Below the pieces are notes generated by a model, which worked only from the letters and a program-made list of their open reading frames with translations, was not told where the DNA came from and made no database searches. The position numbers and the translations under genes were made by a program. Positions 1 through 59,934 of a DNA stretch of 59,934 nt are shown here, piece by piece. The stretch lies in NCBI GenBank assembly GCA_021731025.1, contig JAKFYD010000002.1, positions 1-59,934 of the forward strand. The letters run 5' to 3'. Position 1 is the first letter of the stretch. The number at the start of each line of letters is the position of its first letter. Origin of the DNA: Pseudobdellovibrionaceae bacterium. Lineage in GTDB: Bacteria > Bdellovibrionota > Bdellovibrionia > Bdellovibrionales > Bdellovibrionaceae.

Positions 1-106
1 TCGTCACTCTGATTCCTTTGAATGAAATTATTTTTATTTATCAAAAACACGTTCAAAGAATCGCAAATCTAAAATCTTTTGCAATGACCGCAGAGTCAAA
101 AACTAA

Positions 107-577
107 ACTAACTCCGAACTAACTCTAGATATTTTAATCCCAAAGACTAAGAACACTGTTAAAAATTACGAAGCCGAGATCACTGTTCTTAAGACTGGCG
201 TTGACACGGAAAAACTTTTTACCTTTGTTAAAAGTGAATACTGTAATGGCGGAGTTGCAGAGGCTATATTTTCTTTTAGAAAGACTGCAAACTTCTGGGG
301 AATGAGAGCTCCACTAGCTGCAATAGAAGGGTTTATTTCAGAATGTAAAGCTGGAAAAATGAATAGCTTCAATGATTTCTATTCTTCTTTAGCGTCCTTA
401 GAGAAAAAGTGTGCTGGCCTTGAAGCACCACTTTCACCCTTTCCAAATTCCTCTTTAAACAAAGAACAATTACGCAATAGTTTTTCAGCACTGAAAGCAA
501 GTTGTGTTGATGGGGTTGCTCTTAGTCGCCGTTACGCTGCAAGCTTAAAATTTCTTGCTGCAGGCATGACAAAATAG
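107..577 (+). pseudogene. Start-less reading frame, probable truncated or frameshifted gene
   Basis: An open frame runs from just after a TAA at 104-106 to a TAG at 575-577. Before the ATG at 302 it has no ATG, GTG or TTG codon, yet the translated stretch upstream of 302 looks protein-like (acidic and hydrophobic residues alternate, and it reads straight into the downstream part). A short ATG frame at 83 ends at a TAA a few codons later, so a frameshift near 104-120 would restore a start. The alternative is a 91-residue protein from 302, but the G-rich bases touch that ATG and leave no normal ribosome-site spacing. I do not recognise the family. The C-terminal part is helical with three cysteines. 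A good terminator follows at 608, so the unit was once transcribed. Confidence 0.35.
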
Positions 578-607
578 TTTTCTAAAGAAACTACTTATCG
601 ATTTTTC

Positions 608-642
608 AAGCTGCTGAGTCGCAATGACCAGCAGCTTTTTTT
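608..642 (+). terminator. Rho-independent terminator
   Basis: A perfect 9-bp inverted repeat (AAGCTGCTG at 608-616 and CAGCAGCTT at 629-637) is followed by a run of T. It closes the reading frame that ends at 577. Confidence 0.8.
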
Positions 643-658
643 AACTCAAATAATTTAT

Positions 659-844
659 TTGACTCGGATCACGCAAAGTTCAAAAAATATATCGGAACAT
701 TACGAACCTTTTTTATTTGCAGCTTCGCAACTTAAACAAAATCCGCCAGAGTGTCTTGTGTTTGAAGATGGCGAAGCAGGAATTGCGGGGGCCAAAGCTG
801 CAGGTATGTCTGTGGTTAAAATTATTTCGTCTCAATTAAAGTGA
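659..844 (+). pseudogene. C-terminal remnant of a HAD-superfamily phosphatase
   Basis: About 45 residues match the end of a beta-phosphoglucomutase/HAD-IA phosphatase. The segment EPFLFAASQL is followed by CLVFEDGEAGI (the family's acidic motif IV, normally VFEDS..GI) and AAKAAGM-like AGAKAAGM. The N-terminal nucleophile motif DxDG(T/V), the cap domain and the Thr/Ser motif II are missing. A full-length member has about 215 residues. The only start available is TTG at 659, with no ribosome site, and the frame is open back through the preceding terminator. I infer a decayed gene rather than a functional short protein. Confidence 0.5.
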
Positions 845-908
845 TCGTGTGAGATCTACATAGATATAGAGAAGCTCTTGGCTGACGTTTTGAAAACTGG
901 ATTTCCCC

Positions 909-1448
909 TTGGCTCGGACCATGTTCACAGTCTGCTCACTGCAGTACGGCCCAGCATCCTGCTTATGGTATAAAATTGATTCGCGAACAGCGTGTGCAGC
1001 TAAGAGTTCAACTCTTTTTACATCAAATATGAATTGCCCCAAGCCCTATACGACTTTTAAAGTATCTTCTCCACCCTACTCACGTGGTCGAAAGAATCTT
1101 TGTGTAGCATTGCATGCCGTGAATGCCTTCTCTATTCCAAGAAACGAGGAATGCCCCGAAAAAGGGTTTACTATAGGTATTGATAAAACAAATATGGAAA
1201 ACAAATTGTGCATTAGGGATCAGAAGGTTACACAAGAAAATTCTGACGATAACTGCTTTTCCGTAGGAGCAAGAACTAAAGCTGACGATAATGCCTATGA
1301 AATGCAAGTTGTTCGATGCAAAAGTAATGGTCTTACCTATGAGTTTCCAGCTCGATGCAAAACCGGAGCATCATTGGGACAGTGTATTGGAGATCTCGTA
1401 ACTTCAAGTAATCCACAAAAAACGCAACCGCCGAGTGGTGCGCGATGA
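909..1448 (+). CDS. Cysteine-rich protein of unknown function
   Basis: A 179-residue product from TTG 909, or 175 residues from ATG 921. It has about ten cysteines spread over the length and a Pro/Ser-rich tail, as in exported disulfide-bonded proteins. No signal peptide is visible at either start, so the N-terminus may have been lost or shifted; the frame is closed by a TGA at 891. Its last codons overlap the ATG of the next gene as ATGA (1445-1448), which suggests translational coupling. I recognise no family. It lies in a stretch with other broken genes beside a tRNA, so it may itself be a remnant. Confidence 0.45.
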   Translation: MARTMFTVCSLQYGPASCLWYKIDSRTACAAKSSTLFTSNMNCPKPYTTFKVSSPPYSRGRKNLCVALHAVNAFSIPRNEECPEKGFTIGIDKTNMENKLCIRDQKVTQENSDDNCFSVGARTKADDNAYEMQVVRCKSNGLTYEFPARCKTGASLGQCIGDLVTSSNPQKTQPPSGAR

Positions 1449-1723
1449 ATTCAATCATCAAAGTATTTCTTTTCTGTACTCTTTGCCTAATTCCCACAGC
1501 CTATGGTGAAATTCTTTCACCAATAAAAATAAACTTTTTTGTAAAAACGCTAGATGCTGAGAAAATCACTGTAATGCATAACGGAAAAACAGCTCAGATT
1601 CCAAAAAAGTTAGTATCATCTTCCCAACTTAAAAATCTGAAAATTGGTGAGCATCAAACCCTCGAATTTAGCAAAGAGGATTTTGAAAAAGTAAAAACTA
1701 TTATCAGTTCAAAATTGAAGTAA
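1445..1723 (+). CDS. Small exported protein
   Basis: A 92-residue protein with a clear Sec signal peptide: N-terminal Lys, hydrophobic core (VFLFCTLCLIP) and AYG before the mature part, so cleavage is likely near residue 21. The mature part is about 70 residues, Lys-rich with beta-strand-like alternation. The ATG overlaps the stop of the preceding Cys-rich gene (ATGA), so the two are probably co-translated and may work together in the periplasm. No family recognised. The stop codon is three bases from the tRNA-His 3' end on the other strand. Confidence 0.55.
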   Translation: MNSIIKVFLFCTLCLIPTAYGEILSPIKINFFVKTLDAEKITVMHNGKTAQIPKKLVSSSQLKNLKIGEHQTLEFSKEDFEKVKTIISSKLK

Positions 1724-1726
1724 AAT

Positions 1727-1803
1727 TGGGGTGACCGACGGGGCTTGAACCCGCGACACTCGGAATCACAATCCGATGCTCTACCAACTGAGCTACGGCC
1801 ACC
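1727..1803 (-). tRNA. tRNA-His (anticodon GTG)
   Basis: On the minus strand the sequence folds as a complete tRNA. The acceptor stem starts with the extra G typical of tRNA-His (GGTGGCCG pairing with CGGTCACC). The D-arm is TAGCTCAGTTGGTAGAG, the anticodon loop is TTGTGAT with anticodon GTG, and the T-arm contains GGGTTCAAGCC. CCA is encoded. It closely resembles E. coli tRNA-His. Confidence 0.95.
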
Positions 1804-1900
1804 ACGAGAGATAAAGATGGGATTTTATAAACGAATCTCAAAAGAAAGTGAACCAAAAAAGAGGGCTATTCTGCCTTATATTTGAGCTAACTGGCCAAAA

Positions 1901-2857
1901 TCAATAATCGCAAGCTTGAACGACCGGGTATGGCTTACAAATACTAGTTCCCGCAGCTGGGGTTAGTTCATAACTCTCGGCCCACTCCCCGTTGGCATTG
2001 CAGCGGCTTCGCACGCAACGGACCTTTGATAAATCCAAACGACATCGACGTTGGTCCTTAGGATTATTTTCGCAAACCCAACGGCATTCATTAAAGGTTC
2101 CGCCTGGCCTTTTGCAAATCTCATTTTTTCTTGCTGAATTTTTTCCTTCATTAGTTTTGGACTTCTTTTTGGACGCTTCTAGCGATTTCTTTTCGGCCTC
2201 GATGGAAAAAAGTTGCTTATCTTCTTTCGACAAATCTTCAATAGCTGATTTTTTACCTTTTGGAATTTTTCGACCCTGGAGTAAAACATCGTAAGCAATT
2301 TCCCCGTCTTCTCGGTGGCCTAAAAATTCAACTTTTTTCCCTGCGCTCACCTTAACGGATTCTTCTCCATTTTTTTCTTGGAATTCGGCTTCGCCTTTGA
2401 GTGCAAGCAATTGCACCCTCGGAGCTGCCGGTTCATAAATCACGACAAAAATTCCTTCAGGCAAGGTCGACTCGAAAAGATCGGATTTTAACATGATCTG
2501 ACTTTTCCCTTGAGACTGCCAACGAACTTTCCCATGTTTCAAGATAAACTCGTCGGAACGGCCATCTTCCCAGCGAATCAAAGGAAATGTGACTTCGGTG
2601 TCAGGATAAACTTTAAGCTCGATACCAGGTTCAAGTTGTAACAAAATTTCTGACTTTGCATCGGTATGAATCGATCCGGAACCGCGAATAAGTTCTTTTT
2701 TTCTCAATTGAGTTTTCGAAAAAATACTACTTTCATCTTTTCGCTTTTCGATCAGCGGCCGGCCTTTGAGCTCGAGAACGGAAACTCCTTTAGCTCCAGA
2801 CGCAGCCGACACCACAGAGTTACAAGCCAATAAGAAAATCAGTAAAAGTGATTTCAA
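1901..2857 (-). CDS. Exported FecR-like domain protein with Cys-rich C-terminus
   Basis: 318 residues. A signal peptide (KSLLLIFLLACNSVVSAASG) is followed by a FecR-type beta domain (residues about 25-185: a 'lipid A-like' charged strand pattern around GSGSIHTDAKSEILLQLEPG and later LKGEAEF..VKVSAGKKVEF). A Lys/Glu-rich linker (about 205-245) follows, then a C-terminal domain of about 75 residues with eight cysteines, presumably disulfide bonded. FecR domains usually occur in anti-sigma regulators or in surface proteins; with no transmembrane helix this is a periplasmic or surface protein. An early CN in the signal region could be a poor lipobox, but a normal LxxC is absent. Its ATG overlaps the stop of the upstream glycosyltransferase gene by four bases, so the two form an operon. 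Confidence 0.6.
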   Translation of the reverse strand: MKSLLLIFLLACNSVVSAASGAKGVSVLELKGRPLIEKRKDESSIFSKTQLRKKELIRGSGSIHTDAKSEILLQLEPGIELKVYPDTEVTFPLIRWEDGRSDEFILKHGKVRWQSQGKSQIMLKSDLFESTLPEGIFVVIYEPAAPRVQLLALKGEAEFQEKNGEESVKVSAGKKVEFLGHREDGEIAYDVLLQGRKIPKGKKSAIEDLSKEDKQLFSIEAEKKSLEASKKKSKTNEGKNSARKNEICKRPGGTFNECRWVCENNPKDQRRCRLDLSKVRCVRSRCNANGEWAESYELTPAAGTSICKPYPVVQACDY

Positions 2858-3618
2858 AGATTCTCCTTTTTCTTATTTTCGAGCTCCCAAATTTTCGCCC
2901 ATTTCAAAAAAACAGAGTAAGCTGCACTGACTGAAATCAAGAAACCGGGCAAACCGTCAAGAAAGCCCCGTTTTAAAAAATAAGTTTCAAAAAATTTTGA
3001 TGGGGGTTTAACTATCAAGTAATACAAGCTGAATCGCTTACCCCGAGAAAAAAGATCTTCAGCTTGAAGTCCCGAATAGCGATCGTTAGTCACAACTTGA
3101 TGAGACAGATTTTTAAAAACCCAATGTAGAATTGGAGACTGAAATTGATCGGTCTTTTCAGTCTCCACTTTTTCGTGAATTTGCGCTTGATCCCAATGAG
3201 AAAACTTCCTGTTAAATAATCTTATCTGACGATCAGGGTACCAACCCCCATAGTGAATCCACCGCCCTAGGTGAAAAGATCGCCGGGGCAACTGGTAGGC
3301 TGTTTTTTCATCCAGTGATGAAAAGCGCGAAAGGATTTCTTCACTCAATTCGGGACTTAAAGCTTCATCAGCGTCTAAAGACAGAACCCAGTCGTACTGA
3401 GCTTTCTCGACAGCAAACTGCTTTTGAGGACCAAAGCCTTTCCAAGCTTCAACCAAAACTTTAGCGCCCAGTTTTTGAGCAAGCTCACGGGTTTGATCGG
3501 TAGAATCGCTGTCAACGACGATGATTTCAGAGGCAAATGGGACAGAGCGTAGGCAGCGCTCAATATTCTTTTCTTCATTTTTCGTAATCACCGTCAAGCT
3601 CAGCGGCAGTTTCTGCAT
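2854..3618 (-). CDS. Family 2 glycosyltransferase, LPS-core (WaaE/KdtX) type
   Basis: 254 residues from ATG 3618. GT2 fold: SLTVITKNEEKNIERCL at the N-terminus, IIVVDSDSTDQT (nucleotide-binding Asp), SLDADE (the DxD metal motif) and GGWYPDRQIRLF, a signature of the WaaE-like beta-1,4-glucosyltransferases that decorate the inner LPS core. A C-terminal hydrophobic patch (PGFLISVSAAYSVFL) probably anchors it to the inner membrane. A longer reading from TTG 3669 is possible. I prefer 3618 because the GT2 fold begins right after it and a TTGACA/GACAAT promoter lies directly upstream, inside the longer version. It is the first gene of a two-gene operon with the FecR-like protein. Confidence 0.8.
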   Translation of the reverse strand: MQKLPLSLTVITKNEEKNIERCLRSVPFASEIIVVDSDSTDQTRELAQKLGAKVLVEAWKGFGPQKQFAVEKAQYDWVLSLDADEALSPELSEEILSRFSSLDEKTAYQLPRRSFHLGRWIHYGGWYPDRQIRLFNRKFSHWDQAQIHEKVETEKTDQFQSPILHWVFKNLSHQVVTNDRYSGLQAEDLFSRGKRFSLYYLIVKPPSKFFETYFLKRGFLDGLPGFLISVSAAYSVFLKWAKIWELENKKKENL

Positions 3619-3624
3619 TTTTTC

Positions 3625-3653
3625 ATTGTCCTGATCCCTATCAAGCTTGTCAA
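3625..3653 (-). promoter_or_regulatory. Sigma-70-type promoter for the GT2 gene, very close to its ATG
   Basis: On the minus strand TTGACA (3653-3648) is separated by 17 bp from GACAAT (3630-3625). The expected transcription start falls at or beside the ATG at 3618, so the message would be leaderless. An AGGA lies upstream of that point and might argue for an earlier start. Confidence 0.4.
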
Positions 3654-3715
3654 ACCTTCGTCTTGTCAAATGACTAAGGGCTCGATATCCTTCTTGATAT
3701 CACGGAGGTCGACCC

Positions 3716-4366
3716 ATGAAAAACTCTCTAGGTTTCTTTTTTAGTAAAACTTTTTCTGTTTCCCTTTTTATGCTGTTGGGTTGGACGATGTCTGCTTCGG
3801 CAGGCTACTTAACTTTAGGCGAATCAGGCGAGCTCGTAAAACCTTATCAATATCGCATCGGAGCTTCTCCGCAATTTTTGACCAACGAAAGTGGTGGCAT
3901 GAATGTGCAAGCTTTTGTCGATGCCGGTTGGACCGATGAATTGGCTTCCCGCTTTTCATTTGGCGTTGGTAAAGTGGATTTCAATCTGAGTGGAAGTTTA
4001 AAATACATTCCTTTTCCTGATGTCGATCAACAACCTGCCATGGGCATTCGCTTGACAGGATACTTTGCTCGCATGGGTTCTGAAAGTGTAACAACTTTAC
4101 AAATTGCTCCCATGGTCAGTCGCAAATTTGAATCTGAATATGGTTTATGGATTCCTTACAGCGCCCTCGCCTTTAATGTGGGAACATTTAAAGACAAAGG
4201 CGGATTAGGAACGAATTTCATTATTGGTACTGAACTTAAACATCCCGATGCGGAAAGATTTGTTTTCGCCACCGAAGTCGGCTTCAATTTAAAAGATTCT
4301 TTTTCTTGGGTGGCCGGCTTTGTTTCGATCCCCTTTGATTCACAATCTGGATTCAAAAAACGCTAG
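3716..4366 (+). CDS. Outer-membrane beta-barrel-like protein
   Basis: 216 residues with a long signal peptide (FSVSLFMLLGWTMSASA, cleavage near residue 29). The mature part is built from alternating polar/hydrophobic strands (GIRLTGYFARMG, TTLQIAPMVSRKFES, NFIIGTELKH, FVFATEVGFNL, FSWVAGFVSIPF), as in small 8-10-strand outer-membrane barrels. No specific family recognised. A strong ribosome site (GGAGG at about 3704) fixes the start. It lies seven bases upstream of mreB in the same direction, so the two may share a transcript. Confidence 0.6.
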   Translation: MKNSLGFFFSKTFSVSLFMLLGWTMSASAGYLTLGESGELVKPYQYRIGASPQFLTNESGGMNVQAFVDAGWTDELASRFSFGVGKVDFNLSGSLKYIPFPDVDQQPAMGIRLTGYFARMGSESVTTLQIAPMVSRKFESEYGLWIPYSALAFNVGTFKDKGGLGTNFIIGTELKHPDAERFVFATEVGFNLKDSFSWVAGFVSIPFDSQSGFKKR

Positions 4367-4373
4367 GGGAAAT

Positions 4374-5417
4374 ATGTTTTCTTGGTTTAAAAATCAGTCG
4401 AAAAATACAGCGGCTGATGTGTACGTGGACTTGGGAACAGCCAATACATTAGTAGCAGCTCGCGGTTTAGGAATCATTCTGAACGAGCCCTCCATTGTAG
4501 CTTACACCGAACCAAGCCCTGGAAAAAAGAAAATCATCGGCGTCGGGCAAGCCGCCCGTACTATCATGAACAACACCACGGGTAATGTGATGATCGTAAA
4601 ACCCGTTCGCGATGGTGTGATTGCTGATTTTGATCTTGCCCAAGAAATGCTAAAATATTTTTTAAGTTCGAAGCAAGTCAAAGGTGCTTTTCATCGTCCC
4701 CGAGTCGTGGTTTCACTTCCCTACGGAGTGACCGAAGTGGAAAAAAAAGCCGTTGTCGATGCTTGTCTTATGGCCGGAGCTAAACAAGTTATTTTGATTG
4801 ATGAACCTATGGCTGCTGCCATAGGAGCAGGACTTCCCGTTCAATCTGCAAAGGGTTGCATGGTTGTTGATATCGGCGGCGGAACTACCGAAGTCGCCGT
4901 GATTGCTCTATCAGATATTGTTTACTGCGAAGCGGCCCGCTGTGGGGGGCATCGCATTGATCAAGCCATCATCGAATATTTTAAAAAAGTTAAACGCTTC
5001 GTTATCTCGGAAAACACGGCCGAAGAATTAAAAATCAGCATTGGCACCGCAGTTCCTAAAAAAGAAATTCGTGTTGCTTTGGCTTACGGCCGCGATGCTG
5101 ATACTGGTCTTCCCCGAAGTTTAGAAGTGAGCTCGGAAGATGTTGGCTTAGCCATGAGTGAGGCCCTTCAAGAAATCATCAATGCGATTCATCGCGCCTT
5201 AGAGCATACTCCCCCCGAATTGGTTTCCGACATAATCGAGCAAGGAATTGTTTTGGCTGGCGGCGGAGCTTTAATTCGCGACTTTGATCTTCGCATTCGC
5301 AATGAAGTTCGATTGCCTGTTCGGGTCGCTGACAATCCTTTAGTGGCGATCGCCAAAGGTGGAGAAAAAGTTCTTGAAGATCCCGTTCTCCTCGAGAAAA
5401 TTACATTAAGTCTTTAA
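4374..5417 (+). CDS. mreB: Rod-shape-determining actin homologue MreB
   Basis: 347 residues, the usual length. The cytoplasmic actin-like ATPase polymerises along the inner membrane and positions peptidoglycan synthesis. All ATP-pocket motifs are present: VDLGTANTLV (phosphate 1, near residue 15), VVDIGGGTTEVAV (phosphate 2, about 165) and LAGGGALI (adenosine, about 295). VKPVRDGVIADFD is also typical. I chose ATG 4374 because AGGGGA precedes it and the family's N-terminus begins here. No mreC or mreD follows; the next gene is convergent and overlaps the stop by four bases. A stand-alone mreB suggests a second paralogue, as in Bdellovibrio, which has two, but I cannot see the rest of the genome. 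Confidence 0.95.
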   Translation: MFSWFKNQSKNTAADVYVDLGTANTLVAARGLGIILNEPSIVAYTEPSPGKKKIIGVGQAARTIMNNTTGNVMIVKPVRDGVIADFDLAQEMLKYFLSSKQVKGAFHRPRVVVSLPYGVTEVEKKAVVDACLMAGAKQVILIDEPMAAAIGAGLPVQSAKGCMVVDIGGGTTEVAVIALSDIVYCEAARCGGHRIDQAIIEYFKKVKRFVISENTAEELKISIGTAVPKKEIRVALAYGRDADTGLPRSLEVSSEDVGLAMSEALQEIINAIHRALEHTPPELVSDIIEQGIVLAGGGALIRDFDLRIRNEVRLPVRVADNPLVAIAKGGEKVLEDPVLLEKITLSL

Positions 5418-6379
5418 GAGTTTTGATCTTCCCGCAAAAGTTGCAATAGTTTTTTTGCGATGGGTCCTGGCTGACCTGCGCTGATATTTTTACCTTCGTA
5501 GGTTGTGACTGGAAGCACGTCCCAGGTCGTACCGACAATCATCAATTCTTTGGCTTTCAACACATCCTCTTCCAAAAGATTTTTTTCCAAAATTCCTTTC
5601 AGGTCTTTGCTTGCAACCAGTTTTTCGGCCAAAGAAAAAGCTCTCATCATCGTTGTGCCTTTAAGAATTCTTGCTAGTTTTGGACGGCAGAGCTGATCGT
5701 TCTCGTCGACAAGGATTAGATTTTCGGTGCTGCATTCGGTGACGAAACCTTCCTCATCGAAAGCCACTGTAAAATCCAAGCCGCGATCGACCGATTCTTT
5801 TTTCATCAGCACATTTGGCAAATAATTGCAGGACTTAATTTCACACCAGGGCGAAGATTTGGGATGAATCAGACTTCGACCCAGCTTCGCACCCTTCTCG
5901 TATTTTTCGACAGCAGGCATTTTTGAATTGATCAAAACAAAATGAAAGTGAGTCGCGGTCGAATCATAGGGATTCGCCGAAAACAAACCCACACCGCGGG
6001 AAAGAAAAATTCGCAAGCCACCGGATTCGATTTTTTTAAGAGCCACCATCTCTTGCAGGGTTTTTTCGACCCGCTCCCGAGAAAAAGGCCAACTTAAAGA
6101 CAAGGCCTTCGCCGAAAGCTCTAAGCGGTCCAAATGATCTTTCATCAAATAGATTTTTCCACCAACAACTTTAAAAGCTTCAAAGACCCCATCCCCCCGA
6201 TGAACCAGATGATCTTCCATCGGAATTAACATCAATCGCGGGTCATCCACATAGGCATCCCAATAGCTGGAGTACATCAATAAACTCTGAGAGGTTTTTA
6301 AAGAGTGCTGATCCAGCCAGTTTTTAAGCCATTCTTCGGGTTTTAGAATTTTTTTGCTGAAATTGAGGTCATTTGTCAT
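5414..6379 (-). CDS. PLP-dependent class IV aminotransferase
   Basis: 321 residues, fold type IV (branched-chain aminotransferase / D-amino-acid aminotransferase / aminodeoxychorismate lyase). Visible features are HRGDGVFEAFKV with the early substrate loop, the PLP lysine in EIKSCNYLPNVL, and VTECSTENLILV, the glutamate that contacts the pyridine nitrogen. KGTTMMRAF corresponds to the phosphate-binding G(I/V)TR region. The substrate cannot be decided from sequence; BCAT and PabC are both possible. ATG 6379 is chosen over an upstream start at 6514, which would run into metG. The gene is divergent from metG and convergent with mreB. Confidence 0.8.
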   Translation of the reverse strand: MTNDLNFSKKILKPEEWLKNWLDQHSLKTSQSLLMYSSYWDAYVDDPRLMLIPMEDHLVHRGDGVFEAFKVVGGKIYLMKDHLDRLELSAKALSLSWPFSRERVEKTLQEMVALKKIESGGLRIFLSRGVGLFSANPYDSTATHFHFVLINSKMPAVEKYEKGAKLGRSLIHPKSSPWCEIKSCNYLPNVLMKKESVDRGLDFTVAFDEEGFVTECSTENLILVDENDQLCRPKLARILKGTTMMRAFSLAEKLVASKDLKGILEKNLLEEDVLKAKELMIVGTTWDVLPVTTYEGKNISAGQPGPIAKKLLQLLREDQNS

Positions 6380-6454
6380 ATCTCTTAGTTGATCCTTTAT
6401 AAGGGCCAGGGTAAAAATTAAAACGACACTTTTTATCATGACATTGAGGTCCAG

Positions 6455-8491
6455 ATGGAACAAAGAAAAATTTTGATCACTGCGGCTTTGCCCTACGCCA
6501 ATGGTTATATTCATTTAGGACATTTGGTCGAATACCTTCAAGCCGATTTTTGGGCCCGCTTTCAAAACTTGCGGGGGAATGATTGCGCTTACATTTGCGC
6601 CGATGACACCCATGGAACCCCCATCATGGTGCGTGCTCGTGAAATGGGAATCACTCCGGAAAAGTTGATCGCTAATAGCTGGGAAGAACACTTTAAAGAT
6701 TTCGGCGACTTCCAAATTCAGTTTTCACATTACTCTTCAACGAACTCTGATGAAAATCGAAAATTGTGCGAAGAGTTTTACAAACACATGAAAGAAAAAA
6801 ATCATGTGAGTCGTAAAACGATTAAGCAGCTCTATTGCAATCATGACAAAATGTTTTTGCCCGATCGTTTCGTGAAAGGCACTTGCCCTAAGTGCGGCTC
6901 GAAAGATCAGTACGGCGATTCATGTGACGTTTGCAGTGCGACCTACTCGCCTGCGGATTTGAAAGATCAACATTGTGCGATTTGTGGGTCATCTCCAGTC
7001 GATAAAGACAGTGAGCATATTTTTTTCGAACTCAATCATTTTAAAGAGTATTTGCAAAAATGGCTTCCCAAGCACACTTCAGGCGAAGTTAAAAATAAAA
7101 TGCTGGAATGGTTTAACGAAGATCTACGGCCTTGGGATATTTCGCGTGACGAACCTTACTTTGGTTTTGCGATTCCGGGTGAAAATAAAAAGTATTTTTA
7201 TGTTTGGGTTGATGCACCGATGGGCTACGTGAGTTCGACCTTACAGTGGTGTCAGAAGACAGGTCGAAACTTTGAAGATTATTGGAAAAGTGATAAGCAC
7301 GAACTTTACCACTTCATTGGGAAAGACATTGTTTACTTTCACACCTTATTTTGGCCTGCGCTTTTAAAAGCAGCAGATTTCCGCACGCCCACCGCGGTTT
7401 GGGTTCATGGTCGACTGATGATCAACGGCGAGAAAATGAGTAAATCGAAAGGTACGATGGTTCCAGCAAGATGTTACCTGAATCATTTAAATCCCACCTA
7501 TTTACGCTACTACTACGCAACGAAATTAAACTCATCTTTGGATGACTTTGATTTGAATTTCGAAGATTTCACTAACCGCGTAAATTCAGATCTCATTGGT
7601 AAAATTACGAATTTGGCCTCCCGTGGCGCCCAAATGCTGAATAAAAAATTCAACTCGATCATGAGCGAATGTGATTTCGACGGACTTAAATTGATTCATA
7701 AATTTCAACGCCAATGCGAAGTGATCGAGTCTTACTACGAAGCGCGTGAATTCGCGAAAGCCACTTCAGAGATTCGTACTCTTGCTGATGAAGCCAATCG
7801 CTACTTTGATGAAAAGGCTCCCTGGAAATCAACGGATGAAGCCGCAACTCAAAAAGTTTTAACAAGCACATTGAACATGTTTCGAATTTTAGCGATCTAT
7901 CTGAAACCAATACTCCCCGTCTATTCCGCCGAAGCCGAGAAGTTAACTCAAGAAAAGCCGTGGATGTGGAATGACTTGCAGAAAATTTTAACCAATCACA
8001 AAATTAATGCTTACCAACACCTCGCCAGCCGCATTGAAACCGAGAAAGTGAAGGCCATGATGGACGAAAGTCAAAAAATTAACCAAGAGATCAGCACCCA
8101 AAGAGCAAAAAGTTCGACAGCTTCTACTGCCACGGTGGCAGTGAATGCTGGTGGAGGAACTTCTGAAATCGAGATTGATGATTTCATGAAGATTGATTTG
8201 AGAATTGCGAAGATTGTGAATGCGGAAGCTGTTCCCGAAGCTGATAAATTAATTAAATTGCAGGTTGATCTGGGTGACGGAAAACCACGTCAATTGTTCG
8301 CTGGAATTAAGGCTGCTTACAAACCTGAAGACTTGATCGGCCGACTGACCGTAGTGGTTGCGAACCTTAAACCCCGAAAAATGAAATTTGGAATGTCTGA
8401 AGGCATGGTGCTGGCAGCTGGTCCCGGCGGATCTGAATTATTTATTCTAAGTCCCGATCAAGGCGCGCAACCGGGACAGCGAGTGAAATGA
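6455..8491 (+). CDS. metG: Methionyl-tRNA synthetase
   Basis: 678 residues, class I aminoacyl-tRNA synthetase charging tRNA-Met. HLGH (residues 20-23) is the HIGH signature and KMSKS is at 327-331. The connective-peptide zinc region has the paired knuckles CPKCGS..C..C and C..CG (about 140-185). The C-terminal 110 residues form the OB-fold tRNA-binding/dimerisation domain ([16 protein letters not shown] ... [15 protein letters not shown]), joined by an Ala/Ser/Thr linker. GAGG sits upstream of the ATG. It is followed nine bases later by a SpoU-type methylase gene, probably in one operon. Confidence 0.97.
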
Positions 8492-8500
8492 TATTTCACA

Positions 8501-9244
8501 ATGAAAAGTCAGCTTAAAAAATTGATTGAATTGGCCTGGCAGCTCGAGACTCGGGCTGCTGATGCATCTTGGCCTGAAGCTGAGCTTAAACTTTTTCAAA
8601 ATAAGTTGGCTTCTTTTCCCGATTCAAGAATTGCGGCCTGGGCTACGCACCTAACCCCGGGAATGAGTTTGAAACACTTTCAAGCTTTGATTGTTCCCCT
8701 CGAAAGAGAATACCAAAAAAATCCCAGCGACGAAGATTTTTTAGTTACATCTTTAGATATAAAAAACCGCGAAAGAAAAATCATTCCTTTGCAATTAGCT
8801 TTAGCAAACTGGCGATCAGGTTTTAACGTAGGGTCTTTATTCCGCACTGCCGATGGCCTTGGGGTCGAGCATTTACATCTGCTGGGGTACACCGCGACTC
8901 CGGAAAATACTGCGGTTAAAAAAACAGCCTTGGGTAGCGATGAAAGCGTTTCCTGGAGCTCCCAGGCAAAAACAGAAGAGAGTTTACATAATTTGAAAGC
9001 GCAGGGCTTTTATTTAATTGCTTTTGAAACCAGCCCCCGCGCTAAGACTTTATCAGAAAAATTTCCTCACACAAAATCGGTAATGCTTTTTGGAAACGAA
9101 AGATTTGGTTTAAATCCCGAAGAGCTTAAACTTTGCGATGAAATTCGCAGCATTCCCATGAGCGGAATAAAAAATTCTCTGAATGTCGCTGTCTGCGCAG
9201 CTCTAGCGATTTACGAATGGAAGAAGCAGTGGGAAATGAATTAA
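8501..9244 (+). CDS. SpoU/TrmH-family RNA 2'-O-ribose methyltransferase
   Basis: 247 residues. The C-terminal half is a SPOUT (knotted) domain with the three family motifs: NVGSLFRTADG (motif 1, catalytic Arg), LFGNERFGL (motif 2) and IPMSGIKNSLNVAVCAA (motif 3, AdoMet site). It transfers methyl from AdoMet to a ribose 2'-OH in tRNA or rRNA; the target nucleotide cannot be told. The N-terminal 95 residues are not recognised and may bind RNA. It sits between metG and trmO, so this looks like a translation/tRNA-modification operon. Its last codons overlap the start of trmO. Confidence 0.85.
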   Translation: MKSQLKKLIELAWQLETRAADASWPEAELKLFQNKLASFPDSRIAAWATHLTPGMSLKHFQALIVPLEREYQKNPSDEDFLVTSLDIKNRERKIIPLQLALANWRSGFNVGSLFRTADGLGVEHLHLLGYTATPENTAVKKTALGSDESVSWSSQAKTEESLHNLKAQGFYLIAFETSPRAKTLSEKFPHTKSVMLFGNERFGLNPEELKLCDEIRSIPMSGIKNSLNVAVCAALAIYEWKKQWEMN

Positions 9245-10005
9245 CTCTAAAACCCATTGGGGTTTTCCGTTCCAACTTTAAAAATCCTTACGATCTTCCT
9301 CGTCAACCTGATGAAGCAACCACAATTTCTTGCATTGAACTTTTACCTCAACAGAATTTCGAACAAGCTTTGGACAGTCTTGAGCAATTCGATCGCATTT
9401 GGGTTATTTACCAGTTTCATCACAACTCGAATTGGAAACCAATGACTCTACCTCCTCGAGGCACCGACAAAAAAATTGGCGTCTTCGCAACCAGATCCCC
9501 TTACCGCCCGAATCCTCTAGGCCTTAGCTGCTTGCGTTTAATTAAAATTGAAGGCCTTCGAGTCTGGGTCGAAGGTGCCGACCTAATGGATGAAACTCCA
9601 ATCTTAGATTTGAAACCTTATGTTCCACAGCACGATGCCTTCCCCGATGCTTCCATGGGTTGGTTAGAAAATATTGATCAAGCTCGGTGGAGAATTTCCT
9701 TAGCCGAAAAGGCTGAATCCCAATTGCGATGGCTTCGCGAAAATGGTGAGGATAAAATCGAAACTTTCCTTCGTCGGCAGTTGGAATACGACCCGATCAA
9801 TTCAAGCAAAAAAAGAGTTCAAGGAAATGGTGATCACTTCACATTGTCTTATCGCACTTGGCGCGTGAGCTTTTCTTTGGATGAAGAGAAAAAGGAAATT
9901 CAAGTATTGCATGTTTACAGTGGATATTCTGAAGCCGAACTCTCTTCGACCGATGATCCTTACAAAGATAAAGAACTACACCGGCAATTCTTTAAAAGCT
10001 TTTAA
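9217..10005 (+). CDS. trmO: tRNA m6t6A37 methyltransferase TrmO
   Basis: 262 residues, TsaA/YaeB family. TrmO methylates N6-threonylcarbamoyladenosine at position 37 of some tRNAs (tRNA-Thr in E. coli) using AdoMet. Signatures are LKPIGVFRS at the start, FDRIWVIYQFH, GVFATRSPYRPNPLGLSCLRL (the conserved RxPxRPNPIG loop) and GADLMDETPILDLKPYVP. A C-terminal domain (YDPINSS...FTLSYRTWRVSF) completes the family. ATG 9217 overlaps the preceding methylase by 28 bp and has no clear ribosome site; GTG 9229 is an alternative start four codons in. The 3' end overlaps a convergent gene by 30 bp. Confidence 0.9.
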   Translation: MEEAVGNELTLKPIGVFRSNFKNPYDLPRQPDEATTISCIELLPQQNFEQALDSLEQFDRIWVIYQFHHNSNWKPMTLPPRGTDKKIGVFATRSPYRPNPLGLSCLRLIKIEGLRVWVEGADLMDETPILDLKPYVPQHDAFPDASMGWLENIDQARWRISLAEKAESQLRWLRENGEDKIETFLRRQLEYDPINSSKKRVQGNGDHFTLSYRTWRVSFSLDEEKKEIQVLHVYSGYSEAELSSTDDPYKDKELHRQFFKSF

Positions 10006-10452
10006 CATAGCTTCAGTCATAAAATACAAAGTATAAAAGGACGGTATTTGTAAAAGTATAATCAAAATTGAAACTCTGATTCGACGAGAAGCATTTGGCT
10101 CTACTTTTAAGAATTCCTTAAGACTCATCAAAGAATAATAATTAAAAATAATCGGAAATAAAAAAATCGCAAAGATGGAATAAAGAACTGCTTTCTTAAA
10201 GTAAAGCTGCGGGCGCACTCTGTTTTCTTCCGGCAAATGAGCTATTCGCAAATCCTGTTTCAATAAGGCTTCTGCCTCTTTAACTTTATTTTCTTCAATC
10301 AAGAGATCAAAAGTACCCAGATCCGATCCTAAAAGATGGGAAACATATTCCTTAGCGCCACGAAGTTCAGTGCGAATGCCATTTTCGTTGAGCAGCTGAG
10401 CTGCCAGCTGACCTTCAAGTTTACTGGTAAATGTTCTGAATTTAATCATCAC
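9976..10452 (-). CDS. DUF2007-like domain protein with two membrane helices
   Basis: 158 residues. The N-terminal 75 residues resemble the small ACT-like DUF2007 fold ('putative signal transducing protein'): RTFTSKLEGQLAAQLLNENGIRTEL, GSDLGTFDLLIEENKVKEAEALL. After a short linker come two transmembrane helices (about residues 90-110 and 130-150) separated by a basic loop. No function is established for the family; it is probably an inner-membrane protein with a cytosolic head. The stop is inside the 3' end of trmO on the other strand. Confidence 0.6.
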   Translation of the reverse strand: MMIKFRTFTSKLEGQLAAQLLNENGIRTELRGAKEYVSHLLGSDLGTFDLLIEENKVKEAEALLKQDLRIAHLPEENRVRPQLYFKKAVLYSIFAIFLFPIIFNYYSLMSLKEFLKVEPNASRRIRVSILIILLQIPSFYTLYFMTEAMLKAFKELPV

Positions 10453-10513
10453 TCGAAGCTAACACTGTTGAAGTACGACTGACAACGAGGAAGATCCGAA
10501 ATAATCTTAAGCC

Positions 10514-11794
10514 TTAAACAACTCTTTGTTTCGGAGAATCGTTCACCGCTACACTCCCCCGAGTCATCTGCGACTTATCCTTAATCAAGAATAATCCCGT
10601 AGCTAAACGAAAGAAAGCGGCCCCTGCAAAGAGCATCACGTAATGCAAATGATCCAGCTTGGTCGCATTTAAAAAGAATGCGCCCAACAAAGTCCCGATG
10701 ATAATCCCGACTGAGTTGATCAAATTATAAATTGTGATCGAAGAGACTTTCTCATCACTCCGCAAGTTGTTGAAAAAAATTAAGGTCAACCCCACTTCGT
10801 AAAGCCCCCAACCAAATCCGCTGACAATTTGCAAACCGACGATGTAAGTTAAATTCCCGCTGAGAATCCAACCCAGCGGAGCCGGAGTGATCGCAATCAC
10901 ACCCCAAGAAAAAATTTGGAAACCCGACATCTGACTTCTGTTTTTTTCTAACCAAAATGAAGCCAGTATTTTTCCAACCAACAAGGCGACAATCGCGATC
11001 ATAAAATCGCCGTAATTCATATTGAGCTGCTTCAGCATATACGGAGTCACGAAGGGCGCGGAAATATAAACACTCAAAATGAAGGGAAATAACTTCACAA
11101 AAAAGCCACGCTTGTCGGCGCTTTTGAAAAACACCTGCCAGGTTTTTTTAAAACCAACCAAATCTTTTTCCAGAATCCATTCAGCGCGAAAAAACTTACG
11201 ACTTAAAATCAAGGAACTGGCTATGCGACAAACGAAGGCAAACAAAAACAAAGTGGCGAAGACAGATGAAAACGGGCCCATACCAACGCGGTTGTGTAAA
11301 GCGACGCCTCCACCAATAAGTCCAAGCATTAATCCTAATTGGGCCACTCGGCTGCGTCGAGAAAAGAAAGCTTGTGATTCTTTCGCAGGAACCAAGTGTC
11401 CCATCCAGTAATTCCAAGCTGGACTAATGGAAAATCCCGCTCCCCAATACAAAGTAAGAATTAAAAATAAAATCCAAAAATCGGGAGCTTGGTGATCGGC
11501 AAAATAAACCAGTGGTACAAAACTGATCGCCTGAAGTGCAGCGGAAAAAACCACCCAGTTTTTTGCAGAACCAATGCGTCTCAAAATCGGTGGCGCAAAC
11601 AACTGTAAGAAAGCTCCACTCACCAATGGCAGAGTAGCAAGAACACCTGCGAAAACTTCACTCATCCCAATGGATAGAGCGTAAGCAGGCAAATAGGTTT
11701 CCCCGGCTCCTACCATTAAACTATAAAGGAAAGCGTCAATAAGACTTAGTTTTAAACTTCTTTTCTGGAAATCAGCTTCAATCACGGGGGACAT
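10514..11794 (-). CDS. MFS-type transporter
   Basis: 426 residues with about 12 hydrophobic helices and the short basic loop after helix 2 (PPILRRIGSAKNW) expected of a major facilitator. Substrate unknown; family members include efflux and sugar carriers. ATG 11794 is chosen because AGAGGAT precedes it and the first helix (FLYSLMVGAGETYLPAYAL) follows soon after; a longer frame to 11920 would overlap the ExoD-like gene. It lies 82 bp downstream of that gene in the same direction and may belong to the same transcript. Confidence 0.8.
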   Translation of the reverse strand: MSPVIEADFQKRSLKLSLIDAFLYSLMVGAGETYLPAYALSIGMSEVFAGVLATLPLVSGAFLQLFAPPILRRIGSAKNWVVFSAALQAISFVPLVYFADHQAPDFWILFLILTLYWGAGFSISPAWNYWMGHLVPAKESQAFFSRRSRVAQLGLMLGLIGGGVALHNRVGMGPFSSVFATLFLFAFVCRIASSLILSRKFFRAEWILEKDLVGFKKTWQVFFKSADKRGFFVKLFPFILSVYISAPFVTPYMLKQLNMNYGDFMIAIVALLVGKILASFWLEKNRSQMSGFQIFSWGVIAITPAPLGWILSGNLTYIVGLQIVSGFGWGLYEVGLTLIFFNNLRSDEKVSSITIYNLINSVGIIIGTLLGAFFLNATKLDHLHYVMLFAGAAFFRLATGLFLIKDKSQMTRGSVAVNDSPKQRVV

Positions 11795-11876
11795 ATCCTC
11801 TAAGGATCTGCCTTTGGCTGATAAATCTCGAGTCCAATTTTTTTTGTAAGCAAAGCGTCCTGACCTAGGTCGAGAC

Positions 11877-12497
11877 TCAGTTGACCAGCGCGCCGGCTCC
11901 CGCAAAAGCACCGAAGGCAATGGCTGTAAAGAAGCCGACAGCAGCTAGGAAAATTACGTAGCTGGTGACAACTAATGCCCCGTCCTTTTCCAGATATCCC
12001 ACTCCATTAAGAAATATGGCGACGGCAGGAATCATATTCGAAAAAGGCACTGGCAAAGGTAAGGCTAGTAATAAAGCTAAAATCGCGACCACTAAAAAAT
12101 TAACCACATCAAAGCTGACAGCGCTGAAAATAAAATTCCAACGCTGAGAAATATTTCCTGAAAGCTTCGAAAAAATTTTCTTTGCCAATTGATGTGTTTT
12201 AACAAGAATTTTGGCAGAAACTTCTTTCTTCCTCCAACGGTCCGGTAACCAAGGTCGCTTTTTCAGAACTTGGAAAAAAGAAACAATAGCGATCATAATA
12301 CCCAAAGGGGTCGATAAACCCAGCAAAGGGATAGGTTGAAGGAATGGAAGAATGAAAAAAATAATCAGAAGACTGTGGCAGCGGGGGCCAAAGCTATCCA
12401 TGATCTCTTCTAAAGTTATAGGCCGCTTGAGGGAACTTTCCCTCAAGCTTTCAAGAATGATTAAAAAATAATTCGATGTGGGTTTTTCTTCGGTCAT
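11877..12497 (-). CDS. ExoD-family membrane protein
   Basis: 206 residues with 4-5 membrane helices. The segment TLEEIMDSFGPRCHSLLIIFFILPFLQPIPLLGLSTPLG is typical of the ExoD ('exopolysaccharide synthesis') family, named from Rhizobium but of unknown biochemical role. ExoD mutants of Sinorhizobium are alkali-sensitive, so a link to ion homeostasis is possible. That fits its position: its ATG overlaps the stop of the membrane pyrophosphatase gene by one base (TAATG), a coupled arrangement. Confidence 0.75.
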   Translation of the reverse strand: MTEEKPTSNYFLIILESLRESSLKRPITLEEIMDSFGPRCHSLLIIFFILPFLQPIPLLGLSTPLGIMIAIVSFFQVLKKRPWLPDRWRKKEVSAKILVKTHQLAKKIFSKLSGNISQRWNFIFSAVSFDVVNFLVVAILALLLALPLPVPFSNMIPAVAIFLNGVGYLEKDGALVVTSYVIFLAAVGFFTAIAFGAFAGAGALVN

Positions 12498-14566
12498 TAA
12501 AGAGAGGCTATAAGCGGAGCTATCAATAAAGATACAACGCTCATAACTTTGATTAAAATACTAACCCCAGGGCCAGAAGTGTCTTTGAAGGGATCACCAA
12601 CGGTATCGCCAACAACTGCAGCTTTATGTGCATCGCTTCCTTTAGGGTTTCCAGGTAAGCCCCCTTTTTCAATAAACTTTTTAGCATTATCCCAAGCTCC
12701 ACCCGCATTGGCCATAAACAGAGACATGGTTGCCCCTACGGCCAGTGCTCCCGCTAAAGTTCCGGCCAAAGCCACTGGCCCTAACAAGAAACCAACTAAA
12801 ATTGGCGAAAGAACGGCAATTAAACCTGGAAGAATCATTTCCAACAGCGCGGCACGTGTCGCAATGTCAACGATACGCGCGGGCTCAGGCTCAGCCTTTC
12901 CTTGAAGGAGTCCTGGTATCTCTCTGAATTGACGTCCAATTTCTTCGACGATCTTTCCAGCGGCACGTCCAACTGCCGTCATTGTTGTTGAACCAACAAG
13001 GAAAGGCAAAATGGCGCCAATCAAAATTCCAATAAGCACTCCTGCGGAAGTTAAATCCAAAGACATTTTTTCCAAGCCTTTGATTTCGCGCACGTGATTC
13101 ACTTCCATATTGAAAGCTGAAAACAGAGCAACAACAGTCAAGATCGCTGAACCGATAGCAAAACCTTTACCGATCGCCGCGGTTGTATTTCCAACCGAAT
13201 CCAATTCATCAGTGATGGCTCGAACATCTTTTCCCAAACCTGACATTTCAGAAATTCCACCGGCGTTGTCAGCGATAGGTCCATAAGCATCGACCGTCAT
13301 AACAACAGCTGTTCCCGCCAACATTCCCACGGCCGAAAGTGCAATTCCGTATAAACCTAAAGCATGGTTAGCCACGTAAGCAGCAACGACAACAATCAAT
13401 GTTGGGATCGCTACGGATTCCATACCAATGGCAAGACCACGAATCACATTTGTTGCTGGACCTGTTATTGAAGCTTCAGCCACTAAACGAATGGGCTTCC
13501 ATGCTGTGTAGTATTCAGTGATCAATCCAATAAAGGCTCCAGCGATAGCTCCAGAAGCTAAGGCCACTGTGACCCCTTGGCTAACTCCGATCAAAGGCAA
13601 TACGATAGCGCAAGCAATAGTTAAAATAATCGGAGGAATAATCAAAGCGCTTCGTAAAACAGCGGCTGGAGAATAATTTCTTAATGCACGAGTGATGAAA
13701 ATAACGATGATTGAAATCACCAAACCCAAAGTGGATAACAACAAAGGTAAAGTTACGGCAGTGGATCGCAAAACTAAATCATCAGCATCTGGAACGAGAC
13801 TTCGCAATTCTGGAAGTGGAATTGTGAATGCAATGGCCATAGCGGCAACAATCGCCGCAACCATGGATTCGTAAATGTCTGCGCCCATTCCCGCAACATC
13901 ACCCACATTGTCACCGACGTTATCTGCGATCACACCTGGATTTCGAGGATCATCTTCAGGAATTCCTTCAATAACTTTTCCGGCAATGTCAGCACCAACG
14001 TCAGCGGCTTTCGTGTAGATACCTCCACCAATACGAGCAAAAAGTGCGATGGAAGAAGCGCCCACTGCAAACGAGTGCATGACTGTTCCAACCACTTCGC
14101 TTTCACGATAAATAAAATACAAAATTCCTAAACCAATTAAAGCTAAACCAGCGACACAAAGACCCATGACGGCTCCCCCGTCGAGGGCAATCAAGAGAGC
14201 CTTCGCCCGAGATTTTTCGACTGCAGCTTGAGTCGTTCTGACGTTAGCGAAAGTCGCTGCCTTCATCCCAAAAAATCCAGCCAGCAAGCTGAGAAAGGCA
14301 CCCAACACGAAACTAAAAGCTGCGACTCCACCTTGCTCACCGAAGGCGAAGAACAAAACGATTGCAACGACAACTGCATAAACAGAAAGCACTTTATATT
14401 CGCGCACCAGAAAGGCCATGGAACCTTCGCGCACGTAGGTCGCGATGCGATTCATGGTTTCGTTCCCTTGGGGTTGAGCTTTCACACGAAAGTATAAAAA
14501 CAATGCGATAGCTAAACCCACAACACCAGCGATAATCGGCAGTAAAAGCAAAGATGAATTTGTCAT
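12497..14566 (-). CDS. hppA: Membrane-bound ion-translocating pyrophosphatase (K+-dependent type)
   Basis: 689 residues with about 16 membrane helices. It couples hydrolysis of pyrophosphate to H+ or Na+ export across the inner membrane. The catalytic core is intact: [51 protein letters not shown] and, near the C-terminus, [12 protein letters not shown] and [14 protein letters not shown]. The K+ determinant region reads [16 protein letters not shown], with Ala where K+-independent enzymes carry Lys, so this is of the K+-stimulated class. That class includes Na+ pumps and some H+ pumps. It is coupled to the ExoD-like gene. A TTGACG/TAGACC promoter lies about 30-60 bp upstream. Confidence 0.95.
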
Positions 14567-14598
14567 ATTAAACCTCGTAAAAATTCAATGAAATTGAA

Positions 14599-14627
14599 GG
14601 TCTATTCGAAGATCTTTGGGGCGTCAA
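14599..14627 (-). promoter_or_regulatory. Candidate promoter of hppA
   Basis: Minus strand: TTGACG (14627-14622), 17-bp spacer, TAGACC (14604-14599). Expected start near 14592, giving a leader of about 25 bases with GAGG in front of the ATG. The -10 box is a weak match. Confidence 0.4.
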
Positions 14628-14666
14628 CGATCCGATGAAAGCGATAGAAAAAAGCCCGCAAACTGC

Positions 14667-15422
14667 TTATTTTTTGAGCTGAACTTGCAGCTCGAGAGGA
14701 CTGTGATCCGAGCTGTAAATCGTGTTCCACACTTTGGCGGTCACAACATCAAGACCACGAACAAAAACGTGATCCAATTTAAGCTTACGCTCGTCATTGG
14801 GAATGACGACATGTTCAAGATCATAGGATTTCAAAAGATGAAGAAGAGCAATCCATCGGCCCGAATGCCAGGTGTTGAAATCTCCTGCAAAGATCAGCGG
14901 GCCTTTGTGATGACTGATTGTTGAAAGAATTCCGTCAATATAACGGATAAAGGCTTTCGTTGTCGTCACCAAAAGAGCATGAGTGTTAATCACCAACAAA
15001 GAGTAATCAAGGTCAGCCGATTGGTACAAAGAACTGATGGTCACTTTCGGGGTCCACACGAAAATTTCGCGATCAAAACCCCGAAAAACTTTTGTATCTT
15101 TCGAGGTGAATTTGGCTCCCGTCGCTACACCGGTTCGATGCGACGAACTTCGATAAATAAAACTGGTCGCCATTTTCCACTGGTAATGTTTTAAATCCTC
15201 TTTCCACAAGCCCGGCATGGTTTCGTCCAACATCGCCTCTTGCATAAGAACGATATCGCAATCCTGAGTTAAATTTAAAAAATCAGTTTTCCAAGCTGAA
15301 CCCTTTTTCCCTTTGTACACATTCCAAATAAGAATCTTCAGCCGATCTGGCAGATGCTCCCCTTGGGCCGCACCAAAATAATGAAGACTGTCGTCAAGAT
15401 CTGGAACCCAGAAAGGTGTCAT
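14667..15422 (-). CDS. Endonuclease/exonuclease/phosphatase (EEP) family protein
   Basis: 251 residues with the DNase I-like metallo-hydrolase fold. Motifs in order are LIWNVYKG (metal Asn), IVLMQEAM (catalytic Glu), the GDFNTWHSG loop, LDHVFVRG and SSDHSPLEL (general-base His). These proteins cleave phosphodiesters in nucleic acids, lipids or nucleotides; the substrate is not predictable. No signal peptide. The ATG at 15422 overlaps the galE stop (ATGA) and is preferred over a longer frame that would extend 69 bases into galE. The coupling to galE may be only organisational. Confidence 0.75.
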   Translation of the reverse strand: MTPFWVPDLDDSLHYFGAAQGEHLPDRLKILIWNVYKGKKGSAWKTDFLNLTQDCDIVLMQEAMLDETMPGLWKEDLKHYQWKMATSFIYRSSSHRTGVATGAKFTSKDTKVFRGFDREIFVWTPKVTISSLYQSADLDYSLLVINTHALLVTTTKAFIRYIDGILSTISHHKGPLIFAGDFNTWHSGRWIALLHLLKSYDLEHVVIPNDERKLKLDHVFVRGLDVVTAKVWNTIYSSDHSPLELQVQLKK

Positions 15423-16393
15423 GAAAGTTGTTTCTCCCAGTCCCAAGCCGACTTGCAAATGAATTCCAGATTGTCTTTCTGTGGTCGCCAATGAAGCACA
15501 TTTTTTATTTTTGTAACATCAGCCACAACTTCGACGGGATCGCCGGGTCGACGCTGAACCAGAGATCTTGCAATTTTTTTCCCGCTCACTTTTTCCATGG
15601 CTTGCAAAACTTCTAAAACAGAATATCCGTGGCCGTAACCGCAATTGAAAATATCGCCGATCGAATTTTCTTTTAAAAATTTTATCGCTGTCCAATGGGC
15701 TTCAATCAGATCTTCAATATGAATAAAATCGCGAATCGCAGAACCATCCCGCGTTGGGTAGTCACTGCCAAAGATATCCATTCTTTCACGCTTTCCTGCA
15801 GCAACTTCCGCAGCGACCTTTATTAAATGAGTCGCATTCAAAGTTCTTTGTCCCAAAGATAAATCGCTCGCTGCTCCCGCGACGTTGAAGTAACGAAGCA
15901 CGACGAAATCAATCCCATGAGCTTGGCGAACATCTTTTAAAGCTTGTTCCATAAATAACTTTGACTGACCGTAAGGATTTTTGGGTTGCGCCACATCCTC
16001 TTCCGTTACCTGAGGTTTTCCAGGATCCCCATAAACTGCCGCTGTCGAAGAAAAAATAAATTTCTTTACTCCAACTTTCACACAATTTTGCAGGAGATTA
16101 AGCCCACCTAAAAAATTATTCTCGTAGTAATCGAGAGGTTTTTGAATCGATTCCGGAACAATGACCTTTGCGGCAAAGTGCAAGACCATATCGATTTTGT
16201 AGTCGCGCATGACCCGCGCTGGAAGTTCTTTATCTCGAATATCACCGAAGACGAATTGACATCCCGGATGCAAGGCCTCACGAAAGCCCGTTGTCATATT
16301 GTCGTAGACAACGACCTGAAAGCCCTCTTTCAAAAGGCGATGGGTCGCGAACGATCCAATATATCCTGCCCCACCGGTTATCAAAATGTTCAT
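15419..16393 (-). CDS. galE: UDP-glucose 4-epimerase
   Basis: 324 residues, extended short-chain dehydrogenase. NAD+ motif TGGAGYIGS at the N-terminus, FSSTAAVYG (catalytic Ser/Thr region), NPYGQSKLFME (catalytic YxxxK) and RDFIHIEDL. DIFNCGYGHGYSVLEV and WRPQKDNLE are characteristic of GalE. It interconverts UDP-glucose and UDP-galactose and so supplies UDP-Gal for the envelope glycans encoded further right. The order on this strand is metF, metH, galE and the EEP gene; galE starts 12 bases after the metH stop. Confidence 0.93.
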   Translation of the reverse strand: MNILITGGAGYIGSFATHRLLKEGFQVVVYDNMTTGFREALHPGCQFVFGDIRDKELPARVMRDYKIDMVLHFAAKVIVPESIQKPLDYYENNFLGGLNLLQNCVKVGVKKFIFSSTAAVYGDPGKPQVTEEDVAQPKNPYGQSKLFMEQALKDVRQAHGIDFVVLRYFNVAGAASDLSLGQRTLNATHLIKVAAEVAAGKRERMDIFGSDYPTRDGSAIRDFIHIEDLIEAHWTAIKFLKENSIGDIFNCGYGHGYSVLEVLQAMEKVSGKKIARSLVQRRPGDPVEVVADVTKIKNVLHWRPQKDNLEFICKSAWDWEKQLS

Positions 16394-16405
16394 TGCAAAT
16401 CTCCG

Positions 16406-19400
16406 TTAAATCAACTGAGGCGCGAGCCATTTTTCTAAATAATTGAGCTCGACGGCGCGTCTTTTCGCCATTTCATGCAGTTGGTCTTGAGCAATTTTTC
16501 CCACGTGAAAATACTTGGCTTCAGGATGAACAAAATAAAAGCCACTGACCGAGCTTGCGGGTGACATCACTGCAGTTTCCGTTAGCTCGACACCAATTCT
16601 GTCTTTAACTTTCAACATCTCCCACAGAGTGAATTTAGCTGTATGATCTGGACAGGCGGGATATCCCGGCGCCGGGCGAATACCGCGGTACTTTTCGGCG
16701 ATCAAATCTTCGCTGCTTAAGTTCTCGGATAATCCAAAACCAAAAATTTCGCGTGTCTTCTTGTGAGCGTACTCGGCTAAAGCTTCAGCCATACGATCGC
16801 CAATCGCTTTAACAAGAATTGAGTTATAGTCGTCATTTTCTTTTTCAAATTTTTTCGCCCAGACTTCAATCTCTGGTCCTGCAGTTACGACGAAACATCC
16901 CAGATGATCCTTCATTCCTGTCGATTTCGGCGCGATGAAATCACTTAAGCAATAGTGAGTTCCACTGACGGCATCTTTCTTTCGCTGCTGGCGCAAAAAG
17001 AAAAATCTTTTTGTTTCGCTGCCTCCGGATTCGGTGGGGCATTCAACAATGACGTCTTCTTCTTCCGAACAAGCTGGCAAAATACCAACTAAAATTTTTG
17101 GACGAATTTTTTGTTCAAACAGAGCTCGGCGCAAAAGAGTTTGCGCGTCCTTAAACAATTTTTTTGCCTCATCGCCATACTTAGGATTTTCAAAAATCTT
17201 AGGATAAACACCTTTGAGCTCCCAAGACCAAAAGAAAGGTGACCAATCGATATAGTCAATGACGTCATCGGCACGCACAGGAATTTCAAAAATTCCCGTC
17301 CGCGAAGGTTTCGGCAATTCCTGAGCTTTCCAGTCGCAGTTGTATTTTTTTGCGCGAGCTTCCGCAAAGCTGACCAGATCTTGCCCCGCTCCTGAATTGT
17401 AACTTTCGCGAATAACTTTTGAATTTTCTTTGATCTCTTTTCCACGCTCGGAAGATTTTTCTCCGATCAGACTGCGACAAGCCTCGACCACCAAAGAAGC
17501 ATCGCTCACATGCACGACCGGACCTGAATAGTGAGGATCAATTTTCACAGCGGTGTGAACTCGCGAGGTTGTTGCTCCCCCGATGAGTAATGGAATTTTA
17601 AAACCTTGTCGTTCCATTTCTTTCGCGTTGGTAATCATTTCGTCCAACGAAGGAGTAATCAAACCACTAAGCCCAATCATATCGGCATTGTGTTTTTTAG
17701 CTTCTTGAAAAATGGTCGGACCCGGAACCATAACTCCAAGATCTATGACTTTATATCCGTTGCAAGCCATCACCACACCGACGATATTTTTTCCAATATC
17801 ATGCACATCACCTTTAACTGTAGCGATGACCATAGTACCTTGATTCTGCAATCCAGTTCTTTTCTTTTCTTCTTCCATGTAGGGCTCAAGATGGGCGACA
17901 GCTTTTTTCATCACCCGCGCTGATTTCACCACTTGGGGTAAAAACATTTTTCCTTGGCCAAACAATTCACCGACGACCTTCATGCCTTCCATCAAAGGAC
18001 CTTCAATGACATCCAAGGGCCGCGGAAATTTTTTCCGAGCCTCTTCGGTATCTTCCACGATATGGCTGTCGATGCCTTTAACGAGAGCCTGCTTGATGCG
18101 ATCCTCAAGACTTAAAGCTCGCCATTCTTCTTGCTCTTTTTTCGGCGAGCTAACTGCACTTTTATCGGTCTTATGAGCTTCAGCCCAATTAATAAGTTCT
18201 TCAGAAGCATTTGTATGTTTATTTAAAATAACATTTTCGCAGAGCCGTCGAAGTTCGGGATCAATCTCTTCATAAATTTCCAACATTCCCGCGTTGACGA
18301 TGCCCATGTCCATGCCGGCGCGAATGGCGTGATACAAAAACACACTGTGCATAGCTTCGCGGACTTTGTTGTTTCCACGGAACGAGAAGCTTAAGTTGGA
18401 AACTCCACCACTGGTTAAAACTCCAGGGCAAGTTCGCTTAATTTCTGTGATCGCTTGGATAAAGTCCATCGCATAGGAATTATGTTCATCCATCCCCGTC
18501 GCAACTGTTAAAATATTGGCGTCAAAAATAATATCGCAAGGATCAAAGTCTAATTTTTCGGTCAGCAGTTTGTAAGCGCGCTGACAGATACGAATCTTTT
18601 CATCTCGAGTTGCCGCTTGACCCTGCTCATCGAAAGCCATCACCACGACAGCGGCTCCGTACTTTTGCGCCAATCGCGCTTCGTGCAGAAAATTATTTTC
18701 GCCTTCTTTCAACGAAATGGAATTCACAATTCCCTTCCCTTGAAGACATTGCAAGCCCGCTTCAATCACTTCCCATTTGGAAGAATCCACCATGACGGGC
18801 ACGCGGGAAATTTCTGGCTCTGAAGCCATTAAATTTAAAAAATGAACCATGGCCGCTTTAGAATCCAATAAGCCTTCATCAAAACAGACATCGATGATGT
18901 TAGCGCCATTTTCTACTTGGCTGCGAGCCACGCTTAAAGCTTCAGAATATTTTTTTTCTTTAATGAGAGCAGAAAATTTTGGCGAACCCGTGACATTGGT
19001 TCTTTCACCAATCATGTAAAAAGGTCGCTCACCCTCACAAACTAGTGTGACTGGTTCTAGGCCTGACAAACGAGTGCGGTGAGGAATCTCTGGAATTACC
19101 CGTGGTTTTTTTCCCTTTACTTTTTTCGCGATAGCCGCAATGTGCGGAGGAGTTGTTCCACAACAGCCGCCAACAAAATTCACAAAGCCCGCATCAGCAA
19201 ATTCACCCAAATCTGTAGCGATTGATTCCGGAGTCTCATCATAGCCCGTGGGGCTCAATGGATTAGGCAAACCGGCATTGGGATAACAGCTGATAAAACA
19301 ATCGGCAATTTTTGAAAGCTCGGCAATGTAAGGGCGAATTTCTTTTGCACCCAAGGCGCAATTTAATCCCACACTCAAAGGTTTCACATGACGAACAGAA

Positions 19401-20104
19401 TTCCAAAAGGCCTCGACAGTTTGCCCTGACAGAGTTCGCCCTGAAAGATCGGTGATCGTGGCTGATAACATCAGCGGAATTCTTTCACCCTTCTCGTCTT
19501 GAATATTTTGAATAGCAAAAAGACAGGCTTTGAAGTTCAAAGTGTCGAACGAAGTTTCCGGCAATAAAATATCAACGCCACCTTCAAGCAAAGCCCGCGC
19601 TTGCTCTTCGTACGCTTTAACCAATTGATTGAAAGTCACTTCACGGTATTCAGGTCGATTCACATCTGCAGACATGGATAGTGTTTTACTCATGGGCCCT
19701 AAGGCCCCAGCCACATAAGCCGCGCTTCCAGGATTCTGTTTTAAAAATTCGTCCCGAGCTTCAACAGCGACCCGCGCCGCTGCCAAATTAATTTTGACCA
19801 CCCATTCTTGCAATCCATATTCAAGCTGAGAAAAATAATTTCCATTAAAGGTGTTGGTCTCGATAATCGTTGCACCCGCATCTAAATAACCGCGGTGAAT
19901 TTCTTTAATGATCTTAGGCCTCGTCAAACACAGAAGCTCATTATTGCCTTTAAGATCTTTAGGATGTTTATCAAAAAAACCTTCGCGAAAATCTTTCTCA
20001 TCCAGTTTGTATTGCTGGATCATCGTTCCCATAGCCCCGTCCAAAACAAAAATTTCTTTTTGCAAACGGTTTTCGATCTCTATCCATTTTTGCGATTTTT
20101 TCAC
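16406..20104 (-). CDS. metH: Cobalamin-dependent methionine synthase
   Basis: 1232 residues, full length. It transfers methyl from 5-methyl-tetrahydrofolate through cobalamin to homocysteine. The homocysteine barrel has the zinc cysteines ([12 protein letters not shown] and [10 protein letters not shown]). The pterin-binding domain follows ([16 protein letters not shown]). The B12 domain has the axial histidine in [15 protein letters not shown] and [13 protein letters not shown]. The C-terminal AdoMet reactivation domain has [15 protein letters not shown]. It is translationally coupled to metF, which supplies its methyl donor (4-bp overlap). The organism therefore needs vitamin B12 for this route. 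Confidence 0.97.
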
Positions 20105-21045
20105 AGATAAGCCTTAACAATGTCAGTGACGATCTTTGCATCGTTCATGATGTAATAATGAATATTGTTGTAACCATTTTTTAGCAAATCTTCGACTTGT
20201 TTCTTGGACCACTCGATTCCAATTTTTTCGACATGATCGGGTTTCTCTAAAACTTCGTCCACAAGCTCGTTCGGAAGATCAACGTGAAAAGTTTTAGGAA
20301 TGCTTCGCAATTGGGGAACCGTGCGAAGAACTTTAAGCCCCGGAACTATAGGAACTTTGATTCCGCCCTCACGACACAAAGAAACAAAATCATAAAAACA
20401 TTTGTTATCAAAAAACATTTGCGTAGCAATGTAGTCCGCGCCCGCGTCGACTTTTTTCTTCAAATTAGCGATATCAATTTTTACATTCGCAGATTCAAAA
20501 TGCTTTTCAGGGTAACCCGCAACACCCACACCAAAATCTAAGGGTGCACTGTCGGTGATATCGTCGATGAATCGGCCTCGTCGAAGCTCTTGCAATTGTT
20601 GCACAAGATCTGCAGCGTAATGATTCACTGATCGATTTTTGCTGATTGGCTTATGATAGTTGGGCGAGTCCCCTTTCAGAGCGAGGACATTGTGAATTCC
20701 CAAAAAGTTCAATTCGATCAAAGCATCTTCGGTTTCTTCTCGAGTAAAACCTTCGCACAAAATGTGAGCGACAGTATCAATCTTAAATCGGTTTTGGATG
20801 ATGCCACAAATTCCCAAGGTCCCTGGTCTTTTGCGAAACGTTTTTTTCTGAATCGTCCCATCCGACTTTTCATTGTAAAAAGCCGTCGATGCGTGTGAGG
20901 TCACATCAATCCATGGTGGCCTTAACTGAGCCAATGTTTCTGCGATATCAATAATGTCTTTAACCGAACGCCCACGGGGCGGCGGCACGATTTCGTAACT
21001 AAAGGAAGGGCCTTTAGCCTTTTCAATATGTTCGATGATTTTCAT
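20101..21045 (-). CDS. metF: 5,10-methylenetetrahydrofolate reductase
   Basis: 314 residues, FAD-dependent TIM barrel. It reduces 5,10-methylene-THF to 5-methyl-THF for methionine synthesis. Signatures are [11 protein letters not shown] (N-terminal strand with catalytic Glu), [26 protein letters not shown] and [13 protein letters not shown] 21045 is chosen because the barrel begins at once; an extension upstream to 21117 would overlap the sugar transferase gene. Its stop overlaps the metH start (ATGA). No SAM-riboswitch-like fold is evident in the 46 bases upstream. Confidence 0.93.
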
Positions 21046-21091
21046 GCTGATCAAGCTAACACTATTTTTATTTTCGGCCAAGGAATTTGGC

Positions 21092-22489
21092 TCAGCGACC
21101 CTGACCAAATAGGACAACCTTGACGGTCTTCAAAACAATCTGCAGATCCAAGGAAAGGCTATGATTTTTAATGTAAAACAAATCGTACTGTAATTTTTCT
21201 TTCGCGTCCTCGAGACTTGCCCCGTAAGGGTAATTCACCTGAGCCCACCCCGTAAGCCCGGGACGAACTAAGTGCCTAAGCCCATAGAAAGGAATTTGAG
21301 CTTCAAGACTGCTATTGAACTCGGGTCTTTCAGGTCGTGGCCCAACAAAACTCATTTCGCCTTTAAGGATATTGATCAGCTGGGGGAGCTCGTCGAGCCG
21401 CGTTAAGCGAATGAATTTTCCCACCTTAGTGACTCGAGGATCCTTTTGAAGAGCCCACTGAGCTCCTCCTTTTTCGGCATTAACTCCCATAGAGCGAAAT
21501 TTTAAAATCACAAAATCTCGAGTGCCCTGTCCGGTGCGAACCTGCCGGTAAAGTGCAGAACCCGAAGTTTCTAAGCGCACAGCTATGGCTGTCAAAAGCA
21601 TCAATGGCCAAGTAATAAGCAGTAAAGTCGTCGCCCACAGCAAATCGAAAAGACGTTTGATCCTCAGACCTAAAGGGTTGTGTAAAAGTTCAAAACCTTT
21701 TTCGAAGATGAACCACTCGGGCCCTAAAAAATCGACAGGAATTTTGCGAAAGGTTTGCTCAAAAAATTCGCTAATTTCTATAACCGACTGACCCGACAAA
21801 CGGGCCTTCATTAAAATTGAACCTAAATGTGAAGGCAGATCCCGCAAAGGAACTGCGACCACCACACCCGTCCAACTTCGCTGAAGATTTTTTCCAAGCT
21901 CATCCCAGTTTCCTAAAAGATCAAAATGAACTTGAGAATGGGCGCTTTTTTGCGTTTTTAGCCCTTCCGCCGTCAAAAAGAAATACTTCCCTTTCCAGGC
22001 GTACTTTTCAGCTTCCTTCAAAAGCAAATCGATCGAAGCCTCTGTGGCTAAAATCAACCACTCGGCTTTAGTGGCTCGAGCATGAAACCACTGCCAGATG
22101 GCACTTCGATAAAGTAAACTCAGACCAAAATGCATGGCTAAAGCAGGTAACAAAACCCCTCGACCAAAAATTCCCATACGTTCTTTGGCTAAAAAATAAT
22201 TGAGTCCAATAACGACCAGGAATCCTAAGATGGTTCCTAAGAAACTGCGAAGGTAGAGATCTCTCAAACGCACTCTTCCGTCGAGATCGTAGGCGCCAAA
22301 AACATAGTAAAAGATCAGAACAGCGAGAGGAATAAACCAAAAGGCGGTCGCTTGAAAAATTTCAGAACTTAAAGACCCGATTCGCAAGTAATAACTGAAA
22401 GCCAGTAAAGTTAAGAGCACCAACCAATCCCACAGCAGTATGACAGATTTTTGGCGAGGCGTTAGAGTGGCTTGAAATTTTATCATCAT
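21092..22489 (-). CDS. Polyprenyl-phosphate sugar-1-phosphate transferase (priming enzyme)
   Basis: 465 residues of the WbaP/WcaJ-like polyisoprenyl-phosphate hexose-1-phosphate transferase group. The N-terminal four to five membrane helices (to about 125) are followed by a CoA-binding-like soluble domain. The C-terminal catalytic domain shows [14 protein letters not shown] (membrane hairpin), [27 protein letters not shown] (Asp-Glu pair), [15 protein letters not shown] and [10 protein letters not shown]. It loads the first sugar phosphate onto undecaprenyl phosphate to begin a repeat unit. Start at ATG 22489, divergent from the O-antigen ligase gene by 36 bp. Confidence 0.92.
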
Positions 22490-22525
22490 TGAAAGACTTA
22501 ACAAATTCCGTAAGGATTGGAAACA

Positions 22526-23827
22526 ATGAATATTATTTTTATTCTGATGCTCCTCAGTCTTCTTATTTCCCAATCGCTCATGGATCTGATGAGTTTCGTG
22601 ATCATCGTAGCTTCAATTTGGTCCTGGAAGAAACAACTGTTGGTGAATGGACGAAAGATCCAATTTTTTCGTATTGGGCTTGAAAAACTTTGGCCTATTT
22701 GGATTGGCGTTTTTGCCTTGGGCCTGTTTTTAGCTCCATTCAACAGTGCTGAATTAGCGGCTCATCCCGATCATCCGTGGCTTTCACGTCTTTCCTCTCT
22801 GGCGGAGCTCAAGTGGATCATTAACTTTTACTTTTTCATTTGGTTTTTCAGCTGGATACTGCCATGGACTTTGAGTTCAACGGAATCAACTCCCTCTGAA
22901 AATACATTTAAATATGTTTGGGGTGGATTGCTTATTTTTTCAGCCTATGGACTGCTGGCTTTGGCTTTTGATTTTGATCTGGTCAAACAACAGCCTTTAA
23001 GTGATTTTGGACGAGTCGGTGGACTCTTTGATGATCCTATGACCTTTGCCCACGTCTACGGTCAATTTTTTATTTTTGCTTTCTTTATCTGTTTGCATCG
23101 ATTGCTTCATAAAATCCCGGGCTCTTCTTTCAAAAATATTTTGCAAAGTGAAGGCTTACTCGTTCTTGCGACTTTATTTTCGGGTCTTGCAGTCTTCTTA
23201 AGTATGACCCGTGGAGTTTGGATAGGAATTTTTATTGGACTTCTTGTTCCCACATTTCTTTATCGTAAAAAATTAGGATTTATTTTTTTAACTGTGACCT
23301 CAGCTCTATTTGTTTTGATTTTTTTCGCCTGGCCTAGATTTCAAGAACGAATTCTATTTGCTTTTAGCTCGTCCAGTTACGATAGCGAAAGAGTCTGGCT
23401 GTGGAAAGCCAATTGGCAAATGTTTTTAGATCATCCTTTTGTTGGAATTGGTTATGGAATTTACAAGTGGCGACTTCGAGAATACTTTGATTTGATTGGC
23501 GCCCCTGCCGATCAATTTGAAAGCCATGCTCATAATCAGTACCTCCATTTTTTAGCCGGGACAGGTTTACTGGGTTTACTTTGTTTTATAATATTTGTTG
23601 GTTTGAACTTATGGAGGGCTTACAAGCTTGTCGTACTGACCAAAACATCATCTTTAAAGGGTATGACTTTAGGACTATTGGGCTCACAGATTTGTTTTCT
23701 AGTTGCTGCTTTAACTGAAAGTAATTTTGAGCGAGCGAAAGTGCGATGGACTTACTTGGTGTTTGCGGCATTAGTTATTGCAGCACTTCGAAAGCTGAGC
23801 AGCAGCGCTTACAAGACGAACGATTAG
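22526..23827 (+). CDS. O-antigen ligase/polymerase-like (WaaL/Wzy_C) membrane protein
   Basis: 433 residues with about 11-12 membrane helices. The Wzy_C region has AVFLSMTRGVWIGIFIGLL (conserved Arg before a helix) and the large periplasmic loop FVGIGYGIYKWR ... ESHAHNQYLHFLAGTGLLGLL, where the His in HNxYL is a hallmark. It would either ligate finished O-polysaccharide to lipid A-core or polymerise repeat units; sequence alone does not separate WaaL from Wzy. AAGGA lies ten bases before ATG 22526, which favours this start over TTG 22517. Confidence 0.85.
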   Translation: MNIIFILMLLSLLISQSLMDLMSFVIIVASIWSWKKQLLVNGRKIQFFRIGLEKLWPIWIGVFALGLFLAPFNSAELAAHPDHPWLSRLSSLAELKWIINFYFFIWFFSWILPWTLSSTESTPSENTFKYVWGGLLIFSAYGLLALAFDFDLVKQQPLSDFGRVGGLFDDPMTFAHVYGQFFIFAFFICLHRLLHKIPGSSFKNILQSEGLLVLATLFSGLAVFLSMTRGVWIGIFIGLLVPTFLYRKKLGFIFLTVTSALFVLIFFAWPRFQERILFAFSSSSYDSERVWLWKANWQMFLDHPFVGIGYGIYKWRLREYFDLIGAPADQFESHAHNQYLHFLAGTGLLGLLCFIIFVGLNLWRAYKLVVLTKTSSLKGMTLGLLGSQICFLVAALTESNFERAKVRWTYLVFAALVIAALRKLSSSAYKTND

Positions 23828-23857
23828 CGAAAAAACCGTCCTGAAAATTCTAGAACG

Positions 23858-24469
23858 TCAATGCCCACTCAGCCACCAGTCGGTGGCTTCGAGTGGATTC
23901 TGAAAAAGTCGATCGGGAACAAATTTAGCTTCGGGCTCTTCCGGAATATAAGGGAAGCCCGCACCACCCAGAACGCCGATCGATGTAATTCCAAAACCTT
24001 TCGCACATTCGACATCTCTCCAAGTGTCTCCGATCATAAAAGAACGAGCTTTCTCGATGGGATATTCCTTCGCGGCTTGCAACAGCATTCCTGATTTAGG
24101 TTTACGACAATTACAGTCTATGGAAAATTCAGGTAAAGTTCCGCCGACGCGATGGGGACAAAAATAAATATGGTCAATGCGTGCGCCTTGTTTTAAGAGC
24201 TCTTGCTTCATGTACTCGTGAACTTTTTGGAGCTCGTCCCAAGTCATTTTTTGTTTAGCGATGTTGGGCTGATTGGTAGCCACAAAAACCCAGTAATTGG
24301 CTTCGTTCAACTTTCGAATCGCCTCGGCAATTCCTTTGCGAAATTGAAATTGATCGATTCGTGAAAGTTCATCGACGAATTCACAGATAACTCCATCACG
24401 ATCGAAAAAGGCAGCCGGTTTTAATTTCAATGCGTCTTGCTCCATATTTTTATTTAGCACTAACCTCAT
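23858..24469 (-). CDS. HAD-IIIA phosphatase, GmhB-like
   Basis: 203 residues. AFFDRDGVI carries the nucleophile and acid (DxD). VFVATNQP is motif II. The zinc loop reads CPH ... CNCRKPKSGM, as in D-glycero-D-manno-heptose-1,7-bisphosphate 7-phosphatase and the HisB phosphatase domain. GDTWRDVECAK holds the Mg aspartates. The expected reaction is removal of the 7-phosphate in ADP- or GDP-heptose synthesis; histidinol phosphate is less likely in this context. Start uncertain: ATG 24469 has no ribosome site, and ATG 24445 eight codons in is possible. Confidence 0.82.
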   Translation of the reverse strand: MRLVLNKNMEQDALKLKPAAFFDRDGVICEFVDELSRIDQFQFRKGIAEAIRKLNEANYWVFVATNQPNIAKQKMTWDELQKVHEYMKQELLKQGARIDHIYFCPHRVGGTLPEFSIDCNCRKPKSGMLLQAAKEYPIEKARSFMIGDTWRDVECAKGFGITSIGVLGGAGFPYIPEEPEAKFVPDRLFQNPLEATDWWLSGH

Positions 24470-24499
24470 GATAATAGCAAGAATCCTTGTCTTCGTTTA

Positions 24500-25822
24500 T
24501 TGGCTCGATTAATCTCACCCCTGATGATCACCGAAAAAAAATTACCACTCCCCATTAAAGTGATTTTAACCTTAGGCTTTGCTATAGGATTAGGCTTATT
24601 CATCTACGCCTTTCAAACTGTTTTGAACGGTCCTCATCAGCATCGTCAGGCCGATTCAGCTTTTGTCGGTTATTTTTTCTGCACTGAAAATACAGATTTT
24701 CTTCATCCACACATTGCGCCTAGAGGTTTAACTGAAGGCACTGCCATCAACGAGTTCCCTGTTTATGGCGCTATCTTAGGTGGACTGTGTAAACTGAAAG
24801 GTTCGTGGGATGAAGCGACTCCACGAATTATTTCTCTTTTGTTGGCTTTAGTTTCTGCTCTGTTTTTCTGGGGAATTCTAATTCGTAAATACAATTTGAA
24901 AAATGTCTCTGGATTTGAATATATTTTCTTATTTATATTTTTACCGGTGAATTGGACTTTTTTCACTATACCTATGCCTGATTCGACGGGATTATTCTTT
25001 TATTCTTTGGCGGGATTGCTTTGGGCAGATAAACCAAAAAATATTTACTATAAGCTTCTCGGTGCAATTTCATTTTGCTTGGGATTTTTGATTCGACCTT
25101 ATTACATCTTAATTCTTTTTTTCCTTTATCCTGGGCTTTTAATGACCTCGATCATCTTTGTTGTCTGCATAGGGCTATTTTGGTTTTGGTACCGCTACTG
25201 GAGTTCGCAGGTAACCACTTTCCATGGATACTTCGGAATTCAATTTCAAAGCACTCAAGAAGTTTTAAAAAGTTTACCGAATGCCTTCGCTCATCTTCCC
25301 GTCAGAATTGCTGAACACACTGCGCTTATTGGCTTGTGGGCCTTCGCTCTTTGTTGGAAGAAATACCGCTGGGTTATTCTCTTCTACTTGGCCAATGTTG
25401 GAATGATGTATGTTTTAAAATCGACTCACGTTGCTGCGCACGGATATTATCTTTTAAATGCCGGCTTGTTTGCTAGCTTTGTTTTAATTTTAGGTTATCA
25501 AGAGCTCTCGACGAAACAGCGGGCTTTCTTTTTATCTTTTTTCTTTATTTACACGACGGCTTTCACTCAACATAATTTTCACAAAAATAAAAATTATGAA
25601 ATGACGATAAAGGCTGCCGAGGAAAACCCTCTCAATAAGGATGCGGTTGTTGCTACCTATTTGGGACAAGATCCTGAATGGCTTTATTATTTGAAACGCA
25701 CTGGATTTATCATTGATCCACAATATTTCGGTGGCCAATGTCCTGAAGGGGCCACTCATTACTTGGTACGCAAACCCGAAAATGCGAACGAGTTGAAACT
25801 TGGCCTTTGTCCTAAAAACTAA
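24500..25822 (+). CDS. Polytopic GT-C-type glycosyltransferase (GT39/ArnT-like)
   Basis: 440 residues with about ten membrane helices and a short C-terminal periplasmic tail containing two cysteines. The first periplasmic loop has GPHQHRQADSA, matching the HRQ-(A)D segment that holds the catalytic Asp of ArnT/PMT-like lipid-linked sugar transferases. FIPMPDSTGLFFY and FCLGFLIRPYY also fit that fold. It probably transfers a sugar from a polyprenyl-phosphate donor in the periplasm. The donor could be made by the GT2 directly downstream and convergent (25819-26526). TTG 24500 is the outer start; ATG 24524 is an alternative. Confidence 0.65.
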   Translation: MARLISPLMITEKKLPLPIKVILTLGFAIGLGLFIYAFQTVLNGPHQHRQADSAFVGYFFCTENTDFLHPHIAPRGLTEGTAINEFPVYGAILGGLCKLKGSWDEATPRIISLLLALVSALFFWGILIRKYNLKNVSGFEYIFLFIFLPVNWTFFTIPMPDSTGLFFYSLAGLLWADKPKNIYYKLLGAISFCLGFLIRPYYILILFFLYPGLLMTSIIFVVCIGLFWFWYRYWSSQVTTFHGYFGIQFQSTQEVLKSLPNAFAHLPVRIAEHTALIGLWAFALCWKKYRWVILFYLANVGMMYVLKSTHVAAHGYYLLNAGLFASFVLILGYQELSTKQRAFFLSFFFIYTTAFTQHNFHKNKNYEMTIKAAEENPLNKDAVVATYLGQDPEWLYYLKRTGFIIDPQYFGGQCPEGATHYLVRKPENANELKLGLCPKN

Positions 25823-26526
25823 CTGCGAAATCTAAATTTATAAAGATTTTTAACGAACTCCCAAAGAGCTGAAAATTTGACGAAAGAAACTCGATTTTCA
25901 TTTTCGACAAAGTGAATGGGCAATTCGATGACTTTTAAATTCATTCGATGAGCTTTAATCATAATTTCTGCGTCAATAAACCAGTCGTCTGATTCTAAAC
26001 TCATGGACTTTAGCAGAGAACCGCGAATAATTTTTGGCTTTGAATTCACATCGCGGTATTTTGTCCCAAAGAGAAATGAAAATATAGAGTTAAAAACTGT
26101 AGAAATTATTAGGCGGTACAACCCATCTCCCCGAACCACTCTGTAAGTTTTTGCTAAATCATAATTATTCATTAATGAGTTATACAAAGGGGGCAAAATG
26201 GTATCGATCGGAAATTGTCCATCCCCATCAATATAACCAATGTACTCACCATGAGCAGCCTCGAAACCCGTCTTCAGATCCCAACCCATGGCCCCTTTTT
26301 TTTCAATGGTTACACAGCGGGTTCGTGGCATTGTCTTCGAAAGATTTCTGACAATTTCTGGAGTTCGATCATCTGATCCTGGCCAATAATTCCCCACCAG
26401 AATCAATTCATAGTCTAAATTATGAAGCCAGCCCAAAAGCTTATGGACCTTTTCAACGAAATCGATGATTGCATCTTCGCTTCGATAACATAAAATAACT
26501 AATGAAAATTGCGGGGATGACATCAA
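25819..26526 (-). CDS. Family 2 glycosyltransferase, polyprenyl-phosphate-sugar synthase-like
   Basis: 235 residues. FSLVILCYRSEDAI opens the GT2 fold, GYIDGDGQFP is the metal/DxD motif in the context typical of dolichyl- or undecaprenyl-phosphate mannose/glucose synthases, and FGTKYRDVNSKPKIIRG matches their 'D.NsgfkliR' loop. No C-terminal membrane helices. A plausible role is to make a polyprenyl-phosphate-linked sugar for the GT-C enzyme next door. Overlaps that gene's stop by four bases, tail to tail. A second Met follows the first, so the start may be 26523. Confidence 0.8.
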   Translation of the reverse strand: MMSSPQFSLVILCYRSEDAIIDFVEKVHKLLGWLHNLDYELILVGNYWPGSDDRTPEIVRNLSKTMPRTRCVTIEKKGAMGWDLKTGFEAAHGEYIGYIDGDGQFPIDTILPPLYNSLMNNYDLAKTYRVVRGDGLYRLIISTVFNSIFSFLFGTKYRDVNSKPKIIRGSLLKSMSLESDDWFIDAEIMIKAHRMNLKVIELPIHFVENENRVSFVKFSALWEFVKNLYKFRFRS

Positions 26527-26569
26527 AGGTCCCTTCCGAACGCGGAGATTTAACTTTTTAGACTAGCTC

Positions 26570-26597
26570 TTGAGCTTAATGTAACATTCTGTATATT
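26570..26597 (+). promoter_or_regulatory. Promoter of the epimerase gene
   Basis: TTGAGC (26570-26575), 16-bp spacer, TATATT (26592-26597). The -10 box matches the consensus at five of six bases. Transcription would start near 26604, about 30 bases before the coding start. Confidence 0.5.
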
Positions 26598-26635
26598 AGG
26601 GTCAATGCTCTTAGAACATTTCAACGGATTTTGGA

Positions 26636-27523
26636 GTGATTTTGAAGATACTCGTAACAGGTGCAACGTCAAAACTGGGACAAGCTTTAATTCCCGAACT
26701 GCTCAAAAATTCAGCCATCGAAAAACTTTATATTTTATCTCGCACGAAGCGGCCTTCCGGCATCTTTCAACTTTTGAATGACAGTCGCCTTGAACATCTT
26801 CAAGGTGATATCTGCAAGGAGCTTTTCTTTCTCGATCATCTTAAAAACTTGGATCTTTGCATTCATATGGCCGCTGTCACTCACTCGAAGGACGAGCAAG
26901 AATATTTTGAAGTGAACGAGATGGGCACCAAGAAATTGGCCGATCGACTTTACAGCAATGGATGCAAGGAATTTATTTTTGTCAGCAGTCACACCGCAGG
27001 CTTGAATGCGGGTGCATACGCTGAATCCAAATTTCTTGCCGAAAAATATCTTTTCTCGATGCCCTGGAACCAACTCTTAGTTTTGCGCCCTTCTGAAATT
27101 GTTGGGGCCGGATCCCAAGAAGGCCTTGATAAACTGGAAAACATCGCTCGAAAATTTAAAATTTACCCTTGTCTCATTGGACTGCGAGAAATCGTATTTT
27201 CTCCGACAAGGATTGAAGAAATTGTGCGGTTTATCGCCGGTACCCTCAACGAAGATTTGCAGGGAAATCGCGTGCAAATTGTTCGGGGACCAACAGTGAC
27301 ATCCATTCAGCTCATTGAATATTTCTGGAAAAAATATCACGCTATGCCCATTCCCGTATTTATTCCGCTGTTACAGATTGTTTCAAAAGTTCTTTCGCTG
27401 GCAGGGGTTCACCTCTTTGCACCCGACCAAATCGCTCGGCTGTCGGGGGCTCGTGGACAAAAATCATCTTACAAATCTCCTCTGGAAGAGGTGATTTTAG
27501 AGTCACCTTTTAGACTGAACTGA
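26636..27523 (+). CDS. NAD-dependent sugar epimerase/dehydratase (SDR)
   Basis: 295 residues of the extended SDR family. ILVTGATSKLGQ is the NAD-binding loop, LDLCIHMAAVTH and FVSSHTAGL the next strands, and AYAESKFLAEKYL contains the catalytic YxxxK. It is of the size and type of nucleotide-sugar 4-epimerases or reductases; the substrate is unknown. The start is GTG 26636 or TTG 26642; the latter has GGAG at good spacing. It overlaps the convergent HAD phosphatase gene by 14 bp. Confidence 0.75.
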   Translation: MILKILVTGATSKLGQALIPELLKNSAIEKLYILSRTKRPSGIFQLLNDSRLEHLQGDICKELFFLDHLKNLDLCIHMAAVTHSKDEQEYFEVNEMGTKKLADRLYSNGCKEFIFVSSHTAGLNAGAYAESKFLAEKYLFSMPWNQLLVLRPSEIVGAGSQEGLDKLENIARKFKIYPCLIGLREIVFSPTRIEEIVRFIAGTLNEDLQGNRVQIVRGPTVTSIQLIEYFWKKYHAMPIPVFIPLLQIVSKVLSLAGVHLFAPDQIARLSGARGQKSSYKSPLEEVILESPFRLN

Positions 27524-28196
27524 GTGGAATTAAAATTTCATTGAGGTCTTGAACCCAAGGAAAATTTTCTGAGCTTTCAGGTTGCAAAAACTCCCGAGTG
27601 CCAATCACTTGAGCACCCATATCTTTTAAAGGCTTAAGATCATTGGTGACAGAATCACCGATCATTAAACAATCCTGGGGCTTCAAACCGGCCCTTCGAA
27701 AAACTTCTGCAAATATTTTTGGATCTGGCTTTTCCGCACCGATCTCTTCCGACGTGATCATAAACTCAAAAACTTCATTTTTGGGATCTAGGGCGTTGAG
27801 CTTTACCACTTGAGTTCGTGTTGTTTCGTTGGTGACCAAGGCCAAACGATATTGCTTTTTGAGTTCCAAAAACAGAGCTGCTCGCTGAAGCAAAATCCAT
27901 TGTTCTCGCATGTAGGACTGAAGCAATTCTTCGTAATGAGAAATCATTTTCAGCAAAGCTTCTGGGGAAAACTGAGATTTGAGTTCTAAATATCTTTTAA
28001 AATAGAGAAAACGTTGATGATTAGAAACATGTCGCGAGCCTAAATTCGTTTTGATCCAAGTTTTGGCCTCGGTAAATACAGGCAAATCTAACTTCATATC
28101 TTGATAACATTTTTGGTAAATTTCGGTTGACCCAACTAAGGTGTCATCCAAATCAAAAAGAATCAGTTGAGGTTTACGGATTAACGTTATAGTCAC
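27510..28196 (-). CDS. HAD-IA phosphatase
   Basis: 228 residues with every catalytic motif: LFDLDDTLVG (nucleophile and acid), LVTNET (motif II Thr), GAEKPDPKIF (motif III Lys) and MIGDSVTNDL (motif IV Asp). The helical cap lies at about 20-90. The group includes phosphoglycolate and sugar-phosphate phosphatases. It lies divergently from the aldolase/nucleotidyltransferase operon, across 87 bp, and could dephosphorylate an intermediate of that pathway. Start is GTG at 28196. Confidence 0.8.
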   Translation of the reverse strand: MTITLIRKPQLILFDLDDTLVGSTEIYQKCYQDMKLDLPVFTEAKTWIKTNLGSRHVSNHQRFLYFKRYLELKSQFSPEALLKMISHYEELLQSYMREQWILLQRAALFLELKKQYRLALVTNETTRTQVVKLNALDPKNEVFEFMITSEEIGAEKPDPKIFAEVFRRAGLKPQDCLMIGDSVTNDLKPLKDMGAQVIGTREFLQPESSENFPWVQDLNEILIPLSSV

Positions 28197-28246
28197 GCCA
28201 GCTTTCCCTTATTAAAATGCACTAACTTTCTGCAGTAATATCCTAA

Positions 28247-28278
28247 AATCTTGAAAATACAAGATTATTAAATAATAT
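28247..28278 (+). promoter_or_regulatory. Promoter with overlapping inverted repeat before the aldolase operon
   Basis: TTGAAA (28251-28256), 16-bp spacer, TAATAT (28273-28278). A perfect 7-bp inverted repeat, AATCTTG (28247-28253) and CAAGATT (28260-28266), covers the -35 box and is placed like a repressor operator. The predicted transcription start falls on or next to the ATG at 28284. Confidence 0.45.
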
Positions 28279-28283
28279 GGGCT

Positions 28284-29225
28284 ATGCCAAAAATTAAAGA
28301 ATTACTTGAAATGAATGACTACTGCCTACGCCAGGGAATTTTTTGGCTGCAAGGCCCCGGCGGAAACACTTCGCTGAAAGATAAACAACAGCAGATATTA
28401 AATATTAAACCCTCGGGCTATCGACTGGAAAAAGTAAAAAGCGAAAAGGATTTATCTCAGGTTAAATTGGATCGATTTCTAACTGACTTTAAACAAGTTG
28501 AAAATGCTGTTAACAACGAAGAAAAAGAAACTCTGTACAAAGACTTGATTGGCGTCAGCACCATAACCACGGATCGACGACCCAGCATGGAAACAGGATT
28601 TCACGCTGTCCTGCCTGATGATTTTGTTTTTCACATTCACAGCCTGGTCGCCGTTCTGGTTTGTGACATGGACCATTCGCAAAAAAATAAATTTAAAAGT
28701 TGGTACTCGAAAGACTGGCAAAAAACTCTCGGTGAGCTAACTGAGGTGGACGCCGTGATGCCCGGGGCTGAGCTCGCATTATCCCTGCAGAAGGTAAAGA
28801 ACTTTCCTGTGATCTTTCTTAAAAATCATGGAGCCATCCTTCAGTTCAATGATTCGGACCGCTTAGAAAAATATCAAAGTTTCGAGCTCGCCGTGCTGAA
28901 AGAATTTTTTCCAAAAGGGATTTTATTTCGTTCCTTGCAAACCTTTCCCAAGGATCTTTTAAAAGGCCCCATTAAGTTTTATTTTCCTGACTTTGTGATT
29001 CTATTTCCACGGATTAATAAATTCCTGACGAAAATGGACGAAGACACTTACCAGCTCAGCGAAAAGGCTGAAAAAGACGATCCTGATGTCTATGAAAATT
29101 GGATGGCCACCCAGATTCTTTATCACATTAAGCCCCAGCTCAAAGAACTTCCCATGGACATTATTCAAAAAGTCCCTTATTTACCTACGGAATTGGTCCG
29201 AAAAAAAATAATGGAGACTCCATGA
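28284..29225 (+). CDS. Class II aldolase/adducin-family protein
   Basis: 313 residues. It has the fold and residues of RhaD/FucA-type class II aldolases: GPGGNTSLK (phosphate-binding loop), ETGFHAVL (glutamate plus His), FHIHSLVAV (two zinc histidines) and LKNHGAIL (third His region). Class II aldolases cleave or form C-C bonds between dihydroxyacetone phosphate or glycolaldehyde-like units and an aldehyde; related proteins are epimerases. The 100 C-terminal residues are extra. First gene of a four-gene operon whose members overlap by four bases. In this glycan context I infer a biosynthetic role, perhaps building an unusual sugar or polyol. Confidence 0.78.
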   Translation: MPKIKELLEMNDYCLRQGIFWLQGPGGNTSLKDKQQQILNIKPSGYRLEKVKSEKDLSQVKLDRFLTDFKQVENAVNNEEKETLYKDLIGVSTITTDRRPSMETGFHAVLPDDFVFHIHSLVAVLVCDMDHSQKNKFKSWYSKDWQKTLGELTEVDAVMPGAELALSLQKVKNFPVIFLKNHGAILQFNDSDRLEKYQSFELAVLKEFFPKGILFRSLQTFPKDLLKGPIKFYFPDFVILFPRINKFLTKMDEDTYQLSEKAEKDDPDVYENWMATQILYHIKPQLKELPMDIIQKVPYLPTELVRKKIMETP

Positions 29226-30808
29226 ACATCCAGCTGGTGATTCCGATGTCGGGGAAAGGGACCCGCTATCAAAAGGCGGGTTATACCCAGCCAAAGCCTT
29301 TGATTCCCGTCAATGGCACTCCGATGATCCAACGCTTACTAGAAAAATTCCCCATCGAGTGGCCTTGCACCTTTGTGCATTCGGAAATTCATCAGCAAAC
29401 AGATCTTCCTGCTTTTCTTCGAAAATTAAGACCTCAAGGAAAAATCATAAGTCTCCCTTGGCATGGCAAGGGACCTTCGTATGCTTTGAAAGCGGCTTTG
29501 AAAGAGCTTAATGATAAGGATCCCATTCTTGTTTCCTACTGCGATTATGGAATGCAATGGGACCCCTGGGATTTTAAAAATTTTGTTCAGCAAAGCCAGT
29601 GCGATGCCGCTTTGATTTCTTACAAAGGATTTCACGCCCATTATCTTTCGCCGGTGATGTACGCCTATTCTCGAATGGAAAATGGTCTCGTTAAAGAGGT
29701 CAAAGAAAAAGGATGTTTCACTGACAATCGCGAAAATGAATTTGCTTCAGCGGGTGCCTACTATTTTCGGAATCGAGAAATTCTCCAGGCCGCATTAGAT
29801 TACCAAGAAAAAAACAATCTTTCAATGAATGGCGAATTTTACACCAGCCTCACTGTTGAGGCTCTGCTGCGAATGAACCCAGCAGCTAAAGTTAAAGTTT
29901 ACGAGATCCCCGCTTTTTACCAATGGGGAACTCCTCAAGATTTGAAAATTTTCGAATATTGGGAAAGAACTTATGCCAATCTGCTCAAAACAGAAAATCT
30001 TCACAGCCAAGATAATCTTCAGGTGCTAATGCCCATGGCCGGATTAGGAAGTCGATTCAAAGATTTTTTCAATACGCCGAAACCTTTTTTGAAAATCGAT
30101 CAAGTCCCAATGTATCGCAAGGCTTTGCAATCTCTCCCCCGTGGATCGAAGAACCATTATGTAACGATCGAAGCCGCGAAAAAATTTTTGCAGCTTGAAA
30201 ATAATGAAACGGCATTTTTCCTGGATAAAACTCCCGAGGGTCAGGCTCTCAGTGTTGAAGCTGGCTTGTCTTTGTTGAATCCCGATCAAGAAATTATCGT
30301 CAGCGCCTGTGATCATGGAATTGTTTTGCCTTTCTCGACTTGGAAAGCTTTTCGACAATCTCCAGATCAACCTGATGCTGCGATTTTTACTGTCACAGGA
30401 TTTCCTGGGACTCAACGACGTCCTGAAGCCTTTGCCTACGTTAAAACTTTACCTGCTGCCGAGGGAGCTTTTGCTGATGTTCAACAGGTCTCTGTCAAAA
30501 AACCAATTTCAGAAGATCCTGCACAGGATCCTCTGCTGGTCGGAACATTTTGGTTTAAGAATAAATCCATCTTGGAAAAAGCCATTCAACTTTTGAAAAA
30601 GAATAACCTCCGAGTGAACGGCGAACTTTATTTAGATTCTGTTTTTGATTTACTGATTGCTGAAGGTCATAAAGTTAAAATAGTTCCCTTAGATGGTTAC
30701 ATCAACTGGGGTGATCCTGATTCTTTAGCGGAAGCTTTGTACTGGGCCGAAGTTTTTGGTGGGCATAAAAATTCTGTTCGTTCCCGATTTGCTGGAGTCA
30801 CCGAATGA
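29222..30808 (+). CDS. Tandem double sugar nucleotidyltransferase
   Basis: 528 residues made of two NTP_transferase domains. Repeat 1 (about 1-250): VIPMSGKGTRYQ ... QPKPLIPV, then SYCDYG (metal Asp), MNGEFYTSL and YQWGTPQDL. Repeat 2 (about 265-520): LMPMAGLGSRFK ... TPKPFLKI, SACDHG, VNGELYLDSV and INWGDPDSL. Both repeats keep the Gly-rich loop, the PKP lysine and the metal aspartate, so both could be active. They would form NDP-sugars or related NDP-activated compounds from a phosphate and an NTP. Overlaps both neighbours by ATGA. The base and the substrate cannot be told. Confidence 0.85.
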   Translation: MNIQLVIPMSGKGTRYQKAGYTQPKPLIPVNGTPMIQRLLEKFPIEWPCTFVHSEIHQQTDLPAFLRKLRPQGKIISLPWHGKGPSYALKAALKELNDKDPILVSYCDYGMQWDPWDFKNFVQQSQCDAALISYKGFHAHYLSPVMYAYSRMENGLVKEVKEKGCFTDNRENEFASAGAYYFRNREILQAALDYQEKNNLSMNGEFYTSLTVEALLRMNPAAKVKVYEIPAFYQWGTPQDLKIFEYWERTYANLLKTENLHSQDNLQVLMPMAGLGSRFKDFFNTPKPFLKIDQVPMYRKALQSLPRGSKNHYVTIEAAKKFLQLENNETAFFLDKTPEGQALSVEAGLSLLNPDQEIIVSACDHGIVLPFSTWKAFRQSPDQPDAAIFTVTGFPGTQRRPEAFAYVKTLPAAEGAFADVQQVSVKKPISEDPAQDPLLVGTFWFKNKSILEKAIQLLKKNNLRVNGELYLDSVFDLLIAEGHKVKIVPLDGYINWGDPDSLAEALYWAEVFGGHKNSVRSRFAGVTE

Positions 30809-31542
30809 TAAAATTTGAATTGGTTCTTCCCTGCTACAACGAATCCAAATCTTTGGTTTATTTGATTCAAAGAGCTCGGCAAGCGGCGCTAGAGCATGGC
30901 TTCCAAGAGGGTGAATTTCGTTTAGTGATGGTGGAAAATGGAAGCCGAGATGATTCCCGAAAAGTTTTTGCCGAGTTGGAAAAATCAGAATGGGCGAAGT
31001 GGTTCAAAGTCGTTATCATTGAAGTTAATCAAGGCTATGGCTACGGACTGTGGCAGGGATTAAAATCGACTGAAGCTCCTATTGTGGGCTGGTCCCATGC
31101 AGATCAGCAATGCGATCCTACGGATGCCTTCAAAGCTTATAAAATTTTGAAGCAACAAGAGCCAACAACTCATCAAGTTTTTGTCAAAGGTGTTCGTCAC
31201 GGCCGCAATTGGAAAGACATCATGGTCAGCCGCGTGTTCGAATTTTTAGCTTGGCTGATCCTAGGGGTTAAAATCTACGAAATGAATGCTCAACCAAAGA
31301 TCTTTCACCGTTCTTTGCTCGAGCGAATGCAAAATCCTCCAAAAACTTTTGCCTTCGATTTGTACGCCATTTATCATGCGCAAAAGAACAGTTTTAAATT
31401 TGAAACGGTCTCAGTTCAATTTCCTCCGCGAGTTCACGGGCTCTCCAATTGGTCATCGCACTTTCTTTCCCGTTATAAAACGATTCTGGGGATCATTCGC
31501 TACATGATTTCCCTTTGTAAAACTGAAGGCCGTGTCCGATGA
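30805..31542 (+). CDS. Family 2 glycosyltransferase
   Basis: 245 residues. FELVLPCYNESKSLVYLI begins the GT2 fold and LVMVENGSRDDS is the nucleotide-binding Asp region. The metal motif is unusual, WSHADQQCDP, where polyprenyl-phosphate-sugar synthases have D(A/G)D.Q.P. EMNAQPKIFHRSLLERM matches the family's NSQ(P/A)K..R loop. It probably transfers a sugar, perhaps the product of the neighbouring nucleotidyltransferase, to a polyprenyl phosphate or the growing glycan. Coupled by ATGA overlaps on both sides. Confidence 0.75.
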   Translation: MIKFELVLPCYNESKSLVYLIQRARQAALEHGFQEGEFRLVMVENGSRDDSRKVFAELEKSEWAKWFKVVIIEVNQGYGYGLWQGLKSTEAPIVGWSHADQQCDPTDAFKAYKILKQQEPTTHQVFVKGVRHGRNWKDIMVSRVFEFLAWLILGVKIYEMNAQPKIFHRSLLERMQNPPKTFAFDLYAIYHAQKNSFKFETVSVQFPPRVHGLSNWSSHFLSRYKTILGIIRYMISLCKTEGRVR

Positions 31543-33566
31543 ATTTTTCCGGCGAAAGATGGCTGATCTTCAGAAATAAATATTTTTTAGCTGGCTTGTT
31601 GATTAAATTTTTATGTCTCTTCGTTTTCGGCAGCGAATATCTGCACAATTATTTTATTCCCTTCATCGATAATTCCCTTCTCCAATTTGGGGACAACCCC
31701 TGGAGCCTTTCTCCTCCGGAATATTTTCCCTATGGAGCTTTTCTTTATTTGTGTTTGATCATCCCCAAAGGAATTTTATTTCTCATTTTTGGAGAGAGCG
31801 CACTAAGTTCGACAGTCTTAAGTCTTTTCGGAATAAAAATTGTTTTACTTGCATTTGATACTCTCCTTTTTTGGGTTCTGACCCGCTGGGCCCTTCGAGC
31901 TGGGCCACAAATGGTTTTCTATTATTGGCTCAATCCCATTTTGTTTTACATCACTTATGTCTATGGCCAATTGGATGTGGTTTCTATCAGCTTACTTGCA
32001 ACTTCATTATTTCTTTTATTTAAGAACAAAATCCACTGGGCCAGCTTGCTCTTTGGCCTCGCCATTGCCTCAAAATTCCATGTGATCATCGTTGCTCCTT
32101 TTATTGCCGCTTATATATGGAACCGTTTCTTTAAAACGGATGCTCTTAAAAAATTGATCCAATCGTCTTTGATTGTTCTCGCTAGCATTGTCTTTGGCTT
32201 TCTTCCCGTGGCACTCAGTTCGCACTTTGATTACGCGACAACAGGATCTCCTGAAGCCCAGCGAGTTTTCGCCGCCAAAATTATTTTTAATGACGAAAGT
32301 TATCTCTACGTTGGACTGCTGCTCTTGTTTCTTGTTTTAGGTCGTTTGATTTTTTCCACAAAGATCACTCAACGGGGACTTGTTTATGGTTGTGGGCTTT
32401 TATTGGGAGTTCTCCTGCTAATAACGAATCCCATGCCAGGCTGGTACTTTTGGGTGATTCCTTTTCTGAGTTTATTCTACGTGCACTACCCGACTGCTCC
32501 AAAACTTTTGCTTTTAGCTATCGTTCTTGCTTATTTCAGTTATTTTGTCCTTGCACCACAACTTCAGCTTTCACTTTTCTTGAATAATCTTTCATTAACC
32601 CTGCTGCAAACGGCACTGCTAAGCCTATTGTTAGCTTTGTACCACGTAGCGATCAAAGCTGAATCCCCTTTGAAAAATCGGCTGAAGCCTTTGCTTATTG
32701 GTCTGAGTGGAGATTCTGGCGCCGGCAAGAATCATCTTACTTCTCTGATGCAAAACATTTTGGGTCTCGATAATTGTATTATGATTGAGGGTGACAATTA
32801 TCACAAATGGGAGCGTGGCAATAAGAACTGGGATCTGGTGACTCACCTGAACCCACAAGCTAATGATCTTTCCAAATTACGGGAGCACACCGAAAGCATT
32901 TCTAAAGGCCAGGCGATCGAGCATCACCATTATGATCACAGCACGGGGAAGTTCACTCAATCCCATCTGTTTGCACCTGCAAAATCTATCGTGATTCAGG
33001 GATTGCACTCCTTGTATTTAAAAGGCCTTCGCGAATCTTTAGATCTGAAAATCTTTTTAAATCCATCGGAAAAGGTACGGCTGTATTGGAAAATTAAAAG
33101 AGATGTCATGGAACGCGGGCATAGCTTAGAAAAAGTTTTATCTACTATCGAAAAACGAAAATCTGATTCTTTGAAACACATTCAGCCCCAAAAAGAAAAA
33201 TCAGATTGGACCATAGAGCTAGACAGCCTGGAAGAGTTTGATCCCACCGATTGGAAAAACATCCAAAGTCTTCCTTTGCTTGTTAAATACACTCTCTACA
33301 ATGACGAAAATATTTCTGAACTCGTCGACAACCTTCGGTTGCACAGATTAGATGTGAGCTTGGATTTCCAAGAAGACAATTTTGATAAAGCCATCGTGAA
33401 AGTTTCTGGAAGCATCACTGCTGACGAAATTAGCAATATTGCCCACGAACTTTTCCCTGATTTAAGAAGCTTGACTCGCAATCGCGAACATCCTGTTTTT
33501 GTCGCGAATCTGGATGGAGTTCATCAGTTGTTTTTCTTGTGCTTTTTGAAAAAGCGGATTGGGTGA
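31539..33566 (+). CDS. Polytopic membrane (GT-C-like) protein fused to a phosphoribulokinase-like kinase domain
   Basis: 675 residues. Residues about 1-375 carry roughly ten membrane helices, with YYWLNPILFYITYVYGQLDV resembling GT-C mannosyltransferases (PIG-M-like). Residues about 385-560 match class II phosphoribulokinase/uridine kinase: the P-loop GDSGAGKN (391-398), EGDNYHKW (417-424), HLNPQAND, IVIQGLHSLY (484-493), then WKIKRDVMERGHSLEKVL and a PQK segment. Two expected Mg-site residues differ: the P-loop Ser/Thr is Asn398, and the Glu of the EGLHP motif is Gln487. About 100 further residues follow. A membrane sugar transferase joined to such a kinase is an architecture I do not know. 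Last gene of the operon. Confidence 0.75.
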   Translation: MNFSGERWLIFRNKYFLAGLLIKFLCLFVFGSEYLHNYFIPFIDNSLLQFGDNPWSLSPPEYFPYGAFLYLCLIIPKGILFLIFGESALSSTVLSLFGIKIVLLAFDTLLFWVLTRWALRAGPQMVFYYWLNPILFYITYVYGQLDVVSISLLATSLFLLFKNKIHWASLLFGLAIASKFHVIIVAPFIAAYIWNRFFKTDALKKLIQSSLIVLASIVFGFLPVALSSHFDYATTGSPEAQRVFAAKIIFNDESYLYVGLLLLFLVLGRLIFSTKITQRGLVYGCGLLLGVLLLITNPMPGWYFWVIPFLSLFYVHYPTAPKLLLLAIVLAYFSYFVLAPQLQLSLFLNNLSLTLLQTALLSLLLALYHVAIKAESPLKNRLKPLLIGLSGDSGAGKNHLTSLMQNILGLDNCIMIEGDNYHKWERGNKNWDLVTHLNPQANDLSKLREHTESISKGQAIEHHHYDHSTGKFTQSHLFAPAKSIVIQGLHSLYLKGLRESLDLKIFLNPSEKVRLYWKIKRDVMERGHSLEKVLSTIEKRKSDSLKHIQPQKEKSDWTIELDSLEEFDPTDWKNIQSLPLLVKYTLYNDENISELVDNLRLHRLDVSLDFQEDNFDKAIVKVSGSITADEISNIAHELFPDLRSLTRNREHPVFVANLDGVHQLFFLCFLKKRIG

Positions 33567-33610
33567 AGACTACTATTTTTATTACAGGAAGCTCCACGGG
33601 ATAGAAGAGC

Positions 33611-35014
33611 TTAATTTATTTCCGACACAGGAGTGGCTTTTATAAAAACCTTTTTTTGCAGAAACGAGCTGAATGTAAAAGGCAGTTCGCTCTCTACAAA
33701 AATAGTTTCTGAATCTTCATTTATCAATGTCGGGTAACCATAAATTTGTTTTAAAGTCATTCCGTCCTTTTTTACAATTTCTTCACTGAACGAATACCAA
33801 ACATAGTTTTGAAAGATTATTTGATACATCTCTGGGTTTTCTTTATCGCTTAAATTTAACATGAAAAATATCATTTGTGATTTCAGTCCCTCTTGAAGAT
33901 TCACATCAAACCCTGTGGGCCAGTTTGAGGTTAATGCAAACGGAGCAGCGCTCAGAACAGAACCAATTTTAGTTATGTGAAGCTTTACTTTCTGAGCTTC
34001 ATTGACCAGAGGAAATGAAAAATCTTGCTCAAATACCTTTTTATCTGAATTTCGCGTTATTTTTACCTTTAAATGGATTTGTTTAATTTTGATCTCTGCA
34101 GATACATGATAATCTCTGATGTCTGCAGTTATCTCTGATTCACAGATAGAGGAACTTACATTCGTCTCGGGACTAAATTGGCAAAACTTGGGAAAAGCCT
34201 TGCTCCACTGATATTTTTTAAACATTCGTAACAAGGAATGAACATCAACTTCAATTTCTTTTGAATCAGAGGCCGCTGAGCCTGACGAGAATTCAAATCT
34301 TTTGTCGAAGTCATTGTTCTTAAGTATCGTAGAAAAGCTATCAGCGTTTAAGGTGCTTTTTTGCTGCCAAAGCCAAGCTGTAATATTGCGGATTTTTTGA
34401 TGATCCTCTTCACTCAGTGGTCGATATGTCTCTGGCTTAAACATTTTCCATTTGTTAGCGATGGTGTATTCTCCAGTGCAGGTGTTCGCCATTTTGCAAA
34501 TTTCCTCTAAACTGAGATATTTAAGTAAATAATAACCCATAACTATTTCATGAAGAAGTAACTTAGCCTTCTCTTCTTTAGCCATTGAATTGTAGGCCGT
34601 TGAATCAATAAATATCTCGCGATTGGTGTGAATAGCCGCTTGATAAGTTTCTAAGTAAAGGCCTTTTCTTTCTTTGGGTATATCCTGAAGCTTACAGTCA
34701 ATCAGGTACCAATTTTTAAGAAAAGGCGCCATTAGAAGTGGCATTTCCTTTTTTTTGTCTTCTCGCTTCACAGCCACTTTATCCATTATCGGTTGGATGA
34801 ATTCTTTAAATTCATCCAATGATGTAATATCAACTTTAAAACTTTCAATCATTTTACCATTGCAGGTGTCGCCCCCGCCGCCATCGCTTGGGCCGTGCAT
34901 GGTATTCTTACCGTCTCCAGCTAAAGGAGACCCAGAGCCACCCTGTCTATCTTTTTGACAGGCTGATAGGGATAGAACAGCAATGAATGTAATAAACAAT
35001 TTAAATGATTTCAT
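33611..35014 (-). CDS. Large lipoprotein with Gly-rich N-terminus and HE motif
   Basis: 467 residues. Signal peptide with lipobox LSAC (residues 16-19); residue +2 is Gln, which in E. coli would send it to the outer membrane. A Gly/Ser-rich linker with GGGGDTC follows. Around 170 lies KLLLHEIVMGYY, at the place where the protein at 37254 has ALHESIY. Both look like a family common in Bdellovibrio-type genomes, but there is no full HExxH here. The C-terminal half is rich in beta strands. Function unknown. AAGGA precedes the ATG. It is the last of three exported proteins on this strand. Confidence 0.65.
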   Translation of the reverse strand: MKSFKLFITFIAVLSLSACQKDRQGGSGSPLAGDGKNTMHGPSDGGGGDTCNGKMIESFKVDITSLDEFKEFIQPIMDKVAVKREDKKKEMPLLMAPFLKNWYLIDCKLQDIPKERKGLYLETYQAAIHTNREIFIDSTAYNSMAKEEKAKLLLHEIVMGYYLLKYLSLEEICKMANTCTGEYTIANKWKMFKPETYRPLSEEDHQKIRNITAWLWQQKSTLNADSFSTILKNNDFDKRFEFSSGSAASDSKEIEVDVHSLLRMFKKYQWSKAFPKFCQFSPETNVSSSICESEITADIRDYHVSAEIKIKQIHLKVKITRNSDKKVFEQDFSFPLVNEAQKVKLHITKIGSVLSAAPFALTSNWPTGFDVNLQEGLKSQMIFFMLNLSDKENPEMYQIIFQNYVWYSFSEEIVKKDGMTLKQIYGYPTLINEDSETIFVESELPFTFSSFLQKKVFIKATPVSEIN

Positions 35015-35058
35015 AACGTCCTTTTGAGCTTTGCATGAAGTAGACCACAGAGCTGAAT

Positions 35059-35637
35059 TCAGAACACATATCCAATACCCACATTTATACCGGCGGCTCG
35101 AAAGCCACTTTCGATCGCCTCGGTATCATCTGCCATTAAGCCCGAGGTCTGTGTTGCATCTCCGCCAGCAAAAATTGACCGGTACGAAATTTCTGCGTCT
35201 AGAGTGAAGTTATTTTTAAAAACACTACGAACACCAACACCAATGAGTCCTAGCCATTTAGGATCAATATTATATTCTCGTTCGTCTGAACCTTCAGTTA
35301 CTTTAAGCCTTGATCCCCCTGCGTATTGAACACTCGGGCCTATATAAAAAAATGAATCACATTCAAAAATGAAAAAACATTTGTCCCAGATCGAATTCGA
35401 TTTTGCAATTTTATCTGTAAAGTATTTATAACCAGCAGAAGAAGTTGCTCCCACAAAGTCGATACCAACTGCAAATGACAAAGCGTGATTTTGAGATAGG
35501 AATTTATCAGCCGAAAAGCCTAGCAAACCTCTATTGCCATGGACCCCAAATCCTCCAGTGACATTGAGATCCCCTGGTTTAAAACCAAAACCTGAAGCGG
35601 AATAAAAAAACAAAAGTAATAGTAATAAATTTTTCAT
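35059..35637 (-). CDS. Outer-membrane beta-barrel-like protein
   Basis: 192 residues. Signal peptide (LLLLLLFFYSASGFG). The mature protein is a series of amphipathic strands rich in Gly and aromatics, ending in GINVGIGYVF, with a C-terminal Phe as recognised by the BAM machinery. Two cysteines lie in one loop. Consistent with an 8-strand OmpW/OmpA-like barrel but no named family. GAGGA precedes the ATG. It lies just past a terminator that follows the 36098-35685 gene, so its expression probably depends on readthrough or an unseen promoter. Confidence 0.65.
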   Translation of the reverse strand: MKNLLLLLLFFYSASGFGFKPGDLNVTGGFGVHGNRGLLGFSADKFLSQNHALSFAVGIDFVGATSSAGYKYFTDKIAKSNSIWDKCFFIFECDSFFYIGPSVQYAGGSRLKVTEGSDEREYNIDPKWLGLIGVGVRSVFKNNFTLDAEISYRSIFAGGDATQTSGLMADDTEAIESGFRAAGINVGIGYVF

Positions 35638-35650
35638 ATTTTCCTCAAAT

Positions 35651-35675
35651 AAAAAGCCAGAGACTAGCTCTGGCT
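35651..35675 (-). terminator. Rho-independent terminator after the small exported protein
   Basis: On the minus strand AGCCAGAG, loop CTAGT, CTCTGGCT, then TTTTTATTT. A perfect 8-bp stem. It lies between two genes of the same strand and may attenuate transcription into the next one. Confidence 0.85.
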
Positions 35676-35684
35676 ACTTCTCAT

Positions 35685-36098
35685 CTAGAATTCTTTGCAC
35701 GTTAAAATTACACCGTTAGCTATCAACATGGGACTATTCCCATTGAAAGAACCTGCCATGGCCATATTGGTGAATTGCATTTCGCTTCTTTCGTTTCGTT
35801 TAACTTTTCCCGTAAACAACTGAGGTCGGTTTTCGACAAATGTAATACTCATCGCTGTCGTGCCATCGACAACTTTTGCTATTACTTCTGGAGTAGCCTC
35901 TTCAATTTTAAGTAGAGTTCCATCCGACAGTAAAAATCTTACTGTGGACTTTGTTGGGTTGGCTTTTTCCCAAAAAAGAAGTTGATCGTACACTTGCGAT
36001 CCGGGTACTTTTTCTGAATTTGCACCACAATACAATTCCGATGCGAAAGCAGCCTGCGACAAAATTGTAACGGCTAAGGTTAATAAATACTTTTTCAT
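35685..36098 (-). CDS. Small periplasmic protein of unknown function
   Basis: 137 residues with a classical signal peptide (LLTLAVTILSQAAFA, cleavage before SELYCG). The mature 117 residues contain two cysteines, one near each end (YCGA and LTCKEF), likely paired, and a beta-rich body. No family recognised. AGAGGAG in front of the ATG is a strong ribosome site. It is transcribed divergently from the TIGR02147 regulator, and two palindromes lie in its own upstream region, so it is a good candidate for direct control by that regulator. Confidence 0.6.
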   Translation of the reverse strand: MKKYLLTLAVTILSQAAFASELYCGANSEKVPGSQVYDQLLFWEKANPTKSTVRFLLSDGTLLKIEEATPEVIAKVVDGTTAMSITFVENRPQLFTGKVKRNERSEMQFTNMAMAGSFNGNSPMLIANGVILTCKEF

Positions 36099-36110
36099 AA
36101 TGACTCCTCT

Positions 36111-36147
36111 GAGACTGTGTCTCGTTATTAGTTTTAGACTTGTGTCT
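36111..36147. promoter_or_regulatory. Two related palindromes upstream of the 36098 gene
   Basis: GAGAC-TGT-GTCTC (36111-36123) and AGAC-TTGT-GTCT (36136-36147), about 24 bp centre to centre. They share the half-site AGAC/GTCT and similar centres, as expected of tandem operator sites of one dimeric regulator. The first is just upstream of the ribosome site of the 36098 gene. Confidence 0.45.
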
Positions 36148-36207
36148 TTGCTGAATGTATTTCTAAAGGGATGCTGGACTTTTATCCAGATTTGATTAGT
36201 AAACGTT

Positions 36208-36256
36208 ATGGTTATTTCATAACCATTTGGTTACCAAAACCCTGCTAAGCTATTCT
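36208..36256 (+). promoter_or_regulatory. Operator-like palindrome and promoter before the TIGR02147 regulator
   Basis: A perfect 8-bp inverted repeat, ATGGTTAT-TTC-ATAACCAT (36208-36226), directly precedes a possible -35 TTGGTT (36227-36232) with an 18-bp spacer to TATTCT (36251-36256). The expected start coincides with the ATG at 36263, and no ribosome site is visible. The location suits autoregulation. Confidence 0.45.
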
Positions 36257-36262
36257 ATTTAC

Positions 36263-37066
36263 ATGAAAGTCTTTGAGTACCGTGACTATAAGAAATTTAT
36301 AAATGAGTGGATAAAAGAACAACCCAAGGGTGGCAGAGGCCAAATCAAAAAGATCTCTGACTTCCTTCGGGTTTCTACCACGTTACTGAGTCAGGTATTT
36401 AAAGGCGATAAGCAATTGAGCTTAGAAACAGCGGCTCAGCTAACAGAATACTTAGGCCTAAATGAAAAAGAATCCGAATATTTTATTTTGCTCATCGAGT
36501 ATCAAAGGGCCGGTGGATTCAAACTAAAAAAAATTTTAGAAAAGAAGTTGGATCGCGAACAGCAAAGCGGTTCACAGTTACAAAATAGACTTCAAAAAGA
36601 TCGTCAATTGACTGATGAAGAAAAAATGCAATTTTATTCAAGCTGGATGTACTCAGCAATAAGAATACTCAGTGCTTTACCTGAAATGACCAATGCAAAA
36701 ACAATCAGCGAAAGGTTGAATATTCCCCTCCCTACAGCAAATAATATCGTGCATTTTCTATTAGAAAAAAATCTATGCGCAATGAAAAATAATAAATTAA
36801 CCTATGGGTCCTACCGAACACACATAGGTAAAGATTCACCATTTGTTGTTAAACATCATCAAAATTGGAGAATTAAAGGTTTCCAATCCATGGAGCTACG
36901 ACGGGACGAAGATTTATTTTTCACCCAGCCCACGGCCCTTTCAACAGAAGCCGCTGAAAAAATTCGACTGATGCTTCCCGGAATCATCGAAGAGATCCAC
37001 GCCATCAGTGGTCCATCAGAAAGCGAAGTCGTTCGTTGCTTTAACTTAGATTGGTTTGAGTACTGA
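36263..37066 (+). CDS. TIGR02147-family transcriptional regulator
   Basis: 267 residues. The opening FEYRDYKKFINEWIKEQP and the helix-turn-helix KISDFLRVSTTLLSQVFKGDKQLSLETAAQLTEYLGL, followed by EKESEYFILLIEYQRAG, are those of the TIGR02147 family found mainly in Bdellovibrionota and Fibrobacteres. A second winged-helix-like part follows (ISERLNIPLPTANNIVHFLLEKNLC). Targets are not known; the palindromic sites in the divergent promoter region (36111-36226) suggest it controls itself and the exported proteins beside it. ATG 36263 fits the family start; TTG 36227 would place the promoter inside the gene. Confidence 0.88.
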   Translation: MKVFEYRDYKKFINEWIKEQPKGGRGQIKKISDFLRVSTTLLSQVFKGDKQLSLETAAQLTEYLGLNEKESEYFILLIEYQRAGGFKLKKILEKKLDREQQSGSQLQNRLQKDRQLTDEEKMQFYSSWMYSAIRILSALPEMTNAKTISERLNIPLPTANNIVHFLLEKNLCAMKNNKLTYGSYRTHIGKDSPFVVKHHQNWRIKGFQSMELRRDEDLFFTQPTALSTEAAEKIRLMLPGIIEEIHAISGPSESEVVRCFNLDWFEY

Positions 37067-37253
37067 CCGTTTTCCACTGTTTATAAATTATATCCAATTT
37101 GAGTATTTGTTTACAATATAGGTGCAGACATGATGCGTTAAGTACCTTATAACAATGGAAATAATAACTGGGCAGAGACGATTGCTGCTACTCAACTTTA
37201 TCAACCCTTGGAGCGCTGTTTGCAATCTAAGGCATTTATATACAAAGGATTTT

Positions 37254-38486
37254 ATGAAAACTTTAAAGCGGTTACACCTGACAACTTTGTCGATCTTTTT
37301 ATCATCTGCACTACAATTAACTGCGCCTACTGTACAAGCTCAGGCTGAACTCACCGAGGGCGGAGGCGGAACCGGCGGTGGTGGCACTCACGTTTGTTTC
37401 AAGAGCGACGGTCAAGGAGACCTCATATTAAAAAAAGGTAAACCAGTAATAAGTTCTATTGAATTTTACGATCTGTTCGAAGCAAAAAAAGTTCGGCGTA
37501 ATTACAAAGTTATTAATCCAGGAAATCTTACAGCCAATCAATTGCTCAATGAAGCTATGAAAAAGATTTATGAAGAATCCCCTTTATATGCTTACCAAAT
37601 TCTTTCGAATTTAAAGGCCTACTCTGAAATGAAAGAAGTGAATTACAACAAAAAATTCAACATCATTGGCGATGCCAATATTGTATTCACAAATAACAAT
37701 TGTGAGTACCGAGAAATTGCGCAATGGAGAGATCAGTACGAGAAAGTTTTTATCAATGGCAACTTAACAGAGATTTTCAATCGATCTCCACTAAATATTG
37801 CAGGGTTAGCACTGCACGAGTCGATTTATAAATTCGAAAGAACTCATTTTAATGCTACAACTTCTGATCACACCCGTGAAGTCGTTGGCCAGAGTTTTTC
37901 TGACAAGAAACTAACTTTGATTCCTAAAGCCTTTTTAGATAAACCGACTCCTGCTCTTCATCGTAATACACAAGATCCTTTTCATTTAATTAATAGTGCC
38001 ATTGTTCTTAAAAACAATTCAGATAGATTATATCTGAGATTTACGCTCCTAACTAAGAATCAGTACTCAGACCAGTTGCAAATCTACGTCAGCTCTTTAG
38101 AGTATTTACCAAACATGTGTCAACTTAAGGATTCAGGTAGCACCTGTGGTTTCCCAATTGAAAAAATCAGTAATTTTAAACCTATTGAACTTAACATCAG
38201 TAGCAATCCTAAATATTTTTGCATGAGCTGTCCCCTACCTAATGATGAAATGCCGGAAGTAAAAGTTGAAATATTTGACAACGCAGGCAACAAATTATTC
38301 GATGAACAAGTTAAACTTGAACTTAGTGATCTTAGAAGCGCTGACAATCACTATGAATCTGTTCCAAATGGAAAGGCACATGTAGGTCGCTTTTACTACC
38401 AAGCTACTTCTAGATTTATTACGGTCCCAACTTATGACAAAGGGATTGAGCCCGAAGTTCAAAGTTTAGATATTAATCTTAAATAA
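37254..38486 (+). CDS. Exported protein with Gly-rich N-terminus and HE motif
   Basis: 410 residues. Signal peptide (LTTLSIFLSSALQLTAPTVQA), then a glycine-rich segment GGGGTGGGGTHVC, a region of about 190 residues, and LALHESIYKFERTH followed by TREVVGQSFSD. The 33611-35014 lipoprotein has the same order (GGGG..C, then LLHE). The HE with a later His recalls zinc peptidases but is not a standard HExxH. The C-terminal 180 residues are beta-rich with cysteine pairs (CQL...CGF, CMSC). Function unknown. AAGGA precedes the ATG. It follows the regulator by 187 bp; I see no clear promoter in that gap. Confidence 0.62.
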   Translation: MKTLKRLHLTTLSIFLSSALQLTAPTVQAQAELTEGGGGTGGGGTHVCFKSDGQGDLILKKGKPVISSIEFYDLFEAKKVRRNYKVINPGNLTANQLLNEAMKKIYEESPLYAYQILSNLKAYSEMKEVNYNKKFNIIGDANIVFTNNNCEYREIAQWRDQYEKVFINGNLTEIFNRSPLNIAGLALHESIYKFERTHFNATTSDHTREVVGQSFSDKKLTLIPKAFLDKPTPALHRNTQDPFHLINSAIVLKNNSDRLYLRFTLLTKNQYSDQLQIYVSSLEYLPNMCQLKDSGSTCGFPIEKISNFKPIELNISSNPKYFCMSCPLPNDEMPEVKVEIFDNAGNKLFDEQVKLELSDLRSADNHYESVPNGKAHVGRFYYQATSRFITVPTYDKGIEPEVQSLDINLK

Positions 38487-38496
38487 TGAATTTTAT

Positions 38497-38522
38497 AAAG
38501 TCGGCAATTTTTTGCCGACTTT
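38497..38522. terminator. Bidirectional rho-independent terminator
   Basis: Perfect 11-bp stem (AAAGTCGGCAA at 38497-38507, TTGCCGACTTT at 38512-38522) with a TTTT loop and T/A tracts on both sides. It separates the convergent genes ending at 38486 and 38531. Confidence 0.9.
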
Positions 38523-38530
38523 AATTTTCC

Positions 38531-39124
38531 TCACGACCACAAATCGGGTCGTTTTGTACAAACAGCGTCCAAAGCTGGCAGCGATTTTCTAAATTCACTG
38601 ATCAAGCCAACATCCCCGCCTTGTAATTCCGGAGAGACCAAACAAACCTTAAAATTTTCTTTAAGACGATTCACAACAATCGCCGGCGGAATTTCCAAAA
38701 AGAAACAGTCGACCCAAACCCACTCACAGCGATTCTTAAATTTTTCACAAAATTCTACGGGTTCGAACTTGGACCAGCGAACAGCAAAAAAGTTTTTGTC
38801 TTCTTTGACCGACCATTTCACCATTGTTGGCAAAGCCGTATCCAAGAAGAAAAAATTCGTAATGCTATGTTGGTTCAATAATTCGAAAATGCGATTTTCT
38901 AAGCCATCTTCTTTGGTATTTAAAATCAAAGGCCCGTTAATCCCAGCCGCCTTGTAATGCTTCAACCATTCCTCAAAATTTTCACCTTCGGCCCAAGCAT
39001 CGTGACTGAGATGCAATTGGCCTTTGTGAGCCACTGAACTTCTGAGATCTATTTCGACGCCATAAGAACGATTAAGGCTATTCAGTTGCTGGGAAGAGTT
39101 ACATCGGTGTTGTATAAGAACCAT
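38531..39124 (-). CDS. Glycerophosphodiester phosphodiesterase-like (PI-PLC superfamily) protein
   Basis: 197 residues, shorter than canonical GDPDs (about 240-300). The core catalytic set is visible near the N-terminus: HRCNS (first His-Arg), GVEIDLR (Glu-Asp metal pair) and LHLSHDAW (second His). The rest fits a compact TIM barrel. It has no signal peptide, so it is cytosolic. It may act on a glycerophosphodiester or, in this glycan setting, on a sugar-phosphate diester. It is divergent from rfbB. Confidence 0.65.
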   Translation of the reverse strand: MVLIQHRCNSSQQLNSLNRSYGVEIDLRSSVAHKGQLHLSHDAWAEGENFEEWLKHYKAAGINGPLILNTKEDGLENRIFELLNQHSITNFFFLDTALPTMVKWSVKEDKNFFAVRWSKFEPVEFCEKFKNRCEWVWVDCFFLEIPPAIVVNRLKENFKVCLVSPELQGGDVGLISEFRKSLPALDAVCTKRPDLWS

Positions 39125-39193
39125 AGAGATAACTTACGTCTGCGGTGAAAGGACTGTAAAGGATTTACTTCCGGGCTCACCATCCCTAGGAAA

Positions 39194-39231
39194 AGAGGCA
39201 TTGCCTCTCGCGTTATAAGAAGCCTCGGCTT
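39194..39231. promoter_or_regulatory. Two palindromes upstream of rfbB
   Basis: AGAGGCA-T-TGCCTCT (39194-39208, perfect 7-bp arms around one base) and AAGCC-TC-GGCTT (39220-39231). They lie in the divergent gap between the GDPD-like gene and rfbB, about 40-80 bp before the rfbB ATG. Operator-like; no regulator can be assigned. Confidence 0.35.
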
Positions 39232-39272
39232 GAGAATTCCCTATAGAATACAGTACTCACTTAAGGATGCAG

Positions 39273-40322
39273 ATGTCAGAAAAACGGGAAAAGATTCTAG
39301 TCACCGGCGGCGCTGGTTTTATAGGCAGTGCCTTTGTTCGGCTGGCTTTACAACAGAATTACAAAGTCGTCATTATGGACGCATTAACCTATGCAGGTCA
39401 CATTGAAAATATCGAAGAGGTTCTAAAACCAGGAACCTGCGATTTTGAAAAAGGTTCTATCACTGATTTTAATTTTGTTTCCTCCGTGATCAAAAAACAC
39501 CAGCCCGATGCATTCTTGAATTTCGCAGCTGAAAGTCATGTCGATAACTCGATCTCTGGACCTAAAGCTTTTGTCGAAACGAATATTCTAGGAACCTTCA
39601 ATTGCCTGGAAGCCTGCCGCGAGTATTATGGCGCTCTATCGCCTCAGAAAAAAAACCTCTTTAAATACATTCAAATTTCAACTGACGAAGTTTTTGGCTC
39701 CTTAGGAGAAACCGGTAAATTTAGCGAAACTACAGCTTACCAACCCAACTCTCCTTACTCGTCATCAAAAGCAGGTGGAGATCATTTAGCTCGGGCTTGG
39801 TTTCACACCTACAGATTACCCGTGCTTGTCACAAACTGCTCGAATAACTACGGTCCGCGACAATTCCCCGAAAAATTAATTCCGCTCATGATTCAGAATG
39901 CTTTAAAAGAAAAACAACTTCCTGTTTATGGCAATGGTAAAAATGTGCGAGATTGGATTCACGTCGAAGATCATTGTCAGGGTGTTTTACTCGCTTTAGA
40001 AAAGGGCCAAGCAGGAGGCACTTATTGCTTTGGCGGCAATTCCGAAATGACCAACATTTCTGTCGTCGAAATGATATGCAATCATCTGGATCAAATTCAA
40101 GCTCGCAAAAATGGAAAAAAATATTCAGAACTGATTTCTTTTGTCGAGGACCGTGCCGGTCATGATTGGCGTTATGCGATTGATGACAGTTTAGCACAGA
40201 AGGAATTAGGCTTTAAAAGAAAGTTCACTCATTTCCAAGAGGGACTTAAAGCCACCTGCGATTGGTATTTGAATAACAAAACTTGGACCGAAAAAATTCA
40301 AAGTAAAAAGGGGTTATTGTGA
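39273..40322 (+). CDS. rfbB: dTDP-glucose 4,6-dehydratase
   Basis: 349 residues from ATG 39273. NAD-binding TGGAGFIGSAFVR, LNFAAESHVDNSI, ISTDEVFGSLG (catalytic Thr-Asp-Glu), SPYSSSKAGGDHL (YxxxK) and NNYGPRQFPEKLIPL are all diagnostic of RmlB/RfbB. It makes dTDP-4-keto-6-deoxyglucose. The next gene (rfbA) overlaps it by four bases and makes its substrate. I chose ATG 39273 over 39267 because AAGG then sits at normal spacing. With the WecE-like gene at 54369 this points to dTDP-4-amino-4,6-dideoxygalactose. Confidence 0.95.
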   Translation: MSEKREKILVTGGAGFIGSAFVRLALQQNYKVVIMDALTYAGHIENIEEVLKPGTCDFEKGSITDFNFVSSVIKKHQPDAFLNFAAESHVDNSISGPKAFVETNILGTFNCLEACREYYGALSPQKKNLFKYIQISTDEVFGSLGETGKFSETTAYQPNSPYSSSKAGGDHLARAWFHTYRLPVLVTNCSNNYGPRQFPEKLIPLMIQNALKEKQLPVYGNGKNVRDWIHVEDHCQGVLLALEKGQAGGTYCFGGNSEMTNISVVEMICNHLDQIQARKNGKKYSELISFVEDRAGHDWRYAIDDSLAQKELGFKRKFTHFQEGLKATCDWYLNNKTWTEKIQSKKGLL

Positions 40323-41194
40323 AAGGAATTCTTTTAGCTGGAGGCAGTGGGACTCGACTGTTTCCCTCGACGAAATCAGTTTCGAAACAATTGCTTCCCG
40401 TTTATGATAAGCCAACGATCTATTATCCACTTTCGACTTTAATGCTCGCAGGTCTTTCCGATATTTTGATAATTTCGACCCCGCGAGATATTCCCGTCAT
40501 TCAAGATCTTTTAGGTGACGGTAGTCAGTTCGGAATTAAACTCTCCTATAAAGTTCAACCCAGTCCTGATGGAATCCCCCAAGCTTTTCTGTTGGGAGAA
40601 GATTTCTTAGCTGGCTCCAGCGCTTGTTTAATTTTGGGAGATAATCTTTTCTACGGTCACGACATTCCCAAGCAAATGCAAGCTGCCGTTCAACGATCGG
40701 GCTCAACAGTCTTTGCTTACCATGTACAAGACCCCGAAAGATACGGAGTCATTGATTTTGATAAAAATAAAAAAGCGATTTCCGTCGAGGAAAAGCCAAC
40801 TCAGCCCAAGTCCAATTGGGCTATCACCGGATTATACTTTTTTGATAACACCGTGGTTTCCAAAACAAAACAACTGAAGCCGTCTCGCCGAGGAGAATTG
40901 GAAATCACGGATCTAATCCGTAGTTACATGGATGAAAACGCGTTACACGTCGAGGCTATGGGACGCGGCCGAGCTTGGTTGGACACGGGCACTCATCAAT
41001 CTTTGCTAACCGCTTCACACTTTGTACAAACTTTAGAAGATCGACAAGGCTTGAAGATCGCCTGCTTGGAAGAAGTGGCTTATCTGCAAGGATTTATCAC
41101 CATCGAGGATCTTAAAGCGCTGGCGGAAAGTTACCCCAATTCCAGTTACGGCAATTATGTTAAGCAACTGGCTGCAGGGAAATTACCTAAATAA
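40319..41194 (+). CDS. rfbA: Glucose-1-phosphate thymidylyltransferase
   Basis: 291 residues, the usual length for RmlA. GILLAGGSGTRLFPSTKSVSKQ is the nucleotide/phosphate loop; VYDKPTIYYPLSTLMLAG, ILGDNLFYGHD (metal Asp) and the VEEKP loop (Lys) are characteristic. Catalyses dTTP + glucose-1-phosphate to dTDP-glucose. It starts with GTG, overlapping the rfbB stop (GTGA). rmlC and rmlD do not follow, so the pathway here does not lead to rhamnose unless they are elsewhere. Its stop overlaps the next gene's ATG by one base (TAATG). Confidence 0.95.
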   Translation: MKGILLAGGSGTRLFPSTKSVSKQLLPVYDKPTIYYPLSTLMLAGLSDILIISTPRDIPVIQDLLGDGSQFGIKLSYKVQPSPDGIPQAFLLGEDFLAGSSACLILGDNLFYGHDIPKQMQAAVQRSGSTVFAYHVQDPERYGVIDFDKNKKAISVEEKPTQPKSNWAITGLYFFDNTVVSKTKQLKPSRRGELEITDLIRSYMDENALHVEAMGRGRAWLDTGTHQSLLTASHFVQTLEDRQGLKIACLEEVAYLQGFITIEDLKALAESYPNSSYGNYVKQLAAGKLPK

Positions 41195-42132
41195 TGACAA
41201 GCACAACCGACTCACATCAGGTTAAAAAATTAACGGAAAACTTCAGCGAAGGCGTTTCCAAAGAAAATGAAATTTCGGCCGCTGCCGCAAAACATTTTTT
41301 TTCTTTTCTAGAGCAATGTAAAACTCCTGATGAGTTTTACAACAATCTTCTCTCCCACGCTAAAATAGAATACTCCGAATTCAGCAAAAAATTCCCCGCC
41401 CCTCATTTAAAAATCTTGGATATCGGAGTCGGTCGAGGAGAATCATCAGTCTTCTTAGCTCACCAAGGTCATCATGTATTTTCGGTTGAGCCCTCCATTG
41501 ATTTTTGTAACTTAATCTCATTTATAAAAAATAAATTTAAACTTAAGATCGATGTAATCAACACGGTCGGCGAAGAAACAGATAAAATTGAAGAAAAAGA
41601 TTTTGATGTCGTTATTTTCAATGCCAGTCTCCACCACTGCGACAATCCCGACCTGGCTTTGAAAAATGCTTTTAACCTTCTTAAAACCAGAGGAATTATT
41701 TTCCTATCTTCAGAAATTCAGATTCGCCCCTGGGTAAACAAAAAACGCTGGTATTGGCTCCTAGAAAACTTCCCACAAAAGATGAAACACTATGGAGGTA
41801 ATGAGCATGCTTACTACTCCTGGGAATACGTTCAAATGTTAAAGAAGGCCGGTTTCAAACAGGTGAAAAGGCTCCCTTCAGGGCAATTTTTAAGCCCGAT
41901 GTATCGAATTAAATACGATCTCAATGCAAAACCATTGGCGCAGCGAAATTTGAAAGAAAAAACCATTTTCGCTATTCGGTGTGGGTACTATTTTGCCATG
42001 GCCCTGTTGGTGCGCTTACCGATACTCTATCAACCCTTAAGTTCCATTTCTCTTTTGCCAGCTCAATTTTATGCTGTGAAACTCAATAATTCTGACTTCA
42101 AGACTCAGCAAAAAATTGCAGGAGGTACCTAA
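41194..42132 (+). CDS. Class I SAM-dependent methyltransferase
   Basis: 312 residues. LKILDIGVGRGESSVFLA is the AdoMet-binding motif I, VFSVEPS the acidic end of strand 2 and DVVIFNASLHHCDNPDLALKNAFNLLKTRGIIFLSSE the post-motif region of Methyltransf_11/23 enzymes. The C-terminal 110 residues include hydrophobic stretches (YYFAMALLVRLPILY) that may attach it to the membrane. In this cluster it most likely methylates a sugar residue. Coupled to rfbA by TAATG. Confidence 0.75.
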   Translation: MTSTTDSHQVKKLTENFSEGVSKENEISAAAAKHFFSFLEQCKTPDEFYNNLLSHAKIEYSEFSKKFPAPHLKILDIGVGRGESSVFLAHQGHHVFSVEPSIDFCNLISFIKNKFKLKIDVINTVGEETDKIEEKDFDVVIFNASLHHCDNPDLALKNAFNLLKTRGIIFLSSEIQIRPWVNKKRWYWLLENFPQKMKHYGGNEHAYYSWEYVQMLKKAGFKQVKRLPSGQFLSPMYRIKYDLNAKPLAQRNLKEKTIFAIRCGYYFAMALLVRLPILYQPLSSISLLPAQFYAVKLNNSDFKTQQKIAGGT

Positions 42133-42133
42133 C

Positions 42134-43096
42134 ATGAAGATATTTTCAAGTCTCAACCCACTTAGTATGGCACGCGAATATCGTAGTCTCCGACGTCAAG
42201 TCAATGCATTGAGAGCTTCCGATGAATTCCGAAATCTTGTTTATTCAGGATTTTGGAAAAAGGTTCCTCATCGTGAATTTTCAACTGATATATCCTGTCT
42301 GCCACACATTAGTGACTTTGAAAATCCTAAGGTCATACATTGGTGTCAGCAATTCAAAGAGAATGTTGGCCTTCATCGAAAAATTTGGGAATGGTGTTTT
42401 ATTTCTGAAGCGTTTGAATCTCGGGGATTTTTAAAACCTGGAAAAAGGGGCCTAGGATTTGCTGTTGGCCGAGAGCCAATGCCCAGTCTATTTGCCAAAA
42501 AGGGTTGCCAAATTACTGCCACAGATGGCGATCCTAAAAATGCCGTAAAGCAAGGTTGGAATAAATTTAATGAGTACTCACAGAATGCTGCTGAATTAAA
42601 TTTACGCGAAATTTGTCCAGCCGAAATATTCGCAAAGCATGTTGAATTTCAATTTGCAGATATGAAACAAATTCCCCCGTCTCTCAAAGATTATGATTTT
42701 CTGTGGTCGGCTTGCGCTATTGAGCATCTAGGGACCATTCAAAAAGGATTAGACTTCGTCGTAAAGTCCATGGATTGTTTAAAACCTGGCGGGGTGGCTG
42801 TGCATACACTCGAACTTAATTTATCGTCTCGAGATGAAACTGTTGATAACAATGATTTCACAATTCTATTTAGAACCAAAGATCTGGAAAAATGCGCTGA
42901 GCAACTTCGTCAGCAGGGCCATAAGGTTGCTACCTTGGATTATTCTATTGGCTCTAATCAATTAGATATGACTGTTGATTTATCGCCCTATGCTTTTCGT
43001 AAAATATCTGATTCCAATTTGCCACATGTAAAAATATTTATGGAAGGTTATGTCTCTTCGAGTTTTGGCCTTATTATTGAAAAAGCGATAAAATAG
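42134..43096 (+). CDS. SAM-dependent methyltransferase-like protein
   Basis: 320 residues. The AdoMet motif is degenerate but recognisable: KRGLGFAVGREPMPSLFAKKGCQITATDGDP, then DFLWSACAIEHLGTIQKGLDFVVKSMDCLKPGGVAVHTLEL, the LKPGG loop of Methyltransf_11. An N-terminal 90-residue extension is not recognised. GGAGG eight bases before ATG 42134 fixes the start and rules out TTG 42116. Probable glycan methyltransferase, immediately downstream of another one. Confidence 0.7.
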   Translation: MKIFSSLNPLSMAREYRSLRRQVNALRASDEFRNLVYSGFWKKVPHREFSTDISCLPHISDFENPKVIHWCQQFKENVGLHRKIWEWCFISEAFESRGFLKPGKRGLGFAVGREPMPSLFAKKGCQITATDGDPKNAVKQGWNKFNEYSQNAAELNLREICPAEIFAKHVEFQFADMKQIPPSLKDYDFLWSACAIEHLGTIQKGLDFVVKSMDCLKPGGVAVHTLELNLSSRDETVDNNDFTILFRTKDLEKCAEQLRQQGHKVATLDYSIGSNQLDMTVDLSPYAFRKISDSNLPHVKIFMEGYVSSSFGLIIEKAIK

Positions 43097-43191
43097 AACT
43101 GTTTTAGGCCCTCAAATTTAAAAATCCCTTGAGACTAGCCTCTAATTCGGGGTAAAACTGACAAAATTTCTGTTTCGAACAAAGGATCATT

Positions 43192-44580
43192 ATGCTTCCC
43201 ATAGTTCTTTCCGGCGGCAGTGGAACACGCTTATGGCCCGTTTCTAGAACAAAGTGGCCCAAACAATTTTGTGACCTATTTGAAGAGTCACTTCAATCCC
43301 TCACTTTAAAACGTGTGGCTCGTTTAGGAACTCCTTGGGTTTTAACTTGTGAAAGTTTGCGTGGCCTTACCGACAAGAAACTGAAAGAAATTAATTTTAC
43401 CAAATCAAAAGCTCTTTACGAACCTCAAGCCAAGAACACGGCACCAGCCATTGCCTTTCTTTGTAAATATTTATTACTCCAAGGCCAAGAAGAAGAAATC
43501 GTCGGAGTTTTCCCTGCCGATCAACTCATCGAAAAAGAAGATGAATTTATTAAAGCAGTTTCTTTGGCGGTGAAAGAAGCCGAAAATGACAAAATAGTGA
43601 CCTTGGGAATTCAACCCACCTTTCCCGCAACAGGCTTTGGCTACATTCAAATTCAAAAACAAGCGAGCATGGAAGAATCAGGATTTGAGTCTTTCAAAGT
43701 CGTTCAATTTCACGAAAAACCAAATCAAGAAAAAGCGGCCGAGTTTTTAAAAAACAAAAGCTTCCAATGGAATGCCGGCATTTTTATTTTTAAAGTAAAG
43801 GTTATGGCTGAAGTTCTTAAAAATAATGCTCCTGACGTATGGAGTGTAGCAGATCAGCTGAAAGCGGATTTAAGCAACTTAACTGAAGTTTATGATGATT
43901 TCCGTAACGTCAGTATTGATTACGCCGTTATTGAAAATCTCCGTGAAGATTGTCTTCGTTGCATTCCCTGCGATATCGGTTGGAATGATGTGGGTTCATG
44001 GGATGCAATGGCTGAAATGACTGGCCTACAAAGACCTGTGCAGACTCGAGTCGATCACAATTCCAAAAATAATTTTCTGCACCCTCTTCCGGAAAAGACT
44101 TATGCTTTTGTTAGCGTTGAAGATCTCATCGTGGTTGATACCAAAGATGCTTTATTAATTTCAAAAAAAGGTCAATCCCAAGACGTTAAAAATGTCGTTG
44201 AGAAGTTGAAAGTGATTCAACCTCCTGTAGTGAATGAACATATTTTTGAAGAGCGACCTTGGGGACGATTCGAAGTTCTGAAAGACACCGAGAGATACAA
44301 ATCCAAAGTCATTCACGTACTTCCTTCTTCACAAATTTCCTATCAATCCCACGCGAAACGCGAAGAGCATTGGCTAATCACTCAGGGCCGCGGAGAAGTG
44401 GTCTTAGAGGATAAAATAATTCCTGTTCAAGCCGGAGTTTACGTTAAGATTCCATTGGGAGCTCGTCACCGCATTCGCAATACGGGGCGTGAGGTGATCG
44501 AGTTCATCGAAGTGCAAATGGGCACTTATTTCGGCGAGGACGACATTGTTCGATATCAAGATGATTACAAGAGGGTCTAA
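43192..44580 (+). CDS. manC: Mannose-1-phosphate guanylyltransferase / mannose-6-phosphate isomerase
   Basis: 462 residues, the bifunctional type II enzyme. N-terminal guanylyltransferase: LPIVLSGGSGTRLWPVSRTKWPKQF, ATGFGYIQ, HEKP and WNAGIFIF. C-terminal cupin isomerase domain: ERPWGRFEVL, SHAKREEHW (metal His), PLGARHRIRN. It makes GDP-mannose, the precursor of mannose, fucose or GDP-linked 6-deoxysugars. No phosphomannomutase is in the window. AAGGA precedes the ATG; the gene follows the methyltransferase after 95 bp. Confidence 0.95.
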   Translation: MLPIVLSGGSGTRLWPVSRTKWPKQFCDLFEESLQSLTLKRVARLGTPWVLTCESLRGLTDKKLKEINFTKSKALYEPQAKNTAPAIAFLCKYLLLQGQEEEIVGVFPADQLIEKEDEFIKAVSLAVKEAENDKIVTLGIQPTFPATGFGYIQIQKQASMEESGFESFKVVQFHEKPNQEKAAEFLKNKSFQWNAGIFIFKVKVMAEVLKNNAPDVWSVADQLKADLSNLTEVYDDFRNVSIDYAVIENLREDCLRCIPCDIGWNDVGSWDAMAEMTGLQRPVQTRVDHNSKNNFLHPLPEKTYAFVSVEDLIVVDTKDALLISKKGQSQDVKNVVEKLKVIQPPVVNEHIFEERPWGRFEVLKDTERYKSKVIHVLPSSQISYQSHAKREEHWLITQGRGEVVLEDKIIPVQAGVYVKIPLGARHRIRNTGREVIEFIEVQMGTYFGEDDIVRYQDDYKRV

Positions 44581-44582
44581 TA

Positions 44583-45422
44583 TTGTTGGTCCACTTTTTA
44601 AAACTTCTTATTTATAGACTCAGTGGCTGCAAACCATGGTCACGAGGATATGTTGCCTCTCGCACTCATCTTATAAAGAAAGAATTGGCTCTTAATTCTT
44701 TTAATCTACAACAGTTACCTAATCACTATGGTCATGGCTTTGATGAGCGTGTGATTGAATACCCTTGGGTATTTTCTCGGCTTTCAAAACAAAAGGCACA
44801 ACTTTTGGACGCAGGCTCAGTTCTCAATTTTGATTACATTTTAGATCAGTCCAATCTTAAAGAAAAAAAGATCACGATCTCAACTTTAGCTCCAGAAAGA
44901 AACTGCTATTGGTTTAAGAATATCTCTTATGTTTTTGAAGACTTTCGCCAATCGTGTTTTAAGGAAAATCATTTTGACGAAATCATTTGCCTTTCAACAT
45001 TAGAGCATGTGGGGCTGGACAATGATGTGTACACTGCAGGGGCCGAATCTGGCATTCGCGGAGAAGCCCTAGGAGAATCCTTAACACAAAAAAGCGGGTC
45101 CTTTCTCCAAGCAATTTCTGAATTGAAACGCATTCTAAAACCCGGAGGTAAAATTTATCTAAGTATGCCTTACGGAAGACATGTCAATCATGGCTGGTTA
45201 CAAGTTTTTGACAGCAAGATGGTTGATGAAATTTACTCTCAATTTTCCTCTTCATCGATACTAGAATGGATTTTTATCTACACTCCGAAAGGTTGGAAAA
45301 TATCCAACCGTGATGAAGCAAAAAATGCTCTTTACTTTGATAAACATAAGCCCATTTCGGAAACCAATGAATCTTTAGCTGCCGCAGAGGCAGTCATTTG
45401 TATTGAACTGACTAAGACCTAA
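44583..45422 (+). CDS. SAM methyltransferase-like protein
   Basis: 279 residues from TTG 44583, preceded by AGAGGG. The Rossmann region has an altered motif I (QLLDAGSVLNFDYIL), but the later part is typical: FDEIICLSTLEHVGLDND, ISELKRILKPGGKIYLSMPYG. Proteins of this kind occur in O-antigen clusters as probable sugar methyltransferases. The weak glycine motif leaves some doubt about AdoMet binding. It lies two bases after manC and three before the flippase gene, so it is clearly in the same operon. Confidence 0.7.
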   Translation: MLVHFLKLLIYRLSGCKPWSRGYVASRTHLIKKELALNSFNLQQLPNHYGHGFDERVIEYPWVFSRLSKQKAQLLDAGSVLNFDYILDQSNLKEKKITISTLAPERNCYWFKNISYVFEDFRQSCFKENHFDEIICLSTLEHVGLDNDVYTAGAESGIRGEALGESLTQKSGSFLQAISELKRILKPGGKIYLSMPYGRHVNHGWLQVFDSKMVDEIYSQFSSSSILEWIFIYTPKGWKISNRDEAKNALYFDKHKPISETNESLAAAEAVICIELTKT

Positions 45423-45425
45423 TTC

Positions 45426-46880
45426 ATGAGTAAAGCTTTTACCAAAAAAAGTATCAATTCTTTACTTGTTACTGTCATTCCCAATTTGATTGGCTTAATT
45501 GTCATTCCATTTATTGTAGCAAACATTGGTAATACAAAATTCGGTTTGTTCACACTGGCTTTAGCGGTTATTGGCTATTCAAGTTTTTTAGATTTCGGGA
45601 TGAGTCGTTTACTTTCCAAATTTTCGGCTGAAAAAAATGTGAACCTTTCTGAAATCTATAGCTTTTCAATTACCTTGGTTCTTTTCGCAAGCGTATTGAT
45701 CACTACTCTTACGGCCTTTTGGTTTTGGTATTTTGGATATCAAAAACTGAATGTCAGTCTTGAATATCTGGATGAAGTTAAAATTTCATTGTTCTGGGTG
45801 ATTTTATCAACGCCATTTGCAGCATTGACGGGAACCCTCAGAGGCGGCTTAGAAGGAATGGATCGCTTTCGCCAAGCGAATACTTTACAAATTTTAAGTG
45901 GCATTGGGAATTTACTCATTCCAGCTATTTTTACTTATTTCTTTTCTGATCTTTCAAAAGCTTTTATCGCACTATTTGTTTTTCGCGGCCTATTACTTAT
46001 TTTGAGCTTTTTTTATTTACGTGGAACGATTTCCTTTTATCTGAACTTCAAAGACAGATATGGAATTTTAAAAAATAGCTTATGGATATCTCTAAGTTCA
46101 TTTTTATCCCCGGTGCTGTTATATTCGGATCGACTTCTTTTAAGCTCAGTCTATTTACTTAAAGAAATTTCTTTCTATGCAACCCCGATGGACTTAGTTT
46201 TAAGAGTCCTTGTTATTCCCCAAGCTATAAGCCGCGTGATGTTACCCGCATTCACTTCATCAAAAAGTTCTTCTGCAGATTCAGATAAATTATTCCATTT
46301 CAGTTTCATCTTGCTACTGATCATCTGCTTTCCTATTTTATGGCTTTTGGCAGGTTTAAGCCCGCTGATTCTTCGTCTTTGGTTAAACCCCGAAATGGGT
46401 CAGAATGCTGCAGCTTTTTTGACGATTTTTTCTCTCGGCTTATTGTGGAACTCACTCACTTGGGTAACCTTCAATGTGGTTCAAGCTCATGGCTACTTCA
46501 AAGAGTTAACTCTACTCCAAATGGTATCAACAGTTTTTTATCTCATTGCTTTGCCGCTAAGTTTGCCCCTAGGCCTTAGCTTTGTCGCTTGGCTGTGGAC
46601 TGTTAAATTTATTTTGGATACACTTCTTTTCCCTTGGTTTTGCGCGCGAAAAATTCCTCAAATGAAAAACAAGCTTAAGAAAAAACTTTTACTTCTTTGC
46701 GTCGCTACGATTCTTTGGCTGCCCTTGTGTCTTATCCCAAATTATGATTATCTTAAATTCATTTACACTGTGGTGATTGCGGTCACCAGCCTAGGATTCA
46801 CTTGGCTGTTCTTAATGAAATTGGAAGATCGGCAACAGGCAAAACGACTTATTTCTGGATTTTTTACAGGAGACAAATAA
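45426..46880 (+). CDS. Wzx-type polysaccharide flippase
   Basis: 484 residues with 12-14 predicted helices and the MATE/MVF-like layout of O-unit flippases. FVANIGNTKFGLFTLALAVIGYSSFLDFGMSRLLSKF, with GLF.L and the 'D.G....L' motif, is typical, as is GTLRGGLEGMDRFRQAN. It would move lipid-linked repeat units across the inner membrane for a Wzy/WaaL-type pathway, matching the O-antigen ligase gene at 22526. Its stop overlaps the following ATG (TAATG). Confidence 0.88.
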   Translation: MSKAFTKKSINSLLVTVIPNLIGLIVIPFIVANIGNTKFGLFTLALAVIGYSSFLDFGMSRLLSKFSAEKNVNLSEIYSFSITLVLFASVLITTLTAFWFWYFGYQKLNVSLEYLDEVKISLFWVILSTPFAALTGTLRGGLEGMDRFRQANTLQILSGIGNLLIPAIFTYFFSDLSKAFIALFVFRGLLLILSFFYLRGTISFYLNFKDRYGILKNSLWISLSSFLSPVLLYSDRLLLSSVYLLKEISFYATPMDLVLRVLVIPQAISRVMLPAFTSSKSSSADSDKLFHFSFILLLIICFPILWLLAGLSPLILRLWLNPEMGQNAAAFLTIFSLGLLWNSLTWVTFNVVQAHGYFKELTLLQMVSTVFYLIALPLSLPLGLSFVAWLWTVKFILDTLLFPWFCARKIPQMKNKLKKKLLLLCVATILWLPLCLIPNYDYLKFIYTVVIAVTSLGFTWLFLMKLEDRQQAKRLISGFFTGDK

Positions 46881-47788
46881 TGAATGGATGGAAACGGCGC
46901 ATTTTTGATTGGCTGATTACTAAAATTCCTGAACATTTTCGATCTCAAATGTTTTTGAGCCTGGGCCAATCTGTTGGTGTCTCTACTTACACAACCCATG
47001 GTTCTTTAGGACCTTTTGAAGGCAATATTAAAGATCGCATGGTTCAAGGATATTATCTTGGTCATAAAAATTGGGCTCCTTGGTTTCAAAATATTTTAAA
47101 AAATCTCATTTTTAAAGAAGGAAAAGGAACTTTTGTTGATATTGGCGCAAACATCGGTTTAACCACAATTCCAATTGCAAAAGCTCGAGGAATCAATTGT
47201 ATCGCCTTCGAACCTGAATCTCATAATTTTGCATTACTCAAACGCAATATTTCTTTGAACAAGCAAGAATCTACAGTTCAAGCCCACAACATAGCTTTAT
47301 TTTCTGCAGATCAAGAACTGGAGTTTGAACTTTCTGATGAAAACATGGGAGATCACCGCGTTCGTGCAAGTAAGAAGACTGATGCAAATAATTTATTTAA
47401 TGAAACTTCGAGAAAGATAACAAAAGTAGCTGCACGAAAACTTGATGGATATATTGATGTAAAAACTTTGCAACAACCAGTCGTAGTCAAACTTGATGTA
47501 CAGGGCTCTGAAGTTAAAGTTTTACAAGGTGCTGAGAACTTTTTCGAACAGGTTTCTTATTTCTTTGTTGAATATTGGCCCTACGGAATTCAAAGAATGG
47601 GCGATGAGCCAAAGGCCTTTTTGGATATCATCAAAAAATTTCCCTATGGAGCTATCTACGATGACAATTCGGAATCTTCAGAATTAAACCTTGTATCGAC
47701 TGAAGAGCTTTTACTTCAAATCGAGAAGGCAAATTTGAAAGGCATCGAACAGTTGGATTTAGTTCTAGCTAGAAAAAGATTAAATTAG
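46880..47788 (+). CDS. FkbM-family methyltransferase
   Basis: 302 residues. The FkbM signature is clear: FVDIGANIGLTTIPIAKARG (AdoMet), IAFEPESHNFALLKRNISLN, then VVKLDVQGSEVKVLQGA and YFFVEYWP. These enzymes O-methylate sugars and other metabolites. Start ATG 46880 overlaps the flippase stop and excludes a frame beginning earlier inside that gene. Last gene of the rfbB-to-FkbM operon; 220 bp without a gene follow, holding a sigma-28-like promoter for the next unit. Confidence 0.85.
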   Translation: MNGWKRRIFDWLITKIPEHFRSQMFLSLGQSVGVSTYTTHGSLGPFEGNIKDRMVQGYYLGHKNWAPWFQNILKNLIFKEGKGTFVDIGANIGLTTIPIAKARGINCIAFEPESHNFALLKRNISLNKQESTVQAHNIALFSADQELEFELSDENMGDHRVRASKKTDANNLFNETSRKITKVAARKLDGYIDVKTLQQPVVVKLDVQGSEVKVLQGAENFFEQVSYFFVEYWPYGIQRMGDEPKAFLDIIKKFPYGAIYDDNSESSELNLVSTEELLLQIEKANLKGIEQLDLVLARKRLN

Positions 47789-47923
47789 TTTATGCGAACT
47801 TAGTCGTTAAGTTTTCAAGTTAGAATTACGTTTCTTTGCCTTCGACTATGACTCAATATGGAATACTCCCCCCATAACTTATTCTCAAAATGATCGACCT
47901 TTATGTCCCATTGCGGGAACGTC

Positions 47924-47951
47924 TAAACTTTAGGCCAGCTCAGGCCGATAG
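47924..47951 (+). promoter_or_regulatory. Sigma-28 (FliA)-like promoter
   Basis: TAAACTTT (47924-47931), 12-bp spacer, GCCGATAG (47944-47951), against the FliA consensus TAAAGTTT-N11-GCCGATAA. 14 of 16 box bases match and the spacer is one base long. It points at the lipoprotein gene at 48009 with a leader of about 50 bases. Confidence 0.6.
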
Positions 47952-48008
47952 AATAAGGTCAGGAACGATTGACGCCTTTATTCAGACCGTTCGCAGTTGG
48001 AGGGCCAA

Positions 48009-50423
48009 ATGCTTAGGATTAAGCACGTTATTTTATTTATAACTGTTCTCACGATACTTTTAGGCTGCAAAGAAGAAAAAGTTGCGGGCTGCGATTCTCA
48101 CGGTTCCAGTGGTGAAAAGAATCCTCACTGTATTACGGATTCAACTCCCGCTCCTATGCCTGCACCGGCTCCAACTCCGGTTGTGAATTCTATTGTTACA
48201 AAAAGTACGCTCTTCTTTTCAAGATGGGGCAATGTAAATGTCGATACCACGGTGGATCTTTACACTAATGGGCGCGGCACAGGTATGGCTATCGTTGGAG
48301 ACGTAAATAACGATGGTTATGATGATTTAGCTGTAGGCGCGCCGTTCTCAAATGATCATGGGCTTGTTCGCGAGGGTCGGGTCGATGTTTTTTCAGGTAA
48401 AGACCGAAGTCTTCTATTTTCAATTTATGGTGGAGCTGCCTATGTTAGTTTCGGTAACCAACTAGCAGGAGTAGGAGATGTGAACCACGATGGTTTTGCC
48501 GACTTCCTTGTGTCAGCTTGGGGAACTTCCGGTTTTGGTCAACACCGAAAAGTGTTCCTGTTTTCGGGTCAGACTCGCCTACCTTTATTTACAGTACAGC
48601 CAGCTCATACATCTGGCTGCTTTGGAAATGCTCTCGCTGAAGTTGGTGATCAAAACCAAGATAATATTCCTGATTTTTTAATTGCGGATGCTTGTGAATC
48701 TAACGGAGCTGGTGAGGTTAAATTATATTCAGGCAGTAATTTAGCAGTTCTTAGCACTTTTTCTGGTACAGGAGAATTTGGTTTTACCGTCGGTTCAGCT
48801 AAAGATATTGATAAAGATGGTCGTACTGATTTTTTTATTTCTAGTCGATTTCAAGAGAAAGTTTTTGTCTATTCGGGAAGCACAAAACAAATTATTAAAA
48901 CATTTTCATCACCGAACTTAGCACCGGGATTTGGATATGGTATGCAAGTTGATAGTGCTGGCGATTTCGATGGTGATACCTATGCGGATATTATCGTTGG
49001 AGACGCTGGAACTTTTTATGTCTATTCTGGAAGAGACGACTCAATTCTTTTTGAAAGAACCCTAACCAGCAGAAACTACGACAATGTTGCCGTAGCAGGA
49101 CTTGGAGACTACAACGGGGACGGCCGAGATGATATAGCTATATCCTCCCCTCTGGATAACAAGGTATTTATTTATTCTGGATTAGACAGTTCAATTATTG
49201 ATATTATTGAACCTAGTGAAGGTACAAATTATTTTGGAACTGGGATTATCCGTCAGCCTCCGACCCCAGGCTACAGTCTTAACAAAATTATTGTAAGCAC
49301 AAACTCTCATGCCGAATTTGATTCGAATCGGCGTCAAATAGGAGCATCTGCTAATGGAAAAATTTTTGAGTACGGGTTCTTCACTCCTTATTCTCAAATT
49401 TCTTCTGGTGGAAATTCTACTTGTGGAATCACTCAGTCAGGAGTTCTCAAATGTTGGGGAATTCCTTTGGTCGGCTCGAGTAATCTAACAAGTTCATCAT
49501 TTATCTTGTCACCAACGACAGTCGATTCGGGTGTATTATACAGTTCAGTTTCAGTGGGAAATAATGGTGGTTATCCTCATGCCTGTGGAATCACTCAATC
49601 AGGAGTATTGAAATGCTGGGGAGCAAATGGTTCTGGTCAGCTGGGTGATGGGACTCTGATTTCGCGGACTTCACCAGTCACTATAGATTCTGGGACCAGT
49701 TATAAATCTGTAGCCGTAGGTGGCAACGGAAGCGAAGCTCACAGTTGTGGGATTACGACAGCGGGAATTTTAAAATGTTGGGGTAATGACAGAGTTATGG
49801 CAACAGGTACGACTGTCCATCGCCTTACTCCCTCGATCATTGATACAAGCATGAGTTATTCATCTGTCACCGTTGGCGATACTTACACTTGTGCGATTAA
49901 TTCAGTTGAAGTGTTAAAATGTTGGGGCACATCTTACCATGGGCAATCTCAGTCGATCGCAACCGTTGTTGATCCTGGAACTGCCTATAAATCAGTTACC
50001 GCATCCTACACAGCAGTGTGCGGTATCACGAACGCGAACGAACTGAAATGTTGGGGGACAGGTCATTTAGGATCTGGAGCGTATTCTGCAAGTCAATCCA
50101 CTCCAATAATTATTGATTCAGGGACTTCCTATAGAAATGTATCTGTAGGACCTGCAGCCATTTGCGGAATTACACTTACAAATAGTCTCAAGTGCTGGGG
50201 TGTTAACAGCTGGGGCGAAGTTGGCAATGGAAGCTTGGTGGCACAAACAACTCCATTACGAATTGATGCGGGCACATTATATGGAAGTATTTCGGTTGGT
50301 AGCGCACAAACATGCGGTATCACAACTGGTGGGCTTGCTAAATGCTGGGGATCCAACAATGCCGGCCAGCTTGGAGATGGAACAACAAGCATTAAACTAA
50401 CGCCTACGGCTGTTGTCCAGTGA
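48009..50423 (+). CDS. Surface lipoprotein with FG-GAP and RCC1-like repeats
   Basis: 804 residues from ATG 48009 (GGAGGG upstream). Lipobox LLGC at 17-20, +2 Lys, so outer-membrane sorting is likely. A Pro/Ala linker precedes two repeat blocks. The first (about 65-445) holds six FG-GAP/integrin-alpha-type blades with Ca-binding loops such as DVNNDGYDD, DVNHDGFAD, DIDKDGRTD and DYNGDGRDD. The second (about 465-804) holds seven RCC1-like blades, each with the pattern CGI(T)-x-KCWG, often followed by GQLGDGT. That gives two beta-propellers on one lipid anchor. FG-GAP and RCC1 domains mediate binding; the role is probably adhesion, inferred. Likely transcribed from the FliA-type promoter. Confidence 0.85.
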   Translation: MLRIKHVILFITVLTILLGCKEEKVAGCDSHGSSGEKNPHCITDSTPAPMPAPAPTPVVNSIVTKSTLFFSRWGNVNVDTTVDLYTNGRGTGMAIVGDVNNDGYDDLAVGAPFSNDHGLVREGRVDVFSGKDRSLLFSIYGGAAYVSFGNQLAGVGDVNHDGFADFLVSAWGTSGFGQHRKVFLFSGQTRLPLFTVQPAHTSGCFGNALAEVGDQNQDNIPDFLIADACESNGAGEVKLYSGSNLAVLSTFSGTGEFGFTVGSAKDIDKDGRTDFFISSRFQEKVFVYSGSTKQIIKTFSSPNLAPGFGYGMQVDSAGDFDGDTYADIIVGDAGTFYVYSGRDDSILFERTLTSRNYDNVAVAGLGDYNGDGRDDIAISSPLDNKVFIYSGLDSSIIDIIEPSEGTNYFGTGIIRQPPTPGYSLNKIIVSTNSHAEFDSNRRQIGASANGKIFEYGFFTPYSQISSGGNSTCGITQSGVLKCWGIPLVGSSNLTSSSFILSPTTVDSGVLYSSVSVGNNGGYPHACGITQSGVLKCWGANGSGQLGDGTLISRTSPVTIDSGTSYKSVAVGGNGSEAHSCGITTAGILKCWGNDRVMATGTTVHRLTPSIIDTSMSYSSVTVGDTYTCAINSVEVLKCWGTSYHGQSQSIATVVDPGTAYKSVTASYTAVCGITNANELKCWGTGHLGSGAYSASQSTPIIIDSGTSYRNVSVGPAAICGITLTNSLKCWGVNSWGEVGNGSLVAQTTPLRIDAGTLYGSISVGSAQTCGITTGGLAKCWGSNNAGQLGDGTTSIKLTPTAVVQ

Positions 50424-50446
50424 ACAACACTTCACTAATGTGACTC

Positions 50447-52411
50447 CTATTTTTGGGGAATTCTTTTTAGTTGAATCCCCTCAATGATGGTAGAACTTTT
50501 TCTTCCCCAAAGAGTTAGGCCTAGCCTCAACGAAGTTTCAATTTTGATTTTATAGCTATTTTGAGACGTCTCTCCCGTCGGTATTTCTTCAACAGTGATC
50601 GATTGTTCTGCACGAAATTGCAATTTCAGGCTATTTAAAATGCTCACATCAGTAGTCTGAATTTTAATTTCAACTAAGTAGACTCCAGGGTCAAATTCCA
50701 TAGAAAAATCATATAAGATCTGATGCCCTTGATCTTCGTTATCAAAAGCTAGATTCAACTCACAGTTGGCAGACGTCTCAATGGATGTTTTAAATATACA
50801 CGCTGGAATAAATGTTTTCTTTTTAACTCGCAGTTCTCTTTCAAAAATTTCAGTGCTAGGGCCAATTAACCCTTTAAAAATTCTGTTTGGTGGCGGATAA
50901 ATCCAAATCTGACGTCCCTCGCATTGTATTTTCCGTTCCGGAGATCCAAACGAATTTTCCAAAATATGTGGATCCAACTGATCGGCAATGACAAAATCAA
51001 ATGCTTGTCCTTCATCATTCAGCTGCTGAAATGAGAATAAATCATTACCCCAATAAAAAAATAAGTTCTGATCACGAACTAAATCGGGTTTTAAATGCGA
51101 AACCCAGATTTTTTCCAAGGACATATACTGAAGACTTCTTGCAAACCAGTAGTTTGCCAATCCCCTTCTTAGCCCTTGTTCATAAATACATGTTGATAAA
51201 GCCTCTATCATCCCTCGTTGAGGCTTCAAGAAAACGGTGCCAGTCGCAAAAACTTTATTCGTCTGAAATCCCAATATCCCCAGAGCGATGACCCCGATAA
51301 AATATGTTATGTATTTAGCCGATCCCTTCTTCCACAAATCCGCAGGAACTAGGTTAGCCAAAAACAAAATAGGCGTAAAAAATAGAGCCATCAAATAGCG
51401 CGCGCTTCCGTCTCCTTCCCATGCGAAAATTGCGGCAGCAATATTAATAAAAACCCCGACAACTAAGCAAAGTAGAAATAAATATTTCTTCTGAAAAGGC
51501 TTCGTATTTTTACAAATCCAGACAACTGTTAAAAGTAAACTTATTAAGCAAAACAGAAAGAAACAAAAAATGGCCGGATCAGAGAATTGCCGGTAGAGAA
51601 AATCTATGAACATCTTTAAACGCGAAATTATTTTGTCCACAGTAAAACTGTACGGCATTTCATTTTGCCGATACTGGAACTCTTCGAAACGTAAGGCCAA
51701 ATACAAGACAATGAAGTTCACGCTCAAAAAGCGCGTCGACTGTTTCCAATCTTGAAAACTTTTCTTCGCAATAATATTTATGGCCAAAGTTGAAACCACT
51801 AAAGGCGCAAAATAGAACATCCATATTAAGCGATTGCTCATCGCGCACAAAAATAGAAATGCATAACCAAATGAAACAATCCATCCATTCTGTTGAGGTC
51901 GGAAAAGGTGTTCAGCGCTTAAATAAGCAAAAAGCACAGCATACACATAAATTGTAAAGTGATTAGCGAAAGTGAACTGATACTTGAATACCACATCCAT
52001 CAACTGAGGAAATAAAGTGGCAACGGTCCAAGGCCCTATTAGGCCAATTGCCAATGTCCATATGATGCGAAGAAAAACGTCAGAAACATTTCGCGTCAAT
52101 TGTCGATAAATCAAAAACTGCCAAATGAGCAGAGTCGGCAATGCAGAAAATATTAATGCGAAAAACCGATTTCCCGAAATAAACCTAAAAACCAAATAAA
52201 CAAAAGCGTCTGGGAATAAAAAGGAGGCGCGGGAAAGTTGCCAACCGAAGAAATTCCCTGGGCTTCTTATTAAAGACTCAACAAGTGAGGGTATGGTCAC
52301 CTGATCGGACCCTGTAAGCCATGCAGCTAATAAAGGATTACCTGATGCCACCAATAGAACTAAGGATGTTGAGAATATAAAGAATAAAACTAACTTAATT
52401 TGGAAATTCAT
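50447..52411 (-). CDS. Large polytopic membrane protein, GT-C-like
   Basis: 654 residues. Residues 1-400 contain 10-12 membrane helices with an early periplasmic loop (TGSDQVTIPSLVESLIRSPGNFFGWQLSRAS). Residues 400-654 form a soluble, beta-rich C-terminal domain with a few cysteines. This build matches GT-C-type lipid-linked sugar transferases and similar unnamed proteins in polysaccharide clusters, but I see no diagnostic catalytic motif. It is followed on the same strand by the products at 52419-54078, from which it is separated by 7 bp, so all three form one operon. Confidence 0.55.
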   Translation of the reverse strand: MNFQIKLVLFFIFSTSLVLLVASGNPLLAAWLTGSDQVTIPSLVESLIRSPGNFFGWQLSRASFLFPDAFVYLVFRFISGNRFFALIFSALPTLLIWQFLIYRQLTRNVSDVFLRIIWTLAIGLIGPWTVATLFPQLMDVVFKYQFTFANHFTIYVYAVLFAYLSAEHLFRPQQNGWIVSFGYAFLFLCAMSNRLIWMFYFAPLVVSTLAINIIAKKSFQDWKQSTRFLSVNFIVLYLALRFEEFQYRQNEMPYSFTVDKIISRLKMFIDFLYRQFSDPAIFCFFLFCLISLLLTVVWICKNTKPFQKKYLFLLCLVVGVFINIAAAIFAWEGDGSARYLMALFFTPILFLANLVPADLWKKGSAKYITYFIGVIALGILGFQTNKVFATGTVFLKPQRGMIEALSTCIYEQGLRRGLANYWFARSLQYMSLEKIWVSHLKPDLVRDQNLFFYWGNDLFSFQQLNDEGQAFDFVIADQLDPHILENSFGSPERKIQCEGRQIWIYPPPNRIFKGLIGPSTEIFERELRVKKKTFIPACIFKTSIETSANCELNLAFDNEDQGHQILYDFSMEFDPGVYLVEIKIQTTDVSILNSLKLQFRAEQSITVEEIPTGETSQNSYKIKIETSLRLGLTLWGRKSSTIIEGIQLKRIPQK

Positions 52412-52418
52412 CTGATAG

Positions 52419-53156
52419 CTATTTCAGTTCCTTTGGATTTCCAATCATCAATAGACTGGTCCCAAGGGGCAATGAAATATTTTTTTCAAATCTAAAAATA
52501 GAACGAATAATTTTTGAGATTATACCAGGTTCGGTACTTTTCTCTCCGACGGCCTGAACAGGATAAGGAACTCGTAACCAGCGACTTATAACCAAAGCCA
52601 CTGGTATCATTAGGAAACCATAGTAACGAATATGCGATATACTAAAAAAATTCTTCGATAACTTTAACAGAGTCGCTTTGGAATAACGCCGATAATGTCC
52701 AAGAACCTCATCATGGTGCCCAAACAGGAATTGCAAAGCTGGCACGGTAATAACAATTCGGCCGTCAGAAGCTAGCATCGAGTGAATTTTTTTGCAGGCA
52801 TTGTAGTCATCTTCCACATGCTCAATAACATCGGTTGCAACTATAATATCAAATTTTTCATCTGAGTTAAAATCTTCAATCGAACTCACCATTGTTTTAA
52901 TATCAACTTGAAATTTTTTTGCTGTTTGTCGGGTAAAATCAATGCACTCTTGAGATATATCAATTGCAGTAACATCTGCTCTCGCCTTAGCCAGCCAAGC
53001 AACAAATTCTCCGCTCCCCGATCCAATCACCAAAACTTTTTCCCCTTCAATCGATCCAAGCCAACTCATTAGAATTTCATATTTACTATGAGCATAGGGA
53101 TCGACCTGCCGAACAAGAAAATCATTCCACTGGTTATCAACAACTATTTCAGACAT
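52419..53156 (-). CDS. Class I SAM-dependent methyltransferase
   Basis: 245 residues. VLVIGSGSGEFVAWLAKARADVTAIDISQECI is motif I plus the ribose-binding Asp; DIIVATDVIEHVEDDYNACKKIHSMLASDGRIVITVPA follows as in UbiG/Methyltransf_11-like enzymes. A C-terminal stretch (IRYYGFLMIPVALVISRWLRVPYPVQ) is hydrophobic and typical of the version that sits next to polyprenyl-phosphate GT2 genes. The ATG overlaps the stop of that GT2 gene by eight bases. The methyl acceptor is unknown, probably glycan- or lipid-linked. Confidence 0.8.
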   Translation of the reverse strand: MSEIVVDNQWNDFLVRQVDPYAHSKYEILMSWLGSIEGEKVLVIGSGSGEFVAWLAKARADVTAIDISQECIDFTRQTAKKFQVDIKTMVSSIEDFNSDEKFDIIVATDVIEHVEDDYNACKKIHSMLASDGRIVITVPALQFLFGHHDEVLGHYRRYSKATLLKLSKNFFSISHIRYYGFLMIPVALVISRWLRVPYPVQAVGEKSTEPGIISKIIRSIFRFEKNISLPLGTSLLMIGNPKELK

Positions 53157-54078
53157 CTAAACCTTCACTTGTATCGACAATGAATTTTGGACGAGCACGC
53201 ACTTCATCGTATATGCGCGCAATGTATTCCCCGAGGATACCCACACTGATCAACTGAACGCCGCCCAAAAACAATATAAGAATAACGATGGTTGGATTTC
53301 CCATCGGAAAAGGGGTGCCCATTAATTTCATGATTAAGTAAACAATTGCCAGAAGAAAAGAAACACCAGCTACAAGAAACCCAAATTGCGTACAAAGTGT
53401 TAACATGTAATTTGAAAAGCAGAAAATTCCATTAAAGCCGATTTTCAAAGAACCCAATAAAGGATTGTACTTTCCTTTTCCACCCGCCCGGGCATCGCGC
53501 TCGAACTGAACCGCAGTTTGTCGGAAACCTACTAAGGCAACCAGCCCCCTTAAAAACCCATGCGACTCTTTGAGTTTCTTAATTTCATTTACAACTCTTC
53601 GACTCATTAAACGAAAGTCACCCGTATTAGGCGGAATCTCAACGTCAGAAATTTTGTTGATAATTTTATAGCCGACGTAGGAAACGAACCTCTTAATTAA
53701 AGTTTCCCCTTTTCGCGAAGTTCTTTGCGCGTAAACAACATCGAAGCCCTCTTTCCATTTTGCATACATTTTTGAAATCAACTCGGGTGGGTCTTGCAGA
53801 TCAACGTCGATAACTATAACCGCATCGCCTTTTGCATGATGGATACCGGCTAATGTGGCCATAGGCTGGCCGATGCGGCGGGAAAATTTTAGGTATTTGA
53901 TATTGTTGTCAGCGGCCCTACTCTTTAATATTTCTGCTTCGGTATTATCAGTTGAGGGGTCTAGGCAAAAAATAATTTCATATGCTTTTTCTAAAGTTAA
54001 TACTTCAGGAACGACTCTTTTTAAGAAAGCTGGAATGTTCTTTTCTTCGTTATAAACCGGGCTCACTATTGAAATCAT
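53149..54078 (-). CDS. Membrane-anchored polyprenyl-phosphate glycosyltransferase (GtrB-like)
   Basis: 309 residues. ISIVSPVYNEEKNIPAFL starts the GT2 fold; VIDVDLQDPPELI is the metal-binding motif of the GtrB/DPM1 group; GDFRLMSRRVV is the acceptor loop. Two C-terminal membrane helices (about 235-255 and 270-290), then an EYIARIYDEVRARP tail. It is the standard size. It transfers a sugar to undecaprenyl phosphate for use by a GT-C enzyme, plausibly the 654-residue protein two genes on. ATG 54078 is chosen because the fold starts at once and a strong promoter lies just ahead. Confidence 0.88.
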   Translation of the reverse strand: MISIVSPVYNEEKNIPAFLKRVVPEVLTLEKAYEIIFCLDPSTDNTEAEILKSRAADNNIKYLKFSRRIGQPMATLAGIHHAKGDAVIVIDVDLQDPPELISKMYAKWKEGFDVVYAQRTSRKGETLIKRFVSYVGYKIINKISDVEIPPNTGDFRLMSRRVVNEIKKLKESHGFLRGLVALVGFRQTAVQFERDARAGGKGKYNPLLGSLKIGFNGIFCFSNYMLTLCTQFGFLVAGVSFLLAIVYLIMKLMGTPFPMGNPTIVILILFLGGVQLISVGILGEYIARIYDEVRARPKFIVDTSEGLDV

Positions 54079-54085
54079 CCACAGA

Positions 54086-54114
54086 ATAATAGTTACGGCT
54101 TTAATATGGGTCAA
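54086..54114 (-). promoter_or_regulatory. Strong promoter for the 54078 operon
   Basis: Minus strand TTGACC (54114-54109), 17-bp spacer, TATTAT (54091-54086). Both boxes match the consensus at five of six positions. The start is expected at about 54079, directly at the ATG, so the message is probably leaderless. Confidence 0.6.
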
Positions 54115-54322
54115 ATGCATAAGAACCAATAAAAATGGCTCCGAACGCAAGGCGCCATTTAGGCTGACGTTTGAAGAATGGTTTAGCCTGAAAAATTTGA
54201 TTTTAACAAAAGAGATTACTATGCTTAATAGCCTGCTAGTGGCCGAAATGAAAGTCTTTTCAAAATCTCTGTCGTGACTGAAGGAATTCTAAATAAACGA
54301 GCAACTGAATAACCTGAACGAG

Positions 54323-54351
54323 TTGACCAGTCCTGCTTATCTAGCTACTAT
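54323..54351 (+). promoter_or_regulatory. Promoter of the aminotransferase gene
   Basis: TTGACC (54323-54328), 17-bp spacer, TACTAT (54346-54351). The predicted start is near 54358, leaving a leader of about 11 bases that contains GAGGA before the ATG at 54369. The rest of the 290-bp gap from 54079 holds the opposite promoter and no gene I can support. Confidence 0.55.
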
Positions 54352-54368
54352 CCGCCGAGGATCCTAAA

Positions 54369-55517
54369 ATGAATAATACTTTCACCAGAATTCCATTTAC
54401 CGCTGCGGCTCCTCTTGGGCGAGAACTTGAATATATCAGCCAATGCATTCTTGAAAAAAAACAACTATCTGGTGATGGTTACTTTACCGAACAAGCACGG
54501 AATTTTTTAGAACAACAATTTGGAACAAAAAGTGTTCTTTTAACAACATCATGTACTGACGCTCTCGAGATGTCGGCTCTTTTACTGAATATTCAACCCG
54601 GTGATGAAATTATCTTTCCCTCATTCACCTTTGTATCCACCTTAAATGCATTCGTATTGCGTGGGGCAAAACCCGTTTATGCAGATATTCGCAAAGACAC
54701 TTTAAATATCGACGAAAAACAATTGTCTTCACTCATTACAGAAAAAACCAAAGCGATTGTCGTTGTCCACTATGCAGGAGTCGCCTGCGAAATGGATGAA
54801 ATCATGAGTCTAGCTGAAAAGCATAATATTCATATAATAGAAGACAATGCCCACGGACTTTTTGGGAAATACAAAGGAAAGTGGCTTGGAACTTTTGGCA
54901 CTTTAGCCACCCACAGCTTTCATGAAACAAAAAATTTTACATGCGGCGAAGGCGGTGCTCTCTTCATAAACAATACTGACTTTATGGATCGTGCAGAAAT
55001 CGTTCGAGAAAAAGGCACCAATCGAACTCGTTTTTTTCGTGGGCAAATTGATAAGTACAGTTGGGTCGACTTAGGCTCGAGTTTTCTACCTTCAGACATC
55101 CTTGCTGCTTTTCTTTACGCTCAGCTTGAAAAAAGCGAAATGATACAAAAACGTCGCCGCGAACTTTGGAATAAATATAATTCGGCTCTAGCATCGTGGG
55201 CAGAAAGCCAGTCAGTTACTCTTCCGGCTGTTCCACAACATTGCGATCAAGCTTATCACATGTTTTACATTCTGCTGCCCTCATTAAGCGCTCGCACATC
55301 AATGATTGAGTTCTTGAAAGAACAAAATATTCAAAGTGTATTTCATTATTTGCCGCTACACTTATCTGAAATGGGAAAAAAGCTAGGAGGAGATAAGTTT
55401 CAGCTTCCAGTTACTGAAAATATTTCTGACCGGATTTTAAGGTTACCTTTTTATAATACTCTAAGCGATGCAGATCAAAGCAGAGTTATTAATCGAATTT
55501 TAGGATTTTCAGTGTAA
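54369..55517 (+). CDS. wecE: dTDP-4-amino-4,6-dideoxygalactose transaminase (WecE/RffA-like)
   Basis: 382 residues, DegT/DnrJ/EryC1 aminotransferase. The PLP lysine is K188 in SFHETKNFTCGEGGAL, a sequence typical of WecE. Also seen are TTSCTDALEMSALLL, GDEIIFPSFTFVSTLNAFVLRGAKPVYADI, EDNAHGLFGKYKGKWLGTFG and the C-terminal SVFHYLPLHLS. It would convert dTDP-4-keto-6-deoxyglucose, the product of rfbB at 39273, to the 4-amino-4,6-dideoxygalactose sugar nucleotide using glutamate. Its own promoter lies upstream. The 3' end overlaps the convergent gene by 29 bp. Other 4-amino sugars remain possible. Confidence 0.88.
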   Translation: MNNTFTRIPFTAAAPLGRELEYISQCILEKKQLSGDGYFTEQARNFLEQQFGTKSVLLTTSCTDALEMSALLLNIQPGDEIIFPSFTFVSTLNAFVLRGAKPVYADIRKDTLNIDEKQLSSLITEKTKAIVVVHYAGVACEMDEIMSLAEKHNIHIIEDNAHGLFGKYKGKWLGTFGTLATHSFHETKNFTCGEGGALFINNTDFMDRAEIVREKGTNRTRFFRGQIDKYSWVDLGSSFLPSDILAAFLYAQLEKSEMIQKRRRELWNKYNSALASWAESQSVTLPAVPQHCDQAYHMFYILLPSLSARTSMIEFLKEQNIQSVFHYLPLHLSEMGKKLGGDKFQLPVTENISDRILRLPFYNTLSDADQSRVINRILGFSV

Positions 55518-57228
55518 TAAAATCTGATAGTTCGGGATCCCCTACTATCTTAAACCCCAAGGTCGTAAGCTTAACAATAAGATCTTTGCCGGCATCTGGA
55601 TATCCTTTGCGATATATTAGAACACCTTTAATATTTTTAGATTTTAGCACATCGTTAATATGTTTAGAATCAAAAGTATCAAGGTTTTTTTGCCAGTCTT
55701 CAAGTCCTCTTCCTTTAACAGAACCATATGTGTAACTAAATGATTCAGAACAAAGGTATGGTCGAAAATGTTCATAATCATCCATGAGATGGACTTTCGG
55801 TGATTCGGGAAATAACACTAATGGAAAATTTATCAAAGCGCTACCAGGTTCAAAATTTTTTTCCAGCGTCCGACATAAATTAAGGTCTTCATCAACTTTC
55901 ATAGAAATATAGTTGGATTGTTTTCTAAACTCACTTGGAAAACTTTCGAATAAAGTCAGAATAAAAATTGATGCAAATATTATTTTTTGCCATCCCCTTT
56001 TATAATTCGTCATAAAGGAGCCAATATAGAAAATAATCAAAGTAAATATAAATATTGAAAGTCGATTATTTGCTCGAAACGTAAAAAGGCCTAATGCTCC
56101 CAATATTCCCGCTAGTCCACCAACCATCGAGAAGGAAAGAACCCAAGCAGATCCAAAAAGTTCGAATAAGTATGGAACTTTACGTTCTTTTAATGCTTGG
56201 AAAATCGAACCAAAAAATAAACCAAAAAAACCTATAATGCCTATTATTCCCAAATAGCTACTTCCCATTCTCTCGGGCTTAATGAAGGCACTTGAATAAT
56301 ACCAATCTGAATACTTTTGTAAAAAACGAAATTTACTCCATCCTGGAATTAATAACTCTGTTATCTTTAGCCCATAAAGCTCGATTTCGCCAAGACTACG
56401 CGTCAGAGCACCTCGGTTCCCACCGAACTCAAGGAATGTTATTAAAGTATCTAAATGCATGAATAAAAACGCGGAAAAGCTACAAAGCACTGCAACCAGT
56501 GGAATCTTAAGATTTGTTAAACTTAAATTTCTAATCTGCGAGATCAACGTACAAATTAAAAAAGAAACAAGAAAAAATAATAGATAGTATGGGTTAAATA
56601 GTCCTAAAAGAAAACATATTAAGTAAATTTGTTTTCTGCTCAGTAGCCCTAATGAATATTTCTGGATAGCCTCTCTACAAACTAACACAACCCAAGGAAG
56701 GCAAAAGTACATACTTAAAGTTAGATGAATTAAATTTCGAGCTAAAAAGTAAGGGCTGAGTGCATAAATTATAGCAAGCAAAAAAGAATAAAAAGAACTT
56801 ACTTTATTCGTTTTTAGCGCACAAAACATAGATAAGCTATTTAAGAAAATAACAATAATAAGCATAATGTTTGTGGCGAGCCACAATCCAACCAGATTTG
56901 ATAATTTGCCAACAAAAAAATACTCGAATTCTTCAGTAATTGGAAAGTCGCTAAGATGCGAGTCTTTGGCATAAGGATATCCAAGTTTATTGCTGAGTTT
57001 AGGCCTAAATAGGTCAATAAAATCCATTTCTGAGTACTGTTTAAACATTCCAAAATGAAACAAGTAGTCCGAATTATAACCTATTGGATACTGAAGTGAG
57101 CGCATTGAGGTCTTACCAAATATAACGCTAAATGAAAGCACAGCAAAAATTAAAAAAACGACAGGAATACTCCAAAAATTTAGCTGTTTCTTAAATGTCA
57201 AAGATGGCATAAGCTTCAATGCTTTCAT
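55489..57228 (-). CDS. Polytopic membrane protein, GT-C/YfhO-like
   Basis: 579 residues from ATG 57228 (a TTG at 57240 would add four). Around 12 membrane helices; after the first comes a large periplasmic loop (SLQYPIGYNSDYLFHFGMFKQYSEMDFI). AIIYALSPYFLARNLIHLTLSMYFCLPWVVLVC resembles the helices of YfhO- or ArnT-like sugar transferases. The C-terminal 130 residues are soluble. No defined catalytic motif is recognised. Its 3' end lies inside the end of wecE on the other strand. AT-rich coding compared with the housekeeping genes, which suggests that this part of the cluster was acquired. Confidence 0.55.
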   Translation of the reverse strand: MKALKLMPSLTFKKQLNFWSIPVVFLIFAVLSFSVIFGKTSMRSLQYPIGYNSDYLFHFGMFKQYSEMDFIDLFRPKLSNKLGYPYAKDSHLSDFPITEEFEYFFVGKLSNLVGLWLATNIMLIIVIFLNSLSMFCALKTNKVSSFYSFLLAIIYALSPYFLARNLIHLTLSMYFCLPWVVLVCREAIQKYSLGLLSRKQIYLICFLLGLFNPYYLLFFLVSFLICTLISQIRNLSLTNLKIPLVAVLCSFSAFLFMHLDTLITFLEFGGNRGALTRSLGEIELYGLKITELLIPGWSKFRFLQKYSDWYYSSAFIKPERMGSSYLGIIGIIGFFGLFFGSIFQALKERKVPYLFELFGSAWVLSFSMVGGLAGILGALGLFTFRANNRLSIFIFTLIIFYIGSFMTNYKRGWQKIIFASIFILTLFESFPSEFRKQSNYISMKVDEDLNLCRTLEKNFEPGSALINFPLVLFPESPKVHLMDDYEHFRPYLCSESFSYTYGSVKGRGLEDWQKNLDTFDSKHINDVLKSKNIKGVLIYRKGYPDAGKDLIVKLTTLGFKIVGDPELSDFITLKILKFD

Positions 57229-57257
57229 CAAGTTAGTCAAACGAGGAGCCAGTTAAC

Positions 57258-57989
57258 ATGATGGTAGGATCAACGTCCATAAAATTTTTGTTTATTCTTC
57301 GCAACTTTTTCTCTCGCAAATTATTTAAGATTTTATCTGCGCGTGACTTAGGAAGCACCTTAGATATTGGTGGTGGAAACTTCTTTGAATTTATAGCCAA
57401 GAAAAACATTAAGTTTACCGATTGGACCACAATTGATATTTCTGATTCTTATAAAGCAACAACAAATGATCCACGATACAAATTTTTGATACAAGATGCG
57501 ACACAGACTGACTTTCAAAGCAATTCCTTCGACAGCATTTTATGCATCCAAGTGCTAGAACACACGTTTGAACCCTTCGAAATATTTAAGGAAGCAGTCC
57601 GAATATTGAAGCCTGGGGGAATCGCCTATTTCATGGCACCACAAACAGGCGTACTTCATTTAATTCCCTATCATTTTCAAAATATAACCCGATACTGGCT
57701 TATTGAGGCCGCATCCAGATGCAATGTTGAAATATTAAGCTTAGATCCGCTCGGTGGGTGGTGGCAGACAATTGCATCAAGACAATTCTACTTCTTTTTA
57801 GCCGCCTTTCGTAGAGACGGAAATAGCGGCAAAGAACATCGTCGGAACCTGCTTTTCTATGTACTATTTCCCTTTATGGCTATCTATACCATTGTCACAA
57901 TGCCGATTTTATTATTATTCTCACTTGGTGATTTAACAGAGGAACCACCTAATCATCTTTTGATCTTTAGAAAAAAGGCTTATTCATAG
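57258..57989 (+). CDS. Class I SAM-dependent methyltransferase
   Basis: 243 residues. GSTLDIGGGNFFEFIAKKN is AdoMet motif I with an unusual GGGN; FDSILCIQVLEHTFEPFEIFKEAVRILKPGGIAYFMAPQTG is the classic Methyltransf_11 segment. The C-terminal 60 residues contain a hydrophobic stretch (LLFYVLFPFMAIYTIVTMPILLLFSLG) that is probably a membrane anchor. GGAG nine bases before the ATG fixes the start. Divergent from the YfhO-like gene with 29 bp between them. Confidence 0.78.
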   Translation: MMVGSTSIKFLFILRNFFSRKLFKILSARDLGSTLDIGGGNFFEFIAKKNIKFTDWTTIDISDSYKATTNDPRYKFLIQDATQTDFQSNSFDSILCIQVLEHTFEPFEIFKEAVRILKPGGIAYFMAPQTGVLHLIPYHFQNITRYWLIEAASRCNVEILSLDPLGGWWQTIASRQFYFFLAAFRRDGNSGKEHRRNLLFYVLFPFMAIYTIVTMPILLLFSLGDLTEEPPNHLLIFRKKAYS

Positions 57990-58044
57990 GGATTAGATAT
58001 TAAGGATGCGGAGTTGCGTTAAATAACCAATTAGACGTCAGTTT

Positions 58045-58073
58045 TTGTATTCACGCGAAATTTAAGCTATGTT
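58045..58073 (+). promoter_or_regulatory. Candidate promoter of the radical SAM gene
   Basis: TTGTAT (58045-58050), 17-bp spacer, TATGTT (58068-58073). Leader of about 33 bases. Both boxes are modest matches. Confidence 0.35.
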
Positions 58074-58112
58074 ATAGGCTGTAGTTCTATAGTTCAAAGA
58101 AACGGGCTTTTA

Positions 58113-59096
58113 ATGGAAAATTATTCCTTTTATGGACGCTTAAAATCTGAATTTCCTTCCCAAGTCATTGTCGATGTCTCTGAGATCTGCAATTTGGCTT
58201 GCATCCACTGCCCTCATACAGACTTTAAAAAATCTGAACATTATGATGGGCGATTGCTTGATCCAGCACTTAATCAGCGGATGGTCGATGAGGTCGCTAC
58301 TTTCGGCAAGGGCCTAACCCAGTATATCCGTTACACCAGTAATGGTGAGCCCATGACACACCCTAAGATATACGACATGCTTACCTACGCAAAAGAAAAA
58401 TCAGGGGTTACCGTTGCTCTGACTACAAATGGAAAGCTTTTCCGAAAAGAAACTATTGATCGATTGTTGAAAACTGGTGTTGACGTCATTGATATTAGTA
58501 TTGATGCTTCCTCTGAAGCTGTTTATCAGCAAATTCGTGTGGGTGGAAAGCTTGCGCCGTTAATTGAAAATCTTCGCTACCTTATTCAACAAAAGAATAC
58601 CCTTGGATTGTCGACCAAAATAGTTACAAGCTATGTCGAACAGCCCAAGAATACTCACGAGACACAGGATTTTGAAAAATTTTGGAAGGCAGAAGGCGCA
58701 GACTTTGTTGTCGTTCGCCGTTTACATTCCGCTGCCGGTTGTAATCCAGATGTCGCTGCTAAGATGAGCGCATCGCTTTCTGGAACGAAACGCAAACCTT
58801 GTGTTTATCCCTGGGAAAGGATTGTGCTAGGCCCTTCTGGATCTTTAGCATTTTGTCCTGCTGATTGGACACATGGTTCGCTTTTTATTGATTACCGGCA
58901 AACGACAATAAAAGAAACTTGGCAGGGTGAGTTTTATAATAAACTCCGCGAGGCCCATCTTAAAAATGATTTTAAAAATCATAAGTTTTGCGGTCAATGT
59001 CCTGATTGGTCTGTCGTCCGTTGGCCCTCAGAAGGCCGTGCTTACGCCAGCATGATTGAAGATTTTCAACGTGAAGGCATGGAAATCGTTAAGTAG
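58113..59096 (+). CDS. Radical SAM/SPASM-domain protein
   Basis: 327 residues. The radical SAM cluster motif is CNLACIHC (CxxxCxxC, about residues 28-35), followed by YTSNGEPMTHP (GGE-like) and VALTTNGKLF. The C-terminal SPASM-type region has cysteines in KPCVYPWERIVLGPSGSLAFCPADW and FCGQCPDW, which would bind an auxiliary FeS cluster. Such proteins modify sugars (dehydrogenation, deoxygenation, amine chemistry) or peptides. Next to a GT2 in a glycan locus, a role in tailoring a lipid-linked or nucleotide-linked sugar is plausible but inferred. The GT2 gene starts two bases after its stop. Confidence 0.82.
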   Translation: MENYSFYGRLKSEFPSQVIVDVSEICNLACIHCPHTDFKKSEHYDGRLLDPALNQRMVDEVATFGKGLTQYIRYTSNGEPMTHPKIYDMLTYAKEKSGVTVALTTNGKLFRKETIDRLLKTGVDVIDISIDASSEAVYQQIRVGGKLAPLIENLRYLIQQKNTLGLSTKIVTSYVEQPKNTHETQDFEKFWKAEGADFVVVRRLHSAAGCNPDVAAKMSASLSGTKRKPCVYPWERIVLGPSGSLAFCPADWTHGSLFIDYRQTTIKETWQGEFYNKLREAHLKNDFKNHKFCGQCPDWSVVRWPSEGRAYASMIEDFQREGMEIVK

Positions 59097-59098
59097 GC

Positions 59099-59830
59099 AT
59101 GAAAAAAAAAGATAAGTTTAGTATTTTAGTTCCTGTTTTCCAGAACGCGCAAAGTCTTGAAAAAACTTTTCAAAAAATACAGGAAGTCGTCAAGCAAATA
59201 TCAACTCAATACAGCTTGGCATGGGAAGTCCTTTTCGTCGACGATGGATCAACGGATGGATCACTTCAAATACTCAAAGAGTTTTCAGTAAAGCACTCAG
59301 AATTAAGAATCATCAAGCTCACAAAAAATTTCGGACAAATCAATGCCTTAATGGCCGGTTTAAGAGCTTGCACGGGCGATTGTGCAATAATGATTTCTGC
59401 TGATCTTCAAGATCCACCTGAACTTATCGAAAAAATGATCTCCCATTGGCTGAACGGCTCAAAATATATCTTTGCTGAAAGAACTGATCGCCCCGAGAAG
59501 GGTTTATCCTCCATATTTTCTAAACTGTTTTGGCATATGGTGCATAAGTTTGCACTTCCAGGCTACCCAACGGGGGGCTATGACTTTTGCTTGGTGGACC
59601 GGGATTTAATAAATATCGTTACCCAGTCTCACGAAAAAAACACCCATATATTTCCGCTCTTTTTTTATCTGGGATACAAACCAGTTTTAATTCCGTATGC
59701 ACGCCAAGTGCGTGAAATGGGACGTTCACAGTGGACCTTTTCAAAAAAAATTAAACTTTCAATAGATACTTTTATCGGTTTTTCTTTTCTGCCAATTCGT
59801 TTTATCCGGGTTTGTCCCGATTGCCGTTAG
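59099..59830 (+). pseudogene. Family 2 glycosyltransferase truncated at its 3' end
   Basis: 243 residues. FSILVPVFQNAQSLEKTF, VLFVDDGSTDGS, MISADLQDPPELI and PTGGYDFCLVDRDL are typical of the GtrB/polyprenyl-phosphate sugar transferase group; the intact relative at 53149 has 309 residues and two C-terminal membrane helices. Here the frame reads through DTFIGFSFLPIRFI, where the first of those helices begins, and then ends after RVCPDCR. The change falls at about 59810, where the sequence turns into what looks like an insertion element. The catalytic domain is whole, so some activity might remain, but the membrane anchor is lost. Confidence 0.75.
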
Positions 59831-59934
59831 AGTTTGGCCGGGTTAGGTCATTGTTTAAGCTGCCTGTTTGCTAGAGTCAAATTCATTTCCATTCAACTTG
59901 TTGATCAATATTTTCATCTGCTCCTTTCCGCCTC
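59811..59934. mobile_element. Probable end of an insertion sequence (runs past the window)
   Basis: Unrelated sequence replaces the expected 3' part of the GT2 gene from about 59811. On the minus strand an open frame enters from the window edge (59934-59855) and ends with MKILINKLNGNEFDSSKQAA and a TAA, as would the end of a transposase-associated gene reading toward the element's edge. About 45 non-coding bases separate that stop from the junction, enough for a terminal repeat. The family is not identified, and the opposite end and any target duplication lie outside the window. Confidence 0.4.

Follow-up and report, generated by a model that had tools for sequence, protein, structure and literature searches.

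Phosphoribulokinase (PRK) is a textbook enzyme of CO2 fixation, the product of which is RuBP. Sets of genes composed of GtrA, GtrB and a serotype-specific glycosyltransferase modify surface glycans. GPI mannosyltransferase I, ALG3, ALG6 and PimE, which are membrane enzymes of the GT-C fold, use polyprenyl- or dolichyl-phosphate sugars. In haloarchaea, a RuBP phosphatase turns RuBP into ribulose-1-phosphate, which is then cleaved by a FucA-type aldolase (PMC9700705). Residues that contact Ru5P/ATP have been reported for RsPRK (H45, K165, and R168) and MhPRK (H55, R59, Y98, H100, K151, and R154) (PMC5241800), and xylulose has been found in several bacterial polysaccharides (PMC8707391). A search of the open-access literature, with most subscription papers outside its reach, turned up no paper that describes the fusion or cassette analyzed here, and no biochemistry on the fusion was found.

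The DNA under study (the window) is a stretch of 59,934 nucleotides from a Pseudobdellovibrionaceae bacterium (GenBank assembly GCA_021731025.1, contig JAKFYD010000002.1). An earlier note, made from these letters alone, had read the ORF at 31539-33566 as a membrane transferase fused to a PRK-like kinase. The ORF list, a Pfam PF00485 match and a GT-C fold match confirm that this gene encodes a GT-C membrane glycosyltransferase joined to a complete PRK. The glycosyltransferase half probably adds sugars to the bacterial surface. The fusion is the final gene of a tight run (aldolase, double nucleotidyltransferase, GT2, fusion) with successive 4-base overlaps, the last being that of its own ATG with the stop of GT2. 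No RNA elements were found near the operon, and PADLOC gave no anti-phage defence match among the four cassette proteins tested. The relevant features are as follows.

27510..28196, minus strand: cassette HAD phosphatase, with motifs D15xD17xT19, K156 and D181
28284..29225, plus strand: class II aldolase with a Zn His triad and a FucA-type Glu (PF00596, 44.8 bits; E103, H117, H119 and H182 invariant)
29222..30808, plus strand: double nucleotidyltransferase with two NTP_transf domains (PF12804, 69.4 bits, two stretches), conserved in cassettes
30805..31542, plus strand: GT2 glycosyltransferase, DPM1/GtrB-like (PF00535, 50.6 bits), conserved in cassettes
31539..33566, plus strand: GT-C glycosyltransferase/PRK fusion, a 675 aa ORF with an ATG start (PF00485, 121 bits)
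31551..32660, plus strand: GT-C membrane domain, residues ~5-374, with 12 predicted TM helices and both termini predicted cytoplasmic
32664..33563, plus strand: complete PRK module, residues ~376-675, P-loop kinase core plus PRK C-terminal domain (Z 27.2 to 9qkp)
32730..32732, plus strand: codon of Asn398, the P-loop Ser/Thr position
32793..32795, plus strand: codon of Asp419, the PRK catalytic-base Asp, present in 34/34 fusions
32997..32999, plus strand: codon of Gln487, the Walker-B Glu position
38531..39124, minus strand: small GDPD-like protein with HR, ExD and H motifs, of a BLAST family present in 29/30 cassettes; the window copy lies 5 kb away

The kinase half belongs to the PRK/uridine kinase family, as the profile search proposed in the earlier note bears out: PF00485 matches residues 386-560 with 121.1 bits (cut-off 22). 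The NCBIfam model PRK07429 (NF005655) matches residues 382-641 with 202.6 bits, which is under its cut-off of 236. A sequence profile of the fusion aligns with 9qko over residues 385-638 (1.7e-57). We also modeled the fusion with AlphaFold2 from a 6-row alignment (mean pLDDT 80, pTM 0.57), the relative placement of the two halves being unreliable in this model. Residues 381-675 superpose on the cyanobacteria-specific PRK 9qkp with a Z score of 27.2 over 286 residues, and the PRK half matches Methanospirillum hungatei PRK 5b3f with a Z score of 25.1. The last 100 residues, previously left unassigned, are in fact the PRK C-terminal domain, as assessed by profile, Foldseek and fold alignment. Genome G000 has no further PF00485 protein above the cut-off.

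The model of the membrane half (residues 5-385) matches GPI mannosyltransferase I bound to Dol-P-Man (9wno) with a Z score of 26.9 over 348 residues, ALG6 (6snh) with 23.9 and PimE (9dm5) with 18.8. ALG3 is also among the fold matches, for which Foldseek was run too, and an alignment profile of this half reaches GPI mannosyltransferase 1 at 3.9e-6. Pfam GT87 scores 17.7 bits, under its cut-off of 25. In a 12-helix topology built from the AlphaFold2 model and GT-C precedent, K+R per residue is 0.251 on the cytoplasmic side versus 0.043 outside (29 fusions). The kinase half should therefore face the cytoplasm, where the PRK module is predicted to reside. When the Asp of the first periplasmic loop was checked, D44 was found to be conserved in the window's clade and replaced by N, G, T, K and others in the remaining clades; D107, D146, and K179 are conserved.

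The fusion is present in more than 30 genomes or records, including Bdellovibrionota, other lineages known from metagenome-assembled genomes (MAGs), Azospirillum, Hirschia and E. coli plasmids. Within the family 5 of 66 genomes carry it, and within the phylum 20 of 369, a few of these hits being cut by contig ends. Other carriers are MAGs labeled Oligoflexales, Alphaproteobacteria, Patescibacteria or simply "bacterium", and further relatives of these; for single contigs MAG labels may be wrong. In Azospirillum brasilense, Hirschia baltica and E. coli the fusion is plasmid-borne (in E. coli on an IncR plasmid), and the last species has it in 2 of 5,426 complete genomes, each time on a plasmid. 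In all complete members seen, the kinase module is fused to the transferase. A complete cassette whose kinase has Asp and Ser at the positions of Asn398 and Gln487 (D/S) is carried by a small IncR plasmid of E. coli, with IS26 in the vicinity (L075 6022-14984; NZ_CP145712.1). Genome G283 has both an N/Q and a D/N fusion (L048 and L062), each adjoining its own HAD gene. One fusion ORF, of 1059 aa, is longer than the others (L093 7887-11066).

The earlier note had expected Asn398 and Gln487 to lie near Mg2+, and alignment with solved PRKs, on which this metal-site assignment rests rather than on measured distances, agrees: Asn398 takes the place of the P-loop Ser/Thr and Gln487 that of the Glu in EGLHP. 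The P-loop of the window protein reads GDSGAGK-N398 and so departs from Walker A GxxxxGK[S/T], with N in 13 fusions and D or H in others. Its Walker-B segment, V-I-Q487-GLH, lacks the acid of EGLHP. Because 13 fusions have both residues, Asn398 and Gln487 are not sequencing errors. It had been asked whether relatives keep N and Q; they do so in the window's own clade, and other clades differ. The pairs found elsewhere are D/V, H/I, D/S, D/N, S/A, T/S, T/A, S/S, and the normal T/E and S/E. A tree built without columns 398 and 487 groups the fusions into clades with T/S+E (5 rows), N+Q (12), D/H+V/I (4), D+S/N (5), and S/T+A/S (7). An acid is absent at both positions in 20 of the 33 fusions on the tree, and several fusions have Val, Ile or Ala at 487, residues that cannot hold metal. 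In the D clades the acid has in effect shifted from 487 to 398, a possible swap in D/S and D/V members. N/Q, S/A and H/I members lack an acid at both positions, and none that obviously replaces it was found at other sites; in N/Q kinases no compensating acid stands out near the site.

The catalytic Asp, the P-loop Lys, the lid residues and the pentulose-phosphate site do not vary. Among 34 fusions, 22 residues of the kinase module are invariant, and 19 of these are identical in stand-alone PRKs. They include G391, S393, G396, K397, D419, H422, R426, and N442, as well as Y465, H467, K518, R521, D522, and R526. By motif order and alignment, not coordinates, the reported PRK contacts (PMC5241800) correspond to H422, R426, Y465, H467, K518, and R521 of the fusion. 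As a control, all 29 stand-alone PRK/uridine-kinase relatives checked retain S/T in column 398, Asp in 419 and D/E in 487. When the N/Q and T/E clades were compared under a 12/13 versus 4/5 rule, 398 and 487 were the only columns out of 292 in the kinase module fixed differently; a stricter rule leaves 487 alone and a looser one gives 398, 447, and 487. Considering that these are the sole differing columns and that the stand-alone control is uniform, the substitution looks specific and selected rather than the product of decay. For a formal test of whether changes at 398 and 487 coincide across independent branches, the tree offered too few events.

The fusion nearly always lies in a cassette with a class II aldolase, a protein with two nucleotidyltransferase domains, a GT2 glycosyltransferase, a GDPD-like protein, a HAD phosphatase and sometimes GtrA. 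Across 30 loci, a table that excludes L039 and the short contigs L081, L084, and L088, homologues were found of the GDPD-like protein in 29, the aldolase, nucleotidyltransferase and GT2 in 27 each, and the HAD in 26, several absences being contig ends. The N/Q fusion of genome G042 (L039) has no cassette neighbor within about 10 kb. GtrA occurs in some loci and was not found beside the window's fusion. The catalytic motifs of the aldolase, HAD and GDPD-like partners are intact, with H6, R7, E24, D26, and H41 conserved in the last, which has no Pfam match and nothing significant against solved structures. Two aldolases were scanned against a Ru1P-aldolase model, and one reaches it, with 24 bits.

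Other genes were noted near cassettes. The product of L074 8724-10367, adjoining the Azospirillum cassette, matches the NCBIfam model AZOBR_p60025, "cell surface glycopolymer formation protein", with 190 bits (cut-off 150), and uncharacterized proteins of ~550 aa similar to it flank several cassettes. Upstream in the window, 23858-24469 encodes a GmhB-like phosphatase of the HAD-IIIA type, which scores 137 bits against PRK08942 (cut-off 178). An SDR and another GT2 accompany it, and it lies outside the conserved cassette.

The cassette HAD of the window is the sole RuBP-5-phosphatase-like match in its genome (E<=1e-18), though a diverged one (71-76 bits). At this threshold the model hits 21 proteins in 20 of 26 fusion genomes, all 21 in the cassette by coordinates, and it matches 4 of 14 control genomes. 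For HADs beside T/E, D/S, S/A, T/S, and D/V kinases, RuBP-5-phosphatase is the best NCBIfam match, at 141-190 bits. In the N/Q clade most HADs reach 71-91 bits (one 106), and the general HAD family CTE7 ranks first in those scanned. Because every cassette HAD is under the NF053830 equivalog cut-off of 330 bits, the relationship to RuBP 5-phosphatase is one of kinship, not identity. That a PRK, a RuBP-phosphatase-like HAD and a FucA-type aldolase occur together in one cassette argues that the cassette handles pentulose (bis)phosphates, and that PRK chemistry is at least ancestral to this handling. The earlier statement that nothing else of the CO2-fixation pathway is here holds for the RuBisCO large chain, for which the genome has no match (RuBisCO_large_N), but overlooked the HAD related to RuBP 5-phosphatase and the FucA-type aldolase.

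From the observed anatomy, cassette, residue pattern and predicted topology we infer the substrate, the order of steps and any residual catalysis as follows. The six- or seven-gene cassette would make and attach an activated sugar unit of a cell-surface glycan. On the cytoplasmic face, the PRK module would bind a nucleotide through its P-loop together with a pentulose-5-phosphate-like sugar phosphate. In members with an intact (T/E) site, phosphate would be transferred to C1, yielding a 1,5-bisphosphate, from which the HAD phosphatase would remove the 5-phosphate. For the resulting ketose-1-phosphate, the class II aldolase may serve in synthesis or cleavage, and/or the nucleotidyltransferase may activate it. 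GT2 would load the sugar on polyprenyl phosphate, GtrA, where present, would help flip it, and the GT-C half would transfer it outside. In the window's clade, the P-loop hydroxyl and the Walker-B acid are no longer there to hold Mg2+; phosphotransfer would most likely survive via a rewired site (Asp419- and water-based, or using a different metal), and the kinase step would have been retuned in concert with the likewise diverged HAD.

We give this reading, in which a pentulose-(bis)phosphate step feeds a polyprenyl-linked surface glycan and the kinase metal site is rewired, a probability of about 45%. It is favored by the complete PRK fold, the invariant Ru5P/ATP-contact residues together with K397, Asp419, D522, and R526, the directed nature of the 398/487 change, the cassette HAD being the genome's RuBP-phosphatase-like protein, and the precedent of RuBP phosphatase and FucA-type aldolase as a proven pair (PMC9700705). 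Further points in its favor are the cassette conserved over 30 loci, the GT-C fold of enzymes using polyprenyl-phosphate sugars and the predicted cytoplasmic location of the kinase. Against it, the loss of any acid at 398/487 in 20 of 33 fusions would be explained simply by lost catalysis, the HADs fall short of 330 bits and in the window's clade have mostly 71-91 with CTE7 ahead in those scanned, the aldolase match is one of 24 bits, and the G042 fusion stands without a cassette.

Lost catalysis defines the main rival, a pseudokinase sensor, which we consider a serious possibility and which the sequence evidence does not appear to separate from a rewired kinase. Outside the T/E clade, the PRK module would perform no phosphotransfer and would bind nucleotide and/or sugar phosphate, setting GT-C activity or scaffolding the cassette enzymes. 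In N/Q, D/V, D/S, and H/I members the two protein Mg ligands have been replaced jointly, and four clades have lost the Walker-B acid, with residues as inert as Ala, Val and Ile in its place, with no new conserved acid standing out near the sites in the N/Q clade, whereas stand-alone relatives never lose these ligands; the constant fusion to the transferase fits as well. However, catalytic Asp419, Lys518 and the lid arginines are invariant, the HADs beside D/S, S/A, and D/V kinases are about as RuBP-phosphatase-like as those beside T/E ones, and with no other PF00485 protein in G000 there is nothing else obvious to make the bisphosphate. Of the two options in the earlier note, we thus lean modestly to an unusual kinase over a non-catalytic controlling module. 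It is unlikely that the fold has been re-used for another phosphoryl or group transfer, with a different donor (e.g. the nucleotide product of the neighboring nucleotidyltransferase) or acceptor, making the ATP-Mg site unneeded. Retention of the acceptor side and P-loop, with a metal side altered differently between clades, would suit such a reuse, but there is no positive sign of another donor, and T/E members in the same cassette look like ordinary kinases. We give almost no credence to a PRK that simply serves CO2 fixation, or to a fusion that arose by chance or in assembly, despite the PRK family match, both Mg ligands having changed: the former is rejected by the missing RuBisCO large-chain match and the latter by the same fusion in many independent genomes. 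The GDPD-like protein has as yet no place in either the rewired-kinase or the pseudokinase scheme.

A bolder extension of the rewired-kinase reading, which we regard as doubtful, is an unrecognized route to an NDP-activated pentulose (e.g. ribulose or xylulose) for surface glycans, using the PRK-type kinase, HAD, aldolase and paired nucleotidyltransferases. In this view the kinase would have become one protein with the GT-C transferase that acts last, and would have kept its function while its Mg2+ site was rewired in several clades. A paper on the Yersinia enterocolitica O:10 O-antigen names no aldolase, phosphoribulokinase or uridine kinase and so lends the xylulose-donor idea no support. 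A whole PRK is a fixed part of what would be a surface-glycan cassette, spread over distant bacteria and plasmids, which supplies intact and replaced Mg2+ sites in the same gene context. This brings two questions within reach of experiment: of what chemistry a P-loop sugar kinase remains capable once its metal ligands are gone, and by which route bacteria might obtain glycan donors of the ketopentose type.

When compared with known systems, the fusion has the entire fold, including the C-terminal domain, in common with cyanobacteria-specific PRK (9qkn, 9qko, and 9qkp) and class II/archaeal PRK (6kev and 5b3f), as well as the catalytic Asp, P-loop Lys, sugar-phosphate site and lid residues. Unlike these enzymes, it carries a membrane GT-C half, has in most clades other residues in place of the P-loop Ser/Thr and the Walker-B Glu, and lacks a CO2-fixation context. 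It shares the membrane fold with GPI mannosyltransferase I (9wno), ALG3, ALG6, and PimE over ~320-350 residues, but at 10-12% identity and with a C-terminal kinase module added. Like the haloarchaeal non-carboxylating pentose bisphosphate pathway (PMC9700705), the cassette has a RuBP-phosphatase-like HAD and a class II FucA-type aldolase, both under equivalog cut-offs; in that pathway RuBP comes from R15P isomerase and is degraded, whereas the cassette includes a PRK-type module and glycan genes. Finally, the cassette resembles sets of GtrA, GtrB and serotype-specific glycosyltransferase in having a DPM1-like GT2, a membrane glycosyltransferase and, in several cases, GtrA, but adds to these an aldolase, a HAD, a double nucleotidyltransferase, a GDPD-like protein and the kinase fusion.
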